64,000 nucleotides of DNA, from assembly GCF_003352915.1 (NCBI RefSeq), contig NZ_CP022314.1:2639272-2703271 (forward strand), given 5' to 3'. The first letter of the stretch is position 1. Each line of letters begins with the position of its first letter. Both the position numbers and the translations under genes were made by a program. Origin of the DNA: Arthrobacter sp. PM3. GTDB taxonomy: Bacteria; Actinomycetota; Actinomycetes; Actinomycetales; Micrococcaceae. The notes beneath the pieces are model-generated. The model saw nothing but the letters and a program-made list of their open reading frames with translations, ran no database searches and was not told the DNA's origin. Shown here one piece after another: positions 1-64,000 of this stretch.

Positions 1-7
1 CCCACCC

Positions 8-97
8 GGACCCTCCCTCACCACCCGCACCCCCACCCGGACCCTCCCTCACCACCCGCACCCCCGGACCGGACCCTCCCTCACCACCCGCACCCCC
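8..97. repeat. Three tandem copies of a 31-32 bp repeat
   Basis: Near-identical units begin at about 8, 39 and 71, each starting GGACCCTCCCTCACC. The core is the reverse complement of TGAGGGAGGGTCC, so this is the same kind of element as the array at 109-284 in opposite orientation. There are no unique spacers between units, so it is not a CRISPR. No coding sequence is visible here. The array may continue to the left of the window. Confidence 0.85.
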
Positions 98-108
98 CCA
101 ACCCGACA

Positions 109-284
109 CCTGAGGGAGCGTCACCCCCAGGACCGCCGAACCTGAGGGAGCGTCACCCTCAGGACCGCGGAACCTGAGGGAGCGTCACCCACAGGACCGC
201 CGAACCTGACGGAGGATCATCCTCAGGACCGCCGAACCTGAGGGAGGATCACAGCCGTGACTGCGACACCCGAGGGAGCGTCAT
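109..284. repeat. Six tandem copies of a 32-bp repeat
   Basis: Units start at 109, 141, 173, 205, 237 and (more diverged) 269, an exact 32-bp period. The core is CTGAGGGAGCGTC or CTGAGGGAGGATC, usually followed by a short CAGGACCGCCGAA stretch. The array ends about 130 bp before the dehydrogenase gene. Function is unknown. The three-turn helical period and inverted neighbours would suit a protein-binding or structured intergenic element, but that is inference. Confidence 0.85.
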
Positions 285-418
285 AGGGGGAGGGGAACTC
301 CCAGCATCCTCACGGGAAAGCCCCGGCTCCGGCGGAACGTTCTCCGAGGTGGGATCGTTAGAATGCGACGGGGCTGGATTCCCTAGATCAGCCGGCCACT
401 TCGTTCTAAGGACACTCA

Positions 419-1267
419 ATGACTGAGCGCACCATCGTCATCACCGGAGCCAGCGACGGCATTGGGGCGTCCGCAGCGCGGACCTTCGCCCGGCAGGGGG
501 ATCGGGTGGTCGTCGTCGGGCGTTCCGCGGGGAAGATCGGAGCGATCGCGAACGAGCTCGGCGCCGACCACTTTGTCTGCGACTTCGCCGAGCTCGGGCA
601 GGTCCGCACCCTGGCGGCGCAGCTGAAGGAGAAGTACCCGCGGATCGACGTCCTGGCGAACAACGCCGGCGGCATCATGGGCCCGCGCGAGCTCACCGTG
701 GACGGCCACGAGAAGACCATCCAGGTGAACCACCTGGCCCCGTTCCTGCTCACCACCCGGCTCATCGATGTGCTCACCGCCAGCCAGGCCACCGTGATCA
801 ACACTTCAAGCGTGGCCAACTCGCTGTTCGGCAAGCTGGACATCGACGACCTCGACGCCGCCCGGGGCTACTCCACCAACCGTGCCTACGGCAACGCCAA
901 GCTCGCCAACATCCTCTTCACCACAGAGCTCCACAACCGCTACAACGCGGAAGGGATCTCGACGGCCGCGTTCCACCCCGGCGGCGTGGCCACCAACTTC
1001 GCGGCCGACTCCACGAGCCCCATGCGCTGGGCCTACACGTCATTCCTCAAACGCTTCATGCTGACCCCGGAGCAGGGCGCGGACACCCTCGTGTGGCTCG
1101 CCAACACCACCCCCGGGCACGACTGGGTTTCCGGGACCTATTACGCGAAGCGGACCCTCGCGAAGGCCAACAAGCAGGCGTACGACGCCGGCCTGGCCAA
1201 GGCCCTCTGGCAGCGCAGCGAGGCCATGGTGGCCGAGGACCGCGACAAGTTGGAGCGGCCCGCCTGA
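419..1267 (+). CDS. SDR family NAD(P)-dependent oxidoreductase
   Basis: This is a 282-residue classical short-chain dehydrogenase, of the retinol-dehydrogenase-like or light-dependent-protochlorophyllide-reductase-like subgroup judged by its length. The Rossmann glycine motif TGASDGIG is at residues 9-16, NNAGG at 81-85, the active-site serine lies in INTSS near 130, and the catalytic Tyr-x-x-x-Lys is YGNAK at 157-161. All catalytic residues are therefore present. It should be a soluble enzyme reducing or oxidising a carbonyl/alcohol with NAD(P); the substrate cannot be read from sequence. The ATG is preceded by AAGGA at a good distance. It stands alone between a repeat array and a small secreted-protein gene. 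A TAGAAT hexamer at 359-364 could be a -10 box, but no convincing -35 is seen. Confidence 0.9.
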   Translation: MTERTIVITGASDGIGASAARTFARQGDRVVVVGRSAGKIGAIANELGADHFVCDFAELGQVRTLAAQLKEKYPRIDVLANNAGGIMGPRELTVDGHEKTIQVNHLAPFLLTTRLIDVLTASQATVINTSSVANSLFGKLDIDDLDAARGYSTNRAYGNAKLANILFTTELHNRYNAEGISTAAFHPGGVATNFAADSTSPMRWAYTSFLKRFMLTPEQGADTLVWLANTTPGHDWVSGTYYAKRTLAKANKQAYDAGLAKALWQRSEAMVAEDRDKLERPA

Positions 1268-1372
1268 GCCTCTCCGCTGAGCCTTCTCGGTAACCGCGTC
1301 CCCCTGGGATAGCATTTCCCTGCCCCTCGCCGACTCGCGGCTGAGGGCTTCGACCTGGGGGAGTGCCCAAAC

Positions 1373-1675
1373 GTGCGCCTGAAGAAACTGATTATTGCCT
1401 CGCTGGCGGGGACCGCCGTCGTCCTGAGCGCCACGGCCGTGCCGGCATCCGCCGCGCCCGCGCCGAAGTCCTACAAGAACTGCACGGAGCTCAACAAGGT
1501 CTACCCGCACGGCGTCGGCCGGGCCGGTGCCCGGGACAAGACCAGCGGCAAGCCGGTCACCACGTTCCGCGTCGACAACACGCTCTACAGCTACAACGAC
1601 GGCGCCGGACCCCGCCACTGGGGCGAGCACGACCTCGACCGCGACAACGACGGCATCGCCTGCGAAAAGCGCTAG
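1373..1675 (+). CDS. Secreted excalibur calcium-binding domain protein
   Basis: This is a 100-residue protein with a signal peptide (positive MRLKK, hydrophobic stretch to about residue 22, then VPASA, cleavage near 27). The C-terminus carries the excalibur motif DLDRDNDGIACE (87-98), a calcium-loop-like Asp-rich sequence closed by a cysteine that probably pairs with Cys37. Excalibur domains occur on extracellular bacterial proteins, often with nucleases; here the domain is alone. The start is GTG, with GGGGAG just upstream. The gene is followed by a strong hairpin terminator. Role outside the cell is unknown. Confidence 0.85.
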   Translation: MRLKKLIIASLAGTAVVLSATAVPASAAPAPKSYKNCTELNKVYPHGVGRAGARDKTSGKPVTTFRVDNTLYSYNDGAGPRHWGEHDLDRDNDGIACEKR

Positions 1676-1695
1676 GTCCCGCCGGGCGATTCGCC

Positions 1696-1735
1696 GCAAA
1701 CGGCCGCTAAGCCATGCTGCTTAGCGGCCGTTTGC
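1696..1735. terminator. Perfect 16-bp inverted repeat, likely bidirectional terminator
   Basis: Arms 1696-1711 and 1720-1735 are perfectly complementary (core CGGCCGCTAAG / CTTAGCGGCCG) with an 8-nt loop. The arms end in GCAAA / TTTGC, giving a short T-rich tail either way. It sits between the convergent excalibur gene and the first GGDEF-EAL gene. Its right half resembles the hairpin at 15734-15785. Confidence 0.8.
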
Positions 1736-1793
1736 GTCCAATGGGGGCATCGGGGGAGGCAGACGACGGCGGCGCTGCAGTGCCGCGGCAGGG

Positions 1794-3710
1794 TCACCGG
1801 CCGGCGTCGACCTTGTCCAGGGCGGTCAGGGCGCTCTCCATGGTCCCGGCGAGGTCGCTGGCCGGGGCCGGCTTGGCGAACAGGTAGCCCTGCAGCGAGT
1901 CGCAGCCGCGCTCCAGCAGGTACTTGGCCTGCTCCGGGGTTTCGATGCCTTCCGCCGTGACCTTCAGCCCCAGGGCGTGCGCGGCATTGATCATGGTGCC
2001 GAAGAACGGGAGCTGCTCCTGTCCGGTCTTGATCATGGCCACGAAGGAGCGGTCGATCTTGACCTTGTCCAGGGGCAGCTCCCGGAGCCGGCCGAGCGTG
2101 GAGTACCCGGTGCCGAAGTCGTCCATTGCGATCCGGACCCCGGCCTCCCGCAGCTGCCGGAGCTGGCCCAGCACGTCCGAGGACGCGTCGAAGAAGACGC
2201 TTTCGGTCAGTTCGAGCGTGAGCTGGCGAGGGTCGACGCCGGTGGTCCCGGCAATCGCGAGCACGTCCGCGGCGAAGTCGCGGTGCTGGAACTGCAGGCC
2301 CGAGACGTTCACGGCGACGCTGTACGCGGCGTCGCCGGCCAGCCAGGGCCGGATCTCGGCGCAGGCGCGGCGCAGGACCTCGTCGCCGATCTCGCGAATG
2401 AGGCCGCTCTGCTCCGCCACGGGCAGGAACTGGTTGGGCGGGACGAGGCGGCCGTGGCGTTCCCAGCGCGCGAACGCCTCGAACTGCACCACCGAGCCGA
2501 TGCCCGGGGAAACCACCGGCTGGTAGTGCACCGAGATCTGCCCCAGCTCCACGGCCCGCCGGAGCCCGGTTTCGCCGTCGGCCTTGTGCACGGGCGTGTT
2601 CAGCATCTCGGGCCGGAACCGCAGCCAGTTGTTCTTTCCGCCGGCTTTGGCGGCGGTCATGGCGGCGTCGGCCTGCCGCAGCAGCTCCGCCCCGTCCAGT
2701 GTCTGCGCCGTTTTGGACGCCAGGCCCAGGCTCACACCGGGCCGGATCATGGTCGCCCCGACGCGCAGGGGCTCGTACAGGGCATGGGAGATCCGCTTGG
2801 CCACGGCGTCGGCGTTGAGGCATTCGGTCAGCAGGACGGCGAATTCGTCGCCGCCCAGCCGGGCCACGGTGTCGTGCGGGCGGACGCAGTTGCGCAGCCG
2901 GCTGGCCATCTCCACGAGCAGTTCGTCCGCGGCGGAGCGGCCCAGCATGTCGTTCAGCTGCCCGAAGTCGTCCAGGTCCAGCAGCAGAATGTCCACCGGG
3001 TCAGGGCGGCGCAGCGCGGCGGCGAGCCGCTCGTTGAACAGCGGACCGTTCGGCAGGCCCGTCAAGGGGTCGCGGAGGACCACGGCCTTGAGCTCGTCGT
3101 CGTGTTCGGCGAATGCGGCCGGGGCGGCGGCCGCACCGGCAGGACGACGGCGGACGAAGTCGCCGCTCAGGGAGCTGCCAACGGAGCTGCCGGCGGTGCC
3201 GCCGAGGGGGGCCCGCCCGGGCGAGGTTCCGGACGCGGCCGGGGTGCCGGCGTCGTGCTCGGCGTCGTGCCCGGCGTAGGAACCGGCGGGGAGGGGCGCG
3301 GCCCGGTGCCCGGCGCTGCGGACGGACAGCGCGACGGACGTCCCTGCCCCGGCACCGGGGACCAGGGCACAGGTGATCTCGACCGGGAGTTCGGTGCCGT
3401 CGGCCCGGCGCCCGGACCCGGCGAACGGCGGACGCGTCCCGGCAGGTTCCCTGTCAGCCGTCCCGGCAGACTGTCTTTCAACCGTTCCGGGTGCGCCCGG
3501 ACGGGCCAGGCCGGCCAGGACGCCGTGGAACGCCTCGCGGGAGGACTCGGCCAGGATCAGGCTGTGGTCCGCGCCCAGGAGCTGTGTGCGGGAGTAACCG
3601 AAGAGCCGCTCCGCGGCCGGATTGAGGAAGGAAATGGACCCGTCCGGGCCGACCAGCAGCAGTGCGTCAGGACTGTGCTCCAGCAGTAATTGTGCGAATC
3701 CAGTTTCCAC
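1794..3710 (-). CDS. PAS-GGDEF-EAL cyclic-di-GMP signalling protein (copy 1)
   Basis: This 638-residue protein has an N-terminal PAS domain (about 5-125), a long Ala/Gly/Ser-rich linker, a GGDEF diguanylate cyclase domain (about 210-370) and an EAL phosphodiesterase domain (about 385-625). GGDEF is intact and is preceded by RPHD, a complete inhibitory (I-site) RxxD. The EAL signature reads EAF, but AVNVSG, LELTES, DDFGTGYS, KIDRSF, TAEGIET and LQGYLF are all present, so phosphodiesterase activity remains plausible. No membrane segment is seen, so it is likely cytosolic. The start is GTG; the leader before it (CCGTCGC, then a G-run) matches the leader of copy 2, which supports this start. It is the last of three tandem paralogues on this strand. 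The net direction of c-di-GMP turnover cannot be predicted. Confidence 0.93.
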   Translation of the reverse strand: METGFAQLLLEHSPDALLLVGPDGSISFLNPAAERLFGYSRTQLLGADHSLILAESSREAFHGVLAGLARPGAPGTVERQSAGTADREPAGTRPPFAGSGRRADGTELPVEITCALVPGAGAGTSVALSVRSAGHRAAPLPAGSYAGHDAEHDAGTPAASGTSPGRAPLGGTAGSSVGSSLSGDFVRRRPAGAAAAPAAFAEHDDELKAVVLRDPLTGLPNGPLFNERLAAALRRPDPVDILLLDLDDFGQLNDMLGRSAADELLVEMASRLRNCVRPHDTVARLGGDEFAVLLTECLNADAVAKRISHALYEPLRVGATMIRPGVSLGLASKTAQTLDGAELLRQADAAMTAAKAGGKNNWLRFRPEMLNTPVHKADGETGLRRAVELGQISVHYQPVVSPGIGSVVQFEAFARWERHGRLVPPNQFLPVAEQSGLIREIGDEVLRRACAEIRPWLAGDAAYSVAVNVSGLQFQHRDFAADVLAIAGTTGVDPRQLTLELTESVFFDASSDVLGQLRQLREAGVRIAMDDFGTGYSTLGRLRELPLDKVKIDRSFVAMIKTGQEQLPFFGTMINAAHALGLKVTAEGIETPEQAKYLLERGCDSLQGYLFAKPAPASDLAGTMESALTALDKVDAGR

Positions 3711-3810
3711 GATAATTGACAGCCCCCCAGGCGACGGATACGGATGACGGCGGCCCTGCGGAGAACAAGGCGCGCTGCGCTTCCTGCATCATATGTGGTG
3801 CAGGCTCCCC

Positions 3811-3832
3811 GGGCGTGATGGTCATCATGCCC
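3811..3832 (-). terminator. Short hairpin between tandem GGDEF-EAL genes
   Basis: Arms GGGCGTGATG (3811-3820) and CATCATGCCC (3823-3832) pair with one mismatch around a 2-nt loop. It lies just past the stop of copy 2 and before copy 1. There is no T-run on the minus strand, so a terminator role is weakly supported. Confidence 0.35.
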
Positions 3833-3854
3833 GAAACAAATGTGTCGAAAAGCG

Positions 3855-5957
3855 CTACCCGGGCAGCGGCACGCCCTCCAGCGCCGCGATGGACGCCACC
3901 GCGTTCCGGACAGCCCGTGCCCTGCGGCCCGCCGGCTCGGGGCGGGAGAACAGGAACCCCTGCAGGGCATCGCAGCCGTGGTCCATGAGGTACCTCGCCT
4001 GGGCATGGGTTTCGATGCCCTCGGCCGTGACCTTCAGCCCCAGGCTGTGGGCCATGTGGATCATGGAGGTCAGGATGGGCAGCTTCTCGGCGCCGGTGTG
4101 CAGCATGGACACGAAGGACTTGTCGATCTTCACCACATCCACCGGCAGGTCCTGCAGCCGGCCCAGCGACGAATAGCCGGTGCCGAAGTCGTCCAGCGCC
4201 ACCCGGATCCCGGCGTCGCGGAGGGTCTCGAGCTGGCCGATCACGTCCGAGTGGGCGTCGAAGAACACGCTCTCGGTGACCTCAAGCACCAGCTGGCGGG
4301 GGTCGACGCCGGTCCACGCCGCAATCTCCAGGACGCGCTCGGCGAAGTCCCGGTGCTGCAGCTGCACGCCCGAGACGTTTACGGCCACGCTCCGGAACGG
4401 GTCCTCCGCAAGCCACGGCGCGAGTTCGGCGCAGCTGCTCCGGAGGACGTCGGCCCCGATCTCCCGGATCAGTCCGCTGCGTTCGGCCGTCTCGATGAAG
4501 TCATCCGGCGCGATCAGCGCGCCCTCCCACTCCCAGCGGGCCAGGGCCTCGAACTGGACCACGTCCAGCCGGTCGCTTGAGACCACGGGCTGGAAGTGGA
4601 CCGTGATCTGCCCCAGCTCCACGGCCCGCCGCAGCCCGGCCGTCAGCTGGGTGCGTTCCAGCAGGGCGGCGAGCATCTCGGGCTGGAAGTGGACGTAGCA
4701 GTTCTTGCCGGCTTCTTTGGCCGCGTACATGGCGAGGTCCGCCTGCCGCAGCAGCTCCGAGGACGTCTTGGTCACGGCGTCGCGGGACGCCACGCCCAGG
4801 CTCAGGCCCGGTCGCATGAGGGTCCCTTCGATGGAGACCGGGGCGTTCAGGGTGCTGACCACCCGCCGGGCCACGGTGTCGGCGTCGTGGCAGCCCACCA
4901 GCAGGACCACGAACTCGTCGCCGCCGAGCCGGGCCACGGTGCCGTGCGGGCCCACGCAGTTCTGCAGCCGCCGGGAAATCTCCACGAGCATCTCATCCCC
5001 GGCGTGGTGGCCCAGGACGTCGTTGACTTCCTTGAAGTCGTCCAGGTCCAGCAGGAGCACGTGCACGGGCTCCGGGGTGAGCAGCGCCGCGGCGGCCCGC
5101 TCGTTGAACAGCATCCGGTTGGCCAGGCCCGTCAGCGGGTCCTGGAACGCCAGCTCCTTGAGCTTGTCCGCCTGCTCGGCCAGTTCCTCGATGGCGCGGC
5201 GGGCCTGGTCCTGGGCACGCCGGCGCGAGGTGATGTCGCGGAAGTTCCAGATCCGGCCGACGATCTTGTCCGCCACCTTCTGCGGCCGCGAGTACAGCTC
5301 CACGGTGCGGCCGTCCGCGAACTCGAGGACGTCGTGGCTTTGCATCACCGAGTCGGCGTAGAGCGCCGAAACTTTCTCCAGGAAGTGGTCCGGGTCCGCG
5401 AGCTGGCCGGCGATGAACCGGACCAGCGCGCCCGGATCCTCCGAGGCCACCAGCTCCGGCGGCATGCCCCACAGTTTGAGGTACTGGTCATTGATCCCGG
5501 TGATCTGGCCTTCGCTGGAGACCACCAGGATCCCGTCCGCCGTCGTCTCCAAGGTCGCATCCAAAAGGGAGACGGCCAGCCGGCGGCCGGCGTCGGCGTC
5601 CTCCCGGTGCCCGGCGTCGCGGACGGCGACCGCCATGGCGGTGCCGGCGTCGACCGTCACGAGAGAGCACGTGATCTCGACGGCGAGTTCGGAACCGTCG
5701 CGGCGCCGGGCGACGGCGGCGAACGGCCGGCTGCCGGCGCGGCTCTTGCGGCCCAGCCGGCCGAAGACCCGCAAGAAGCCGCCGCGTTCCCCTTCCGCGA
5801 GCAGGACGGTGTGCTGCACGCCCAGCAGCTCCTCACGGGGATAGCCGAACAGCCGCTCCGCCGCCGAGTTCACGAAGGCGACCGTGCCGTCCGAGGTCAG
5901 CAGCAGAGACGCGTCAGGGCCCTGCTCCAGCAGGGCCTCACCAAACCCAATTCCCAC
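3855..5957 (-). CDS. PAS-PAS-GGDEF-EAL cyclic-di-GMP signalling protein (copy 2)
   Basis: About 700 residues: a first PAS domain aligned to that of copy 1, a second PAS domain (around ETTADGILVVSSEGQITG) followed by a PAC-like segment, then GGDEF and EAL domains. GGDEF is intact, but the I-site position reads GPHG instead of RxxD, so product inhibition at that site is probably lost. The EAL domain keeps the signature EAL and the downstream metal and catalytic motifs (AVNVSG, LEVTES, DDFGTGYS, KIDKSF, TAEGIET, LQGFLF). An open frame extends to a TTG at 6002, but I chose the GTG at 5957, because its leader and first codons align with copy 1 and a G-run sits upstream. It is the middle member of the tandem trio. 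Confidence 0.93.
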   Translation of the reverse strand: MGIGFGEALLEQGPDASLLLTSDGTVAFVNSAAERLFGYPREELLGVQHTVLLAEGERGGFLRVFGRLGRKSRAGSRPFAAVARRRDGSELAVEITCSLVTVDAGTAMAVAVRDAGHREDADAGRRLAVSLLDATLETTADGILVVSSEGQITGINDQYLKLWGMPPELVASEDPGALVRFIAGQLADPDHFLEKVSALYADSVMQSHDVLEFADGRTVELYSRPQKVADKIVGRIWNFRDITSRRRAQDQARRAIEELAEQADKLKELAFQDPLTGLANRMLFNERAAAALLTPEPVHVLLLDLDDFKEVNDVLGHHAGDEMLVEISRRLQNCVGPHGTVARLGGDEFVVLLVGCHDADTVARRVVSTLNAPVSIEGTLMRPGLSLGVASRDAVTKTSSELLRQADLAMYAAKEAGKNCYVHFQPEMLAALLERTQLTAGLRRAVELGQITVHFQPVVSSDRLDVVQFEALARWEWEGALIAPDDFIETAERSGLIREIGADVLRSSCAELAPWLAEDPFRSVAVNVSGVQLQHRDFAERVLEIAAWTGVDPRQLVLEVTESVFFDAHSDVIGQLETLRDAGIRVALDDFGTGYSSLGRLQDLPVDVVKIDKSFVSMLHTGAEKLPILTSMIHMAHSLGLKVTAEGIETHAQARYLMDHGCDALQGFLFSRPEPAGRRARAVRNAVASIAALEGVPLPG

Positions 5958-6149
5958 GACGATACCGGCCCCCAAGCGACGGATGTTCACTTCAGCGATC
6001 AAGTTCCCGGACAGAATGCCAGGTCAACGCATTTCCCTGAATCATAGGGTCCTTCGGCCCAATGTCCAGCACATCGGCCCAGTAGTTCCGGCCTGCACTT
6101 CCGTCCCCGAGTTTTTCCGGGCCGTGGATCACCGGCGGATCTCCCGCGG

Positions 6150-8357
6150 TCACCGGTTCCCGGGCACCCGCTCGCCCCGCAGCGCGGCGATGGCCCGGGC
6201 CGCACGGTCCAGGCCGGGCCCCAGCCCGGTCTCCGGACGGGGCCCGGAAAACAGGAAGCCCTGCAGACAATCGCAGTCCAGGTTCATGAGGTATTCGGCC
6301 TGGGCAGCCGTTTCCACGCCCTCGGCCGTGACGGTCAGGCCCAGGCCGTGCGCCATCCCGATCATGGCGTTGAGGATGGGCAGCCGTTCCGTGCCGGTGC
6401 GGATCATGGCCACAAACGACTGGTCGATCTTCAGCGTGTCCACCGGCAGGTCCTGGAGCCGCCCCAGCGAGGAGAACCCGGTGCCGAAGTCGTCCAGTGC
6501 CACGCGGACGCCGGCCAGGCGCAGGGTCACCAGTTGCCGGATCACGTGGGCGTCGTCCTCGAAGAACACGCTCTCCGTGACTTCCAGGACGAGCTGGCGC
6601 GGGTTCACGCCGCAGGACTCCGTCACGGCCAGGACCAGTTCGGCGAAGTCTCCATGCTGCAGCTGGACGCCGGAGACGTTGACGGCCAGGGACCGGGAGG
6701 CGTCCTCGTCCAGCCAGGGCTTGAGCTCGGTGCAGGCGCGCAGCAGCACCTCGGTGCCGATCTCGACAATCAGGCCGCTGCGTTCCGCCGCCGGGATGAA
6801 CTGCTTCGGCGCCACGAGCACCCCGTCCCGCTCCCAGCGGGCCAGGGCCTCGACCTTGGCCACCTTCCCCAAAGCCGCCGAGATGATCGGCTGGTAGTGG
6901 ACGGCGATCTGCCCGTTGTCCACGGCCAGCCGCAGCCCGGCTTCGAGATCGTTGCGGTCCAGCAGGGCTTGCATCATCTCGGGCCGGAAGCGCTTGTAGC
7001 GGTTCTTGCCCGCCGCCTTGGCCGCATACATGGCGACGTCGGCCCGCCGGAGGAGCTCGGAGGCGTCCACGGCGTCCTCGCTGATGGAGGCCAGGCCCAG
7101 GCTCAGGCTGGGCCGGAGCATGGTCCCGTCGATCCACACGGGGACCCGCAGCGAGTCGACGATCCGGGCGGCGACCGCCTCGGGATCCAGCGAACCCACC
7201 AGGAGAACGACGAATTCGTCGCCGCCCAGCCGGGCCACGACGTCGTTCGGGCGGACGCACGTGCGCAGCCGCCGGCCGACCTCGATCAGCATCTGGTCTC
7301 CGGCGTGGTGGCCCAGGATGTCGTTGACTTCCTTGAAGTCATCCAGGTCCAGGAGCAGGACGTCGACGGCGGTGCCGCACGGGCCGGCGAGGGCGGTTTC
7401 GAGATAGTTGTTGAACAGCTGCCGGTTGGACAGCCCGGTCAGGCTGTCCGTGAACGCCAGCGCCTTGAGCTGGGCGGACTGGTCGGCGAGATCCGCCAGC
7501 GCGTGGGCAATGCGGTCCTGCGCCACCTTGGCCGCGGTGACGTCGCGGAAGCTCCACACCCGGCCGACCACCTGGTCCGCGACCTTCTGCGGCCGGGAAT
7601 AGCGTTCAAACGTCCGGCCGTCGCGGAAGTTCAGGACATCGTGGCTCTCGGCCGCGGGATCGGCGTAGAGGGATTCGACGCGGCCGACGAACTGCGCGGG
7701 ATCCTGTAGCTGGTCCAGGACGAACGCCAACACGGCGTCGTCGTCCCGGGTGGCCAGCAGCTCCCGCGGGATGCCCCACATGGTGAGGAACTGGTTGTTG
7801 ACGCCGGCGATCTGGCCCTCGCTGCTGACCACCAGGATGCCGTCGGCCGTGGATTCGAGCGTCGCGGTCAGCAGCGACATCGCCTCGCGGAGGCTGTCGT
7901 CGGTCTCCGGCCGGTGCGAGGTGTCCCGGACGGCGACCACCATGCTCGCGGTGTCGGTGTCGGGGCCGGTCTTGAGGAGGGAATAGGCCACTTCGGCCGG
8001 GAACTCCGTGCCGTCCCGGCGCAGCCCGTAGGCGTCCACCGGAACTGTGGCGCCGGCGTCGGCCCCGGCATCACGGCGGAGGTTGAAGAACATCCGCTGG
8101 AAGCCGTTCCGGAACCCCTCGGCCAGGAGCCTGCGGTGGTCCGACCCCACGAGCTCCCCGCGGGCGTACCCGAAGAGGCGCTCGGCGGCGGGATTGACCA
8201 TCCGGATGGAGCCGTCCTCGGCCAGTACCAGCAGGGCATCGGGGCTGGACTCTGCCAGCTGCCCGTAGCCGGCCGTGCCGGACGCTTCCGCCGGGTACGA
8301 CGGCGCCGTCACGCGCCGACCGCCGGGCGAGCCTGAGACCACCAACAAACCATTCAA
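6150..8357 (-). CDS. PAS-PAS-GGDEF-EAL cyclic-di-GMP signalling protein (copy 3)
   Basis: Up to 735 residues, with the same order as copy 2: PAS (SSPDALLVLAEDGSI region), second PAS (ESTADGILVVSSEGQIAG), GGDEF and EAL. GGDEF is intact and the I-site is RPND, so feedback inhibition is likely. EAL, AVNVSG, LEVTES, DDFGTGFS, KIDQSF, TAEGVET and LQGFLF are all present, making this a candidate dual-activity protein. The start is uncertain: the frame opens at a TTG (8357) almost touching a GGGAGGGG site, while TTG at 8348 or 8345 and GTG at 8342 are better spaced from it. It is the promoter-proximal member of the trio; gaps of about 140-190 bp make separate promoters possible. Confidence 0.92.
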   Translation of the reverse strand: MNGLLVVSGSPGGRRVTAPSYPAEASGTAGYGQLAESSPDALLVLAEDGSIRMVNPAAERLFGYARGELVGSDHRRLLAEGFRNGFQRMFFNLRRDAGADAGATVPVDAYGLRRDGTEFPAEVAYSLLKTGPDTDTASMVVAVRDTSHRPETDDSLREAMSLLTATLESTADGILVVSSEGQIAGVNNQFLTMWGIPRELLATRDDDAVLAFVLDQLQDPAQFVGRVESLYADPAAESHDVLNFRDGRTFERYSRPQKVADQVVGRVWSFRDVTAAKVAQDRIAHALADLADQSAQLKALAFTDSLTGLSNRQLFNNYLETALAGPCGTAVDVLLLDLDDFKEVNDILGHHAGDQMLIEVGRRLRTCVRPNDVVARLGGDEFVVLLVGSLDPEAVAARIVDSLRVPVWIDGTMLRPSLSLGLASISEDAVDASELLRRADVAMYAAKAAGKNRYKRFRPEMMQALLDRNDLEAGLRLAVDNGQIAVHYQPIISAALGKVAKVEALARWERDGVLVAPKQFIPAAERSGLIVEIGTEVLLRACTELKPWLDEDASRSLAVNVSGVQLQHGDFAELVLAVTESCGVNPRQLVLEVTESVFFEDDAHVIRQLVTLRLAGVRVALDDFGTGFSSLGRLQDLPVDTLKIDQSFVAMIRTGTERLPILNAMIGMAHGLGLTVTAEGVETAAQAEYLMNLDCDCLQGFLFSGPRPETGLGPGLDRAARAIAALRGERVPGNR

Positions 8358-8503
8358 ACCCCTCCCATCCGGAAATCATAGGCGTCCGGACGGTGCCCGG
8401 GGCAGTCAACACGGCGGGCCGGGCAGCACCCCGGCCGCCACCCCGCCCGCAGGGAAGCCACCAATCCCCGTTGCGCTATGACGTTTGGTGCTTAAGCCCG
8501 CGC

Positions 8504-9700
8504 TTAAACCCGTGGTCTGGCCGCCCCAAGTGACAGGGCAACGGGGCGGGAGTGGGGTGCCGGGGGCGACGCGGCCTCGGGATGGCCGATCACGGCCTTG
8601 TAGTGACCCACGAGCTCGGCGCTGAGAGCGGACCACGTCCTGCCCTGGACCGCGGCGTGCGCGGCCGCCGCGAAGGCACGGCGCTTGGCGTCGTCGCCGA
8701 TCAGGTCCATCACGCGGGCGCGGAGCGCGGCGAGGTCGCCGGGTTCGTACAGCCATCCGGTCCGGGAATTCTCCACGAGGTCCAACGGGCCGCCCCGGCC
8801 CGTGGCCACCACGGGCACGCCGGATGCCATGGCCTCCTGGATGGTCTGGCAGAAGGTCTCGAACTCGCCGGGGTGGACGAAGAGATCGAAGGATGCCACC
8901 GCCCGGGGCAGGTCCGCGCCGCCGAGGAACCCGGTGAAGACGACGTCCGGCAGCGCCGCTTCCAGGGCCGGCCGCTGCGGCCCGTCGCCCACGATCACCA
9001 GCCGGGTCCCGGGAACATCGGCCAGCACGGCGAGGTCCTCCACCTGCTTCTCGGCCGCCAGCCGGCCCACATAGCCGATCACGCGCTCGCCGCCGGGGGC
9101 CACGGAAGCCCGCCACTCGGCGTCGCGCTTGTCCGGGGTGAACCGCCGGGTGTCCACGCCGCGCCGCCACATGTCCACGCGCGGAATGCCGCGGCCGCGG
9201 AGCTGGTTGAGCGCAAAAGTGGACGGGACCAGGGTCCGCGATGCCAGCAGGTGAATCTGCTCCACCCGGCTCCAGGCCCAGTTCTCCAGGAAAGGGACCC
9301 CGTACCGGGAGGCGTAGCCGGGGACCTCGGTCTGGTAGATCGCGACGGTGGGGATTCCTAGCTGGCGGGCGGCCTGGGCTGCCCGCCAGCCGAGCACGAA
9401 CGGGGACGCGAGGTGGACGACGTCGGGTGCGTAGTCGGCAAGGATTCGCTTGACCCGATACACACCGCCTAACGCCACCCGCACATTCGCATAGCCGGCC
9501 AGCGGAACCGACGGGAGCCGGTGGACGTGGGCGCCGTAAACTTCGTCCGGGACGACTGTGTCCTTCGTGGACGGCGTGGACGGGGCGATCACGAGCACCT
9601 CGTCCCCGCGTTCCTGCAGATGTTCCAGCACGCGCAGGATGGAGTGGGTAACCCCGTTCATGAGCGGCAGGAATGATTCGGCGACGATTGCGATCCTCAC
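8504..9700 (-). CDS. GT4 family glycosyltransferase (mannosyltransferase-like)
   Basis: This 398-residue protein has the two Rossmann halves of a GT-B fold. The N-terminal MRIAIVAESFLP and the NGV loop (15-17) are typical of acceptor-side domains. The donor side shows GRLAAEK (Arg213, Lys218) and the EX7E motif (Glu281 to Glu289, in ETFCQTIQE), followed by GVPVVAT and the GGPLDLV loop. It is most like the GDP-mannose-dependent alpha-mannosyltransferases of actinobacterial lipoglycan and phosphatidylinositol mannoside synthesis (MgtA/PimB group), but the exact acceptor is not readable. The start is GTG with GGAGGG immediately upstream, so the spacing is tight. The gene is monocistronic, with about 360 bp of non-coding sequence before it. 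Confidence 0.9.
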   Translation of the reverse strand: MRIAIVAESFLPLMNGVTHSILRVLEHLQERGDEVLVIAPSTPSTKDTVVPDEVYGAHVHRLPSVPLAGYANVRVALGGVYRVKRILADYAPDVVHLASPFVLGWRAAQAARQLGIPTVAIYQTEVPGYASRYGVPFLENWAWSRVEQIHLLASRTLVPSTFALNQLRGRGIPRVDMWRRGVDTRRFTPDKRDAEWRASVAPGGERVIGYVGRLAAEKQVEDLAVLADVPGTRLVIVGDGPQRPALEAALPDVVFTGFLGGADLPRAVASFDLFVHPGEFETFCQTIQEAMASGVPVVATGRGGPLDLVENSRTGWLYEPGDLAALRARVMDLIGDDAKRRAFAAAAHAAVQGRTWSALSAELVGHYKAVIGHPEAASPPAPHSRPVALSLGAARPRV

Positions 9701-10059
9701 CCCTCCACGGTGGGGGCGGCGGCTTGCGACGCGGGGGAGCGGGCGTAACCGGCAGGGGAAGATCGGGTTAACACACGGGCGAAGAAATCAGCGCAACATC
9801 GCGGGGAGGGCGTGAGCGATCGTCGTCATGCGTTGACGGCGCACCACGACCTATAGGCGGTGCCGGGCGGCATGGCGGAAGGACGGGCTATAGCGGATCG
9901 GGCCAGTTCCCGACCGGGCCGCGGGTCTGCATGCCGGAAACCTTCGGTAACCTGGCAGCCGGCCCGATGGGCTCACGCGTATTGCCTTCCATCTGAAAAT
10001 ACCTCCAGAGGCGACGGAACTTCAGGATACGCCCGCCGCCCCGCAGCGTCCAGAGCCCC
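9701..10059. other. Non-coding spacer
   Basis: This is 359 bp between the glycosyltransferase start and the NfeD-like gene's stop. It should hold the glycosyltransferase promoter and the 3' end of the flotillin transcript. I see no convincing gene, strong hairpin, repeat or clear promoter hexamers. Confidence 0.5.
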
Positions 10060-10302
10060 TCAGCCCGGCTTGAGCACGTCCGGGAGTTCGTCGACGAAAA
10101 CGGTCTGGGGCGGCTCGAAATAGATGACCAGGACCTGCTCGCCCACGGCGAAGACGCTGCTCTTGTCGAATGGATGGGCGTGGAACGCGCTGGTGCCGCC
10201 GCGGACGGGCAGCATGACCTCGCCGATGGTGCCCGGCCCGATCCGTCCGGTGACGCGGCCGATCTTCCCGGTCAGGCTCCGGTCAACATCCTTGTGCATC
10301 AT
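10060..10302 (-). CDS. Small NfeD-like (OB-fold) protein next to flotillin
   Basis: This 80-residue protein is mostly beta-strand. GKIGRVTGRIGPGTIGEVMLP, then an HAHPFDK turn and VGEQVLVIYFEPPQTVFV, reads like the OB-fold C-terminal domain of NfeD proteins, which are usual genetic partners of flotillins. Here neither the N-terminal membrane segments nor the protease part of longer NfeD proteins is present, so it would be a soluble stub. It starts 30 bp after the flotillin stop, so the two are probably one operon. Assignment rests on the pattern and on context; I cannot confirm it without a profile search. Confidence 0.7.
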   Translation of the reverse strand: MMHKDVDRSLTGKIGRVTGRIGPGTIGEVMLPVRGGTSAFHAHPFDKSSVFAVGEQVLVIYFEPPQTVFVDELPDVLKPG

Positions 10303-10332
10303 GCGCCCCGGATTTCCGTCCCCATCCCGGCC

Positions 10333-11769
10333 CTACGCCTCCGGTGCCTTAGCTTCCCGTTTGGCCGCGCTCCGGCCGTTCTTGAGCGCGGACGAGAGCG
10401 CCGGCAGGTACTCGCCCACCTGTGCCAAAACCCCGCCGATCATCCGGTTGATTCCCTCGCCGCCGTTCAGGACAGTCATCTGGCCCACGTGGGCGAACGG
10501 CTCGGCCGCGGCCGCGATGATTGCCGGCATGTTCTCAGCCATTTGCTGGGAGATGACGGCGTCCTGGTTGGTGCCGAGCGCTTCGGCCCGGGCCTTGATG
10601 CCCTCCGCCTCCGCCAGCGCCTTGGCCCGGATCGCGGAGGCGGCGGCATCGCCGCGTGCCTTCGTGGCGGCGGCCTCGGCCTCTCCGGTGACCTTGGTGG
10701 CCCCGGCTGCGGCGGCTGCTGCGTTCGCGTTCGCCTGGGCCTGCAGTTCGGTCCGGCGCGCGTTGGCCTGGGCCTCGAGCTCGGTGCGCCGGGCCAGGGC
10801 CTCGGCGGCGCTGATGTCCGCGGATTTCTGGCCCTCGGCGTCGGTGCGCTTGGCGTAGGCCTTCGCGTCCGCGGGTTTCCGGATGGTGGTCTGGAGCTTC
10901 TGTTCCTCCCGGTCCGCCTCGAGCTTGGCCACCTCGGTTTCCTGGACCACCACCTGCTGGCGTGCCGTCGCGTCCGCCAGCGGGCCGGCCTGGGCCGCGT
11001 TCGCCTTGGCGCGCTCGGCGTTGGCCTGCGCCACCGACTGCCGGATCGCGGACACGCTCCGGGCATCGGCAATGAGGGCCTCGGCCTCCGCTTCCTTTTC
11101 CGCAGCCTCCCGGTTCCGGGTGGCCTCGGCGATCCGGGCCTCCATCTTGACGAGGGCGATGTGGGGCATGGCGATGTTCTGGATGTAGCCCGTGGGGTCC
11201 TGGAGGTCCTTGATCTGCAGCGAGTCGACCACCAGCCCCAGCTTCTCCATTTCGACGCCGCTGGCGCTGCGGACCTGGGAGGCCAGCTTGTCGCGCTCGC
11301 GGATGATTTCTTCCACCGTCATGCTGCCGATGATGGAGCGGAGGTGGCCTTCGAAGACGTTGTAGACCTGGCTCTCCATTTTGGGCTGCTGGCCCAGGAA
11401 CCGCCGCGCGGCGTTGGCGATGAACGGCGGAGCATCCCCGATCTTGTAGATGACCACGCCTTCAACTATTACCTGGATGCCCTGGGACGTCACGCAGGAG
11501 ACTTTGAGTTCGGTTTCATTCAGCGTCAGCGACAGCGCCCGCACAGTCTGGAGGCCGGGAAGCACCAGGGCCCCCTTGCCCGTGACGATCTTGAAGTCCA
11601 TCCCCTCCCGGGTGTCCAGGGTGCCGCGGGTCAGGCCGGAGATGATCAGGGCCTCGTTCGGTTCGGCCACCTTCCACATCAGTTTCGTCGCCACCCAGAT
11701 GACGCCGACGACGACGGCCGCGCCCAGGATGATCGAAATGAGCGGGTAGAACGCTGACAAGTCCGGCAT
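10333..11769 (-). CDS. Flotillin family (SPFH/Band 7) membrane scaffold protein
   Basis: This 478-residue protein has one N-terminal membrane segment (about 10-28), an SPFH/Band 7 domain (about 30-220, including EGVVIYKIGD and MTVEEIIRERDKLASQV), then a long Ala/Glu/Lys/Arg-rich coiled coil (about 225-400) rich in EAEA and ARRTELEAQA repeats, and a short C-terminal domain with PAIIAAAAEPFAHVGQ. This is the flotillin layout. Flotillins oligomerise on the inner membrane face and organise functional membrane microdomains. It is read together with the small NfeD-like gene. The start ATG follows an AAGGGA site. No other partner is nearby. Confidence 0.93.
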   Translation of the reverse strand: MPDLSAFYPLISIILGAAVVVGVIWVATKLMWKVAEPNEALIISGLTRGTLDTREGMDFKIVTGKGALVLPGLQTVRALSLTLNETELKVSCVTSQGIQVIVEGVVIYKIGDAPPFIANAARRFLGQQPKMESQVYNVFEGHLRSIIGSMTVEEIIRERDKLASQVRSASGVEMEKLGLVVDSLQIKDLQDPTGYIQNIAMPHIALVKMEARIAEATRNREAAEKEAEAEALIADARSVSAIRQSVAQANAERAKANAAQAGPLADATARQQVVVQETEVAKLEADREEQKLQTTIRKPADAKAYAKRTDAEGQKSADISAAEALARRTELEAQANARRTELQAQANANAAAAAAGATKVTGEAEAAATKARGDAAASAIRAKALAEAEGIKARAEALGTNQDAVISQQMAENMPAIIAAAAEPFAHVGQMTVLNGGEGINRMIGGVLAQVGEYLPALSSALKNGRSAAKREAKAPEA

Positions 11770-12030
11770 GACCAGGTCCCTTCACGGCGGTGGAAAAGGT
11801 GGAAAGCAAAGCCCCTAACGATGCTGCTGGCAGTCCCGGCCGGCGTGGAAGGCGTGAACGAAGGCGCCGCCCCAGCCAGCTGTTGTACACAGTCTGGGGT
11901 CCTTGATGCTTGGAAGTCCAGCAATCCGGCCGTGCCAGTTCCCGGCGGTGCCGAAAGCCCCTGTCGGAGCAGCCCCGCACCGTGCCAGCGTGGGAGGGCG
12001 GGCACCGCGGGCGCGGGCCCGTGAAGGGGG

Positions 12031-13470
12031 ATGGCGATGCGCCTCCGGGCCCGGCTGGCCGCTACGGCAGCCATGAGCGCGATTGCGGGAGACATCTGGC
12101 GGGCTGAGCGGGCCGGCCAGAACGCGATCGAACGGCGCCAGCGCGAGCGGCTCGCCGCGCTTGTGGAGTACGCACGCTCGGCCTCGCCCTTCTACCGCCG
12201 CCTGTACCGGGACGTCCCCGACCCAAAGGCCGCCACCGAGCCCGGCGGGGACCTGCTCGCGGTTTTGCGCGAACTGCCGCCGGTAGGCAAACGCGAGCTT
12301 ATGGACAACTTCGACGACTGGGTGACCGACCCCCACATCACCCTCGCCGGCCTGAAAACGGATCTCCTCAGCGAGCCCGCGCGTGCCGGCACCGTCTACC
12401 GCGGCCGGTACCTGGTGCTGACGACGTCGGGATCCACCGGAGAGCCCGCGGTCCTGGTCCATGACCGCAACTCCTGGCTCGTGGCCAACCTGCTCGCCCG
12501 GATCCGCGAACGGCGGACCCTCGTGTCAGCCGCGGAAATCCGGGCGTTCCTGCGCCGGGGGCTCCGGGGCGCGGCGCTGATCGCCGACGGGGACCATTTT
12601 GCCGGCGTCGTCATGACGGAAATGGCGCGCCGCCGCAGCCCGTCCATCGCCCGGCGGCTCCGCGTCTTCTCCGTCCTCCGGCCGCTGCCGGAGCTCGTGG
12701 CGGAGCTCAACGAATTCCAGCCGACCATGCTCTACGGGTATCCGAGCGCCATGCTGCAACTGGCCGCCGAACAGAAGGCGGGCCGGCTCCGGATCCGGCC
12801 GGTCATGGCGGTCGCCTCCGGGGAGGCCCTGGCGGCGGACGATGCGGCGGCCATCGAGGCGGCCCTCGGCTGCCGCACCACGGTGCGCTACCTGGCTTCG
12901 GAGGCACTGGCCCTGACCAGCCGGTGCCGGCTGGGACAGTTCCATGTCAACGCGGACTGGTACATCGTGGAGCCGGTGGACGAGCACTACCAGCCTGTCC
13001 CGGCCGGGCAGCTCTCCCACACGGTGCTGGTCACCAACCTGGCCAACCGGGTCCAGCCGCTGATCCGCTACAACCTCGGCGACCGGGTGCAGATGGCCGC
13101 GGCCCCGTGCGCCTGCGGCAGCCCGTTCCCCGCGCTCCGGGTCGAGGGCCGCAGCGGCGACCTGTTGTCCTTTGCCGCCGGCGGGGGAGCGGTAACGGTG
13201 CTGCCGCTGGCGCTGGGCACCGTGATCGAGGAAACCCCCGGTGTCCGGCGGTTCCAGGCCATCCGCACCGGGCCGCGGCAGCTGACCGTGCGGCTCGAGC
13301 TCTGGCCGGAAAGCACGACGGCGGCCGTGCGGACGGCGGTTGCGGAACGCCTGGGTGCGTTCTTCGCCGCCCGGGGGGCCGACGTCGTGGAGGTCCGGTT
13401 TGCCGATGAGCCGCCCCTGCCGGACCGCAGCGGCAAGTTCCGCGAGGTCTGGTCCGCCTGGACGGGGTGA
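12031..13470 (+). CDS. PaaK/F390-synthetase-like adenylate-forming enzyme
   Basis: This 479-residue protein has the AMP-binding core of the phenylacetate-CoA ligase / coenzyme F390 synthetase group. The P-loop-like TTSGSTGEP is at 131-139, YGYPSAM near 234 and PLIRYNLGDR near 350, followed by a CxC segment (APCACG) and a C-terminal lid domain. Members activate carboxylic acids with ATP and then pass them to CoA or another nucleophile. No phenylacetate-catabolism gene is near, so the substrate is unknown; it could equally serve cell-envelope or polymer chemistry. GTGAAGGGGG lies just before the ATG, and the in-frame ATG at 12037 is better spaced from it. The gene is divergent from the flotillin operon. 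Confidence 0.85.
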   Translation: MAMRLRARLAATAAMSAIAGDIWRAERAGQNAIERRQRERLAALVEYARSASPFYRRLYRDVPDPKAATEPGGDLLAVLRELPPVGKRELMDNFDDWVTDPHITLAGLKTDLLSEPARAGTVYRGRYLVLTTSGSTGEPAVLVHDRNSWLVANLLARIRERRTLVSAAEIRAFLRRGLRGAALIADGDHFAGVVMTEMARRRSPSIARRLRVFSVLRPLPELVAELNEFQPTMLYGYPSAMLQLAAEQKAGRLRIRPVMAVASGEALAADDAAAIEAALGCRTTVRYLASEALALTSRCRLGQFHVNADWYIVEPVDEHYQPVPAGQLSHTVLVTNLANRVQPLIRYNLGDRVQMAAAPCACGSPFPALRVEGRSGDLLSFAAGGGAVTVLPLALGTVIEETPGVRRFQAIRTGPRQLTVRLELWPESTTAAVRTAVAERLGAFFAARGADVVEVRFADEPPLPDRSGKFREVWSAWTG

Positions 13471-13509
13471 GCTGCTGCGTCCCGGCCGTCCGCCGTGTTG
13501 TGCTGGAGG

Positions 13510-14346
13510 CTAATGCTGGTCGAGGATCCTGCGGGCATCGCGCTGGGCCTGAAGCTGGTCCTCGGTCACGGTCTGTCCGGTCAGGTAACCGGCGGATGCC
13601 ATGATCCTGCGCAGTTCGGCGACCGTCCGGGGCGCCGGCACACCGTGGTGGGCCATGGCGTGGCAGTTAGCGCACAGCGGCACCAGATCCGCGACAGGAT
13701 CCAGCTCGTAACCGCCGCCCAGCTGCGATGCCGGGACCAGGTGGTGGACGGGAATGAAGTCCTTGCCGATCTCCCCGTAGGCGATTTCGAAGGAGAACCC
13801 GCACGCAGCGCAGCTGGTCCCGTGATGAGCGATGCAGGCCCGCCGGGAGTCCTGGCTGTGCTCGTACCGGTAGACCTGCACCCGGCTGACCGCATCCGCC
13901 GGGACGGTGCCCGGTACCGGCCGGGTGGGATCGGCCGGCGGCTGCGGGCCAAACTCGCTCCAGAGTCCGCGGAGCAGCGGTTCGTCGGCCGGTTCAACGG
14001 GTGTTCCGGAGCCGTGCAGCGCGTTCCAGTTGATGCCGGGTACAGCCTCCTGAAGGACCCCGGGCGGGACCTGGTCCCCGGCCGGAAGCAGGGAATCGAA
14101 GGCCACACGGACGGACCGCGGGGAACCCGCCGGCCGCTCCGACACGACCACGCCGTGGCCGATCAGGCCGGCGCCGTGCCGGTCGTGGAGCACCAGCCAT
14201 GCCTCCGCGCCGGGAGCAGCGGCTGCCTTGCCGCCGAGCCCCCAGGTGGCCAGGAACCAGCCCGTATCGGCGACCTCTTCCACGACCTCCGGGTAGATCC
14301 ACCCGTTCCATTCGTCGGGGTTCCAGACGAGGATGATGGCTGTCAT
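13510..14346 (-). CDS. HNH endonuclease domain protein
   Basis: This 278-residue protein has a C-terminal HNH nuclease fold: CAACGF, then HHLVPASQL, then DLVPLCANCHAMAHHG, giving the two CxxC zinc pairs and the catalytic histidines. The first 170 residues (MTAIILVWNPDEWNGW onward) are of a kind often found before HNH domains in predicted restriction-type proteins, and may recognise DNA or a modified base. An open frame extends upstream, but I chose the ATG at 14346 because the protein family-like start is MTAIILVWNP and the extension runs into the next gene. It lies about 40 bp after the serine-hydrolase gene and could be co-transcribed. No methylase or other defence gene is adjacent. Confidence 0.85.
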   Translation of the reverse strand: MTAIILVWNPDEWNGWIYPEVVEEVADTGWFLATWGLGGKAAAAPGAEAWLVLHDRHGAGLIGHGVVVSERPAGSPRSVRVAFDSLLPAGDQVPPGVLQEAVPGINWNALHGSGTPVEPADEPLLRGLWSEFGPQPPADPTRPVPGTVPADAVSRVQVYRYEHSQDSRRACIAHHGTSCAACGFSFEIAYGEIGKDFIPVHHLVPASQLGGGYELDPVADLVPLCANCHAMAHHGVPAPRTVAELRRIMASAGYLTGQTVTEDQLQAQRDARRILDQH

Positions 14347-14383
14347 GAGCCTATTGTCGCAGGGCCGATTGTCGCAGTGCTGG

Positions 14384-15595
14384 TCAGCCCGGCGGGGCCG
14401 CGGCGGCCTGGACATGATTGCCGGGGACCGCCTGGCAGGTGGCATTCAGGGTGTCCACCGCGATGGCCTCCATTTCGTGCAGGATGCGGGAGGCGCCGGA
14501 CTGGAGCGGCTGCGGCGGGTAGGCCACGGCCATGGCCAGCTGCCGGGTTCCGTCCGCGCTGGTCAGGGCGATGGTGCCGTAGCCGGGCACGTCGCCGGGA
14601 TGGCCGTAGTAGAAGTTGTTCGTGCAGAGGTCGTTCCAGCGGACGACGCCGAGTGCGTACCTGGCGTACAGCGGGCTTTCCATCTGTGTGACGGTGCCGG
14701 CCTTGAGCAGCCGGTTCTGCAGCAGGGCGCGGTAGAAGTTGTTCACGTCCGTCATGGAGGACACCATCCCGGCGGCGGCGTTGTCGATCTGGGCGGCCGG
14801 GTAGCTGACGTCGAGCCGTTTGCGGTCCAGCGTGATGTACCCGTGGACCATGTCCGCAGGCGGAAGGCCGGCCGCCGTCATGAGGGTCTCGTCCAGGCCC
14901 AGCGGCTCGATGATGTCCGTGCGGATCACCTCGCCGATCCGCCGGCCGCGCAGGCGCTCGACGATCAGCGCCAGGGCGATGTAGTTGGAGTTGGAGTACT
15001 CGAATCCCTGAGCCAGTTTTGCCTGCCAGGAGATCCGGCCCGCCATGGCCAGCAGGTCCGCCAGGCTCACCTTGGTGGTCAGCGCCTGCCGTACGGTGGC
15101 CGGATCGAAGAGGGGCCCGTCCACCGACGGCATGCCGGAGCGGTGCTGGAGCAGCTGGCGGACCGTCACGGGCCCGGGCGGGTGCATGACCTGGTTGAAC
15201 TCCGGCAGGTACGTGCTGACCGGCGCGTCGAGCTCAAGCCGGCCTTCCTCCACCAGCTTGAGCACGGTCACCGCCACCATGGACTTGGTGATCCCGCCGA
15301 TGTGGACCGGGTCCGTGATGGCGGCACGGGCACGGCCGTCGAGGGTGCGGACACCGTACGCGGCGGACCACTCGTCCGCGCCCAGGCGGAGCTGGATCAG
15401 CACCGCCGGGGCGCCGTTGTCCAGCATTCTGGTGCCGAAGTCCTCGAGCATGCTCCGGTAGCCGGGCTCGGACGGCGTCGGCTGCACCGGTGGTTCCGGC
15501 CCCGGACTGCATCCGCCCAGGACCGCCGTGAGAAGGACGGCGACGACGGCGGCCCTGAGCCGGAGGGTTGAGCCACGAATCCAGGTCACCGACAT
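14384..15595 (-). CDS. Serine-hydrolase-fold lipoprotein (beta-lactamase class C / D-Ala-D-Ala carboxypeptidase family), nucleophile missing
   Basis: About 403 residues. The signal sequence ends in a lipobox (VLGGC), so it should be anchored outside the membrane. The rest has the class C beta-lactamase-like fold: FGTRMLDNGAPAVLIQ start, YSN triad (EYSNSNY), and YGHPGDVPGYG near the C-terminus in place of the third motif. The first motif, normally SxxK, reads GGITK: the position of the acylated serine is Gly101 (GGG codon at 15295-15293) while Lys104 remains. It may be a pseudoenzyme that binds but does not hydrolyse. I chose the ATG at 15595, ten codons into the open frame, because GAAGGA lies 6 nt before it. 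Confidence 0.88.
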   Translation of the reverse strand: MSVTWIRGSTLRLRAAVVAVLLTAVLGGCSPGPEPPVQPTPSEPGYRSMLEDFGTRMLDNGAPAVLIQLRLGADEWSAAYGVRTLDGRARAAITDPVHIGGITKSMVAVTVLKLVEEGRLELDAPVSTYLPEFNQVMHPPGPVTVRQLLQHRSGMPSVDGPLFDPATVRQALTTKVSLADLLAMAGRISWQAKLAQGFEYSNSNYIALALIVERLRGRRIGEVIRTDIIEPLGLDETLMTAAGLPPADMVHGYITLDRKRLDVSYPAAQIDNAAAGMVSSMTDVNNFYRALLQNRLLKAGTVTQMESPLYARYALGVVRWNDLCTNNFYYGHPGDVPGYGTIALTSADGTRQLAMAVAYPPQPLQSGASRILHEMEAIAVDTLNATCQAVPGNHVQAAAAPPG

Positions 15596-15733
15596 GGAGG
15601 GTCCTTCTTGCGGTCGGGTATGCACTCGGGGCAGGAGATGCCGTGGCCACCCCCTCCGCCTGGCCGGGCACAGTCCTGACCCTTGTGATGGTCCTCAGCC
15701 GGGCCTCCGCCGTCAAGGGCCGAAGGGGCGTGA

Positions 15734-15785
15734 TTGGACGAAAATGGCCGCCAAGCGGAGGTGCTTGGCGGCCATCTTCGTCCAA
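15734..15785. terminator. Long 23-bp hairpin closing the catabolic operon
   Basis: Arms 15734-15756 and 15763-15785 pair along 23 bp with a single G-T-type mismatch around a 6-nt loop. The core is GGCCGCCAAGC / GCTTGGCGGCC, with outer ends TTGGACGAAAA / TTCGTCCAA. It lies just downstream of the ferredoxin gene and just upstream of the serine-hydrolase gene, both on the minus strand. Its right arm resembles the 1696-1735 hairpin. Confidence 0.8.
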
Positions 15786-15828
15786 CGGGCAGGAGCGTCC
15801 GGCGGGAGTCCGGCGGGGAATGGTGCGG

Positions 15829-16173
15829 TCAGCCGGTGGCCCCGGCCGCCGCTGCAACCCCGGCCGCCGCGGCGCCGGCCACCATGGGGTGGTCGCGGTG
15901 GAGGTTCCCCAAGGCCGCGGCGCCCTGCGGGGAGCCCAGGTCCTCGAAGAATTCCACGTTGGCGCGCACATAGTCGAGCCATTCGTCCGGGACGTCGTCC
16001 GCGTAGTAGATGGCCTCGACCGGGCACACCGGATCGCAGGCGCCGCAGTCCACGCACTCGGACGGGTGGATGTAGAGCGAGCGTTCGCCCTCATAGATGC
16101 AGTCCACCGGGCATTCCTCGATGCACGCCTTGTCCTTCACGTCCACGCAGGGCTGCGCGATCACATACGTCAC
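15829..16173 (-). CDS. fdxA: 7Fe ferredoxin (3Fe-4S/4Fe-4S)
   Basis: This 114-residue ferredoxin has cysteines at 9, 17, 21, 25, 40, 43, 46 and 50. The spacing matches Azotobacter-type seven-iron ferredoxins: Cys9, Cys17 and Cys50 for the 3Fe-4S cluster and Cys21, Cys40, Cys43 and Cys46 for the 4Fe-4S cluster. A helical, Ala-rich C-terminal tail follows (about 60-114), as in actinobacterial FdxA. It carries single electrons in the cytosol. The GTG start lies only 6 nt after the aldehyde-dehydrogenase stop, so it is probably the last gene of the seven-gene run. It could take electrons from the FAD oxidoreductase at the head of the operon, or be a general-purpose ferredoxin. Confidence 0.92.
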   Translation of the reverse strand: MTYVIAQPCVDVKDKACIEECPVDCIYEGERSLYIHPSECVDCGACDPVCPVEAIYYADDVPDEWLDYVRANVEFFEDLGSPQGAAALGNLHRDHPMVAGAAAAGVAAAAGATG

Positions 16174-16179
16174 GGCAGG

Positions 16180-17667
16180 TCAGATCCCCGTGTAGACGGT
16201 CTTGCCCCACGTGAAGAAGTCCAGGGCGGACTTGCCCTGCTCGCGGAACGTGTTGGTGGAGGAGTCCTTGACGCCGCCGAACGGCACGTTCAGGTCCAGG
16301 CCCGCCGTCGGACGGTTGACCTTGATGACCCCGGCCTGGGCGCGGGCGGCGAAATCGGTGGCGAGGGTCAGCGAGTCGGTGCAGATGCCGGCGGTGAGAC
16401 CGTAGCGGGAATCGTTGATGGCGGCGAGCCCGGCCTCGTAGTCCGGGACCTCCAGGACCGCCACCACGGGGCCGAAAATCTCCTCGGTCACGGCGGCGTC
16501 GTCAAAGGCAAGACCGGTGAGCACCGCGGGCGGGAACAGGAACCCGGCGTCCGTGCCGCCGTCGAGCTCGCTGTTGTCATAAGCGCCGTGCAGCAGTGTG
16601 GCGCCGCGTTCGACGGCGGAGCGCACCGCCGCCTGGTTCTGCGCGAACTGCTGGGCGCTCACCACAGCCCCCATGGACGCGTCCAGGCCGTCACCGGGGG
16701 TGTAGGCGGCGGCTTCCTCGACCAGCGCGGCGAGGAAGGCGGCGCGGATGCCGGGGGTGACGTAGACGCGGGAGGTCGCGGTGCAGGCCTGGCCGGTCAG
16801 CCCAAACGCGCCGGCGGCGACCACCTTGGCGGCCTTGCGGGGATCGGCGTCGTCCAGGACCAGCACCCCGTTCTTGCCGCCCATTTCCAGCTGCACCCGG
16901 GCCCGGCGGGCGTTCAGGATCTCCTGCAGGCCCAGGCCCACCGCGGTGGATCCGGTGAAGGACATCCCGGCGATCCGCGGGTCGCGGGCCAGGGCGTCGC
17001 CCACCACGCGGCCCTTGCCGTGGACCACGTTGAACACCCCGGCCGGCAGCCCGGCATCCTGCAGGGCACGGGCCAGGTGCGTCGCGGACAGCGGGGTGAG
17101 TTCGGCCGGCTTGATCACCACGGTGTTGCCGCTGATCAGCGCCGGGGCGGCTTTCCAGGCCGGGATCGCGATGGGGAAGTTCCACGGCGTGATGAGCCCG
17201 ACCACGCCCAGCGGCTCGCGCCGGGTGGTGATGGTGGTGTCCGGCAGGCCGCTGGGCAGCACCTCGCCGGTGGCGGCCCAGCCGAGCGAGCCGAAGAACC
17301 GCAGCACGTCCGAGGCGCGCTTGACCTCGCCCTTGGCCTCGGCGAGGGTCTTGCCTTCTTCCCGGACGAGGTCCTCGGCGACGGCGGCCTGGCGTTCGAG
17401 CAGGAGGTCGCCGGCGGCCATGAGGATGGCGCCGCGGGCCGGGGCGGGCAGCGCGGCCCAGCCCGGCTGGGCGGCGGCCGCGGCCGTGATGGCGGCTTCT
17501 GCGTCGGCGGCCGTGCCGCTGGGGGAGAGGGCCGCGAGTTCGCCGGGGCGGGCCGGGTTCATGCGTTCGGTGTCCGCCTCGCCGAGCCAGACGCCGTTGA
17601 TGAGGTGCCGGGCGGTGATCAGGTCCGGGGTGGTGGAGGTGGGGAAATCGGTCGCGGTGGAAGTCAT
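16180..17667 (-). CDS. Aldehyde dehydrogenase (semialdehyde dehydrogenase-like)
   Basis: This 495-residue NAD(P)-dependent aldehyde dehydrogenase has all key residues: Asn163 in TPWNFP, Glu261 in LEMGGKN, Cys295 in GQACTATSR, and EEIFGPVV later. The sequence is of the semialdehyde / benzaldehyde dehydrogenase type, with alpha-ketoglutarate-semialdehyde dehydrogenase as a good guess because a DHDPS-family gene is next to it. It would turn a pathway aldehyde into an acid in the cytosol. It sits 61 bp after the SDR and 6 bp before the ferredoxin, in the same direction, so it is operonic. The real substrate is not known. Confidence 0.9.
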   Translation of the reverse strand: MTSTATDFPTSTTPDLITARHLINGVWLGEADTERMNPARPGELAALSPSGTAADAEAAITAAAAAQPGWAALPAPARGAILMAAGDLLLERQAAVAEDLVREEGKTLAEAKGEVKRASDVLRFFGSLGWAATGEVLPSGLPDTTITTRREPLGVVGLITPWNFPIAIPAWKAAPALISGNTVVIKPAELTPLSATHLARALQDAGLPAGVFNVVHGKGRVVGDALARDPRIAGMSFTGSTAVGLGLQEILNARRARVQLEMGGKNGVLVLDDADPRKAAKVVAAGAFGLTGQACTATSRVYVTPGIRAAFLAALVEEAAAYTPGDGLDASMGAVVSAQQFAQNQAAVRSAVERGATLLHGAYDNSELDGGTDAGFLFPPAVLTGLAFDDAAVTEEIFGPVVAVLEVPDYEAGLAAINDSRYGLTAGICTDSLTLATDFAARAQAGVIKVNRPTAGLDLNVPFGGVKDSSTNTFREQGKSALDFFTWGKTVYTGI

Positions 17668-17728
17668 GATGGTCCCCTTGAATGTTGGGATGGTCAGTGG
17701 TGGGAAGGTGGGTGGCGGGAAGCGGTGC

Positions 17729-18517
17729 CTACAGGCTGCGGATCAGGCCGCCGTCGCAGCGCAGTGCCACGCCGGTGATGTACGACGCCGGGGCGCTGCA
17801 CAGGAACGCGGCGGCGGCGCCGAATTCCTCGGGTTCGCCGTAGCGGCGGGCGGGGATCATCTTGCGGGATTCGAGCTGGATTTCCTCGGCCGAGGTGCCG
17901 CGGCGCTTGGCGGCGGCCTGGTCGAGTTCCGCGACCCGGTCCGTGGCGATGCGGCCGGGAAGGAGCATGTTCACCGTGACGGCGTCCAGGGCGACTTCCG
18001 CGGCGAGGGTCTTGAGGTAGCCGGCCAGCGCGGCGCGGCCGGTGTTGGACACGGCCAGGTTGGGCAGCGGCGCCACGACGCCGCTGGATCCGACGGCCAG
18101 GATCCGGCCCCAGCGCCGTTCCCGCATGCCCGGCACGACGTGCGAGACCAGGGCGTGGTGCGGCCTGACGAGCTGCTCGAACGCGGCGGCGATGTCTTCG
18201 GCGCCGAGCGTGGCGGCCGCCCCGGGCTTCGGCCCCGGACCGTTGAGGACCAGGATGTCGATCGGTCCGAGCTCCGCCACGGTCTGTTCGACGGCGGCGG
18301 CCACCCCGTCGGGGGTGCCCAGGTCCGCCTCGATGGCGACGGCGCCGGGCCCGTAGGCGTCGGTCAGCTCGGTCACGATCTCCTTGGCCTGCACCAGGCG
18401 CCGGCCGGTGACGGCCACGCGGGCCCCTTCGGCGGCGAGGGCGCGGGCGATCGCGAGGCCGAGTCCGCCGGTGGAGGCAGCGACGAAGGCGGTCTTTCCG
18501 CTGATTCCGAGATCCAT
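17729..18517 (-). CDS. Atypical SDR family oxidoreductase lacking YxxxK
   Basis: About 262 residues with an SDR Rossmann fold: AASTGGLG near 13-20, a VLNGPGPKPG segment replacing NNAG, and GSSGVV at the serine strand. The catalytic Tyr-x-x-x-Lys is absent; the aligned stretch reads LAVSNTGRAALAG. This is a recognised divergent SDR group with the GPxPG loop, and its catalytic mechanism is unclear to me. The start ATG at 18517 has a GGAGGA site, and the upstream gene's stop overlaps it as TGATG, so translation is coupled. A longer frame upstream overlaps that gene and is not used. Confidence 0.87.
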   Translation of the reverse strand: MDLGISGKTAFVAASTGGLGLAIARALAAEGARVAVTGRRLVQAKEIVTELTDAYGPGAVAIEADLGTPDGVAAAVEQTVAELGPIDILVLNGPGPKPGAAATLGAEDIAAAFEQLVRPHHALVSHVVPGMRERRWGRILAVGSSGVVAPLPNLAVSNTGRAALAGYLKTLAAEVALDAVTVNMLLPGRIATDRVAELDQAAAKRRGTSAEEIQLESRKMIPARRYGEPEEFGAAAAFLCSAPASYITGVALRCDGGLIRSL

Positions 18518-19470
18518 CAGTTCCTCCCTGCCGCCGTCAGCGCGCCGGTGGTCAGCGTTCCGGCCGGGGCAGGACGCGTGTCCAGGGCCTCGGCGGCCTC
18601 GGCCAGGTGGGCCAGCAGGGCTGGCCGGAGGAGGTCCGGGAATGGCGCCGCCGGGGTCCGCACGCCGGGGTCGGCGATCAGCCCGCGCCGGTACAGGCAC
18701 TCCTTGCGGATGGCCAGGGCGATCCTGGCCTGCTGTTCGAAGTTGATCAGCGGCAGGTAGGGCAGCAGCTCCTGCCGGGCCGCCTCGTAGCCCCCGGCCT
18801 GCCAGGCCCGCACGCAGGCGATGAGCGCCTCGGGGTAGGAGAACCCGGTCATCGCCCCGGCCGCGCCGGCCAGGAGTTCATCCAGCAGGCCTTGGCCGCC
18901 CAGGCCGCCGAACACGGAGACGTCGACGGCGGCGGCGAGTTGGCCGATCGCCACGGAGGTGGGCGGGGCCTCGGCCTTGACCGCGATCACGAAGCCGCAG
19001 GCCTGCACCACGGTGATGAGGGACTCGGTGCTGATGCTGACGCCGCTGGCCAGCGGGTAGTCCTGCAGGACCACCTTGGCGCCGGTGGCGCGGTGGATGG
19101 CGTCCAGGTGCCGGATTACCGTGTCCGGGCGCGGCGAATTGGCCTGGACCATGACGGCCGCCAGGCGCCCGCCGGCGATGGCCTGGGCCGCGAGGACTTC
19201 CTCGATGGCCGGCCGGGTGGCCAGGGCCGTCACCCCCACCACCAGCGGCAGGCCGGTGCATTCGACGGCGGTTTCCAGGACGGCGGCGCGCTCCCCGGCG
19301 GTCAGCGCGGCGGCTTCGCCGAACACGCCCAGGACCGTCAGGCCGGTGGCGCCGATCGCCTCGTAGCGTTCGACGAGCCCGGCCAGGCTGTCCAGGTCAA
19401 GGTCCAGGCTGCTGCCCTGGAACGGGGTGGCGACGACGCCCCACACCCCGGGTGTCAGTGACTCCCGCAT
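18517..19470 (-). CDS. Dihydrodipicolinate synthase (DHDPS/NAL) family lyase
   Basis: This 317-residue TIM-barrel Schiff-base enzyme has the lysine nucleophile at Lys165 (VIAVKAEAPP) and the conserved tyrosine at Tyr138 (QDYPLASG). The phosphate/carboxylate loop that is usually GTTGE reads GVFGE (48-52), so it is unlikely to be true DapA. The family covers aldolases, retro-aldolases and dehydratases acting on 2-keto acids; the neighbouring aldehyde dehydrogenase suggests that it makes or uses an aldehyde. The ATG at 19470 follows AAGGAGA at a good distance. Its stop overlaps the SDR start by one base, and the enoyl-CoA hydratase stop is 61 bp upstream. Confidence 0.88.
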   Translation of the reverse strand: MRESLTPGVWGVVATPFQGSSLDLDLDSLAGLVERYEAIGATGLTVLGVFGEAAALTAGERAAVLETAVECTGLPLVVGVTALATRPAIEEVLAAQAIAGGRLAAVMVQANSPRPDTVIRHLDAIHRATGAKVVLQDYPLASGVSISTESLITVVQACGFVIAVKAEAPPTSVAIGQLAAAVDVSVFGGLGGQGLLDELLAGAAGAMTGFSYPEALIACVRAWQAGGYEAARQELLPYLPLINFEQQARIALAIRKECLYRRGLIADPGVRTPAAPFPDLLRPALLAHLAEAAEALDTRPAPAGTLTTGALTAAGRN

Positions 19471-19531
19471 GGGATTCTCCTTTGCTAGTTGTTCCGGCAT
19501 TCTCAGCGGCTGCATTCTCAGCGGCTGCATT

Positions 19532-20344
19532 TCAGCGTCCGGGCCAGACGGGCGGGCGCTTTTCCTGGAAGGCGCGGACGCCCTCGGCGGAGTCCTCGCT
19601 GTCCAGGGCCGCCATGAGGGCCGGCAGCCGGAGCCCGCGGGCCTCGGCGGCGCTCAGGTGCGAGGTCCGGGTGACCATCTGCTTGACGGCCCGCACGGAG
19701 GTGGGGGCGCAGGCGAGGACCGCCTCCACCCAGCGCTGCACGGCGGCGTCGAGCTCCTCCGCCGGAACCACTTCGTTGACCAGGCCCATGGACTGCATTT
19801 CCGCGGCCGGCGCCTTCCGCCCGGTGAGGAGCATGCCCATCGCCTGGGTGTGCGGGATGCGGCGCACCAGCTGGTGGATGCCGCCGTCGAGCGCCAGACG
19901 CCCGACGCGCGGTTCCGTCAGCCCGAAGCGGGCCGTGCCCGCGGCCACCACGATGTCGGCGCCAAGCACGATCTCCATGCCGCCGCCCAGCGCGTAGCCG
20001 TTGACCCGGGCGATCACCGGGATGTCCAGGCTGGTGCGCAGGCTCAGCCCACCGAAGCCGTTGGGGTCCAGGTCCGCCCAGTACTGCAGGCCGGTCTTGT
20101 CGACGGCGGCGGCGGACATGTCCGCCCCGACGCAGAACGCCCGGGTTCCGGCGCCGGTGATGACGACGGCGCGGACGTCGGGATCGGCTTCCAGCTGGTC
20201 CCAGATGGCGTTGAGCCGGGCCTGGGCGGTCCCGTCGACAGCGTTGAGGACGTGCTGGCGGTCGATCACGACGGTGGCGACGTGGTTCTCGATGCTCAGG
20301 GTGACCTCGTCCACCACCGCGGGGGAGTCTGTCATCGCGGTCAC
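19532..20344 (-). CDS. Enoyl-CoA hydratase/isomerase (crotonase) family protein
   Basis: This 270-residue crotonase has the oxyanion-hole segment RAFCVGAD (69-75), then ALGGGMEIVLGAD with the conserved Glu124 and FGLTEPRVG with Glu144. With both glutamates present, hydration of an enoyl-CoA is plausible. It should act on the CoA ester made by the neighbouring class III CoA-transferase. The GTG start overlaps that gene's stop (GTGA, 4 nt), which argues for coupled translation; an ATG three codons in is the alternative. Carnitine-type CaiB-CaiD pairs have the same two activities, but no other carnitine gene is present. Confidence 0.9.
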   Translation of the reverse strand: MTAMTDSPAVVDEVTLSIENHVATVVIDRQHVLNAVDGTAQARLNAIWDQLEADPDVRAVVITGAGTRAFCVGADMSAAAVDKTGLQYWADLDPNGFGGLSLRTSLDIPVIARVNGYALGGGMEIVLGADIVVAAGTARFGLTEPRVGRLALDGGIHQLVRRIPHTQAMGMLLTGRKAPAAEMQSMGLVNEVVPAEELDAAVQRWVEAVLACAPTSVRAVKQMVTRTSHLSAAEARGLRLPALMAALDSEDSAEGVRAFQEKRPPVWPGR

Positions 20345-21609
20345 CGGAGCACCCCCAGCTGCTGCAGGCGCTCGATGGTCTCGGCGTCGAACCCGTTCTC
20401 CAGGAGCACCTCGACGTTGTGTTCGCCGAGCCGCGGCGCCGCCCGGCGGATGGTGGGCGGGGTGGCGGAGAGCCGGATGGGGGCGTTGAGCATTTTCACG
20501 GTGCCGACACCGGGGTGCTCGGCCTCCACGATCATGCCGTTGGCGTGTGTCTGGGCGTCGGCGAGGGTCTGCTCGAGCGTGTGCACCGGGGCGTTGAGCA
20601 GTCCCCGCTCCTCCAGCCGGGCGGTCCAGTACTCGGTGGTGTTGGTGGCGATGCGCTCGCGGAAGATCGCCTGCAGGGCCGGCTTGTGGCGGAACTGTTG
20701 CTCCAGGGTGGCGAACTCGTCCCGCTGCGTGAGGTCCTCGTCCAGGCCGAGGGCGTCCGAGATCCGGGCCAGCGGGTCCGGGGTGAAGCCGCCCACCATG
20801 CAGACGGCGCCGTCGGTGGTTTCAAAGACGCCGCTGAGCGGCATGGCGCCCCAGTTGACCTCGTAGCCGCGGTTGAGCTGCATGCAGGCCTCCTGCATCT
20901 GCAGGTGCAGCATGGAGTCGTACATGGTCACCTCCACCTTCTGCCCGACGCCGGCGGACTCGCGCGTGCGCAGGGCCAGCAGGATGCCCTGCATGAGGTG
21001 CATGCCGGTGATGTAGTCGCACAGGGTGGTGGGGTAGATCGCCGGTTTCACGTCGTCCGACTCGCGCCGCCACATCACACCGGAGTAGGCCTGGGCGATC
21101 GCGTCCTGGCCGCCCTTGTGCGAGTACGGGCCCTCGGGGCCGAAGCCCGTGCCGGAGGCCCAGATGATGCCCGGGTTCTCCGCCTTGAGGTCCTCGTAGC
21201 CGAAGCCCATCCGCTCCATCACGCCGGAGCGGAAGTTGCTGACCACGACGTCGGCATCGGCCAGGAGCCGGCGGAGCACGGCCTTGCCCTCGTCGGCGCG
21301 GGTGTCCACGGAGACGCTGCGCTTGTTGCGGTTGATGGACAGGAAGATCGGGTTGTCCTGGCCGTCCTTGTCCGGGAAGGAGTTGCGGGAGATGTCCCCG
21401 GCGCCGGGGCGTTCGACCTTGATGATGTCCGCGCCGTAGTCGCCCAGGAGCTGGGTGCAGGACGGGCCCATGAACACCTGGGTGAAGTCCACCACCTTGA
21501 TGCCGTCCAGCGGCAGCGGGGTGCCGGCGCGCTCAGGTGCGGGCGCCGCCGTCGTGCGTTCCTGCCCTGTCCGTTCCTCTGCTGCCCGTTCCTGCGTCAC
21601 CGTGCTCAT
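20341..21609 (-). CDS. CaiB/BaiF family class III CoA-transferase
   Basis: This 422-residue protein has the family start LDGIKVVDFTQVFMGPSCTQLLGDYGADIIKVERPG and the catalytic aspartate Asp169 in KGGQDAIAQAYSG, which forms the aspartyl-CoA thioester in formyl-CoA transferases. It should move CoA from a donor such as succinyl-CoA to a carboxylic acid, activating the pathway substrate. It overlaps the genes on both sides (ATGA with the oxidoreductase, GTGA with the hydratase). The first 33 residues are a low-complexity Glu/Arg/Ala/Pro stretch. The acid substrate is unknown. Confidence 0.92.
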   Translation of the reverse strand: MSTVTQERAAEERTGQERTTAAPAPERAGTPLPLDGIKVVDFTQVFMGPSCTQLLGDYGADIIKVERPGAGDISRNSFPDKDGQDNPIFLSINRNKRSVSVDTRADEGKAVLRRLLADADVVVSNFRSGVMERMGFGYEDLKAENPGIIWASGTGFGPEGPYSHKGGQDAIAQAYSGVMWRRESDDVKPAIYPTTLCDYITGMHLMQGILLALRTRESAGVGQKVEVTMYDSMLHLQMQEACMQLNRGYEVNWGAMPLSGVFETTDGAVCMVGGFTPDPLARISDALGLDEDLTQRDEFATLEQQFRHKPALQAIFRERIATNTTEYWTARLEERGLLNAPVHTLEQTLADAQTHANGMIVEAEHPGVGTVKMLNAPIRLSATPPTIRRAAPRLGEHNVEVLLENGFDAETIERLQQLGVLR

Positions 21610-22988
21610 GCCCCCACCACCGCATCGGCGTCGAGCGTGGCGTTCGACGACGGGACGTCGCCCGGGTCCGCGCCGTGCCGGCGCATCCCCTGCTGGATGT
21701 CCGCGGCGGAGACGTCCCGGACCAGGGTTCCGTTCTGGATGGCGAGCGCGGCGGCGACGCCGACGGCCTGGCCCATGGCCATGCAGGGCGGGATTTCGCG
21801 GGACATCTTCTGCGCCTCCGGGGTCGCGGAGTAGTGCCGGCCGGCCACTAGGAGCTGGTCCACCTCCTTGGGCAGCAGCGAACGGAAGGGGTAGTAGTAG
21901 TCGCGGCCGCGGGCCACGGTGTCGGCGAAGTGCCGGCGGGAGGTGACGTCCTCCTTGGTCATGACGTACTCGCCCTGGAGCAGGCGGGTCTGCCGGACGC
22001 CCATCTGGGACGCGACGTCGAGCATGTAGCAGTTCTCAAAGCCGGGCAGGTGGGCGCGGACGTATTCGACGGCCTCGGTGATCCGGTCCCGGGCGGCGAA
22101 CTCGGCGGCGGTCATGTCCGCCGGGTCGACGCCGTCGTAGCCGGTCATGTGCGGGGCGTTGCACCAGACCACGCCCTCGATGGGGGTTTTGAGCCACCAC
22201 AGTTCCCAGGCGCCGCCGAGGAGGCGCTTGATGGTGCGGTTGATGGCGCGGGCTTCCTTCGGGTTGGCCTGTTCGAAGGCCTCCGCGGCTTTGGTGTCCA
22301 CGTTGCCGAGGCGGAAGACGAGGGTGGTGAGGTAGCTGTCCTTGACGTGGCTGGCGCCGGCGCGGGAGGCGACGTCGATGTCGCCGGTGGTGTCGATGAC
22401 GACGTCCGCCATGAAAGCCTGGGGTCCGGACTTGGTCTCGCAGATAACGCCCTTCATGACCCCGTTGTCCACGATGGGGCGGGAGAACCAGGAGTGCAGG
22501 CGCAGATTGACGCCGGCCTCGCGGACGAGGTCGTTGGAGACCCGCTTCCAGCCGTCGGGGTCGAAGGCCGCGGCGTAGCAGACCGGCTTGGGGGTGGTGT
22601 GGGAGTGGAAGTCGAAGGTGCCGTAGCGGCCCCACTTGTTCCAGAGTTCCTCGGAGGTCTTGCGGTCGTCGGCCGGCGGGACGATGGCCAGGCCAAGCTT
22701 CTGGAGCCGTTCGACGTATTCGGAGACGATTCCGGTGACCGTGATTTCCTGGCCGTTGATCATGTCATCGAGCACCAGGACCATGCCGCCGGAGGCCAGG
22801 CCGCCCAGGGACGAGTAGCGCTCCAGCAAGGTGACGGAGGCGCCGGAGCGGGCCGCGGTGACGGCGGCGGCGACGCCGGCGGGGCCGCCGCCCACCACCA
22901 GGACGTCGGAGCGGGAGATGACCGGGGCGGTGAGGTCCTGCGTGGTGCTGGCCAGGTCAAGGGAGCGCATGGCTGTAGTCGAGTTCAT
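21606..22988 (-). CDS. FAD-dependent oxidoreductase (FAD_oxidored type)
   Basis: This 460-residue flavoprotein starts with a Rossmann dinucleotide fold, VLVVGGGPAGVAAAVTAARSGASVTLLER (29-57; GGGPAG at 33-38), then LGGLASGGMV. A second FAD-contact region is near PKEVDQLLVAGRHYSATPEAQ and MAMGQAVGVAAALA. This is the pattern of the PF12831 oxidoreductases, which are not flavin monooxygenases and usually act in catabolic clusters. It is the first gene of the minus-strand run, and its stop overlaps the CoA-transferase start (ATGA). The ferredoxin at the operon's end could be its electron partner. The operon promoter should be in the 241 bp upstream, which also carry a 12-bp tandem duplication (23106-23129). 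Confidence 0.88.
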   Translation of the reverse strand: MNSTTAMRSLDLASTTQDLTAPVISRSDVLVVGGGPAGVAAAVTAARSGASVTLLERYSSLGGLASGGMVLVLDDMINGQEITVTGIVSEYVERLQKLGLAIVPPADDRKTSEELWNKWGRYGTFDFHSHTTPKPVCYAAAFDPDGWKRVSNDLVREAGVNLRLHSWFSRPIVDNGVMKGVICETKSGPQAFMADVVIDTTGDIDVASRAGASHVKDSYLTTLVFRLGNVDTKAAEAFEQANPKEARAINRTIKRLLGGAWELWWLKTPIEGVVWCNAPHMTGYDGVDPADMTAAEFAARDRITEAVEYVRAHLPGFENCYMLDVASQMGVRQTRLLQGEYVMTKEDVTSRRHFADTVARGRDYYYPFRSLLPKEVDQLLVAGRHYSATPEAQKMSREIPPCMAMGQAVGVAAALAIQNGTLVRDVSAADIQQGMRRHGADPGDVPSSNATLDADAVVGA

Positions 22989-23229
22989 GGGGATCCTTAC
23001 GTTGCCGGAGGACCGCAGAAGCGGCAGCCGGTGAGGTAGAAGACGGTGAAGGAGGAGAAGTTGCCCGGGAGGAGGGCGCGGCGACGCTGACCGCGGACTC
23101 GCCCCGGCAGAGGGTATGGCAGAGGGTATGGCACAGCGCGGCCCGTCGCGGACCTGCTGTTGAGTGTGTCAATGTCTCCGGCGGGCACCTGGGTGCCGGC
23201 GGAGATGGCGGGCGGCTAGGGCCGCCTGA

Positions 23230-23835
23230 TCACCACGCGTGAGGTGCGTTAACCCAAATTGCTACGCAGACCTCTTCGTAGCTGTTCTTGTACCAGTGCG
23301 GCGTGTCCGAGGAGAAGGTGATGGAGTCGCCCTCTTCAAGGGTGTAGCACTCGCCGTCCAGGTAGATGTCTTTCCGGCCGGAGAGGATGATGCCGAATTC
23401 CTCGCCGCTGTGCCGGAACGGGGTGGCGCTGGTGTCGTGGCCTGGCGGACTCACGATCCACTGGGCCTCGAGGGCGCCGTTGAGGTCGGGGGTGAGCAGT
23501 TCATAGACCGCCTCGCCCACGGACTTCTTGGTGACGCCTATGAGGTTTCGCCGCTCGCCCTTGCGGACCACCGGCGACCTGGTTTCTTCCTGTCCAAGGA
23601 AGAACTTCCCTACGGGGATGTCCAGGCCGTGGGCCAGCTGTGCCAGGGTGGTGAAGGACGGATTGGCCAGGCCCCGTTCGATCTGGCTGACGATCGCGGG
23701 GCTGAGGCCGGTGACTTCCGAAAGCTTCGCAAGGGTCATGCCTTTGTCCTTGCGCATGTTGCGGATCTTGTTGCCTACGGTGGCAAGCAGGACGCTCGTG
23801 CCGGCGGGGGATCCCGGGAGGCTCTCGTTGGTCAT
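23230..23835 (-). CDS. XRE-family regulator with C-terminal cupin sensor
   Basis: About 201 residues: an N-terminal helix-turn-helix (21-76; MTLAKLSEVTGLSPAIVSQIERG) and a C-terminal cupin_2 domain (about 125-195; HSGEEFGIILSG, then LEEGDSITFSSDTPH). This architecture is typical of repressors that sense a small catabolite in the cupin. It is divergent from the transporter gene and stands upstream of the FAD-oxidoreductase operon, so it probably controls both. I used the ATG at 23835; an ATG at 23868 also opens the frame but lies in the putative operator region without a ribosome site. The last 17 codons have a near copy on the other strand at 24185-24238. Confidence 0.93.
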   Translation of the reverse strand: MTNESLPGSPAGTSVLLATVGNKIRNMRKDKGMTLAKLSEVTGLSPAIVSQIERGLANPSFTTLAQLAHGLDIPVGKFFLGQEETRSPVVRKGERRNLIGVTKKSVGEAVYELLTPDLNGALEAQWIVSPPGHDTSATPFRHSGEEFGIILSGRKDIYLDGECYTLEEGDSITFSSDTPHWYKNSYEEVCVAIWVNAPHAW

Positions 23836-23868
23836 GGTCCGTCTTTCTCTGGATGAGTTGACCTGCAT

Positions 23869-23962
23869 AACTATAGTGAAAATTTTTACCGAATCAATGG
23901 TTTTTTGAAGATTCTTGAGTTTTCACTTAACCGTTGACTCTGTGAAGATCTTCAATATAGTT
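23869..23962. promoter_or_regulatory. AT-rich control region with three copies of a TGAAGATCTTCA-like palindrome
   Basis: Between the divergent regulator and transporter genes there is a sharply AT-rich stretch. It holds a perfect 12-bp palindrome TGAAGATCTTCA (23943-23954), a near copy TGAAGATTCTTGA (23906-23918) and a second near copy TGAAAATTTTTA (23877-23888). The outer two lie in a larger inverted repeat (23869-23888 against 23943-23962, 16 of 20 matching) that ends in AACTATA. The most economical reading is operator sites for the XRE-cupin regulator next to its own promoter. The binding is inferred. Confidence 0.6.
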
Positions 23963-24088
23963 GTGTGAGCTGCAGCACTCGGAACCGACGCACTGCGAAC
24001 GGGATGAGGTGGCAACGGCCTTCTGGCGGAAGGCCCGCCCGGTCCGTCCCATCGGTCCGTCACCCCGCTCGTATCCCGACGTGGTGCA

Positions 24089-24238
24089 GTGACATCTGCC
24101 AAGCCATCCGCAGAACTTAATGTCGGCCGGTCAACGAAGGGCATGCTCCTTGTTGCCGGGCTGGATGGCCCGTTTGCATTCAAGCGCTACGAAGAGGCAT
24201 GCGTAGCTATCTGGGCTAACCCACCTCCCATGGGGTGA
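24089..24238 (+). pseudogene. Remnant of an XRE-cupin regulator 3' end
   Basis: The frame from a GTG at 24089 to a TGA at 24236-24238 encodes 49 residues. Its end, RYEEACVAIWANPPPMG (24185-24235), matches the C-terminus of the regulator at 23230-23835 (SYEEVCVAIWVNAPHAW), and the DNA of the two stretches is clearly alike over about 50 bp. The preceding part does not resemble the regulator. The best reading is the last fragment of a second cupin regulator, left by a duplication or rearrangement, lying 120 bp before the transporter start. The 49-residue frame is unlikely to be a working gene. Confidence 0.6.
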
Positions 24239-24357
24239 ACCGGTCCCGCCCGTGGACCAAGCCAAACGATAGTTTCGATTGCCGGTCGCCCCCACCCGGG
24301 GCTCCCGCCGGTGATCCATACCCTCACGCACCCCGACGGTGCGGGGGAAGGAAAATC

Positions 24358-25662
24358 ATGACTGACACTGTCGTCAAGACTGACCTGGAGAGCGGCCGCA
24401 CGTCCCGGCTCTCTCCGGAAATCCGCCGTGGGCTGCTCGGCCTCGGACTGGGCAACACCTTGGAGTGGTACGACTGGATGGTCTTTGGCCTGTTGTCGGC
24501 CTTCATCGGGCCCAAGTTCTTCCCGTCCCATGACCCTGTCGCCGCGACCCTGAGCGCCCTGGCCGTCTTCGCCGTCGGCTTCGCGTTCCGTCCCCTGGGC
24601 GGAATCCTGCTTGGCACCTTCGCCGACAGGATCGGCCGGCGCCGGGTGATGCTCTGGTCCATCATGATGATGGCTGTCACCACCCTGATCATTGCCGTGT
24701 CGCCGACCTACGACCAGATCGGCCCCGCAGCCGGCGTCATCCTGCTGGTCTGCCGCATCGTCCAGGGAATCTCCACCGGCGTGGAAGCCCCGCTGTCCAC
24801 CGCCCACGCCGTCGAGCTCGTGCCCGAGGGCCGCGAGGGCTTTGTCGCTGGCATCATCTCCTTCTACGTCAACATCGGCATCCTGCTCGCCTCGCTGGTC
24901 AGCTACCTCTGCAGCCTCGTGCTGGGCGGATCCGTCATGGCCGACTGGGGGTGGCGGGTGCCGTTCGTCGTCGGAGCGGCCTTCGGCTTCGTCGTCGTCT
25001 ACCTGCGGCGGACGCTTCCTGAAACCATGAAGCCCGAGGAACTGGCGAACAACTCCGCCAAAACGGTCTGGGGCGGGGTGCGCAAGCACTGGCTCAGCGT
25101 CCTGGCCATCACCTTCGTCGTCGGCGCGGCACAGGCCTACAACTACGCCTGGAACACCGGGCTCCCGACGGCGGCCCGAAGCGGCTTCAAGGAGGACGCC
25201 ACCGCTGTCTTCGCGCTGACCACGGTCCTCGGCGTCGTGCTGGTGATCGGAAGCCTCATCATCAGCAAGGTCGCCGACGGCAAGTCGATGTCCAAATGGT
25301 TCCTGGTCACCCGCGCTCTGGCCATTCCGTCCGTGTTCCTGATGCTGATGTACGTCAAGCCCGGGATTGCCGGCTTCGCGGCCGTGCTCCTCGGCGGCTC
25401 GGTGGTGCTGGTCCTGAACATGACCCTGTACAACGTGGTCACCAGCTCCCTCATGCCCAAGGGCTGCCGCGGTGCCGGAACGGCCCTGGGTTACGGTGTG
25501 GGCGTCGCGCTCTTCGGCGGCACCGCCTCCTACCTGCTGGTCTGGCTCCAGTCCATCAACGCGTCCTGGATCTTCCCCGTGTACGTGGCCGTCCTGTCCG
25601 CGCTCAGCATCGTCTTCTACGTGCTTGCGCGGCGGAAGCACGGCCTCTTTATTGGGAATTAG
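24358..25662 (+). CDS. MFS transporter, metabolite:H+ symporter (MHS) type
   Basis: This 434-residue protein has 12 predicted membrane segments. The opening GLGNTLEWYDWMVFG is the hallmark of the MHS group of proton symporters for organic acids and zwitterions (e.g. proline/betaine, citrate and shikimate carriers). FADRIGRRRVM is the family loop 2-3 motif. It should import the substrate of the neighbouring catabolic genes. The start ATG has a GGAAGGAAAA site 7 nt upstream; a longer frame upstream (from 24235) lacks one. It is divergent from the XRE-cupin regulator and followed 27 bp later by a deaminase-like gene in the same direction. Confidence 0.92.
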   Translation: MTDTVVKTDLESGRTSRLSPEIRRGLLGLGLGNTLEWYDWMVFGLLSAFIGPKFFPSHDPVAATLSALAVFAVGFAFRPLGGILLGTFADRIGRRRVMLWSIMMMAVTTLIIAVSPTYDQIGPAAGVILLVCRIVQGISTGVEAPLSTAHAVELVPEGREGFVAGIISFYVNIGILLASLVSYLCSLVLGGSVMADWGWRVPFVVGAAFGFVVVYLRRTLPETMKPEELANNSAKTVWGGVRKHWLSVLAITFVVGAAQAYNYAWNTGLPTAARSGFKEDATAVFALTTVLGVVLVIGSLIISKVADGKSMSKWFLVTRALAIPSVFLMLMYVKPGIAGFAAVLLGGSVVLVLNMTLYNVVTSSLMPKGCRGAGTALGYGVGVALFGGTASYLLVWLQSINASWIFPVYVAVLSALSIVFYVLARRKHGLFIGN

Positions 25663-25689
25663 GAACGGGAATTAGGAAGGGGAGCGGAC

Positions 25690-26139
25690 GTGATCTCTTT
25701 TGACCTCAGCGACGCTGACGTGGAGCTCTATGAGGCCGCCCGCCGGATGCTCCTGACCGCCCACCACAGCGAGAACCACCGGGTGGCCGCGGCGATGCGG
25801 GGCGCGTCCGGGGCCATCTACCTCGGGCTGCACATCGGCTCAAAACGCCTCAATGTGTGCGCCGAATCCAGCGCCCTGGCCAACGCCCGCATGGCGCAGG
25901 AGGCATCGATCCGGTCCGTGGTGGCCGTAAGCATGGACGGGCACACAGAGCCGCAGGTCACGAATCCGTGCGGGCTCTGCCGGGAACTGCTGCGTGCCTA
26001 TGGAGCCGGGATCACCGTCCTGGTCGATGCCGCGGGCGAGGTAGGCAAAGTCGGCCTCGCAGAACTACTGCCCTTCCCCTGGCTGCGCGCCGCGGAAACG
26101 GAGTGGGAAACCCTTCCGCCCCGCGTGAACCCCATCTGA
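25690..26139 (+). CDS. Cytidine-deaminase-like zinc hydrolase
   Basis: This 149-residue protein has the zinc-dependent deaminase signature: CAES at 57-60 (zinc ligand Cys57, catalytic Glu59) and PCGLC at 93-97 (ligands Cys94 and Cys97). This three-cysteine pattern fits the small tetrameric cytidine / blasticidin-S deaminase family. Being read with an organic-solute transporter in a catabolic locus, it probably deaminates a pathway compound rather than salvaging cytidine. The GTG start follows AAGGGGAG. A perfect hairpin terminator lies right after the stop. Confidence 0.85.
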   Translation: MISFDLSDADVELYEAARRMLLTAHHSENHRVAAAMRGASGAIYLGLHIGSKRLNVCAESSALANARMAQEASIRSVVAVSMDGHTEPQVTNPCGLCRELLRAYGAGITVLVDAAGEVGKVGLAELLPFPWLRAAETEWETLPPRVNPI

Positions 26140-26142
26140 CCC

Positions 26143-26184
26143 GCAGCAGGGGCCGTTCTGGGCACTCAGAACGGCCCCTGCTGC
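26143..26184 (+). terminator. Perfect 18-bp hairpin after the deaminase gene
   Basis: Arms 26143-26160 and 26167-26184 pair perfectly (core GGGGCCGTTCTG / CAGAACGGCCCC) around a 6-nt loop. It closes the transporter-deaminase transcript. No long T-run follows. Confidence 0.8.
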
Positions 26185-26309
26185 CAGCTAGGTGGGTGCG
26201 GCCGGCCAAAAGGAAGCTGGTGCAGCCGCCGCGTTTCCGCTAAGCCACTGCACCAGCAGGTAGTACGAATTTTTTCGAATGCTATGAAACGTTACTCATT
26301 CGCGGCTCC

Positions 26310-26795
26310 CTAGGTCCCGGGGGTTGATGACCGGGTCTTCACGTCTTCTTCAAGATGCCTTGTCATAAGCCAGCCAGTGCCGGCCATTGCGATGCCCATT
26401 ACCAGGAAGGCCCAGTTGTCCAGAGTGTTCAGCGACAGGAAGTTGGCCGCCGAATCCACGCCGACGATGAACCCGTAAATTCCAAGGACGATATACAGCA
26501 GGCCGGAGCCCATGAGGAAATTCCGGGCGCCCATGGCGGTCCGGGACATGGTCAGGCCGGCGGCGCCGATCGCGAGCTGAACGATGTTCAGCAACATCGA
26601 CACCTGGAACAGGTTCAGGAACAGGGCCTTGGAATCGGGCCCGAAGAACCTCAGCTCGCTGTAGTGCGTGGTGATGCCGGGAATGAACCCCAGGATGCCC
26701 ACGACGATAAGGACGATACCTACACCCATGCCGACGTTCTGTACATCTGTCCGACCGAAATGTACGCCGTGTGCGTGGGGAGATGCGGTAGTCAT
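26310..26795 (-). CDS. DUF4383 family membrane protein
   Basis: About 161 residues with four membrane segments, beginning VGMGVGIVLIVVGILGFIPGITTHY and including FLNLFQVSMLLNIVQLAIGAAGLTM and NFLMGSGLLYIVLGIYGFIVG. This is the DUF4383 pattern of small actinobacterial membrane proteins of unknown function. The ATG at 26795 has a GGAGG site 7 nt upstream; an ATG ten codons earlier lacks one. The gene stands alone, divergent from the DUF6350 gene. Confidence 0.85.
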   Translation of the reverse strand: MTTASPHAHGVHFGRTDVQNVGMGVGIVLIVVGILGFIPGITTHYSELRFFGPDSKALFLNLFQVSMLLNIVQLAIGAAGLTMSRTAMGARNFLMGSGLLYIVLGIYGFIVGVDSAANFLSLNTLDNWAFLVMGIAMAGTGWLMTRHLEEDVKTRSSTPGT

Positions 26796-26957
26796 GTTGT
26801 GCCTCCAACCACTGATTGCGGACATTTACAATTTTACGGCCGGGGTATGGAAAAAGCGCCGGCCGCCGGCGCCGCGGAGGCGGCGGATTCCGCGGATCCG
26901 TGCGTTGTGCCTGTCGGAAACGGGCCGGGTGCCGGGCGCGTGGCACCATGGAACTCG

Positions 26958-28277
26958 ATGAAACTGCGCGCTGATCAGACCGGACAACGTGGCCTTCCCA
27001 TGCCCCTGTGGCTGCAGGGCGCCCTCGAGTCCGCCCAGGCCGCCGTGATCTCCGCCCTGATTGTGGTGGCACCGATCGTGGCTGTCTGGGCAACGGCAGG
27101 TTTCCGGGACAACGGGTTCGACGCCCTGGCCCGCCTGGCGGGCCAGGCCTGGCTGCTGATCCACGGCGTGCCCCTGCTCCTGGACACCGCCGCCTCCGGG
27201 TCAGCGGCGCATCCGGACTCCGGCACACTCTCACTTGTTCCCCTGGGACTGGCCCTCATCCCGTTCCTGCTTGCCTGGCGCGCCGGGCGCCGGCTGGCCC
27301 GCGCCTCCTACACGGACCAGTTGTGGCAGGCGCTGCTCGGCTCATGGCTCATATACGCGGGGTTCGGGCTCTCGACGGGCTTTGTCTGCCGCACCGCCGA
27401 CGTCGGGATCAGCCTCTGGTCCGCGGCGCTGGTTCCCCTGATCGTGTTCGGGCTCGGCATGGTGGTCGGCGCGCGCCGCGAGGCAGGCTCCTGGAGCCGG
27501 CTGATCGGCGTCGACGCCGTGGCCTGGCTGTCCCGGACCAGCCAGCATTCGCGCTGGGCCGGCTCCTACCTGGGCTCGGCCATCAAAGCCGGGTCGGTGG
27601 CGCTGATGGCGAGCCTGGCGATGGCGGCGGCGCTGCTCGCCGTCGACCTCTTCATTCACTGGAACCTCGTGGTTGCCGTCTATGAAGGGCTCGACGCCGG
27701 CACGGCAGGCGGCGCGGTCCTCACCGTTGTGCAGCTGGGGTTCCTGCCCAACCTCGTGGTGTTTGCCCTGGCCTGGCTCTCCGGCGCGGGCGTAGCCCTG
27801 GGCGCCGGCTCGGCGGCCGGGCCGCTCGGGACCGCCGTCGGGCCGCTGCCGCCCATTCCGGTGTTCGCCGCGCTGCCGTCCGGGCCGCTGGACTTCGGCT
27901 TCGTGGCCCTCGTGGTGCCGGCGCTCGCCGGTGCCCTGGCCGGCTGGTGGTTCCTGCGCGAGGGCGAGAACCATTTCGACGAATGGCTCTCCATCAAGAT
28001 CCGGACCCGCTGGTTCACGGCCGCGGCGTCCACCCTGGCGCTCGGGGCGGTGATCGGCGCCGTCGCAGGGCTGCTCGCGGCGGGGCTGGCCTGGCTTGCC
28101 GGCGGATCGGCCGGGATCGGCCGGTTCACGGAGATCGGCCCCGACCCGCTGCGCACGGCACTGTTCGTGGCCGCGGAGGTGGGGATCGGCGTCGTGATCG
28201 GCTATGCGGCCGGTCCCTGGCTGGAACGCCAGCAGAAGCTGCGCGAGGCGGACCTCGAGACGGTCACCGGCCGCTAG
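26958..28277 (+). CDS. DUF6350 (PerM-like) polytopic membrane protein
   Basis: About 439 residues with around ten hydrophobic segments and few charged loops; examples are AAVISALIVVAPIVAVWATAG, VLTVVQLGFLPNLVVFALAWL and FVALVVPALAGALAGWWFL. The motif LPNLVVFALAWLSGAGVALGAGS is typical of DUF6350, a family found next to purN/purH in actinobacteria and named PerM where linked to cell-division stability in mycobacteria; that role is only assumed here. I used the ATG at 26958; no strong ribosome site helps, and an in-frame GTG at 26940 is possible. Its stop overlaps that of the opposite gene (CTAG shared). Confidence 0.82.
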   Translation: MKLRADQTGQRGLPMPLWLQGALESAQAAVISALIVVAPIVAVWATAGFRDNGFDALARLAGQAWLLIHGVPLLLDTAASGSAAHPDSGTLSLVPLGLALIPFLLAWRAGRRLARASYTDQLWQALLGSWLIYAGFGLSTGFVCRTADVGISLWSAALVPLIVFGLGMVVGARREAGSWSRLIGVDAVAWLSRTSQHSRWAGSYLGSAIKAGSVALMASLAMAAALLAVDLFIHWNLVVAVYEGLDAGTAGGAVLTVVQLGFLPNLVVFALAWLSGAGVALGAGSAAGPLGTAVGPLPPIPVFAALPSGPLDFGFVALVVPALAGALAGWWFLREGENHFDEWLSIKIRTRWFTAAASTLALGAVIGAVAGLLAAGLAWLAGGSAGIGRFTEIGPDPLRTALFVAAEVGIGVVIGYAAGPWLERQQKLREADLETVTGR

Positions 28278-28663
28278 CGGGCCGGCCGGTACATGGTGTC
28301 CTGCAGCTGCGTCCTGCACTCCGACGTCGCCTGCTGCGTCAGGGCGTGGCGGACGCACTGCTGGTAGCCGCGGATCTGGTTGAAGAACAGGGTCGAGGCC
28401 AGGATCACCAGCAGCATGACGGCCGAGACCACCATCCCGGAAATGGTGCCGAACAGGACCAGCCGCGAGGCCTTGTATTTCACCGCGCGGATCAGCACCA
28501 GGATGCCCAGGACAATTCCGGCGGCCGTGAGCAGCGCCGTCAGCCACAGGTAGCCGACGTCGAGCTGGAAGACAAAGAACGCGCCCAGGACCGCGACGAT
28601 GCACAGCCGGAACAGGGTGTGGGTCAGCTGCTGGGCATCGCCGGAGTCCGCGGGGGAATTCAT
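28274..28663 (-). CDS. Small membrane protein, unknown function
   Basis: This 129-residue protein has three likely membrane segments (LFRLCIVAVLGAFFVFQL; LWLTALLTAAGIVLGILVLI; LFGTISGMVVSAVMLLVIL) and a C-terminal extracytoplasmic tail with two cysteines (QQCVRHALTQQATSECRTQL). I do not recognise a named family. It is tail-to-tail with the DUF6350 gene and head-to-head with purN, 39 bp away, so a divergent promoter is shared. A much longer open frame on this strand crosses purN and the next transporter and is an artefact. Confidence 0.75.
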   Translation of the reverse strand: MNSPADSGDAQQLTHTLFRLCIVAVLGAFFVFQLDVGYLWLTALLTAAGIVLGILVLIRAVKYKASRLVLFGTISGMVVSAVMLLVILASTLFFNQIRGYQQCVRHALTQQATSECRTQLQDTMYRPAR

Positions 28664-28702
28664 GTTTGTCAGCCTACGCGAGCAGCCCCATAAGCTAGGA
28701 CC

Positions 28703-29278
28703 ATGCGCATCGTAGTCCTCGTTTCCGGTACCGGTTCCAACCTCCAGGCAGTCATCGACGCCGTGTCCTCGGGCGCGCTCGACGTCGAGATCGCCGCCGT
28801 CGGCGCCGACCGGCCGGGGACCTTCGGGGTGGAGCGCTCCGCCGCCGCGGGAATTCCCACGTTCGTGGTCGACTTCAAAGCCTACCCGGACCGGGCGGCC
28901 TGGAACGCGGCGCTGACCGACGCGGTCGCGGCCTATTCCCCGGACGTGGTGGTGTCCTCGGGCTTCATGCGGATTGTCAGCGCCGGCTTCATCGACGCGT
29001 TCGGCGGCAAGTACCTCAACACCCACCCGGCCCTGCTGCCGGCCTTCCCCGGCGCCCACGGTGTCCGCGACGCCCTGGCTTACGGTGTGAAGGTCACCGG
29101 CTGCACGGTGCACTGGGCCGACGCCGGCGTGGACACGGGCCCCATCATCGCGCAGGAGGCCGTTGCCATCGAAGACGGCGAGAGCGAGGACTCCCTGCAC
29201 GAGCGCATCAAGGTGGTGGAGCGCCGGCTCCTGGTCTCCACGCTCGCGTCCCTCGCGGCAGCCCAGGCGCCTGCGTAG
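28703..29278 (+). CDS. purN: Phosphoribosylglycinamide formyltransferase
   Basis: This 191-residue enzyme transfers the formyl group of 10-formyl-THF to GAR, the third step of IMP synthesis. The phosphate loop SGTGSNLQ is at 8-15, and the catalytic triad is Asn106 and His108 (KYLNTHPALLPAF) with Asp144 (VDTGPII). The length is normal. The ATG follows AGGA at a good spacing. In many actinobacteria purN is directly followed by purH; here an MFS gene on the other strand lies between them. Confidence 0.96.
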   Translation: MRIVVLVSGTGSNLQAVIDAVSSGALDVEIAAVGADRPGTFGVERSAAAGIPTFVVDFKAYPDRAAWNAALTDAVAAYSPDVVVSSGFMRIVSAGFIDAFGGKYLNTHPALLPAFPGAHGVRDALAYGVKVTGCTVHWADAGVDTGPIIAQEAVAIEDGESEDSLHERIKVVERRLLVSTLASLAAAQAPA

Positions 29279-29316
29279 CGGGCCCACCTCTGCCCTCGTA
29301 TTGGCTGGGAGGGGCG

Positions 29317-30669
29317 CTAGTCGAGGATGCGCTGCTTGGTCTCGGGGGCGAAGAACGCCATCCACAGCACGGCGAGCAGCACCACGACGCCGGCCAGCGC
29401 GAACGACGTCGCAAGCCCGAGCTCGGGCCACAGGAAGGCCGCAAAGACCAGCGGCCCGAACCCGGCGCCGAGGCGGGAGAAGGTCGAGGCCCAGCCGAAG
29501 CCGGAGCCGCGCAGCTCCGTGGGGTAGAGCTCGGAGACGTAGGCGTACAGCACGGGGATGGCCACCTGCACCACAAAGCCGAACACGAGCAGCCAGAACA
29601 CGGCGGCGGTGGGGATGTCCACCACGATCGCCACAATGACCAGGGTCAGCGCGGACAGCGGGCCGGTGATGGCGAGGATCCACTTCCGGCCCACCCGCTC
29701 CACCAGCAGGGCCGCCGCCACCACGCCGAGGAGGCCGACGGCGGCCATGGACGCCGTGGTCAGGAAGGCCTTGTACTCCTCGAAGCCGGCGCCGATCAGG
29801 ATCCGCGGCATCCATGTCAGCGACAGGTAGTAGACGAGCAGGATGCTGGAGAACAGGGCCCACGCCGCCGTCGTGATTTTCCAGTTGAACTGCCAGACGG
29901 CGCCCAGCTGCGTCCACGCGCTGCCGGCGGAGAGCCGGGGTGCGTGCTGCGGTGCGGGCAGGCTGTAAACCCGGGGCTCGGCGCCCGTGGCGTGGACCAG
30001 GCCGTCGATCACTTTCGCGGCCTCGTCCCGGCGGCCCTTGCGGATCAGGAACAGCGGGGATTCCGGCACGCTGCGGCGGATCCAGAACACCAGCAGCGCC
30101 GGCAGCACCATGACCAGCATGGTCAGCCGCCAGTCCGCGAAGGCCGCCACCAGCCCGGCGGACACAAAGCCGCAGAGGGCGGCGCCGACCGGCCACCAGC
30201 CGTCCATTGCCGTGAGTACCCGGCCGCGGTGCTTCCGCGGGGTGAACTCGCCCACCAGCGCGTAGTCCACCGGGATGCAGCCGCCCAGGCCGAACCCGGC
30301 CATGAAACGGAACACGACGAACCACATGTAATCCGGGGCGACCGCGCCGAGCACGGTGAAGATCGAGAAGATCAGCAGGGTCGCGGTGAAGGCCTTCCTG
30401 CGGCCGATCGTGTCCGCGATGGTGCCCCAGACGAACGCGCCCAGGGCCATGCCGATCAGGTTGGCAGTGCCGATCCAGGCGGCGTCGCCCGGGCTCAGGG
30501 ACCAGTGCTTGGACAGCAACGGGATGAGGATGCCGTTGAGCGTCACGTCCCAGGCGTCGAACATGAAGCCCAGGCCGCCGATCAGGAAGATCCGGCCCTG
30601 GACCTTCCACCGCCACGGCAGTTCCTGGACCACCTGTTCGCCGCTGGGCACAGTGGTGTACGTGTTCAT
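29317..30669 (-). CDS. MFS transporter (sugar/aromatic-acid porter type)
   Basis: This 449-residue protein has 12 membrane segments and the motifs of the sugar-porter / aromatic-acid symporter branch: GLGFMFDAWDVTLNGILIP in segment 1, DTIGRRKAF, and in the middle FMAGFGLGGCIPVDYALVGEFTPRKHRGR, then RVGRKW and SELYPTELRGSGFG in the second half. It should be a proton-coupled importer; the substrate is unknown. The ATG at 30669 has AGGAGG 5 nt upstream. It lies on the minus strand between purN and purH, which looks like an insertion into a conserved purine gene pair. Confidence 0.9.
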   Translation of the reverse strand: MNTYTTVPSGEQVVQELPWRWKVQGRIFLIGGLGFMFDAWDVTLNGILIPLLSKHWSLSPGDAAWIGTANLIGMALGAFVWGTIADTIGRRKAFTATLLIFSIFTVLGAVAPDYMWFVVFRFMAGFGLGGCIPVDYALVGEFTPRKHRGRVLTAMDGWWPVGAALCGFVSAGLVAAFADWRLTMLVMVLPALLVFWIRRSVPESPLFLIRKGRRDEAAKVIDGLVHATGAEPRVYSLPAPQHAPRLSAGSAWTQLGAVWQFNWKITTAAWALFSSILLVYYLSLTWMPRILIGAGFEEYKAFLTTASMAAVGLLGVVAAALLVERVGRKWILAITGPLSALTLVIVAIVVDIPTAAVFWLLVFGFVVQVAIPVLYAYVSELYPTELRGSGFGWASTFSRLGAGFGPLVFAAFLWPELGLATSFALAGVVVLLAVLWMAFFAPETKQRILD

Positions 30670-30821
30670 GTTGGCCTCCTGTGAAAACTCTACGTCGCCC
30701 GGGCCGGGACCGGGTGCGCGCTTCACACTCCGGCGCGCGGGGCGGTCCCTCGCCGTGACGCGATAAACTGGCCGCATCCCCACCACCCGCGGCCGTGCCG
30801 CGACATAAGACGGAGACTTTT

Positions 30822-32507
30822 GTGAGCTTTACGCAGCTTGACCGTGTATCCATCGACCGTGTGCCCATCCGCCGGGCACTCATTTCGGTCTACGACAAGA
30901 CTGGTCTGGAGGAGCTCGCTCAAGGCCTGCACGCCGCCGGCGTCCGGATTGTCTCCACCGGTTCCACGGCCAAGAAGATCGCCGCCGCGGGCATCCCCGT
31001 GCAGGAGGTCGAGGAAGTCACCGGCTCGCCGGAAATGCTGGACGGCCGCGTCAAGACCCTGCACCCGCGCGTGCACGGCGGCATCCTCGCCGACCGCCGC
31101 GTCCCGGCTCACATGCAGACGCTGGCCGACATGGACATCGAGCCCTTCGACCTCGTCGTCGTCAACCTCTACCCCTTCGTCGAGACCGTGAAGTCCGGCG
31201 CCTCGCAGGACGACGTCGTCGAGCAGATCGACATCGGGGGACCGGCGATGGTGCGCTCCGCCGCGAAGAACCACGCCGCGGTCGCGATCGTGGTGGACCC
31301 GGCGTCCTACGGTGCCGTCGTGGAGGCCGCCTCCACCGGCGGCTTTGACCTGAAGACCCGGCGCCGGCTCGCCGCGAAAGCGTTCGCGCACACCGCGACG
31401 TACGACACCGCCGTCGCCACCTGGACCGCCAGCCAGTTCCTCGACGAGGACGGCGACGGCGTGGTCGACTGGCCCGCCTACGCCGGCCTGGCCCTCGAGC
31501 GTTCCGAGGTGCTCCGCTACGGCGAGAACCCGCACCAGCAGGCCGCGCTGTACGTGGACAAGGCCGCCCCGGCCGGCATCGCGCAGGCCGACCAGCTGCA
31601 CGGCAAGGCCATGAGCTACAACAACTTCGTCGACGCCGACGCCGCCCTGCGCGCCGCGTTCGACTTCGCCGAACCCGCCGTCGCCATCATCAAGCACGCC
31701 AACCCCTGCGGCGTGGCCGTGGGTTCCGCCTCCGCCGCGGACCCGATCGCCGACGCGCACGCCAAGGCCCACGCCTGCGATCCCGTGTCCGCGTTCGGCG
31801 GCGTCATTGCCGCGAACCGCCCGGTCACGGCCGCCATGGCCCGTACCGTCGCGGGCATCTTCACCGAGGTCGTCATCGCGCCGGGCTTCGAGGCCGAGGC
31901 CGTGGAGATCCTGTCCAAGAAGAAGAACATCCGCCTGCTCGCCCTGCCGGAGGGCTACGGCCGGTACCCGACCGAGTTCCGCCAGGTCTCGGGCGGCGTG
32001 CTGGTGCAGGCCACGGACAAGGTCGACGCCGAGGGTGACAACCCGGCCAAGTGGACCCTCGCCGCGGGTCCGGGCGCCGACGCCGCCACCCTGGCCGACC
32101 TCGCTTTCGCCTGGACCGCCTGCCGTGCGGCCAAGTCCAACGCGATCCTGCTCGCGGACAACGGCGCCGCCGTCGGCATCGGCATGGGCCAGGTCAACCG
32201 GCTCGATTCCTGCAAGCTGGCCGTCGAGCGCGCCAACACGCTCGGCGTCACCGTGGAGTCCGACGTCGACGCCGCCGGCGGTGCTGCCGGTGCCTCCGGC
32301 GCCGAGTCCCCGGAGCGGGCCCGCGGCGCCGTGGCCGCCTCGGACGCGTTCTTCCCGTTCGCCGACGGCCTCCAGATCCTGATCGACGCCGGCGTCCGCG
32401 CCGTGGTCCAGCCCGGCGGCTCCGTCCGCGACGAGGAAGTCATCGCCGCGGCCAACGCCGCCGGGATCACGATGTACTTCACCGGAGCGCGCCACTTCTT
32501 CCACTAG
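30822..32507 (+). CDS. purH: Bifunctional AICAR formyltransferase / IMP cyclohydrolase
   Basis: This 561-residue enzyme catalyses the last two steps of IMP synthesis. The N-terminal IMP-cyclohydrolase (MGS-like) domain begins [17 protein letters not shown] and contains STGSTAKKI and [13 protein letters not shown]; the C-terminal transformylase domain contains [31 protein letters not shown] and [11 protein letters not shown]. The GTG start at 30822 is chosen because CGGAGA lies just upstream; the frame opens a little earlier. An Ala/Gly-rich insert ([22 protein letters not shown]) near 485-505 is mildly unusual. A strong hairpin follows about 200 bp downstream. Confidence 0.96.
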
Positions 32508-32568
32508 GCCATCGGTCGGGCCCCGTCCGGAGGGCCTGTGCGGGGTCCTGATTTGGGGCCTTCTGGGG

Positions 32569-32638
32569 CCCGATGGCTGTTGTGCCGCATCTGGGGGCCC
32601 GATGGCTGTGGGGGCGAATCTGGGGGCCCGATGGCTGT
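32569..32638. repeat. Three copies of a 29-bp tandem repeat
   Basis: CCCGATGGCTGT recurs at 32569, 32598 and 32627, an exact 29-bp period, with GGGGG before each copy. It lies in the spacer right after purH. No coding sense is seen. Confidence 0.8.
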
Positions 32639-32703
32639 GGGGCCTGTGCACGGACTTCGCGCCTGCAAGGTTTTCGCTGGGTTTCCGCCGGGTGCAGGCC
32701 CGG

Positions 32704-32745
32704 AATGGACATGCCCTCCCTTCCGGGGAGGGCATGTCCATTTTT
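32704..32745 (+). terminator. Rho-independent terminator after purH, built from a repeat core
   Basis: Arms 32704-32720 and 32726-32742 pair perfectly over 17 bp (GGACATGCCCTCCC / GGGAGGGCATGTCC) around a 5-nt loop and run into TTTTT (32741-32745). This is a classic terminator. The arms share the GGACATG core of the repeats that follow at 32800-33266, suggesting a common origin. Confidence 0.8.
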
Positions 32746-32799
32746 GTGCCATTTTATGGGCTCCACCGTGGCGCGCGGCCCTGCGCCCTCGCAGCCGGA

Positions 32800-33266
32800 G
32801 GACATGCTCATTCTTCCCGCGGGACATGCTCATTCTTCGCGCTAAGGAATGGGCTGGCGGCCCTTGGGGAGGACATGCTCATTCTTCCTAGGGGACATGC
32901 TCATTCTTCGCGCCAACGAGTGGGCATAGGGGGAATATGTCCACTGCTGGTGCACCAGGGAGAGCATGTCCCACGGAACTCCGCCCGGAAAAGACCGCCT
33001 TGGGGACATGCTCATTTCTCGTGCAGCACAGTGCTCTGGCCCCGCATCAACTGGACAAGTTCTCCCTTCGCGGTCGGAGGCGTCCGCTCATGTGTCACGG
33101 AATGGGCTGGTCCCATATTGAGCGGGGTGGTCCTATGTCACGGAACGGGTTGGCCGCCGTCGGGAGAGCATGCTCATTGTTCCCAGGGGACATGCTCATT
33201 TTTCGCGCCAAGGAGCGGGCATATGGGGCATATGTCCAGTCCACGGCCCGCAGGGAGGGCATGTCC
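32800..33266. repeat. Composite about 100-bp repeats built on GGACATGCTCATT
   Basis: GGACATGCTCATT or a close variant occurs at about 32800, 32822, 32871, 32893, 33004, 33167 and 33188. Two copies of a larger unit are recognisable, about 32871-32972 and 33167-33266: a pair of core elements 21-22 bp apart, then TTCGCGCCAA, a GGGCATA segment, ATATGTCCA, about 20 variable bases, and finally an inverted core (GAGCATGTCC or GGGCATGTCC). Shorter partial copies lie between. The inverted ends could fold into a long hairpin. No gene is supported in this stretch. Confidence 0.8.
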
Positions 33267-33559
33267 CGCGGCGTGCCAGGGCAGCCGGGCCGCAACGCCA
33301 ATGCGGGCCACCCCCGGTCATCCCCACTGCTGGAGACGGGCCGGGAGTGACCCGCGCTGTTTCGGTGGCCTTCGTCCCACCAAGCGTGATCCCTTTGGGC
33401 CGGGCTGCGGTGCGGCCTGGCCCGGGTCAGCCCTGGCGGGCCCGGGGGAGCCTCGGCCGGACCGAGTTTCCTGAAGCCTGGGGAGCATCAGCCGCCGGAC
33501 CCGGTCCCAGACCCGTCCGGCCCCGACCGAGCCTGCACCAGCCCCGGACCCTCGCCCCA

Positions 33560-33790
33560 GACCGGGCCGGCCCCCAGACCGGCCCGGTCCGCCTGCGATG
33601 CGCCGGCCCGGTCCGCCTGCGATGCGCCGGCCCGGCCCGCCCGGCCCGGCCCACTTGCGCCGGCCCGGCCCGGCCCGCCGGCCCGGTCCGCCCGCCTGGC
33701 CCGGTCCGCCTGCGATGCGCCGGCCCGGCCCGCCGGCCCGGCCCACCCGGCCCGGCCCCCCCGCCTGCGGCGCGGCCGCGTGCGTCCGGC
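33560..33790. repeat. Low-complexity GGCCCG-rich repeats
   Basis: This stretch is dominated by CGGCCCGG and by GTCCGCCTGCGATGCGCC, which recurs with small changes (about 33587, 33611 and 33706). All frames are open because of the composition, but the translations are simple Pro/Gly/Ala/Arg repeats. It abuts the 3' end of the protease gene. The part between 33270 and 33560 is GC-rich with no feature I can name. Confidence 0.7.
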
Positions 33791-33801
33791 GGGAACGAAG
33801 A

Positions 33802-34818
33802 CTAGGACGCGGCCGCCGTCGAGTAGGCCTGCTGGATCACGGAGCCCCAGTACGGGCCGTACATCGTGGTGGAGTTGCTGCCGTAGCCGTAGCTGTTCAC
33901 CGAGTTCTGGTAGCCGGAGGAGCTGGTGCCAATGAACCACGGACCGCCCGAGGAGCCGCCGGTCATGTTGCACGGGATGCCCTGGGTGTTGAACTGCGGG
34001 TTGTAGGGATCGTTCGTGGCGGTGCCGGAGCAGCTCTTGAGGGATTCACCGTTGAAGGGCGCCGCGGCGGGGTAGCCGAAGGACTTGTAGCTCAGGCCGC
34101 GGGCCGCGTTGAACTGCAGCCCGGAGCCGCCCACGACGTCCGTCAGGTACTGGCCGTTGAGGGTCGACATCACGGCGAAGCCGGTGTCGTAGGTCATGTC
34201 GCCCCCGGAGCTCCACTGGGTGGGGGCGTACAGGGCCCTGGCCGTCCACTTGCCGTAGGGGGCCGAGCCGTTGAGATAGGCCGGGACGAACGTGAACTTG
34301 GTCGCGAAGGCGCCCGGGCCCTCATTGACGCAGTGCCCGGCGGTGGAGACGGTGCTCTTGTTGCCGGAGGAGACCGAGTTGCCCGAGCACACATAGTTGG
34401 TGCCGCCGAGCGTGAAGAACACCTTGCCGATATGCGGAACGGGGGATTCGCTGGCGTTGGCCTTGGTCTGCAGGGTCTGGGACTGCTGCGCCTTGGACTG
34501 CTGCGTCGGTGCGGTTGCCTCGAACGTGCTCGGGGCGGCACCCTCCAGCAGTGCCGCCGCGGAGTTCGATGACTTCCCGTTGCGCTTCATGGCCTTGTCC
34601 GCCAGGACGTCGCCGGGGACGGCGTTTCGCATGCGCTCGGCGGTCCAGTACTCGGCCGCTCCCGTTTCGGTGACGGTGTGGCTGGTGACGTCGGAGGCGG
34701 GTGCCGGTGCCTTGGCCGGCGCGGGAGAGGCGGTGGCCGCCCCCGCAGCACTCAGGGCCAGCAGTGCCGCGGCCGAAAGGGTCAGCAGACTGGTGGCCAG
34801 AGTCTTGGGTGTTCTCAT
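33802..34818 (-). CDS. Secreted trypsin-like serine protease
   Basis: This 338-residue protein has a signal peptide (about 1-30, ending AATASPAPA) and a pro-region (about 31-125, Ala/Ser/Gln-rich), then a chymotrypsin-fold peptidase: His162 in STAGHCV, Asp211 in MTYDTGFAV and Ser290 in GGSSGGPW. Cysteine pairs around 144/163 and 263/283 fit extracellular disulfides. The triad is complete, so it should be active outside the cell. It resembles glutamyl-endopeptidase-type or Streptomyces trypsin-like enzymes; specificity is unknown. It reads on the minus strand away from icd. A TTGACA box lies on the minus strand at 34917-34912, but a good -10 is not evident. Confidence 0.92.
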   Translation of the reverse strand: MRTPKTLATSLLTLSAAALLALSAAGAATASPAPAKAPAPASDVTSHTVTETGAAEYWTAERMRNAVPGDVLADKAMKRNGKSSNSAAALLEGAAPSTFEATAPTQQSKAQQSQTLQTKANASESPVPHIGKVFFTLGGTNYVCSGNSVSSGNKSTVSTAGHCVNEGPGAFATKFTFVPAYLNGSAPYGKWTARALYAPTQWSSGGDMTYDTGFAVMSTLNGQYLTDVVGGSGLQFNAARGLSYKSFGYPAAAPFNGESLKSCSGTATNDPYNPQFNTQGIPCNMTGGSSGGPWFIGTSSSGYQNSVNSYGYGSNSTTMYGPYWGSVIQQAYSTAAAS

Positions 34819-35011
34819 GGGTGTCCTAACCGGTGGAAAGCGGGGCGGCCGCCGTTGGCAGCCGTTGGATGGAACGAAACTACGGCAGTTTGACTAATCT
34901 GTAAAGTCATTTGTCAATTCTTGTTATGCCGCGTTGCGGGGTCACGCATCCGCCCGCGCACGACGCCGGTAGGCGTCTTTGGGGGCACCTCGGGTAAGTT
35001 AGAGGGGTTGA

Positions 35012-37285
<2,274 letters not shown>

Positions 37286-37325
37286 TGACGCTGACCAAGT
37301 AGCACCGGCCTGCTGTCGGACAGTA

Positions 37326-37360
37326 CAACGCCCCGCTTCCCGATGGGAAGCGGGGCGTTG
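37326..37360 (+). terminator. Perfect 16-bp hairpin after icd
   Basis: Arms 37326-37341 and 37345-37360 pair perfectly (core CGCCCCGCTTCCC / GGGAAGCGGGGCG) with a 3-nt loop. It is followed by three near copies of GCCGGCTCAGCGTT (37367-37400). Confidence 0.8.
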
Positions 37361-37401
37361 CGCGCTGCCGGCTCAGCGTTGCCGGCTCAGCGTTTGCCGG
37401 T

Positions 37402-38037
37402 TTAGCGGTCGCTGCCTGGCCGGAAGGGCGAGTCCGGCGCCAGGTCGGGGTCGGCGTCGACGTTCCGGAAGGTCGGCGCTCCGCCGTAGTCGACTTCCTC
37501 CTCCAGCGGCACCGCCGTCGTCGCCTCAGGGCTGGTTCCGGCACCCGCCACGCCCGCAACGCGGGCGCCGCCGTCAACCGTTGCGCCGCCGTCGATGGTT
37601 CCGCGCCAAGCGCCGGTCTCGGCGTCGCGGTCCTCAATGAATGCCTTGAACTTCTTCAGGTCCGAGGCGACCTGCCGCGAATCGAGCCCGACGGCGGCAC
37701 CGAGTTTCTCGGCCGCGGTGTCCGGTTCCCAGGTGAGCTCGACACTGACGCGGGTTGCGCCGGCGCTGGCCGGTTCGAAGCGGACGGTGCCGGCGTTGAC
37801 CGGCTCGTCGAGGCTTCCCCACGCGACCAGCCGGTCTGGTTCCTGGGCGGTGATCCGGGCGTCGTACTCGCGCTTCACGCCGCCGATGCTGGTCTTGAAA
37901 TGGACGGTGGTGTCATCGAGCTGGGTGACGGAATCGACCCCGCTCATGAAGTGCGGGAAGTCTTCGAACTGGGTCCACTGGTTGTAGGCCTGGGTGAGCG
38001 GGACATTGACTTCAATGGATTCCTGGACAGTTGCCAT
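37402..38037 (-). CDS. SRPBCC family protein (polyketide cyclase/dehydrase-like)
   Basis: About 211 residues. The first 150 form a START/Bet v1-like fold: MATVQESIEVNVPLTQAYNQWTQFEDFPHFMSGVDSVTQLDD is typical of the cyclase/dehydrase branch, with DRLVAWGSLDEPVNAGTVRF and RVSVELTWEP later. The last 60 residues are a disordered Gly/Ala/Asp/Pro tail. These proteins bind a hydrophobic ligand in a cavity; in soil actinobacteria they often appear among stress-related genes. The ATG at 38037 has AGGAGT upstream; a longer frame has no ribosome site. It is tail-to-tail with icd. Confidence 0.87.
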   Translation of the reverse strand: MATVQESIEVNVPLTQAYNQWTQFEDFPHFMSGVDSVTQLDDTTVHFKTSIGGVKREYDARITAQEPDRLVAWGSLDEPVNAGTVRFEPASAGATRVSVELTWEPDTAAEKLGAAVGLDSRQVASDLKKFKAFIEDRDAETGAWRGTIDGGATVDGGARVAGVAGAGTSPEATTAVPLEEEVDYGGAPTFRNVDADPDLAPDSPFRPGSDR

Positions 38038-38181
38038 GCGTTCATCACTCCTGCAGTCGGCGGACCGGGGCCCGCGGTTCTGATGGTCGTAGCGCTTCAC
38101 AGCACCTGTCCACGCTAACGTGAATTCCGGAAAATAGTAAGCCTGCTGACGAAAAGCCTTGTCGGCGGGGCGGCTGGAGCC

Positions 38182-38652
38182 CTATCCCTTACCCTTGCCT
38201 TTCCCCTTGGCTTTGCCGTCGGCCGGAGCAGGGGCCGGGGCGACGGCGGCTGCTGCGGCGCGCTCGGCTGCAGCTTTGTCAGCAGCGGCTTTGTCGGCCG
38301 CCGCCTTCTCCGCCGCGGCCTTGGCGGCGGCGGCCTTCTCCGCTGCGGCTTTGTCCGCCGCAGCCTTTTGCGCGGTCAGATCCGCCCGGACGGCGTCGAT
38401 CGACGACTTGATGCTTTGGTGGCGCCTGAAGGACACTTCGCCGTTCGCGGCGGCGGCATCCAGGGTGGTGAGCAGCCCGTCAAGGAGTTTCAGGGAGGCG
38501 GCAGGGTCACTGGCCGCGGCCGCCTTGCTGACGGCCAGGACCTGGGACTGCAGCTGCTGGGCCGCGTCGCGGCCCAGGTCGGGCGCGGGGGCACCGCAGC
38601 CGGCCAGGGCTGCGGCGAGCAGGACTGCGGTGATGGCAAGCGGGCGGCTCAT
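38182..38652 (-). CDS. Ala/Lys-rich lipoprotein coupled to a Ser/Thr kinase
   Basis: This 156-residue lipoprotein has the lipobox LAGC (Cys19). A first helical half (QQLQSQVLAVSKAAAA region) is followed by a long, regular helix of KAAADKAAAEKAAAAK repeats (about 95-135) and a GKAKGKGKGKG end. Such Ala/Lys helices are rod-like or wall-binding, and the basic tail may contact DNA-like or teichoic polymers; that is inference. The start ATG overlaps the kinase stop as ATGA, so the two are translationally coupled and probably work together, for instance as an extracellular partner of the kinase. Confidence 0.82.
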   Translation of the reverse strand: MSRPLAITAVLLAAALAGCGAPAPDLGRDAAQQLQSQVLAVSKAAAASDPAASLKLLDGLLTTLDAAAANGEVSFRRHQSIKSSIDAVRADLTAQKAAADKAAAEKAAAAKAAAEKAAADKAAADKAAAERAAAAAVAPAPAPADGKAKGKGKGKG

Positions 38653-39923
38653 GGTTCCACGCTCTTCTGCAGCTCTTTCAGGTGGTCCCCGAGCGGCCCC
38701 GTGACGGTGGGGTAGGGGACGACGTCGGCGGGGGCCGGGGTGGTCAGGCTGACCAGGATCGCGGTGCCCAGGGCGAGGAGGGTGACGACGCCGAGCACAA
38801 GGGCCATGCGCGTGCGGCGCCGGGCGCCGCGGAACCAAGCGGTTCCGCGCGACCAGGCGGCTCTCCGGGATGTCGCGGGACGGCGGCGCGGCCGCGGCGG
38901 CAGCGGGCCTGTGCCCGGCGTGGACAGCGGACGTGTCCCCGCCGCGGCGGCCGCACCGGTTCCGGTTCCGACAGCGGCCCTGGTCCGGTAACCGTGGCGT
39001 GGCCTGCGGGCCGGTTGTGCCGGCAGGGGCGGGAGCACCCGGGTGGGTTCCTCCTTGAGCTGCCCCGGCAGGGACCCAGGGGAGACGAGGGCGTGGCGCA
39101 GGGCTGACTCAAGTTGGGCGGCGGAGGGCCTGTCCAGCGGGTCCAGGGCGGTCATGGCCCGGATGAGCCGGGCCCACTCGGCGGGCACCTCCTCCGGTAT
39201 GGCGGGGGCGCGGTGCAGCCGGGCGACGGCGGATTCGACGGCGCTTCCGGGGTATTCGACCTCGCCTTTAAGGCATTCGAGGAGCACCAGGCCCAGGGAG
39301 TAGATGTCGCTTGCCGGTCCGAGGTCGGCGCCCCGGGCCTGTTCCGGGCTGAGGTACGCTGCGGTGCCGACCATGGTTCCGGTGGCGGTCAGCCGGGTGC
39401 CGTCCATGATCCGGGCGATGCCGAAGTCGGTGAGCTTGGGACGCAGCGGTTCGCCCGGCCGGACCGGCACGAGGAGGACGTTGGCGGGTTTGATGTCCCG
39501 GTGGACGATCCCCAGCCCGTGGACGTAGGCGAGGGCGTCGGCGATTCCGGCCCCGACCACAGCCAGCTCGTCCAGCGGCAGCGCGCTGTGCCGGATCCTG
39601 CTGCGCAGGTCCTGGCCGTCCACGAGCTCCATGGTCAGGAAAGGGCGGGGTTCGTCGGGAATGCGGGTGTCCGTCCCGGCGTCGAACAGTGTCACCAGAC
39701 TTGGATGGTTCAGCGTCGCGAGGAGCTGGATTTCGGCTTCCTGCCGGCGGAGCTCGTCGGGATCCGCTGACTGCGGTGCGAAGAGCTTCAGTGCCACGTC
39801 CCGGCCCAGGTTCAGGTCCTTGGCGGTGTAAACCGAGGCCATGCCGCCCCGGCCAATCACGTCCCCCAGCTGGTAGCGGCCGCCCAGGGGTTCAGCCTTG
39901 ACGCCGTTGGGCGAAGTCTCCAC
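38649..39923 (-). CDS. Membrane Ser/Thr protein kinase (Hanks type, PknB-like)
   Basis: This 424-residue protein has an N-terminal kinase domain (about 15-275): glycine loop GRGGMASV (24-31), Lys46 in VALKLF, HRDIKPAN (141-148, Asp143), DFG (166-168) and SPEQARG (192-198). A basic Pro/Arg-rich juxtamembrane segment (about 290-370) is followed by one membrane helix (about 374-394) and a short outer tail of about 30 residues with no PASTA repeats. All catalytic residues are present. It is followed without a gap by the lipoprotein gene (ATGA overlap). It should sense something at the envelope and phosphorylate cytosolic targets. Confidence 0.93.
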   Translation of the reverse strand: METSPNGVKAEPLGGRYQLGDVIGRGGMASVYTAKDLNLGRDVALKLFAPQSADPDELRRQEAEIQLLATLNHPSLVTLFDAGTDTRIPDEPRPFLTMELVDGQDLRSRIRHSALPLDELAVVGAGIADALAYVHGLGIVHRDIKPANVLLVPVRPGEPLRPKLTDFGIARIMDGTRLTATGTMVGTAAYLSPEQARGADLGPASDIYSLGLVLLECLKGEVEYPGSAVESAVARLHRAPAIPEEVPAEWARLIRAMTALDPLDRPSAAQLESALRHALVSPGSLPGQLKEEPTRVLPPLPAQPARRPRHGYRTRAAVGTGTGAAAAAGTRPLSTPGTGPLPPRPRRRPATSRRAAWSRGTAWFRGARRRTRMALVLGVVTLLALGTAILVSLTTPAPADVVPYPTVTGPLGDHLKELQKSVEP

Positions 39924-40074
39924 GGTCTCGCACGTACCTTCCCGGTGCGCCGCGGCGGCGCCCCCACAGCATAATACGGGGCCGGGTATCTACTGCCGAC
40001 ACGCGCGGCCCGTGTCGGACGGTCAAACGGCACGCAACGTGCCGGATTTCACGGCCTGCGGTTCCTGCGCGTAA

Positions 40075-40152
40075 GGGCCCTGCCGCCGGAGCCGGTGCAT
40101 GCCGTTGGGTCCCCCAGCGGACCCAACGACCTCGCTCCGGCGGCAACGGGCC
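40075..40152. repeat. Nested palindrome (stem within stem)
   Basis: Outer arms GCCGCCGGAGC (within 40081-40092) and GCTCCGGCGGC (within 40134-40145) pair perfectly over 12 bp, with a partly paired GGGCCC/GGGCC extension outside. Inside lies an independent 10-bp hairpin, CGTTGGGTCC (40103-40112) with GGACCCAACG (40119-40128). A separate 7-bp hairpin is at 40028-40044. The surrounding 477-bp spacer (39924-40400), between the kinase start and the Pro-rich gene's end, has no gene I can support. Confidence 0.7.
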
Positions 40153-40367
40153 TTCGTCTGGAGCGGCGCCGCGGGCTACGGCGGGCGCGGCCCGCACCCC
40201 GGGCGCGGTTGCGCGCCGGAGTGCTCCGGATGGGCGGGGTGCTGTTCTGCGGGTGTAGGCGGATTCAGCGTGGCTGTCAGCGGGGTGCCGGAAACCCGGC
40301 GGCGGACGGTCGAGTCCATTGGGAAATCTCCTGAATGACTGTCGAGGGGCGGCGAAGGCAGCCCGAG

Positions 40368-40398
40368 GGGCCGTGCTCTGTGGAGGCAGAGACGGCCC
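40368..40398 (-). terminator. Bulged hairpin after the Pro/Ala-rich protein gene
   Basis: GGGCCGTGCTCTG (40368-40380) pairs with CAGAGACGGCCC (40387-40398) with a one-base bulge, immediately beyond the stop codon of the minus-strand gene at 40401. It lacks a T-run. Confidence 0.5.
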
Positions 40399-40400
40399 GA

Positions 40401-41735
40401 CTAGTCAGGAGAAGAACCGGGATCCGCGCAGACGGCGGCGTAGTCGTGCTGGAGCGGACCGGTGACGGGATCGGTCCCGGTGGCGGGGACGTGGAAGTGC
40501 AGGCCGGGCATCCAGGCGGCCGTGCCGGCCGGCGTGTTGCCGGAGTGACCGCTGCCGGAGCCCGATCCCGGTGCAGGGGGCAGTGCTTCAGGCGCCGGCA
40601 GGCCCGTGCCGCCGTGCCAGGGGCTTGGGCCGGGGCTGTCGGGGGAGGCCGGCGCGCCCGGGCCGGGAGGCGGCTCTGCGTGCGGGGCCGCAGCCGCCTG
40701 GACCGGGGCTGGTACGGGGGCGGGTTTGGTCGGCAGCCAGCCGGAGTACGTGACCGGCATTAGGGCCGGGCGGTAGGTCGCAATGGCCGTCGCAGGGGCG
40801 GCGGGAAGAACTGCAGGGGGTGCCCCCGGGGTGGCGGCCTTGGCGGCGTCTGTCTTTGGTGAGGCAACGTCAACCGCCGGAAGCGGCGCCGTCGGGGCAT
40901 CGGGGAGTGCGGCGGCGGGTGGGGCGTCGCCCGGGGAGTCGTCGCCCGGGAGCGTGCCGACGACGTCCCCCGGCAATGGCGTACCGGGATCGGCCGGGAG
41001 CCCAGCGTCAACCGGTGACCCAGTGCCCGGACCGGCGGGGTCAGGAACTTCGGGGATGGGAGCAACGGGGTCGGGAACTCCGGGGACGGGAGCACCGGGG
41101 TCGGGGATTCCGGGGGCCGGAGCTGCGGGGTCCGCCACCGGCGGAACGCCTCCGGTACCCGCCTCAGCGCCCGGGGCAGCCACGGGCGCGGCGGGGATGG
41201 CGGGGGCGGGGCCGGCGGGGGCCGGGTCTGCCGGGAGCGGCTCTGCGGGGATCTCTGCCGGCGGCACGCTGCCGGCGCCCGGCGCGGCAGACCCGGGCAC
41301 AGCCCCGGTCACGGCAAGGCCCGGCGTCGGTGAACCAGGGGGTACCGGATCCGGGACCGGGTGTGCCAGTGCAGGCGACGCCGTGTCCGGGACGGAAACC
41401 GCCGGCTCAGCGCCGCCCGGCACAACGTCAGTGGGCTCGTCGGCGGCTGACACAGCGTCCGCCGTCCACGCGACCGTAGGGGCCGGGAGGATATCCAGAG
41501 CCACCTGGGCGCCGTCAAGTGCGGGAACCGGGAAGTCGTCGGCGTCAGTGCATTCGACGGCCGAGACGGCCTTCGCGGCGTCGGCTGCGGGCCCGTAAAG
41601 GGTGCAGCCGGCGTCGGCCTGCGCGGCTGTTCCGGACAGCATTAGCCATGCGGCGCCGGCGGCGGCGGCCAGGAGGACGCGGCGCAGGGGGCGGCAGGCG
41701 CGGGCCGCGCGGGAGGACGATGCTGCTGGATCCAT
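40401..41735 (-). CDS. Secreted Pro/Ala/Gly-rich protein of unknown function
   Basis: This 444-residue protein has a signal peptide (about 1-41, basic start then LLAAAAGAAWLMLSGTAAQADA). The mature N-terminus has two cysteines (GCTLYGP, VECTDAD), and the very end has one more (YAAVCADPG). The middle (about 95-300) is low-complexity, rich in Pro, Ala, Gly, Asp and Val, with loose repeats of the form PGxPDPxxPxPxV. No known domain is visible. It would be extended and probably wall-associated or exported. The opposite strand is also open because of the composition, but only this strand has a signal peptide and ribosome site. Confidence 0.72.
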   Translation of the reverse strand: MDPAASSSRAARACRPLRRVLLAAAAGAAWLMLSGTAAQADAGCTLYGPAADAAKAVSAVECTDADDFPVPALDGAQVALDILPAPTVAWTADAVSAADEPTDVVPGGAEPAVSVPDTASPALAHPVPDPVPPGSPTPGLAVTGAVPGSAAPGAGSVPPAEIPAEPLPADPAPAGPAPAIPAAPVAAPGAEAGTGGVPPVADPAAPAPGIPDPGAPVPGVPDPVAPIPEVPDPAGPGTGSPVDAGLPADPGTPLPGDVVGTLPGDDSPGDAPPAAALPDAPTAPLPAVDVASPKTDAAKAATPGAPPAVLPAAPATAIATYRPALMPVTYSGWLPTKPAPVPAPVQAAAAPHAEPPPGPGAPASPDSPGPSPWHGGTGLPAPEALPPAPGSGSGSGHSGNTPAGTAAWMPGLHFHVPATGTDPVTGPLQHDYAAVCADPGSSPD

Positions 41736-41875
41736 GCGCGCACCCCCGCTCCCGGACGACTGGATAAGTGCCTACAGGGTAAGTCGGCCCTGAGGGGCGA
41801 GTCCAGAGCGGAACTGAAACTGTAGGCATACCGAGACCCGGCGCAGGGGCGGGGCCGGAGGCCGGGGGGACCTGC

Positions 41876-42946
41876 TCAGCGGGCGTCGTTCGGGTAGCTG
41901 ACCCCGAGCTGTGCGCGCACGCCGTCGAAGAGCCGCATGGTGTTCAAGGAGTCCTCCAGTGGCATGACCGGGCTTTCGGTGAGCCCGTGCTGGATGCACC
42001 GCGTGACTTCGCGGAGCTCGTAGGTGTAGCCCCGCCCCACTACCGTGAACCGCTCGGTCCGGGGATCATCGAAACCGACCCTGACCAGCAGTTCCTTCGG
42101 GTTGTTGATGGACCCGGATGTCTGGAGAAAGCCCTTGCTGCCGGCCACGGTGGCCGTGCGGGGTCCATGCGCCAGCAGGGATGAGGTCAGCTGGGCCTGG
42201 GCGCCATGGTGGTAGCCCAGGGTCAGGGCGTTCTGGGCGTCGACGCCGTCGTCGTTGAGCCAGCCGGTGGCGCTGACTGTTTGCGGGAAGCCCAGGGTAC
42301 CGAGCGCCCAGAGCAGCGGGTAGACCGTCAGGTCCAGCAGGGCGCCGCCGCCGTCCCTGGGTGCCCAGAGCCGGGAGCCGGGGGAGTACGGTGCCGGGAA
42401 GCCGAGATCGGCTCCGACCCACTTGACCTCTCCGATCTCACCCGAGCCAGCGATCTCGAACGCCCGCTGCATGCTGGGCAGGAACCGGCTCCACACGGCC
42501 TCCATGAGGAACAACCCGTTGGCCCGGGCCACCGCGATCAGCTCGGCGGCTTCCCGGGCGTTGATGGTGAGGGCTTTCTCACACAGCACGTGCTTGCCGG
42601 CGGTGAGGGCGGCGAGGGCGATCTCGTGGTGGTGGGCGTGCGGCGTGGCGACATAGACGACGTCGACCGCGTCGTCCGCGAGCAGACGCTCGTAACCGCT
42701 GGCGCCGTCGTGGTCTCCGTAGGCGCGGACAAAGCCGTAGTCCGCCGCGAACGCGTCGGCGGCTGCCTGGGTGCGGGAACTGACAGCGTACAGTTCGGCA
42801 TCGGCCAGGAGTTCAAGGTCGCGGGTGACGGCTGCGGCGATGCCGCCGGTGGCGATGATTCCCCACCGCAGCCGGGCGCCGGTGGCGGTGCGGGGGTCCT
42901 GGTCGGGCTGGCTGAACAGCCACGGCTTTGCGATGAGGGCAGACAT
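41876..42946 (-). CDS. Gfo/Idh/MocA family NAD(P)-dependent oxidoreductase
   Basis: This 356-residue protein has an N-terminal Rossmann fold (RWGIIATGGIAAAV, 28-40), ATPHAHHHEIALAALTAGKHVLCEKALTIN (100-129) with the family Glu123-Lys124 pair (EKA rather than EKP), and a C-terminal GFO_IDH_MocA beta-sheet domain. Family members oxidise or reduce sugars, inositols and dihydrodiols, or act in glycosidic chemistry; the substrate here is unknown. It is monocistronic, with the 32-bp repeat array just upstream. Confidence 0.92.
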   Translation of the reverse strand: MSALIAKPWLFSQPDQDPRTATGARLRWGIIATGGIAAAVTRDLELLADAELYAVSSRTQAAADAFAADYGFVRAYGDHDGASGYERLLADDAVDVVYVATPHAHHHEIALAALTAGKHVLCEKALTINAREAAELIAVARANGLFLMEAVWSRFLPSMQRAFEIAGSGEIGEVKWVGADLGFPAPYSPGSRLWAPRDGGGALLDLTVYPLLWALGTLGFPQTVSATGWLNDDGVDAQNALTLGYHHGAQAQLTSSLLAHGPRTATVAGSKGFLQTSGSINNPKELLVRVGFDDPRTERFTVVGRGYTYELREVTRCIQHGLTESPVMPLEDSLNTMRLFDGVRAQLGVSYPNDAR

Positions 42947-42966
42947 GGTGCCATCTTCTCACCCGC

Positions 42967-43062
42967 CTGCGGGAGGGTTGGGATTTTGGCTGCGGGAGCT
43001 GCGGGAGGGTTGGGGTTTTGGCTGCGGGAGCTGCGGGAGGATCGGTGGGGATCCTCCCGCAG
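42967..43062. repeat. Three 32-bp repeats ending in a hairpin
   Basis: CTGCGGGAGGGTTGGG-type units start at 42967, 42999 and 43031, a 32-bp period. The third copy changes to CTGCGGGAGGAT and pairs perfectly with ATCCTCCCGCAG at 43051-43062 (12 bp, 8-nt loop), so the array ends in a terminator-like hairpin after the 72-residue gene. The period and the GGGAGGATC core recall the array at 109-284. Confidence 0.8.
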
Positions 43063-43134
43063 CGCCCCGGTTCACCGTTCGGCGACGTCGAGTTTGTTGC
43101 CGATCGGCGTTTCCCGCCCGACCGCCATGCCTGG

Positions 43135-43353
43135 TCAGGCTGCCTGGTGCGCCCAGCTCTCACACGTGATTCCGACGGGGACGGCGTCGCTCAGCTCGAC
43201 ACTGAAGGAATCATGGGAGTGCCGGGTGACGAGGATGCCCCGGCGCCGCTGCAGCCCCCAGATGCGGAGCGATTCGACGGCAGCATTGATTTGCCGCTCC
43301 ATGCTCGGGCGGTCCACGGCAGTGAAGGCGATGCGGGAGAAGGGGTGGTTCAT
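43135..43353 (-). CDS. Small protein of unknown function downstream of mmsA
   Basis: This 72-residue protein begins MNHPFSRIAFTAVDRPSMERQINAAVESLRIWG and ends HSHDSFSVELSDAVPVGITCESWAH. It is basic and mixed alpha/beta with no membrane segment. The frame, AGGAAA ribosome site and position 18 bp after the methylmalonate-semialdehyde dehydrogenase stop support a real, co-transcribed gene. I recognise no family. The closing GITCES may be a conserved tail. Confidence 0.7.
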   Translation of the reverse strand: MNHPFSRIAFTAVDRPSMERQINAAVESLRIWGLQRRRGILVTRHSHDSFSVELSDAVPVGITCESWAHQAA

Positions 43354-43371
43354 AGCAGTTTTCCTAGCGGA

Positions 43372-44883
43372 CTAATTGGAGGGGAAGTTGTAGGAGGCGC
43401 CGGAGGCGTGGTGGGTTTCGGGCCAGCGGGAGGTGATGACCTTGCCGCGGGTGTAGAAGGAGACGCCTTCGGGGCCGTAGATGTGCTTGTCGCCGAAGAG
43501 GGAAGCCTTCCAGCCGCCGAAGGAGTAGTACGCGACCGGGACGGGCAGGGGCACGTTGATGCCGATCATGCCGACATCCACGGAGCGCTGGAACTTCCGG
43601 GCCGCGGCTCCTGAGGAGGTGAAGATCGCGGTGCCGTTGCCGTACGGGTTGGCGTTGATCAGCTTGATGCCGTCCTCCAGGGTGTCGACGCGGACGACGA
43701 CGAGGACGGGGCCGAAGATTTCCTCGGTGTAAGCGGTCATTTCGGTCTTGACGTGGTCGATCACGGTGGGCCCGACCCAGAACCCGTCCTCGTGGCCGGG
43801 GACGACGAGGTCGCGGCCGTCCACGACCATGGCGGCGCCGGCCTGCTCTGCCTCCGTCACCGTTTTGAGGATGAACTGCTTCGAGGCGGGGGTGATGACC
43901 GGGCCCATGTCGGCGTCGGATTCGGTGCCGTTCTTGACCTTGACGTCCAGGGCGCGTTCCTTGACCTTCCTCACGAGCAGGTCCGCGGCGTCGCCGACGG
44001 CGACGGCGACGGAGATCGCCATGCAGCGCTGCCCGGCGGAGCCGAACGCGGCGGCGGCGACGTGGTCGGCGGCGTTGTCGAGGTCGGCGTCGGGCAGGAT
44101 GATCGCGTGGTTCTTCGCCCCGCCCAAAGCCTGGACGCGCTTGCCGTGCGCGGTGGCGACCTCGGTGATGTGCTTGGCGACCGGGGTGGAGCCGACGAAG
44201 GAGATGCCGTCGACGTCCGGGTGGGTCAGCAGGCCCGAGATCGTCTCGCGGTCCCCGTGCAGGACCTGGAAGACGCCGTCGGGCAGGCCGGCTTGCTGGA
44301 ACAGCCGGGCCAGCAGCATCGCGGCGGAGGGAACGTTGCCGGAGGGCTTGAGGATGAACGCGTTGCCGGTGGCGATCGCCATCGGAGCCATCCACAGCGG
44401 CACCATGACCGGGAAGTTGAACGGCGTGATGCCGGCGACGACGCCGATCGGTTCCCGGAAGGAGAAGACATCGATGCCGGTGGAGACCTGGTCCGAATAC
44501 TCACCCTTCAGCAGGGTCGGGATGCCGCAGGCGAACTCGATGACTTCCAGGCCGCGGCCGATCTCGCCCTTCGCGTCGGAGAGGACCTTGCCGTGCTCGG
44601 CCGTGATCAGCTGCGCGAGCTCGTCGACGTGGTTGGCGACCAGTTCGCGGAACTTGAAGAGCACGGCGGTGCGCTTGGCCAGGGAAATGTCGCCCCAGGA
44701 CTCCGCGGCCTTCTTGGCGGCCGCGACCGTGGCCTCGAGGTCTTCCCGGCTGGCCAGCCGCAGCTCGCCGGTGACGGCGCCGGTGGCCGGGTTGTAGACC
44801 GGCTTCGTTGCCGTTCCGGTGCCTTCTGCCTCGGCGCCGTTGATGAAGTGGTTGATGGTGAGCGTTTCCAGCGTCGTTGTCAT
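43372..44883 (-). CDS. mmsA: Methylmalonate-semialdehyde dehydrogenase (CoA-acylating)
   Basis: This 503-residue CoA-dependent aldehyde dehydrogenase has the MMSDH-specific VQALGGAKNHAIILPDADLD (250-269), where most relatives have the general-base Glu, and Cys287 in GSAGQRCMAISVAVAVG. It turns (methyl)malonate semialdehyde into propionyl-CoA or acetyl-CoA, in valine or inositol breakdown. The ATG at 44883 has an AAGGAAA site; the longer frame from 44970 is not used. An AT-richer stretch before it (about 44940-44995) should hold its promoter. Confidence 0.93.
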   Translation of the reverse strand: MTTTLETLTINHFINGAEAEGTGTATKPVYNPATGAVTGELRLASREDLEATVAAAKKAAESWGDISLAKRTAVLFKFRELVANHVDELAQLITAEHGKVLSDAKGEIGRGLEVIEFACGIPTLLKGEYSDQVSTGIDVFSFREPIGVVAGITPFNFPVMVPLWMAPMAIATGNAFILKPSGNVPSAAMLLARLFQQAGLPDGVFQVLHGDRETISGLLTHPDVDGISFVGSTPVAKHITEVATAHGKRVQALGGAKNHAIILPDADLDNAADHVAAAAFGSAGQRCMAISVAVAVGDAADLLVRKVKERALDVKVKNGTESDADMGPVITPASKQFILKTVTEAEQAGAAMVVDGRDLVVPGHEDGFWVGPTVIDHVKTEMTAYTEEIFGPVLVVVRVDTLEDGIKLINANPYGNGTAIFTSSGAAARKFQRSVDVGMIGINVPLPVPVAYYSFGGWKASLFGDKHIYGPEGVSFYTRGKVITSRWPETHHASGASYNFPSN

Positions 44884-44939
44884 GGTTTCCTTGTGCTCAG
44901 CCGTGCGATGTGCGTTGGCGGTGGTCCCTAGTCGATGCA

Positions 44940-44995
44940 GGTTTGTCCTGACATACTTACATGCTAACAACGCTTGCGAATTGGAATCAAGAGGT
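44940..44995 (-). promoter_or_regulatory. AT-rich promoter/operator region of mmsA
   Basis: On the minus strand this holds TTGTTAGCATGTAAGTATGTC, a region with -10-like TAAGTA and TATGTC, and CAAGCGTTG, a CAA-N3-TTG inverted repeat of the kind bound by LacI-type regulators. The hexamers are not clear-cut and no such regulator gene is adjacent. Confidence 0.35.
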
Positions 44996-45018
44996 TTTTC
45001 GCGCCGCGTTAACGCACC

Positions 45019-45048
45019 AAGGATGCCTGGCCGCGGCCAGGCATCCTT
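45019..45048. terminator. Perfect 30-bp palindrome, bidirectional terminator
   Basis: The sequence from AAGGATGCCTGGCC to GGCCAGGCATCCTT is self-complementary over all 30 bases, with the loop formed from its own centre (GC). It separates the ABC-transporter ATPase gene from the mmsA promoter. Confidence 0.75.
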
Positions 45049-45075
45049 GTGAATGCCGCTGGGGCGGGACCAGCG

Positions 45076-45780
<705 letters not shown>

Positions 45781-45782
45781 GG

Positions 45783-47225
45783 CTACTCTCCTCGGAGAAC
45801 TTCGATGGGGCGGATGCGGGCGGTGAGCAGGGCCGGGACAAGTGCCCCGATGATGGCGACGCCGAAGACGGCGGCGATGCCGGTGGCAATCACCTCGGGG
45901 GAGGCACTGGCCGTGACGGAGGTCAGCAGCTGGCTGGCCCCGCCGAAGGGGCCGCCTTGGCCGCCGGGGAAGCCGCCGCCCGCGAAACCGCCGGCGCCGC
46001 CACGCTGGCCGGTGGCCGCGCTCGTGATGCCGGTGGCGCTGCTGCTGGAACTGATCAGGGCGCTGGCGATCCCGCCGCTGGCAAAGGACGCGATGGCGGC
46101 GCCCACCACACTGCCGAGGGCCACCAGGACCAGGGCCTCCAGCACGAACTGCAGCCCGATGGTGCGGTTGGGGGCGCCGATGGCTTTCAGGACGCCGATC
46201 TCGCGGCGGCGTTCGCGGACCAGCATGATCATGATCAGCAGGATGATCAGGCCGGCGGTGGCCAGGGCGGCGGCGAACGCGATGAAGGAAATGTTCTTGA
46301 CGCTGTCCAGCGAACTGACGGCGGTCTGCAGGTTCCGCTGGCCCTGGGTGACGTCGGCCTTGTCGGCGCCGAGCGCGGCCTGCAGGGCGGCCTTGGCGGC
46401 GTCCACGTTCTCCATGCTGTTGACCGTGACGATCATGGTGGACAGTTCGCCCGGCAGGGCTGCGAGGGTCTGCGCGGTGGGCAGCGTGACGTAGAGGGCG
46501 TTGTTGCCGAACGCGGTGCCGGCGTCGAACAGCCCCTTGACCGTGAAGGTCTTCTCGCCGATGGTGAAGGTCGAGCCGACGCTGAGGCCGTTCTTCGTGG
46601 CCAGCGTGGTGCCAAGCAGGGCGCCCGTGGATTCGGCCGTGTAGTCGCCCAGGCCCGAGCCCTGCGTCAGGGTCAGCGCCTTGCCGGTGGAGTCGATCTC
46701 GGCGCCGATGCCGGTGGCGGTGACGGGCAGCGAGAAGGTCCGGGCGGTGCCGCCGGTGGTTCCGTTACTGGTGCTGCCGGTGGCCTGGTTGCGGTTGCCG
46801 AGGGTGCCGGCGTCGACGGCGGCCGTGAGGCTCGTGGTCACGGTGGTGGCCGACTGGCCGCCCGGGCGGCCTCCGCCGGGTCCGGCCTGGCCGGTGGAGG
46901 ACTGGGTGGCGGCCTCGGCGGCGTTGCGCAGGCGCAACGCCTTGGTGCCGACCACGCTGGTGACGTTGGGAACGGCCGCCGCGGTGGCGGCCTGGTCAGC
47001 GGTCAGCGGCTCGCCGCCGCCTTCGAAGCCCTGGCCGCCGGCCGGGTTCACGGTTAGGACGGTGCCCACCGAGGCGTTGAGTTCGGCGACCTTGCCGGTG
47101 ACGGCCTGGTTGGCCACGAGCATGGCCAGGGCAAGTCCGATTGCGACGGCCAGCACGGCCACGACGGCGGCGGTCCTGACCTTGTTTCGAAAGGCGTTGC
47201 CTACACTCCGGGCAAGAACGCTCAC
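45783..47225 (-). CDS. ABC transporter permease (MacB/FtsX fold)
   Basis: About 480 residues: an N-terminal membrane helix (about 18-40), a large extracellular MacB_PCD-like domain (about 45-300), then three membrane helices (about 310-335, 360-390, 445-470), the last ending in PALLTARIRPIEVLRGE, the family C-terminus. Two low-complexity Gly-rich insertions are unusual (GQAGPGGGRPGGQ near 118; GQRGGAGGFAGGGFPGGQ near 415), probably flexible extracellular loops. The GTG at 47225 follows AGGAG; the frame before it is not used. It is co-transcribed with its ATPase. Confidence 0.9.
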   Translation of the reverse strand: MSVLARSVGNAFRNKVRTAAVVAVLAVAIGLALAMLVANQAVTGKVAELNASVGTVLTVNPAGGQGFEGGGEPLTADQAATAAAVPNVTSVVGTKALRLRNAAEAATQSSTGQAGPGGGRPGGQSATTVTTSLTAAVDAGTLGNRNQATGSTSNGTTGGTARTFSLPVTATGIGAEIDSTGKALTLTQGSGLGDYTAESTGALLGTTLATKNGLSVGSTFTIGEKTFTVKGLFDAGTAFGNNALYVTLPTAQTLAALPGELSTMIVTVNSMENVDAAKAALQAALGADKADVTQGQRNLQTAVSSLDSVKNISFIAFAAALATAGLIILLIMIMLVRERRREIGVLKAIGAPNRTIGLQFVLEALVLVALGSVVGAAIASFASGGIASALISSSSSATGITSAATGQRGGAGGFAGGGFPGGQGGPFGGASQLLTSVTASASPEVIATGIAAVFGVAIIGALVPALLTARIRPIEVLRGE

Positions 47226-47354
47226 GGTACTCCTAATTTTTCTTGGGTGTCTCTTGCCGGGCGGACTGCCGGCGGCTGCTCCCACAGTGGTACGGGCTGC
47301 TGTGCGGATCTCCCGCCGAAGCTATGGATCCGCTGTGAACCGCCTTGCAACGCA

Positions 47355-47396
47355 AGAGCCCCGGCCCTCCCGCGCGTGCGGGGGAGCCGGGGCTCT
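47355..47396 (-). terminator. Long hairpin after the sugar ABC operon
   Basis: Arms 47355-47373 and 47378-47396 pair over 19 bp with two mismatches (AGAGCCCCGGC / GCCGGGGCTCT outer part). It lies past the substrate-binding-protein gene and before the MacB-type operon, insulating the two. Confidence 0.75.
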
Positions 47397-47466
47397 GGAG
47401 CCTGGCCGGCGCCGGTGGAAGCGGCGCCGGGTCAGGAACTGTGTGTCAGGAGCTGCCTGTCAGGAA

Positions 47467-48582
47467 CTACTGCTTGGTGATCGGGCCGAGGACCGGATCG
47501 TTGACGTAGGCCGTGTGGACGTTCTCCGCCGTCACGATGACCGGCTTCAGCAGGTACGCCGGGACGACCTTGTTGCCATTGTTGTAGGACTTGTCGTCGT
47601 TGATCTCCGGCTTCTTGCCTGCCTGGATGTCGTTGACCATGGTGATCGCGTGCTCAACGAGCGCGTTGGTGTCCTTGTTGATGGTGGAGTACTGCTCGCC
47701 CGCCATGATGGACTTGACCGATTCAACCTCGGAGTCCTGGCCAGTGACAACCGGGATCGGCTTGCCGGCGGCCTTGACGGAGGTGATGATGGCGCGTGCC
47801 AGGGTGTCGTTCGGGGACAGCACGCCGTCCAGCGGGGCGGAGCCGTAGGTTCCGGCGAGCAGGGTGTCCATGCGCTTCTGGGCGTTCTCGGCCTTCCAGC
47901 CCTGGGTAACGGCCTGTTCGAAGGTCGTCTGGCCGGAGAGGACCTTCAGGGTGCCGTCGTCCATCTTCGGCTTCAGGACGCTCATGGCGCCGTCGAAGAA
48001 GACCTTCGCGTTGGCGTCATCCGGGGAGCCGGCGAAGAGTTCGATGTTGTACGGGCCTTCCGGCTTCTTGGCCTTCATGCCGTCCAGCAGGGCCTGGCCC
48101 TGGAGTTCGCCGACCTTGAAGTTGTCGTAGGCCACGTAGTAGTCGACGTCCGGGGTGTTCAGGAGCAGGCGGTCATACGCGATGATCGTGGCGCCGGCGT
48201 CCTTGGCCTGCTTGAGCTGGGTGCCCAGCTGCGCGCCGTCGATGGCGCCGACGATGATGACCTTGTCGCCCTTGGTGATCATGGCGCTGATCTGGTTCTG
48301 CTGGTCCGATACGCCGCCGTTGGCGAACTGGACGTCCGGCTTGTAGCCGGCCTTGGTGAGGCCGTCGTTGAACAGCTGCTCCGCGAGGACCCAGTTTTCC
48401 GAGGTCTTCTGCGGGAGCGCGACGCCGATCGAGGAGCCCTTGGGGAACGCCTCGCCGCCGGTGGTGGAACCGCTGGAGGTTCCGGTGTCCGAACGGCCGC
48501 AGGCTGTCAGCGCCAGTGCCGCAATAGCAGCGATCGCTGCTGCCTTTCCTGCTTTACCAATCATTCGCATTGCTTGGTTCAC
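47467..48582 (-). CDS. Monosaccharide ABC transporter substrate-binding lipoprotein (ChvE/XylF-like)
   Basis: This 371-residue protein has a signal peptide and lipobox (ALTAC, Cys28) and a type I periplasmic-binding fold: GSSIGVALPQKTSENWVLAEQLFNDGL, IIVGAIDGAQLGTQL, then YYVAYDNFKVGELQGQ and DGVLSPNDTLARAII. This is the pattern of ChvE/xylose-binding proteins, so the ligand is likely an aldose such as xylose, galactose or glucose. It is the last gene of its operon (54 bp after the permease). The GTG start has only a weak AAAGAAA site; in-frame ATGs at 48570 and 48564 are alternatives. Confidence 0.9.
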   Translation of the reverse strand: MNQAMRMIGKAGKAAAIAAIAALALTACGRSDTGTSSGSTTGGEAFPKGSSIGVALPQKTSENWVLAEQLFNDGLTKAGYKPDVQFANGGVSDQQNQISAMITKGDKVIIVGAIDGAQLGTQLKQAKDAGATIIAYDRLLLNTPDVDYYVAYDNFKVGELQGQALLDGMKAKKPEGPYNIELFAGSPDDANAKVFFDGAMSVLKPKMDDGTLKVLSGQTTFEQAVTQGWKAENAQKRMDTLLAGTYGSAPLDGVLSPNDTLARAIITSVKAAGKPIPVVTGQDSEVESVKSIMAGEQYSTINKDTNALVEHAITMVNDIQAGKKPEINDDKSYNNGNKVVPAYLLKPVIVTAENVHTAYVNDPVLGPITKQ

Positions 48583-48635
48583 TTTCTTTTGGTGGTGTGC
48601 TGAGAAATCGGGGGATTGTGGACCGCGGGAGCCGC

Positions 48636-49904
48636 TCAGGCTCCTTCGGAGATAACCGCTTTGGTCTGGGTGGTTTCGTCGGCTTTGATTTCGCTGCTGC
48701 GGCCGAAGTTCTTCATCAGCATGCCGATGACGGACTTCTTGCCCTGGGTCTTGTTGTAGACGTCGAACGCGACGGCGATCAGGAGCACGAGGCCCTTGAT
48801 GATCTGGGTGAGGTCGGCGCCGACGCCCAGCAGCTGCAGGCCGTTGTTCAGCACAGCCATGACGAGGCCGCCGATGATCGAACCGATCACGGTGCCCACG
48901 CCGCCGGTCACGGCGGCGCCGCCGATGAACACGGCCGCGATGGCGTCCAGTTCCCAGCCGACGCCGTCGAACGGTCCCGAGGCGGTGGAGCGGCCGACGA
49001 AGATCATGCCGGCGAGGCCGGCGAGGACGGACATGTTCATCATGACCAGGAAGTTGACCTTCTTGGACTGCACGCCGGAGAGCTCGGCGGCGTGCCGGTT
49101 GCCGCCGACGGCGTAGATGTGGCGGCCGATCACGGTCTTGGACGAGATGAAGCCGTAGATCAGGATCAGGACGGCGAGGATCAGGCCCGGGATCGGGAAG
49201 GACGTGCCCGGCCGGCCGGTGGCGAACAGGTACGTGGCGTAGAGGATGGCGCCGCAGATCAGGATGAGCTTGACGACGCTGATCCAGGCTTCGGGGACCT
49301 CGGCGCCGAGGGCCTTGGCATTGCGGCGCGAGCGGATCTCACTGACGATCACGAAGGCGACGGCGGCCAGGCCCAGAAGCAGGGTCAGGTTGTTGTAGCC
49401 GGTCTTCGGGCCGATCTCGGGCAGGTAGCCGGAGCCGATGTACTGGAAGTCGCCCGGGACCGGGATGGTGTTGGACTTGCCGACGAACTGGTTGGCGCCA
49501 CGGAAGATCAGCATGCCCGAGAGCGTGACGATGAACGCGGGGATGCCGACGTAGGCGACCCAGAAGCCCTGCCAGGCGCCGATGGCGACGCCCAGGAGCA
49601 GCCCCATCAGGATGCCGATGTACCAGGGCAGGCCCCAGTCACGGATGAAGAGGGCCACGCAGACGCCCACGAACGCCGCGACCGAACCGACGGAGAGGTC
49701 GATGTGGCCGGCGATGATCACCAGGACCATGCCGATGGCGAGAATCAGGATGTAGGAGTTGCCGTTGAAGAGGTTGATGACATTGCCCGGCGTGAGCGTG
49801 CGGCCCTCCGTGAAAATCTCGAAGAACACGATCAGCGCCACGAGGGCGAAGATCATGCCGAATTGACGGGTGTTGCCGCCAAAGAGCTTCTTGAGCGCGT
49901 TCAT
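48636..49904 (-). CDS. Monosaccharide ABC transporter permease (GguB/XylH-like)
   Basis: This 422-residue protein has about ten membrane segments of the BPD_transp_2 family. The family motif IIAGHIDLSVGSVAAFVGV lies near 63-81, VAYVGIPAFIVTLSGMLIFRGA in the middle and GGAAVTGGVGTVIGSIIGGLVMAVLNNGLQLLGV near the end. It is the membrane channel of the sugar importer with the ATPase gene upstream and the binding protein downstream. The ATG follows AAGGA. Confidence 0.93.
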   Translation of the reverse strand: MNALKKLFGGNTRQFGMIFALVALIVFFEIFTEGRTLTPGNVINLFNGNSYILILAIGMVLVIIAGHIDLSVGSVAAFVGVCVALFIRDWGLPWYIGILMGLLLGVAIGAWQGFWVAYVGIPAFIVTLSGMLIFRGANQFVGKSNTIPVPGDFQYIGSGYLPEIGPKTGYNNLTLLLGLAAVAFVIVSEIRSRRNAKALGAEVPEAWISVVKLILICGAILYATYLFATGRPGTSFPIPGLILAVLILIYGFISSKTVIGRHIYAVGGNRHAAELSGVQSKKVNFLVMMNMSVLAGLAGMIFVGRSTASGPFDGVGWELDAIAAVFIGGAAVTGGVGTVIGSIIGGLVMAVLNNGLQLLGVGADLTQIIKGLVLLIAVAFDVYNKTQGKKSVIGMLMKNFGRSSEIKADETTQTKAVISEGA

Positions 49905-49934
49905 TGTTTCAGTCCTTGTTTCCGGATAGTTCGG

Positions 49935-51515
49935 CTAGCTCTGGATGGTCCCAGAGGGCGAGGCGGTTTTGCGGGCGGACGTCATGAGTTTCATGAGGTT
50001 TTCCTGGCTGGCTTCGTCCTTGTTCAGCACGCCGGTGATGGCGCCTTCGAAAATCGTGTAGATCCGGTCCGACAGGCCCAGTAGTTCGGGCAGCTCCGAG
50101 GAGATCACGATCACGGCCTTGCCCTGGTTGGCCAGCCGCTGGATGATGCCGTAGATCTCGTACTTGGCCCCGACGTCGATCCCGCGGGTCGGTTCGTCCA
50201 GGATCAGCACGTCCGGGTCGGTGAACATCCACTTGGCCAGCACCACTTTCTGCTGGTTTCCGCCGGAGAGCTTCGCGACGCCTTCCTCGACCGAGGGAGT
50301 CTTGGTCCGCAGCGACTTCCGGTACTCCTCGGCGACGGCGTATTCCTTGTTGGCGTCGACCACGAAGTGCTTGCTGATCTTGCGCAGGTTCGCCGAGACC
50401 GTGGTGGCCTTGATGTCATCGAGCAGGTTCAGGCCCAGGGTCTTCCGGTCCTCCGTGACGTACCCGAGCCCGGCGTCGATCGCCTGGCGGACGTTCTTGA
50501 GCTGGAGCTCCTTGCCGTCCTTGTAGAGGTGGCCGGAGATGAACCGGCCGTAGGAGCGCCCGAACACGGACCGGGCCAGCTCGGTGCGGCCGGCACCCAT
50601 GAGCCCGGCGAATCCGACGATCTCTCCCCGGCGTACGAAGAAGGACGAGTTCTTGCACACCAGCCGGTCCTGGATTGCCGGGTGGCCCACGGTCCAGTCC
50701 TTCACCTCCAGGAGCACCTCACCGATCTTCGGCTCGTGGTCCGGGAACCGGGATTCCAGCGTCCGGCCCACCATGCCCTTGATGATCCGGTCCTCGTCGA
50801 CACCGTCGGCCTTGACGTTCAGGGTCTCGATCGACTTGCCGTCGCGGATGATGGTGATCTCGTCGGCGATCTGTTCGATCTCGTTGAGCTTGTGGGAAAT
50901 GATGATCGAGGTGATGCCCCGGCCCTTCAGGCCCAGCATCAGATCCAGCAGGTGCTGGGAATCGGATTCGTTCAGCGCCGCCGTGGGCTCGTCCAGGATC
51001 AGGAGCTTGACCGACTTGTTCAGGGCTTTGGCGATCTCGACCAGCTGCTGCTTGCCGACGCCGATCTCCTTGATGGGGGTGTCCGGGTCCTCCCGCAGGC
51101 CCACCCGGGCCAGCAGTTCGGTGGCCCGGGTGCGGGCCTCGGCCCAGTCGATCACGCCGCGCTTGGTGGGCTCGTTGCCGAGGAAGATGTTCTCGGTGAT
51201 GGACAGTTCCGGGATGAGCGCGAGTTCCTGGTGGATGATCACGATCCCGGCGTGCTCGCTGGCACGGATGTCCTTGAACTCCTGGACCTCGTTCTGGTAC
51301 ACGATGTCCCCGCTGTAGCTGCCATAGGGATACACCCCGGACAGGACCTTCATCAGGGTGGATTTCCCGGCACCGTTCTCACCGCAGATCGCATGGATCT
51401 CACCGGCCTTCACCCGCAGGTTCACATCGGCCAAAGCTTTAACGCCGGGAAATTCCTTGGTGATGGAACGCATCTCGAGGATGAGCGGATCGCTGTGCGT
51501 GTTGAGGGACGTCAT
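49935..51515 (-). CDS. Monosaccharide ABC transporter ATP-binding protein, two ATPase domains (GguA/XylG-like)
   Basis: This 526-residue protein has two fused nucleotide-binding domains. The first has Walker [11 protein letters not shown] and Walker [14 protein letters not shown]. The second, degenerate at its Walker A as usual ([10 protein letters not shown]), has signature [15 protein letters not shown] and [16 protein letters not shown]. This is the XylG/AraG/GguA architecture. It is the first gene of the operon and starts 131 bp after the ROK regulator's stop. A copy of the putative ROK operator lies upstream. Confidence 0.95.
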
Positions 51516-51603
51516 CTGCCCTTACGCCTCCAATGCATGACTTCGTTGTCCGCCCCTGCAAACCGCAGGGTCGTCTGATGGAAAAGTAAACTGGATCACA
51601 GCC

Positions 51604-51626
51604 CTTGTCGTCAAGTCTTTAACGCA
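51604..51626 (-). promoter_or_regulatory. Putative ROK operator upstream of the sugar ABC operon
   Basis: On the minus strand this reads TGCGTTAAAGA, then CTTGACGACAAG. It matches the sequence at 52884-52862 before the ROK gene at 19 of 23 positions. It lies about 90 bp before the ATPase start; CTTGAC may double as a -35 element. Confidence 0.6.
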
Positions 51627-51645
51627 ACGGCCCGATAACGAATGG

Positions 51646-52836
51646 TCAGTTCCGCCGGATTCCGGCGTGCTGGAAGACCAGCGCCGTGGCTCCGAGGGCC
51701 TCGGCGCGGTCGCCGAGCGAGGACATGGTGAGGGTGGTTGTCTCGCCAATCACGGGCACGGCGTGGCGGATCAGGCCCCGCCGGATCGGGTCCAGGAGCA
51801 GCTCGCCGAGCCCTGCCAGCGGTCCGCCGACCACGATGACCTCCGGGTTGATCAGGTTGGCTACATTGCCCAGGGCGCGGCCGACGGCGAGGCCGGCGTC
51901 GTCCACCACCCGGAGCGTCGCGGAGTCCCGTTCCAGCGCCTTGCGGACAATGTCCCCGGGGGTGAGCGGCTTGTCCTCGCCGCGGCTCAGGAGCTCGATC
52001 ATGGTGGTGGTGGAGGCGATGGTTTCCAGGCAGCCGCGGTTTCCGCAGCGGCAGATCAGGCCGTGCTCGTGGATGGTGGCGTGGCCGATTTCACCGGTGA
52101 TGCCGACGTTGCCGTAGTAGGGGGCTCCGTTGAGGATCAGCCCCGCGCCGATGCCGGAGCCGATCTTGAGGAACATGAGGTTGCTGACGCCGCTGTGCGG
52201 TCCCCACGTGACCTCGGAGAGGGCGCCCAGGTTGGCGTCGTTGTCCACGAAAACGGGGAGATTCAGGGCTTCTTCGAGGCGTTTGAGGATGTTGATGCCG
52301 ACCCATTCGGGCAGGATCGCGCCCTGCGCCACGGTGCCGGTGCGCCGGTCGATGGGGCCGGGAATTCCGACGCCGGCGCCCACCAGGGCGCTGCGCTCCA
52401 CGGCGCTGTCGGCGAGCAAGCGGTCCAGCACGCCGACGGCGGCCTGGATGCCTTCCTCGGCGTGGTGGCCGAGGGGGAGCAGTACGGATTCCTCGGCGAT
52501 CACGTGGTAACTGAGCGAGGCCAGCACCACGCGCAGGTGGCGCCGGCCAAAGTCGATGCCGACGGCGACGGCCCCGTTGCTGTTGAGCCGGACGTTCAGT
52601 GCCCGCCGGCCGGAGCTGGTGATCGGTTCGGTGGAGGCCAGCCCGGCGTCCTGCATGATCTTGACGATGTTGGAGACCGTGGCGGTGGAAAGTCCGGTCT
52701 GGCGGGCCAGTTCGGCCTGGGTGGAAGGACCGGCGAGGAGGCATTCGATGATCCGCTGCTGGTTCAGATGCCGGAGTGCGGACTGCGAGCCCGGGTTCTT
52801 GGTTCGGCTCCTCGTTGAGCGCGTTGGTGAGGGCAT
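51646..52836 (-). CDS. ROK family transcriptional regulator (XylR/NagC type)
   Basis: This 396-residue protein has an N-terminal winged helix-turn-helix (about 20-80; QQRIIECLLAGPSTQAELARQTGLSTATVSNIVKIM) and a ROK sugar-kinase-like domain: VGIDFGRRHLRVVLA near 98, DNDANLGALSEVTWG in the middle and the cysteine zinc motif CRCGNRGCLE. It should sense the imported sugar and repress the adjacent transporter and itself. I used the ATG at 52836; the frame extends into the operator region without support. No strong ribosome site is visible. Confidence 0.92.
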   Translation of the reverse strand: MPSPTRSTRSRTKNPGSQSALRHLNQQRIIECLLAGPSTQAELARQTGLSTATVSNIVKIMQDAGLASTEPITSSGRRALNVRLNSNGAVAVGIDFGRRHLRVVLASLSYHVIAEESVLLPLGHHAEEGIQAAVGVLDRLLADSAVERSALVGAGVGIPGPIDRRTGTVAQGAILPEWVGINILKRLEEALNLPVFVDNDANLGALSEVTWGPHSGVSNLMFLKIGSGIGAGLILNGAPYYGNVGITGEIGHATIHEHGLICRCGNRGCLETIASTTTMIELLSRGEDKPLTPGDIVRKALERDSATLRVVDDAGLAVGRALGNVANLINPEVIVVGGPLAGLGELLLDPIRRGLIRHAVPVIGETTTLTMSSLGDRAEALGATALVFQHAGIRRN

Positions 52837-52861
52837 GCTATGAAGCGTGACGCATCCGCGG

Positions 52862-52884
52862 CTTGTAGTCAAGAAGTTAACGCA
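52862..52884 (-). promoter_or_regulatory. Putative ROK operator upstream of the ROK gene
   Basis: On the minus strand this reads TGCGTTAACTT, then CTTGACTACAAG, matching the copy before the sugar ABC operon. It ends 26 bp before the ROK start codon, a position that suits autorepression. Confidence 0.6.
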
Positions 52885-53084
52885 TTGATAACGGCCCCGT
52901 GGAATTCCGGACCCGCGACGGGCGGTCTGCCTGTCCGTTTTCCGCCGCGGGGACGTTCCGCCCTGCCGGCGGCCCGTCCGGGCGGAAATGCACCAAACCG
53001 GGCGGGCCGGGCCGGGGCTACGCTGAAGCACGAGAGTCCGCAGCGAACCTGCGGAGGCGTCCGGAAAATCTTGAGGTGGTAAAG

Positions 53085-53900
53085 GTGCTGCTGGCCCTGA
53101 TGCAGGCGAACTCGGCCGTGCTGGACATAACGGCGAACTGCGCGGCGGTCGAGGGCGCGGCGCGGGCGGCGTCCGCCGCGGGCGCCCGGCTGCTGCTCAC
53201 CCCGGAGCTCTTTCCGGTGGGCTACGCGCCGCGCCGGCTGCGGGCAGACCTGGACCCCGGCGCGCTGCCCGCGCTCCGGGAGCAGCTGGCGGGCATCGCC
53301 CGGCGCCACGGCATTGCCCTGGTCTACAGCCTGCCCGCCGTGACGCCCGCAGGGGAGTGGCACATCACCGCAACCCTGCTGGACGAATCCGGGGATGAGC
53401 TGCTCAGCTACGCGAAAGTGCACCTGTTCGGCCCCGACGAGCGCGCGGCGTTCGCGCCGGCGGCGGCCGCTCCCGGCGTCGTGGATTTCCACGGGATCAC
53501 AACGTCACTGGTCATTTGCTACGACATCGAGTTTCCCGAGGCGGCGCGGGCCGCGGCCGTGCGCGGCGCCGAACTGCTGTTGGTGCCGACGGCCCTGGCC
53601 GGCGGATTCGACGCCGTCCCGAAGGTGCTGGTCCGGGCCAGGGCGCTGGAGAACCAGCTGACGGTGGCCTACGCCAACCACACCGGGGTGGAGGAAGCAT
53701 ACGACTTCCACGGCGGCAGCATCGTCGCCGGCCCGGACGGCTCGGTCCTGGCCGAGGCCGGGCCCGGTGCGGAACTGCTGTTCGCCGAACTCGGCGGGGC
53801 GGGGCCCGGGACTGACGCTATCGGGGCGGACGACGCCGATGCGGCGGTGGCCTACCTGCGCGACCGCCGCCCGGAGCTCTACCGTTCCTGGGGCGTCTGA
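53085..53900 (+). CDS. Carbon-nitrogen hydrolase (nitrilase family), DavA-like amidase
   Basis: This 271-residue protein has the nitrilase-superfamily triad: Glu41 in LLTPELFPVGY, Lys111 in SYAKVHLFG and Cys145 in LVICYDIEFPE, followed by GAELLLVPTA and VRARALENQLTVAYANHTG. It is closest, by the motifs I know, to 5-aminovaleramidase (DavA), which hydrolyses the amide made by lysine 2-monooxygenase. A DavB-like monooxygenase is encoded 3 kb on, supporting an amide-to-acid role. The GTG at 53085 follows GAGGTGG; the frame extends upstream without support. Its 3' end overlaps the PucR gene by 22 bp, tail to tail. Confidence 0.87.
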   Translation: MLLALMQANSAVLDITANCAAVEGAARAASAAGARLLLTPELFPVGYAPRRLRADLDPGALPALREQLAGIARRHGIALVYSLPAVTPAGEWHITATLLDESGDELLSYAKVHLFGPDERAAFAPAAAAPGVVDFHGITTSLVICYDIEFPEAARAAAVRGAELLLVPTALAGGFDAVPKVLVRARALENQLTVAYANHTGVEEAYDFHGGSIVAGPDGSVLAEAGPGAELLFAELGGAGPGTDAIGADDADAAVAYLRDRRPELYRSWGV

Positions 53901-55579
53901 GCGTCCTGGCGCCCGATGTCCGTGTACTGCAGCGCGATCCACAGTTCCGCGCGGGACTGGGCCCGGTTGAGGTCCAGGCCCAGCAGCTCGGCGACGATGC
54001 CGATCTGCCGGCGGACGCTGTTGCGGTGCAGTCCCGTCGTCTTCGCGGTGGCGTCCCAGCTGCCGTTTTCGCCCAGCCAGGCGCGCAGGACACCCAGCAG
54101 GCCGTCCCGGCGCTCCGGTTCCAGCTCCAGGACCGGTGCCAGCAACCGGGTCGCCAGCAGGGTACCGGCTTCGGTGCCCAGCAGGCCGGCCACGGACCAG
54201 GTCACCTCGTCCGCCCGGACGCTCCGGCGGCTGGTCAACACCCGGTTCCGCAGCGAGGAGGCGCGCTGATAGGCCTCCGGCAGGCTCTCGAATTCGGTGC
54301 CGCTGCCAACCACGAGGCGCCAGCCGAGCCGTTCCACCTCGGCGAGCAGGGCGTCGTCGACCTTTAACCGGGTAACGGCGGCAAAGCCGTAGTCGGTCAG
54401 CTCCACGAGTTTGGTGTCGAACAGCCGGCGCCATTCCAGCAGCTCCCGGACCTGCCCCTCGCCGGCGCGGCGCTGCCCGCCGCCGGCCTGGCCGCCCGCG
54501 CCGTCGTTGTCCAGCCGGATGCCCTGGACAACGCGCAGCTGGGCGGACCGGGTGGAGGAGGTGCTTTGTGCCAGCAGGTCCTTCAGTCCGGTGATGTGCC
54601 GTGCTGTGCCGGAGGCCGTGGTTTCCGGGTGTAGCAGCAGCGCCGTGGCCAGCTGGCTGGGTGCCAGGGAGCCGCTGGTGCGCTGCCGGACCAGCAGTTC
54701 CAGCAGCCCGACGGCGGTGGAGACAACGCTGTTTTGCGCCGGGGTCAGCGGGACGTCCGTGCCCAGGACGAGGGCGCCGAGGTTGGCGTCCCGGGTGCTC
54801 CGCAGCGGGTACCCGAAGACCAGCGCCGAGCCTGCGGCGTCGAACGAGTCTGTTTCCACCCGGGGACCGCTGCCGCTGAGCAGCCGCGCCAGCAGCGGCT
54901 GCAGGGCGGCGGAATCCGCACCGGGAAAAGCGCCCGGGCCTGCCGGGGCGGCCGATCCGCGGGCGCGCACCCGCCCGTCGGCGCCGACCAGTACGGCCCA
55001 GACCGGGACGCGCCGCGCCAGGGCCGCCAGGAGTTCGTGTTCGGGGCGTGCGGACAGGACGGCGCGCATGAGCTGCCGGTTGGTGTCGGCCAGTTGCCGG
55101 AAGGTCCTGGCGTTGTCCGACTCGAGGAGCCGGGAGAACTCGAGCCCGAGTGCGGCGAACGGGAGGCTCCCCGGAATGGAAACCAGGGTCAGGCCGTGCC
55201 GCCGGCACGCCTGCAGCACGGTGTCCGGCACGGCGTCGAAGTAAGGTTCCAAGCCAAAGCCGAGGGCGCCGACCCGGGCCGCGACCAGGCGCTGCACGTA
55301 GGCGTCCACGGCTTCCGCGCTGCCGCCTTCGGCCACGAACGGCAGGCCGGCCGTGAGCAGGAATTCGCCGTCGAGCAGGTAGGGGGTGGGGTTATCCAGC
55401 TCGCTCGGCTCGACCCAGCGCAGCCGGTCGCCGCCGTTGCCGGCGTCGTGCAGGACCTCGAGTGCCGGCAGCTGGCGGAGGAACTGTGCCAGCGTGACGA
55501 AGCCGAGCCGCTCGGCGTCCTCAGCAGCCACTGCCGGCTCCCTGCGAGCGGACCGCCCGGGCCGCCGACTCCGGTGCAT
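53879..55579 (-). CDS. PucR family transcriptional regulator
   Basis: This 566-residue protein has an N-terminal PucR domain (about 28-150; FVTLAQFLRQLPALEVLHDAGNGGDRLRWVEPSEL), a central GGDEF-like/CdaR-like region, and a C-terminal PucR helix-turn-helix (about 505-555; NGSWDATAKTTGLHRNSVRRQIGIVAELLGLDL). Such regulators control amino-acid, purine and amine catabolism. It is divergent from the permease-monooxygenase pair and convergent with the amidase, so it most likely controls them. An inverted repeat CCACC-N6-GGTGG (55616-55631) lies in the shared promoter region. Confidence 0.92.
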   Translation of the reverse strand: MHRSRRPGRSARREPAVAAEDAERLGFVTLAQFLRQLPALEVLHDAGNGGDRLRWVEPSELDNPTPYLLDGEFLLTAGLPFVAEGGSAEAVDAYVQRLVAARVGALGFGLEPYFDAVPDTVLQACRRHGLTLVSIPGSLPFAALGLEFSRLLESDNARTFRQLADTNRQLMRAVLSARPEHELLAALARRVPVWAVLVGADGRVRARGSAAPAGPGAFPGADSAALQPLLARLLSGSGPRVETDSFDAAGSALVFGYPLRSTRDANLGALVLGTDVPLTPAQNSVVSTAVGLLELLVRQRTSGSLAPSQLATALLLHPETTASGTARHITGLKDLLAQSTSSTRSAQLRVVQGIRLDNDGAGGQAGGGQRRAGEGQVRELLEWRRLFDTKLVELTDYGFAAVTRLKVDDALLAEVERLGWRLVVGSGTEFESLPEAYQRASSLRNRVLTSRRSVRADEVTWSVAGLLGTEAGTLLATRLLAPVLELEPERRDGLLGVLRAWLGENGSWDATAKTTGLHRNSVRRQIGIVAELLGLDLNRAQSRAELWIALQYTDIGRQDAQTPQER

Positions 55580-55615
55580 TTGGTCTCATGGATGAAGCCT
55601 ACAGGTCATTTTGCA

Positions 55616-55631
55616 CCACCATGAGAGGTGG
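55616..55631. promoter_or_regulatory. Small inverted repeat between pucR-type gene and permease
   Basis: CCACC and GGTGG are separated by six bases, midway between the divergent regulator and permease starts. Short and possibly chance; a candidate PucR operator only. Confidence 0.3.
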
Positions 55632-55690
55632 CTCACAAGCCTAGGGTGGTCAGGGGAATCCGACCACTACTGAAGATAAGGACGTCGACG

Positions 55691-57226
55691 ATGACTGTGC
55701 CAACTCTGCTCAGGGAACACCCGCCGGCTCCCGCCGGCCGTCCCGGGCTCGCCGCCCAGCTCCTGCGCCGCAAGCCGATCGGGCAGCTGGTCAGCGAGGC
55801 CGAAACCGGACACGGCGGCACGCGCCTGGTCCGCAGCTTCGGCGTGCTGCAGCTGACCATGATCAGCGTCGGCGCCACGCTCGGCACCGGGATCCTGGTC
55901 ATCCTGGGCGAATCGGTGCCGCTCGCCGGGCCGGCCATCTGGATCTCCTTCGCCATCGCCGGCTTCGCCGCGCTGCTCTCCGCGGTGTCCTATGCGGAGA
56001 TGGCCGGCCTGGTGCCTGCCGCCGGGTCCAGCTACTCCTACACCTACGCCACCATGGGCGAGGGCATGGCGTGGATCTGCGGCTGGTGCCTGGTGCTCGA
56101 GTACGCCGTCTCCGTGGCCGCCGTCGCCGTGGGTGCGGGCCAGTACGTCAATGAGGCGCTGGCGGTCGCCGGCCTGGCGTTGCCGGACGCCCTTTCGCAG
56201 CCGCCGGGGGCCGGTGGGCTGCTGAACGTGCCCGCGATCGTGATCGTGGTCCTTGCCATGGTGCTTCTGGTCCGAGGCGCCAAGGAGAGCGCCTGGATCA
56301 ATACCGCGATTGTCCTGGTCAAGGTCGGCATCCTGCTGTTCTTTTGCGCCGTGGCCTTCACGGCGTTCAACGGCGGGCACTTCGAACCCCTCATGCCGAT
56401 GGGCGCCGCCGGCGTCTCGGCCGCGGCGTCCCGGGTCTTCTTCTCCTACATCGGCTTCGACGCCGCGTCCACGGCCGGCGAGGAAGCCCGAAACCCGAAA
56501 AGGGACCTCCCTCGGGCCATCCTGCTGTCCATGCTGATCGTCACGAGCATCTACGTGCTTGTCGCCGTCGCCGCCATCGGCGCCCGCCCCTGGGGCTGGT
56601 TCGACGGCACCGAAGCGGCCCTCGTGAAGATCCTCGAGGAAATCACCGGCCAGCCGTGGGTCGGCGTGGTGTTCGCCGTCGGGGCCGTGCTCGCGATCGC
56701 CAGCATCGTGCTGACCGTCCTCTACGGGCAGACCCGGATCCTGCTGTCGATGTCGCGCGACGGGCTCGTCCCGAAGGTCTTCGGCCGGGTCTCGGCCCGG
56801 ACCGGAACGCCCGTCGCCGGAACCCTGATCGTGGGCACCGCCGTCGCGCTGACCGCCGGACTCGTGCCGCTCGGCGCCCTCGCGGACGCCACCAGCATCG
56901 GCACTCTCTTCGCCTTCGCGCTGGTCAACGTGGCCGTCATCTACCTGCGGCGGACGCGTCCGGAGCTCACCCGGAGTTTCCGCGTCCCGCTCTTCCCGCT
57001 GACCCCGATCCTGGGCGCCCTCATGTGCGCCTACCTCATGGCCAACCTCGGCGCCGAGACCTGGGCGGTCTTCGGTGTCTGGATGCTCGTGGGCCTCGCC
57101 GCCTACTTCGGCTACGGCCGGAAGAATTCCAGGGTGGCCGCCCTGGGCCACGAGGAATACCGTGAACTATCAGCCCGCCAGCCCGCCACCACCACAACCC
57201 CGGAACTGAAGGCAGACATCTCATGA
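55691..57226 (+). CDS. APC family amino-acid permease
   Basis: This 511-residue protein has 12 to 14 membrane segments. The first reads MISVGATLGTGILVILGESVPLAGPAIWISFAIAG, with the family GxGI-type unwound helix; segment 6 region is AASRVFFSYIGFDAASTAGEEARNPKRDLPRAIL, characteristic of cationic amino-acid transporter-like APC members. It should import an amino acid such as lysine or arginine for the neighbouring monooxygenase. The ATG at 55691 has AAGGA upstream. Its stop overlaps the next start as ATGA, so the two proteins are translated together. Confidence 0.92.
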   Translation: MTVPTLLREHPPAPAGRPGLAAQLLRRKPIGQLVSEAETGHGGTRLVRSFGVLQLTMISVGATLGTGILVILGESVPLAGPAIWISFAIAGFAALLSAVSYAEMAGLVPAAGSSYSYTYATMGEGMAWICGWCLVLEYAVSVAAVAVGAGQYVNEALAVAGLALPDALSQPPGAGGLLNVPAIVIVVLAMVLLVRGAKESAWINTAIVLVKVGILLFFCAVAFTAFNGGHFEPLMPMGAAGVSAAASRVFFSYIGFDAASTAGEEARNPKRDLPRAILLSMLIVTSIYVLVAVAAIGARPWGWFDGTEAALVKILEEITGQPWVGVVFAVGAVLAIASIVLTVLYGQTRILLSMSRDGLVPKVFGRVSARTGTPVAGTLIVGTAVALTAGLVPLGALADATSIGTLFAFALVNVAVIYLRRTRPELTRSFRVPLFPLTPILGALMCAYLMANLGAETWAVFGVWMLVGLAAYFGYGRKNSRVAALGHEEYRELSARQPATTTTPELKADIS

Positions 57227-58950
57227 CCATCGCCACCGAACTGCCGGCCAACGCACCGGCCTCCACCCAGGCCCCCGCGCCGGGTTCAGCCCAGGCTTCC
57301 GCCCAGGCTCCCATCACCATGCTGAACCCGGACTTCCCGTTCAGCTACGACCACTACCTGGCCCACCCCGACGGCCTCGGCTCCGTGCCGGCGGAACTGT
57401 ACGGGACGGAAGTCGCCGTCGTCGGCGCCGGCCTGTCCGGGCTGGTGACCGCCTACGAACTCATGAAGCTGGGCCTGAAACCGGTGGTCTATGAGGCCGA
57501 CAGGATCGGCGGGCGCCTGCGGACCGCCAGCTTCCCGTCCGCGCCGGGCGTCGTCGCGGACCTGGGCGGCATGCGCTTCCCGGTTTCCGGCAAAGCCTTC
57601 TACCACTACGTGGACCTGCTCGGGCTCCAGACCCAGGACTTCCCCAATCCGCTGGCCTCGGCGACCTCCAGCACGGTCATTGAACTCGCGGGCCGGAAGC
57701 ACTACGCGCAGACCGCGGCGGACCTGCCGCCGTTTTTCCTCGAGGTGGCCCAGGCGTGGAAGGCGGCCGTGAACGACGGCGCCCGGTTCGCCGAGATGCA
57801 GGAGGCCATCCGCGCCCGGGACACGGCCCGGATCAAGGAACTGTGGAACGCGCTGCTGCCGGTGCTGGACGAACAGACGTTCTACGGCTTCATCGCCGGC
57901 AGCGACGCCTTCAAGGAGGCCGGCTTCGCCCACCGCGAGGCCTTCGGCCAGGTCGGGTTCGGCACCGGCGGCTGGGACACCGACTTCCCCAACTCCATTC
58001 TCGAAATCCTCCGCGTCGTCTACACCGACGCCGATGACCGGCACCGGCTCATCGCCGGCGGCGCGCAGCGGCTCCCCGAGGCACTGTGGGAGCACGCGCC
58101 GTCGGGCATGGCGCACTGGCCGGACGGCACCTCCCTGGCGTCGCTGCACGCGGGTGCCCCGCGCGGTGCCGTGGACCGGATTGCCCGCGACGGCGACGCC
58201 GACTTCCGGATCCGGGAACGCTGGGGCCGCGAGTCCGCGTATCCGGCCGTGGTGACCACGTGCCAGTCCTGGCTGCTGTCCACCCGGATCCACACGGACG
58301 AATCCCTGTTCCCGGCCGAGCTGTGGACGGCGATCGAACGCTCGCACTACATGCAGTCTTCCAAGACCTTCGTCATGGTGGACCGCCCGTTCTGGAAGGA
58401 CATTGACCCGGACACCGGCCGCGAGGTGATGTCGATGACGCTGACCGACCGGCTGAACCGGGCCACCTACCTGCTGGACAACGGCCCGGACCAGCCCGCC
58501 GTCATCCTGCTGTCTTACACCTGGAACGACGACGCCCTGAAGTGGCTCGCCCTCGACGCGGAGGAACGGGTGAAGCTCATGCTGCACTCGCTCGAGCAGA
58601 TCTACCCCGGCGTGGACATCGCCAGCCACATCGTGGGCCAGCCGATCACCGTCTCCTGGGAGGCGGACCCGAACTTCATGGGAGCCTTCAAGGCCAACTT
58701 GCCCGGGCACTACCGTTACCAGCAGCGGCTGTTCACGCACTTCAAGCAGGACGGCCTGCCCGCCGAGCAGCGCGGGATCTTCCTGGCCGGTGACGATGTC
58801 TCGTTCACCGCCGGGTGGGCCGAGGGGGCCGTCACCACCGGCCTGAACGCGGTCTGGGGCGTGGTCAACCACCTCGGCGGCCGGACCCCGGCGGGGAATC
58901 CGGGCCCGGGCGAACTGTTGCCCGAGCTGGGCCCGGTCGCCCTGGACTGA
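57223..58950 (+). CDS. Flavin amino-acid 2-monooxygenase, DavB (lysine 2-monooxygenase)-like
   Basis: This 575-residue flavin amine-oxidase-fold protein has VAVVGAGLSGLVTAYELMKLGLKPVVYEA (64-92), LGGMRFPVSGKAFYHYVD, VGFGTGGWDTDFPNS, MQSSKTFVMVDRPFWKD and a C-terminal FAD segment IFLAGDDVSFTAGWAEGAV. These stretches are those of lysine and phenylalanine/tryptophan 2-monooxygenases, which oxidatively decarboxylate an amino acid to its amide. I favour a basic amino acid (lysine, or arginine, whose monooxygenase is known biochemically from arthrobacters). The first 32 residues are an Ala/Pro/Gln-rich extension of unclear use. It is coupled to the permease gene. Confidence 0.9.
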   Translation: MTIATELPANAPASTQAPAPGSAQASAQAPITMLNPDFPFSYDHYLAHPDGLGSVPAELYGTEVAVVGAGLSGLVTAYELMKLGLKPVVYEADRIGGRLRTASFPSAPGVVADLGGMRFPVSGKAFYHYVDLLGLQTQDFPNPLASATSSTVIELAGRKHYAQTAADLPPFFLEVAQAWKAAVNDGARFAEMQEAIRARDTARIKELWNALLPVLDEQTFYGFIAGSDAFKEAGFAHREAFGQVGFGTGGWDTDFPNSILEILRVVYTDADDRHRLIAGGAQRLPEALWEHAPSGMAHWPDGTSLASLHAGAPRGAVDRIARDGDADFRIRERWGRESAYPAVVTTCQSWLLSTRIHTDESLFPAELWTAIERSHYMQSSKTFVMVDRPFWKDIDPDTGREVMSMTLTDRLNRATYLLDNGPDQPAVILLSYTWNDDALKWLALDAEERVKLMLHSLEQIYPGVDIASHIVGQPITVSWEADPNFMGAFKANLPGHYRYQQRLFTHFKQDGLPAEQRGIFLAGDDVSFTAGWAEGAVTTGLNAVWGVVNHLGGRTPAGNPGPGELLPELGPVALD

Positions 58951-59017
58951 CGCCGCTCCCGGCCGGCCGGGCCGGGGAGTGCAGCCCGCCCCGGCTGCGC
59001 CGGCCGGGGAGTGCGTG

Positions 59018-59554
59018 CTATCCGGCGGCGTGCATGTCCCGGTGCATATTCATGTGCGCGCGGGCCAGTTCCCGGTAGTGCGCGGCGTTCTGCCGGACGC
59101 CCGCGAACTCCTCGTCGCTGAGCCCGCGCCGGACCTTGGCCGGCACGCCGGCAACGAGCGAGCGCGGCGGGATGACGGTGCCCTCGAGCACCACCGCGCC
59201 GGCCGCCACGAGCGAGCCCGTCCCGATCACGGCACCGTTGAGGATCGTGGCGCTCATGCCGATCAGGCAGTCGTCCTCCACGGTGCAGCCGTGCACCACG
59301 GCGCTGTGGCCGACGCTGACCCCGGCCCCCACGGTGCAGGGGAACCCGGGGTCAGCGTGCAGCACCACGTTGTCCTGCAGGTTGCTGCCCGCACCCACGG
59401 AGATGGCGGCGGTATCGGCGCGGACGGACACGCCGTAGAAGGCGCTCGAGTCCGCGGCCAGGGTGGCGTTGCCGATCACCGACGCCGTGGGCGCGACGAA
59501 GGCGGAATCATGGACGGCCGGGGTCTCGCCGGCGAAAGGGTATAGGGGAGCCAT
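59018..59554 (-). CDS. Gamma-carbonic anhydrase family protein
   Basis: This 178-residue left-handed beta-helix protein has hexapeptide repeats and three histidines, His66 (NVVLHADPG), His83 and His88 (SVGHSAVVHGC), in the places of the zinc ligands of gamma-carbonic anhydrases (YrdA/Cam/PaaY type). It ends with an amphipathic helix (ELARAHMNMHRDMHAAG). The acid-base residues for anhydrase activity are not certain; some relatives are thioesterases or structural. It lies 21 bp after the methyltransferase gene on the same strand and may be co-transcribed. Confidence 0.9.
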   Translation of the reverse strand: MAPLYPFAGETPAVHDSAFVAPTASVIGNATLAADSSAFYGVSVRADTAAISVGAGSNLQDNVVLHADPGFPCTVGAGVSVGHSAVVHGCTVEDDCLIGMSATILNGAVIGTGSLVAAGAVVLEGTVIPPRSLVAGVPAKVRRGLSDEEFAGVRQNAAHYRELARAHMNMHRDMHAAG

Positions 59555-59575
59555 GCCTCCAGCCTAGGACACGGG

Positions 59576-60043
59576 TCAGTCCGGGGCGCGGAGGACCGTG
59601 AAGCCCTCCGCCGTGCCCGCGCTGTCGCCGATGCGCTCGCCGGCACCCTCGCCGGTGCTGCGGGGGCCGGCGGCGGGAAGGACGACGGCGATCGGCGCGC
59701 CGGATTCGGCCACCCGCCCGAGTTCCCGGACGACGTCGTCCCACTGCTCCGGCGGCAGCCCCGCCAGGGCGTCCACCGCCCAGACGGAAGAGAACGCCGC
59801 ATCGGCGAACGGCAGCGACGCCGGGCCCGCGACGCTGGCCTCCAGACCGTGGGCCCGTGCGGCGTGGATGTTTTCCTCGGAGAGGTCGACCCCGGTGAAG
59901 TGGATGCCCGACTGCACAAAGTGCAGCCCGTCGGCGCCCGCGCCGCAGTCGAGACCCAGCACCGCGTGCCGGCCCTCGGACTTCAGCAGCGCCACGAACG
60001 ACTCGAGCCGGTCTTTCCGGATGGTTTCCATAGCACTAGCCAT
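59576..60043 (-). CDS. Small SAM-dependent methyltransferase-like protein
   Basis: This 155-residue protein has the class I methyltransferase motif I VLGLDCGAGADGLHF (28-42), the acidic end of strand 2 in FTGVDLSEENIHAA, and SLPFADAAFSSVWAVDALAG, as in Methyltransf_11 proteins. It is shorter than the usual 200 or more residues and ends soon after strand 5, so it may bind SAM with a reduced acceptor domain or be inactive. Two ATGs (60043 and 60031) lie in a TAGTGCTATGG direct repeat, and no ribosome site decides between them. It is 33 bp after purU. Confidence 0.75.
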   Translation of the reverse strand: MASAMETIRKDRLESFVALLKSEGRHAVLGLDCGAGADGLHFVQSGIHFTGVDLSEENIHAARAHGLEASVAGPASLPFADAAFSSVWAVDALAGLPPEQWDDVVRELGRVAESGAPIAVVLPAAGPRSTGEGAGERIGDSAGTAEGFTVLRAPD

Positions 60044-60076
60044 AGCACTAATCAGGCACCGGTATAAGGACCGGTT

Positions 60077-60937
60077 TCAGTTAAAGACAACCGTCCGGTT
60101 TCCGTCGAGCAGGACGCGGTGCTCGGCGTGCCACTGCACGGCCTGGGCGAGGGTCCGGCCCTCCACGTCGCGGCCCATCTGGACGAACTGCTCGGCGGTG
60201 CGCCGGTGGTCCACCCGGATGACTTCCTGTTCGATGATCGGCCCTTCGTCCAGGGCCGCCGTGACGTAGTGCGCTGTGGCGCCGATGAGCTTCACGCCCC
60301 GGGCATGCGCCTGGTGGTACGGCTTGGCACCCTTGAAGGAGGGAAGGAACGAGTGGTGGATGTTGATGGCCTTGCCCGTGAGGTCGTTGCAGAGCTCGTC
60401 GGAGAGGATCTGCATGTACCGCGCCAGGACGGTGAGCTCGACGTCGTGTTCCTTCATCAGGGCGCGGAGGGCGTCCTCGGCCTGGCCCTTGGTGTCCGGG
60501 GTGACGGGGATGTGGTGGAACGGGATGCCGTAGAACTCCGCCAGGCCCTCGAGGTCACGGTGGTTGGACACGATCGCCGGGATCTCGATCGGCAGGGTGC
60601 CGGAGCGCTGCAGGAACAGGAGGTCGTTAAGGCAGTGCGCCGAGGTGCTGGCCATCAGCAGGGTGCGTACCTTCCGGCCGGCCGGGTTCAGGCTCCACTG
60701 CATCCCGAAGGCCTGCGCCACCGGCTCCAGCGCCGCCTGCAGCTCGGCCTGGGACGCCGCCGTCGTTGCCTCCACCCGCATGAAGAACGTGCCGGTGCCG
60801 TGGCTGCCGTACTGCTGGGAGTCCGTAATATTGCAGCCCGCCACGAGCAGGGCGCCGGCGACGGCGTGCACGATGCCGGGCCGGTCAGGGCAGGACAGGG
60901 TCAGGATGTAGGAAGCAGTCAGGAACTCGTTATTCAC
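60077..60937 (-). CDS. purU: Formyltetrahydrofolate deformylase
   Basis: This 286-residue protein has an N-terminal ACT domain (about 8-85; YILTLSCPDRPGIVHAVAGALL) and a formyltransferase-type domain with the catalytic residues in INIHHSFLPSFKG (Asn, His) and ALDEGPII (Asp). It hydrolyses 10-formyl-THF to THF and formate, balancing one-carbon units; the ACT domain is the methionine/glycine-sensing site in the E. coli enzyme. It is divergent from glyA-folD, which carries a ZTP riboswitch on its leader. Confidence 0.95.
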   Translation of the reverse strand: MNNEFLTASYILTLSCPDRPGIVHAVAGALLVAGCNITDSQQYGSHGTGTFFMRVEATTAASQAELQAALEPVAQAFGMQWSLNPAGRKVRTLLMASTSAHCLNDLLFLQRSGTLPIEIPAIVSNHRDLEGLAEFYGIPFHHIPVTPDTKGQAEDALRALMKEHDVELTVLARYMQILSDELCNDLTGKAINIHHSFLPSFKGAKPYHQAHARGVKLIGATAHYVTAALDEGPIIEQEVIRVDHRRTAEQFVQMGRDVEGRTLAQAVQWHAEHRVLLDGNRTVVFN

Positions 60938-60992
60938 GAAGAACAGCCTACCTGCGCTTCAGCGGCGGTTTTGTAAGCGTTTTGGTACTGTT

Positions 60993-61075
60993 AACCCGTC
61001 GCAACTGGCGTTGGATGGCTAACCATCAGGGAGCGGCACTCACGAAGACCACGGATCGTACGCCTGGGCCGAGGG
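60993..61075 (+). ncRNA. ZTP (pfl) riboswitch on the glyA-folD leader
   Basis: The aptamer's conserved parts are all visible: P1 strand GTCGC (60998-61002) with GCGGC (61033-61037), the following AACTGGCG, the P2 hairpin GATGG-CTAA-CCATC (61014-61027), CAGGGAGC (61027-61034), and the distal CGCCTGGGC (61061-61069). This is the two-part pfl consensus, bound by ZTP (an alarmone of 10-formyl-THF shortage), and the riboswitch is known upstream of glyA and folD, the two genes that follow here. It should raise expression when ZTP accumulates. Confidence 0.88.
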
Positions 61076-61085
61076 TCATGTCTTA

Positions 61086-61143
61086 CCGGTTGGCAGCACC
61101 CCCGCTGCCGGGCCGTTGCCGGTGCCCCGCAGGGTGCCAACCG
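61086..61143 (+). promoter_or_regulatory. Hairpin in the glyA leader, likely expression platform
   Basis: CGGTTGGCA (61087-61095) and TGCCAACCG (61135-61143) pair perfectly over 9 bp around a GC-rich inner structure, just downstream of the ZTP aptamer and 107 bp before the glyA start. It could act as a terminator, although no T-run follows, or present an alternative fold; a switch pairing with the aptamer is not proven. Confidence 0.55.
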
Positions 61144-61249
61144 CCGCTGGTGCGGACCGCGTTCAAGCGGCCCGTAATCAAAGGACGGCGCAACGGGCGA
61201 GCCGGTAGCCTGACCAATAGCCGTACCCGCTGCCTACCAGGAGTTCCTC

Positions 61250-62548
61250 GTGACTACTACCACCGCTACCTCAGCTGCCGTGAGCAACCAGCCGCTGGCC
61301 GAACTCGACCCTGAAATCGCCGCCGTCCTGGACCAGGAACTTGGCCGCCAGCGCGGCACCCTGGAGATGATCGCCTCCGAAAACTTCGCCCCGCGCGCCG
61401 TCATGGAAGCACAGGGCTCCGTCCTGACCAACAAGTACGCCGAGGGCTACCCGGGACGCCGTTACTACGGCGGCTGCGAATACGTCGACGTCGCCGAGCA
61501 GCTCGCGATCGACCGTGTCAAGGCTCTCTTCGGCGCTGGGTATGCCAACGTCCAGCCGCACTCCGGCGCGCAGGCCAACGCCGCCGCGCTCCACGCCATG
61601 ATCACCCCCGGCGACAAGATCCTGGGCCTGTCCCTGGCCCACGGCGGCCACCTCACCCACGGCATGAAGCTGAACTTCTCCGGCAAGCTCTACGACGTCG
61701 CCGCCTACCAGGTCGAGGAAGACACCTTCCGGATCGACATGGACAAGCTGCGCGAGCAGGCCATCGCCGAAAAGCCCCAGGTCATCATCGCCGGCTGGTC
61801 CGCCTACCCCCGGCACCTCGACTTCGCCGCGTTCCGCTCGATCGCCGACGAAGTCGGCGCCCTGCTCTGGACCGACATGGCGCACTTCGCCGGCCTCGTG
61901 GCCGCCGGACTGCACCCGAGCCCGGTCCCGCACTCCGACGTCGTGACCTCCACCGTGCACAAGACGCTCGCCGGCCCGCGCTCCGGCGTCATCCTGGCCA
62001 AGGAGGAATGGGCCAAGAAGCTGAACTCCGCCGTGTTCCCCGGCCAGCAAGGCGGCCCGCTCATGCACGTGATCGCCGCGAAGGCCGTGGCCTTCAAGAT
62101 CGCCGGCACCGAGGAATTCAAGGAGCGCCAGGAGCGCGTCCTTGAAGGCGCCAAGATCATCGCCGAACGCCTCGGCCAGGCCGACGTCGCCGAGGCCGGC
62201 GTCTCGGTCCTCACCGGCGGCACCGACGTGCACCTGGTCCTGGTGGACCTGCGCAACTCCCAGCTGGACGGCCAGCAGGCAGAGGACCTCCTGCACTCCG
62301 TGGGCATCACCGTCAACCGCAACGCCGTGCCGTTCGACCCCCGCCCGCCAATGGTCACCTCCGGCCTGCGCATCGGCACCCCGGCCCTGGCCACCCGCGG
62401 CTTCGGCGCCGAGGAATTCACCGAGGTCGCGGACATCATCGCCACCGCCCTGAAGGCCGGCGCGTCCACCGACGTCGAGTCCCTGCAGGCCCGCGTGGAC
62501 AAGCTCGCCGCCGACTTCCCGCTGTACCCGCAGCACGAGCAGTGGTAG
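61250..62548 (+). CDS. glyA: Serine hydroxymethyltransferase
   Basis: This 432-residue PLP enzyme interconverts serine and glycine with THF/methylene-THF, the main one-carbon entry. Family motifs are [35 protein letters not shown] near 45-79, [25 protein letters not shown] with the PLP lysine in TVHKT, and [12 protein letters not shown] near 375. The GTG at 61250 has AGGAG 5 nt before it. The gene is followed 3 bp later by folD, and its leader carries a ZTP riboswitch. Confidence 0.97.
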
Positions 62549-62551
62549 CCC

Positions 62552-63475
62552 ATGACTTCCACTGAGACAGCACGATCTGCTAAGACGACCGCTCAGGTTC
62601 TTGACGGCAAGGCCACCGCCGCCGCCATCAAGGCCGAGCTGACCGGACGCGTGGCCGCACTCAAGGCCAAGGGCATCACCCCCGGACTCGGAACCATCCT
62701 GGTGGGCTCCGACCCCGGCAGCACCTGGTACGTGGCCGGCAAGCACAAGGACTGCGCCGAGGTCGGCATCACGTCCATCCGCCGCGACCTGCCCGAGGAA
62801 ACCACCCAGGACGAACTCCTGGCCGTGGTCCGCGAGCTCAACGACAACCCGGCCTGCACCGGCTACATCGTCCAGCTGCCGTTGCCCAAGCACATCGACC
62901 AGGACGTCATCCTGGAGGCCATGGATCCTGAGAAGGACGCCGACGGCCTGCACCCGATGAACCTGGGCCGGCTTGTGGCCAACGTCGGCGGGCCCATGCG
63001 GTCCCCGCTGCCGTGCACACCCAAGGGCTGCGTGGAGCTGCTGAGCCGGCACGGCATCGACCTCAACGGCAAGCGCGTCCTCGTGGTGGGCCGCGGCGTC
63101 ACCATCGGCCGCCCCGTCGGGCTGCTGCTGACCCGCAAGGACGTCAACGCCACCGTCACCCTGGCCCACACGGGAACGGCGGACCTGCCGGCCGAACTCC
63201 GGCAGGCCGACGTCGTGATCGCCGCGGCCGGACAGCCGCACATGATCAAGGCCAGGGACCTCAAGCCCGGGGCGATCGTGCTCGACGTCGGCGTCAGCCG
63301 GGTCGATGACGGCACCGGAAAAGCCGTGGTCACCGGAGACGTGGAGCCCGCGGCGGCAGAGGTCGCCGCCTGGATTTCGCCGAACCCCGGGGGAGTGGGC
63401 CCCATGACCCGCGCCATGCTGCTGGCCAATGTGGTGGAAACCGCAGAACGCCAGTCAGCAGGGAAAGGCCGCTAA
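62552..63475 (+). CDS. folD: Bifunctional methylene-THF dehydrogenase / methenyl-THF cyclohydrolase
   Basis: This 307-residue enzyme oxidises methylene-THF (made by GlyA) to methenyl-THF and hydrates it to 10-formyl-THF, the donor for PurN and PurH. Motifs are the active-site YVAGKHKDC near 67-75, [11 protein letters not shown] near 108 and DGLHPMNLG, and the NADP loop [16 protein letters not shown] near 174. It ends [22 protein letters not shown]. The start lies 3 bp after the glyA stop, so the two are one operon under the ZTP leader. A perfect hairpin follows. Confidence 0.97.
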
Positions 63476-63536
63476 GCAGAGAAAAGCCGCTGAGCTGAGA
63501 AGTACCACTAGGGACCGCCCAGGATCCGGGCCGATG

Positions 63537-63572
63537 ACAGGGCACCTGCTTCCCGCGAAGCAGGTGCCCTGT
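63537..63572 (+). terminator. Perfect 15-bp hairpin after glyA-folD
   Basis: Arms 63537-63551 and 63558-63572 pair perfectly (core GGGCACCTGCTT / AAGCAGGTGCCC) around a 6-nt loop, followed by GTGTCGTT. It closes the one-carbon operon. Confidence 0.8.
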
Positions 63573-63691
63573 GTCGTTAAAGACATAACGGATCGAATAC
63601 ATCCGGAGTTTTTACGAAAAGACTCTTTCATAGTTTGCGGACGTGCACTACCGTGGTGCGGGTGTCCGAACTTGTCTCGAAAGAATCAGCA

Positions 63692-64000
63692 GTGAGCAGC
63701 CCGTCTGACGCCGCTCCGCAGTACGTCATCACCGCCGAAAACCTCACCAAGCGTTACGGCGACGTCACCGCCGTCGACGGCATCTCCTTCCGCGTGCCCG
63801 CCGGGGAAGCCTTCGGCCTGCTCGGGCCCAACGGCGCGGGCAAATCCACCACGATGAAGATGATAGGCGGGGTCTCCCAGCGCACCTCCGGGAATCTGAC
63901 CATCATGGGCCTGGATCCCGAACAGCACGGGCCGGAAGTGCGCGCCCACCTCGGCGTCGTGCCGCAGCAGGACAACCTGGACGAGGAACTCAAGGTCCGG
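63692..64000 (+). CDS. ABC transporter ATP-binding protein (drug/NodI type), cut by the window end
   Basis: The 103 visible residues include the Walker A GPNGAGKSTTMKMIGG (near 44-59), MGLDPEQHG and the Q-loop VPQQDNLDEEL, as in DrrA/NodI-type exporters that pair with an ABC-2 permease. The rest, with signature and Walker B, lies beyond the window. I used the GTG at 63692 behind GAAAGAA; in-frame GTGs at 63656 and 63662 are alternatives. Confidence 0.85.
   Translation, partial: MSSPSDAAPQYVITAENLTKRYGDVTAVDGISFRVPAGEAFGLLGPNGAGKSTTMKMIGGVSQRTSGNLTIMGLDPEQHGPEVRAHLGVVPQQDNLDEELKVR

What the first reader, a model, noticed from the sequence alone, without database searches (positions are those of the whole stretch)
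15734..26184. Unrecognised catabolic locus: CoA-transferase, hydratase, DHDPS-like lyase, semialdehyde dehydrogenase, FAD oxidoreductase and ferredoxin, with XRE-cupin control
Seven genes overlap or nearly touch (ATGA, GTGA and TGATG junctions, a 6-bp gap before the ferredoxin) and end at a 23-bp hairpin. The other side of the regulator encodes an MHS solute symporter and a zinc deaminase. The order suggests import, deamination, CoA activation of an acid, hydration, C-C or C-O cleavage by a Schiff-base lyase, aldehyde oxidation, and flavin/ferredoxin redox. Each family is known, but I know no described pathway with this set. A nitrogen-containing organic acid is a reasonable guess for the substrate.
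Basis: partly seen in the sequence, partly recalled or inferred. Interest (0 to 1): 0.75.

Follow-up and report, generated by a model that had tools for sequence, protein, structure and literature searches.

The report
Undescribed operon for eating N-heterocyclic acids
A soil bacterium carries a patchily distributed but tightly conserved set of genes that probably imports and breaks down a nitrogen-containing ring acid through coenzyme-A chemistry; no described pathway was found to match it, and its exact food molecule is still unknown.

Summary
A minus-strand operon (FAD oxidoreductase, CoA-transferase III, enoyl-CoA hydratase, DHDPS-like lyase, SDR, aldehyde dehydrogenase, FdxA-type ferredoxin) lies beside an XRE-cupin regulator, a divergent MFS importer and a CDA-fold deaminase. 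In the 80 best of 558 related GTDB stretches, regulator, FAD protein, CoA-transferase and hydratase occur in 80/80, all seven core genes in 68/80, in the same order in 67/68. Importers interchange: MFS in 76, an NMT1/THI5-type ABC transporter alone in 4, neither in 0. A deaminase lies within the held stretch in 31/80, where about 0.7 ADA-family genes would be expected by chance and 11 are seen; with plasmid loci, four deaminase families serve one core. CDA-like ones lack the ribose loop; 10 of 11 ADA-like ones lack the purine-contact Asp. This favours a non-purine amino-N-heteroaromatic substrate, probably a carboxylate. Deamination is optional: 49/80 show none. A palindromic operator occurs twice in the genome, both times between the divergent genes. 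Hydroxyproline, carnitine, mesaconate and glucarate enzyme tests were not met. Substrate unidentified; thiamine's pyrimidine acid is a low-confidence guess.

The parts
15733..15786 (-). 24-bp hairpin at the end of the operon
   Evidence: fold -49 kcal/mol, z -9.4; no T-run
15829..16173 (-). FdxA-type ferredoxin
   Evidence: NCBIfam NF045480 FdxA_Actino 177.1 bits, cut-off 125
16180..17667 (-). aldehyde dehydrogenase, nearest 2,5-dioxovalerate (2-oxoglutarate semialdehyde) dehydrogenases but below their cut-offs
   Evidence: NF052305 504.7 of 750, NF042993 448 of 770, next function (betaine aldehyde) 343 bits; GQ[AR]CTA in 85 of 86 rows
17729..18517 (-). short-chain dehydrogenase/reductase
   Evidence: PF13561, PF00106
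18517..19470 (-). DHDPS-superfamily lyase; Lys kept (VKAEAP), Gln in place of the DHDPS Tyr; upstream start 19530 possible
   Evidence: PF00701; nearest solved 3dz1 (1.5e-27), then L-2-keto-3-deoxyarabonate dehydratase 3fkk (4.2e-20)
19532..20344 (-). enoyl-CoA hydratase (crotonase) with both catalytic Glu positions
   Evidence: PF00378; GGG[MFL]E in 101 of 101 and FGL[TP]E in 96 of 101 rows
20341..21609 (-). CoA-transferase family III (CaiB/BaiF) with the catalytic-Asp motif
   Evidence: PF02515 369.9 bits; GGQD in 101 of 101 rows
21606..22988 (-). FAD-dependent oxidoreductase, PF12831
   Evidence: PDB sequence matches at E 2e-5 or weaker, nearly all confined to the N-terminal FAD-binding part; AF2 model nearest geranylgeranyl-reductase and group-A monooxygenase folds, TM about 0.4-0.5
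23230..23868 (-). XRE-family regulator with cupin domain
   Evidence: PF01381 + PF07883; 80 of 80 relatives
23872..23889 (-). operator-like palindrome, by eye between -35 and -10 of the regulator promoter
23942..23959 (+). second copy of the palindrome, by eye in the importer's promoter
   Evidence: only these two sites in the 4.35-Mb genome at up to 2 mismatches
24358..25662 (+). MFS importer nearest the metabolite:H+ symporter family
   Evidence: PF07690, PF00083 above cut-off; TIGR00883 below cut-off
25690..26139 (+). CDA-fold zinc deaminase, nearest solved blasticidin-S deaminases; ribose-binding N-x-E-N absent
   Evidence: PF00383 27.3 of 25 bits
26143..26184 (+). 19-bp hairpin after the deaminase

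Best explanation
This is an XRE-cupin-controlled, patchily distributed catabolic operon for a non-purine N-heteroaromatic carboxylate, most likely an oxo-/amino-pyrimidine type acid. Steps, all inferred from families, none measured: (1) H+-coupled MFS import, replaced in some relatives by an NMT1/THI5-type ABC importer; (2) optional hydrolytic deamination of the amino form to the oxo form; (3) the CoA-transferase activates the carboxylate; (4) the FAD protein, perhaps with the ferredoxin, reduces or hydroxylates the ring (order of 3 and 4 open); (5) the hydratase adds water to the resulting enoyl-CoA, leading to ring opening; (6) the Schiff-base lyase dehydrates or cleaves the opened chain; (7) SDR and ALDH oxidise the product to a central acid such as 2-oxoglutarate. 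The regulator controls both divergent promoters through a GTGAARATYTTCAC palindrome. A concrete candidate substrate is 4-amino-2-methylpyrimidine-5-carboxylate from thiamine (perhaps 0.15 on its own).
For: Regulator, FADox, CoAT and ECH in 80/80 and DHDPS/SDR/ALDH in 76/75/70 of 80 stretches (identity floors of 40-60% by gene, 40% coverage), order kept in 67 of 68 full sets. An importer in every one: MFS 76 (2 of these also ABC), ABC only 4. The ABC binding protein (Chelatococcus) is PF09084; best solved match is 3ix1, an N-formyl-4-amino-5-aminomethyl-2-methylpyrimidine-binding protein (4.1e-18), with THI5/THI13 also matched. Four deaminase families with the same core. ADA-family genes: 109 in about 257 Mb of 60 class genomes (my sums), so about 0.7 expected in the roughly 1.6 Mb of the 80 stretches; 11 found. 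CDA rows keep zinc motifs in 23 of 23, lack the ribose loop, and keep an Arg there in 27 of 27. ADA-like: 10 of 11 lack the second Asp of the Asp-Asp pair seen in the four solved relatives aligned. CoA-transferase implies a carboxylate. Operator: 55 of 78 regulator-upstream regions with at most 2 mismatches, against 27 of 1580 random windows.
Against: 49 of 80 stretches hold none of the four deaminases. NCBIfam's adenosine-deaminase model TIGR01430 is passed by 3 of the 4 linked ADA-like proteins tested (L087, L088, L095; L109 is below), so a curated model calls them adenosine deaminases. Three of the 11 ADA-like genes (L092, L103, L108) lie about 4-8 kb from FADox, not clearly in the operon. 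Residue roles (mouse ADA D19 and D296, CDA N-x-E-N) are recalled. NMT1-family proteins also bind taurine and sulfonates (weak matches). CDA orthologues (46-53%) also sit in a different cluster with a BMP (PnrA-like) transporter in 4 genomes without this operon, which would fit a nucleoside-like substrate. DHDPS-like genes near Proteobacterial copies belong to other subfamilies. No measurement links any compound to the locus.
Confidence: 0.4

Rival explanations
1. The core handles a nitrogen-free organic acid; FADox desaturates it, CoAT and ECH act as in beta-oxidation, and the deaminases serve a separate, co-located use.
For: None of the four deaminase types in 49 of 80 stretches; importer nearest PRK10406 (KgtP, name recalled) and TcuC models, below both cut-offs; the core occurs without adjacent DHDPS/SDR/ALDH in Chelatococcus (a DHDPS-family gene lies about 9 kb past the hydratase) and Agrobacterium.
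Against: In 31 of 80 stretches and in 8 of 12 plasmid loci a deaminase of one of four families lies near the core, in L095 inside the operon; 11 ADA-family genes against about 0.7 expected.
Confidence: 0.25
2. The locus degrades a nucleoside-like compound: the deaminase acts on the base, and the C5 sugar acid runs through a keto-deoxy-acid dehydratase (DHDPS) and a 2-oxoglutarate-semialdehyde dehydrogenase.
For: Lyase near L-2-keto-3-deoxyarabonate dehydratases with Gln in the same place as the lyase beside an annotated L-arabinonate dehydratase; ALDH nearest 2,5-dioxovalerate dehydrogenase; 3 of 4 tested ADA-like proteins pass the adenosine-deaminase model; the CDA orthologue lies with a BMP transporter, an FAA-hydrolase-family protein, SDR and two ALDHs in 4 genomes; a BMP binding protein lies about 9 kb from FADox in Ensifer.
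Against: The CDA lacks the ribose loop; no nucleoside hydrolase or phosphorylase among the ten genes; CoAT and ECH have no role in that route.
Confidence: 0.17
3. A known pathway in disguise (hydroxyproline, carnitine, itaconate/mesaconate, glucarate).
For: Shared superfamilies: DHDPS + ALDH (hydroxyproline, glucarate), CaiB/CaiD (carnitine), CaiB (mesaconate).
Against: No proline racemase/epimerase family match in the genome (PF05544); carnitine, mesaconate and glucarate models not met, and no citrate-lyase-type Pfam match among the ten genes.
Confidence: 0.04

Closest known systems
trans-4-hydroxyproline to 2-oxoglutarate pathway (PMC4113996, passages seen)
   Same: DHDPS-superfamily dehydratase/deaminase followed by an aldehyde dehydrogenase that makes 2-oxoglutarate; a flavin oxidase upstream
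   Different: needs a proline-racemase-family epimerase (no match in this genome) and a DAAO-family oxidase (here PF12831 is the best family by far); has no CoA-transferase or hydratase
L-arabinose non-phosphorylative pathway (L-2-keto-3-deoxyarabonate dehydratase + semialdehyde dehydrogenase)
   Same: lyase and ALDH are near these enzymes
   Different: no lactonase or sugar-acid dehydratase among the ten genes; SDR specificity unknown; CoA steps unexplained
carnitine Cai system
   Same: class III CoA-transferase plus crotonase
   Different: CaiB 120.9 of 413 and CaiD 165.4 of 500 bits; no acyl-CoA dehydrogenase among the ten genes; a DHDPS lyase is present
thiamine-pyrimidine (ThiY/THI5-type) ABC uptake
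   Same: the alternative ABC importer's binding protein is in the NMT1/THI5 family with 3ix1 as best solved match
   Different: salvage, not catabolism (recalled); ligand not tested

Membership tests
trans-4-hydroxyproline catabolism | proline racemase/4-hydroxyproline epimerase superfamily protein | tested here: not met
   PF05544: 0 matches in the genome
trans-4-hydroxyproline catabolism | DHDPS-family deaminase plus 2-oxoglutarate semialdehyde dehydrogenase | tested here: inconclusive
   DHDPS superfamily met; ALDH nearest but below the curated cut-off, 504.7 of 750 bits
carnitine (Cai) pathway | CaiB and CaiD equivalogs | tested here: not met
   120.9 of 413 and 165.4 of 500 bits
itaconate/mesaconate pathway | succinyl-CoA:mesaconate CoA-transferase equivalog and a citramalyl-CoA lyase | tested here: not met
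   210.3 of 700 bits; no citrate-lyase-type Pfam match among the ten genes
D-glucarate pathway | 5-dehydro-4-deoxyglucarate dehydratase (KdgD) | tested here: not met
   20.5 of 278 bits
L-2-keto-3-deoxyarabonate dehydratase | makes 2-oxoglutarate semialdehyde | not testable with these tools
   only sequence nearness (4.2e-20 to 3fkk)
MHS metabolite:H+ symporters (TIGR00883) | score over NCBIfam cut-off | tested here: not met
   269.9 of 443.45 bits; MFS_1 met
cytidine deaminase | zinc motifs CAE and PCxxC | tested here: met
   window protein aligned to solved relatives; 23 of 23 related rows
cytidine deaminase | ribose-binding N-x-E-N loop (recalled) | tested here: not met
   H-I-G-S in its place; same kind of loop in relatives
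adenosine deaminase (linked genes of relatives) | TIGR01430 cut-off 216.55 bits | tested here: inconclusive
   3 of 4 tested pass, yet 10 of 11 lack the second Asp of Asp-Asp
FdxA actinobacterial ferredoxin | score over NCBIfam cut-off | tested here: met
   177.1 bits, cut-off 125

The most novel reading that the evidence does not exclude
A previously undescribed CoA-dependent aerobic route for N-heteroaromatic carboxylates: an aminopyrimidine-type acid (for example the thiamine pyrimidine acid) is deaminated, turned into a CoA thioester, dearomatised by a PF12831 flavoprotein with a ferredoxin and hydrated, with the deaminase recruited at least four times from different families onto one conserved core.
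Probability: 0.25. Interest if true: 0.8.

Novelty: new variant of a known kind. Interest (0 to 1): 0.5.

Why it matters
The core was found in Actinobacteria (among them Arthrobacter, Rhodococcus, Nocardia, Pseudonocardia, Streptomyces) and in Proteobacteria such as Rhizobium and Ensifer, including R. johnstonii 3841. It marks a substrate common enough to be worth a dedicated operon, and the comparison narrows the substrate class enough for a small feeding screen. If the aminopyrimidine reading is right, it would give genes to the catabolism of a vitamin moiety or related heterocycles, which to my recollection is poorly known genetically. PF12831 flavoproteins are numerous and mostly uncharacterised (recalled), so an assignment here would carry over to many annotations.

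Tried and rejected
Literature: ten paper searches listed no paper that I could recognise as describing this gene set; four found no paper at all, and two held more papers than were listed (115 held, 20 listed; 16 held, 15 listed). Listings with starts of abstracts were seen, plus found passages in PMC4113996 and PMC4149787 (it names only pRL110037, taken to be another gene). Locus tags guessed for R. johnstonii 3841 found nothing on this operon, which is weak: the tags were guesses and supplements were not searched.

Substrate by structure: the FADox model (pLDDT 74.4, 29 sequences) matched only general FAD folds at TM about 0.4-0.5, including geranylgeranyl reductases and a Bacillus niacini monooxygenase with bound 2,6-dihydroxypyridine; too weak to choose reductase or hydroxylase.

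A beta-alanine:pyruvate-like transaminase beside the Caballeronia copy (named by me from the sequence) was dropped: an intervening reverse-strand regulator-like ORF makes it look a separate unit. The creatinase-like gene downstream in Pseudarthrobacter and biotin-synthesis-like genes upstream in Paenarthrobacter-type loci (named by me) look like lineage-specific neighbours.

Adenosine/adenine as substrate was considered because of the linked ADA-family genes and disfavoured for 10 of 11 of them on the missing purine-contact Asp; L095 keeps it, and 3 of 4 tested pass the curated adenosine-deaminase model.

Limits: the 80 stretches are the best of 558, so close relatives dominate; some are cut by contig ends (ALDH not found in 10, SDR in 5, DHDPS in 4), so absence may be an end or divergence. 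'Linked' means within the held stretch, up to 10 kb from FADox. ORF starts in my scripts are mechanical. L132 and L133 were fetched but not in the deaminase count. The expected 0.7 ADA-family genes uses hand sums and an approximate total length.

Full report
Observation. Pfam assigns FAD_oxidored, CoA_transf_3, ECH_1, DHDPS, SDR, Aldedh, Fer4, HTH_3 + Cupin_2, MFS_1 and dCMP_cyt_deam_1. Among the NCBIfam matches shown, only the ferredoxin passes a curated cut-off (for four proteins only the best 25 matches are listed), so the other nine have no curated specific name there.

Conservation. The window's genome is a 4.35-Mb, 99.99% complete assembly. The FADox gene is in 10 of 36 other same-genus genomes and 0 of 22 same-order ones, and in 17 of 295 sampled family genomes including the window's own, so the operon is patchy. 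All 10 same-genus copies keep regulator, importer, FADox, CoAT, ECH, DHDPS, SDR, ALDH and ferredoxin; three of the 10 also keep the deaminase. A GTDB scan found 558 stretches encoding a relative of FADox and kept the best 80. In those 80: regulator, FADox, CoAT and ECH 80, DHDPS 76, SDR 75, ALDH 70, ferredoxin 41; all seven core genes in 68, collinear in 67 of 68. The plasmid copies that I opened in Rhizobium, Ensifer, Agrobacterium, Roseibium, Paracoccus, Chelatococcus and Caballeronia keep FADox-CoAT, ECH, a ferredoxin and an ABC importer (FADox about 57-61% to the window's in the rows; in Agrobacterium an unannotated gap of ECH size follows CoAT and ECH itself was not checked).

Interchangeable importers. 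Of the 80 stretches, 76 have the MFS importer (2 of these also the ABC one), 4 have only an NMT1/THI5-type ABC transporter and none has neither. The binding protein (Chelatococcus copy) is PF09084; its best solved match is the thiamine-pyrimidine-type binding protein 3ix1 (4.1e-18), then 4nmy, with taurine-binding and THI5/THI13 proteins weaker; NCBIfam gives only weak sulfonate/taurine matches.

Interchangeable deaminases. Of the 80 stretches, 20 carry the CDA-like gene, 11 an adenosine-deaminase-family gene and 49 none of the four types; none has two. Control: 60 genomes of the class hold 109 ADA-family matches in about 257 Mb (my sums), so about 0.7 would be expected in the roughly 1.6 Mb of the 80 stretches. 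In L095 the gene lies inside the operon; in L092, L103 and L108 it is about 4-8 kb from FADox. Plasmid copies bring two more families: dCMP/ComEB-like in Chelatococcus and Roseibium, and a TRZ/ATZ-type amidohydrolase in Ensifer, Rhizobium and Agrobacterium; 8 of the 12 plasmid loci (L120-L131) have one. Six of the 11 ADA-like proteins were checked by Pfam, all PF00962; of four scanned by NCBIfam, three pass the adenosine-deaminase model TIGR01430 and L109 does not. In the same-genus set, close CDA orthologues (81% or more) occur only in genomes with the operon (3 of 3).

What the deaminases recognise. The CDA-like proteins keep CAE and PCGxC (23 of 23 rows), but the loop that in cytidine deaminases reads N-x-E-N, contacting ribose (role recalled), reads mostly H-I/L-G-S/A here; an Arg in that loop is kept in 27 of 27 rows, as would suit an anionic substrate (inference). 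The linked ADA-like proteins keep the H-x-H, PH-x-GE and metal-Asp motifs, but 10 of 11 have Cys, Gly, Ala or Ile where the four solved relatives aligned show the second Asp of Asp-Asp, which contacts purine N7 in the mouse enzyme (recalled); the position of the Asp that contacts the ribose 5'-OH (recalled) is Glu in 11 of 11. These changes point away from nucleosides and purines and toward a free, non-purine amino-heterocycle. This is inference from sequence and stands against the curated name from TIGR01430.

Enzymes. The hydratase keeps both catalytic Glu positions (101 of 101 and 96 of 101 rows), the lyase its Lys motif (74 of 90; 16 did not match the pattern), the ALDH its Cys motif (85 of 86) and the CoA-transferase its GGQD motif (101 of 101). 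The lyase has Gln where canonical DHDPS has Tyr, as does the lyase beside an annotated L-arabinonate dehydratase gene in Ensifer. The flavoprotein has no close solved relative.

Regulation. A palindrome TRAARATYTTYA occurs twice in the window, both times between the divergent genes (0 in 100 shuffles); the longer form GTRAARATYTTCAMTATA occurs nowhere else in the genome at up to 2 mismatches. Upstream of the regulator gene in relatives, 55 of 78 regions hold GTGAARATYTTCAC with at most 2 mismatches, against 27 of 1580 random windows from the same loci; upstream of FADox 0 of 80 and of the MFS gene 1 of 76. So the operon is probably read from the regulator's own promoter. The -35/-10 placement is by eye.

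Result against the reading. In four family genomes without the operon, the CDA orthologue lies in another cluster with a BMP (PnrA-like) ABC transporter, an FAA-hydrolase-family protein, a 2-hydroxyacid dehydrogenase, SDR and two ALDHs, with a glyoxalase-family protein in at least two of them (family names checked on L138/L139 only). This may mean a nucleoside-like substrate shared by both clusters; it is my main alternative after a nitrogen-free acid.

Comparison with known pathways. Hydroxyproline catabolism as described in PMC4113996 (passages seen) needs a proline-racemase-family epimerase, for which this genome has no match. Carnitine, mesaconate and glucarate enzyme models are not met. 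Ten paper searches listed no description of this set; the library is open-access only.

Verdict. A real, well conserved and apparently undescribed catabolic operon. Substrate class: amino-/oxo-N-heteroaromatic carboxylate, confidence 0.40; named substrate unproven.

Noticed in passing
L136:8737-9186, L137:9149-9604, L138:5322-5726, L139:9489-9944: The CDA-like deaminase (46-53% identical) also sits in a second catabolic cluster with a BMP-type ABC transporter, FAA-hydrolase-family protein, 2-hydroxyacid dehydrogenase, SDR and two aldehyde dehydrogenases in four family genomes that lack this operon.
   Followed up: partly
window:23872-23959: Two near-identical palindromes, one in each divergent promoter, found nowhere else in the genome at up to 2 mismatches.
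   Followed up: yes
window:19497-19526: An exact 15-bp tandem duplication just upstream of the DHDPS start, next to an alternative upstream ATG at 19530.
   Followed up: no
window:14384-15625: Serine beta-lactamase-family protein (PF00144, 140 bits) on the same strand just beyond the operon's end.
   Followed up: no
window:26310-26825: DUF4383 protein of unknown function next to the deaminase hairpin.
   Followed up: no
L084:2091 and L101:6636; L085:7292 and L086:7291: A second, 51-53% identical CoA-transferase paralogue near the same operon in four Actinobacteria, in L084 beside the ABC importer and a ferredoxin.
   Followed up: no
L069:18769, L070:17653, L071:18801, L072:18758, L097:18953, L111:18775: In Pseudarthrobacter-type loci a creatinase-like gene (named by me from the sequence) lies downstream, with a second MFS symporter (31-33% to the window's); possibly a catabolic island.
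   Followed up: no
L128:10646-16283 (Rhizobium johnstonii 3841, pRL11): The core lies on pRL11 of this strain with an amidohydrolase-type deaminase, giving a possible laboratory host for tests.
   Followed up: partly
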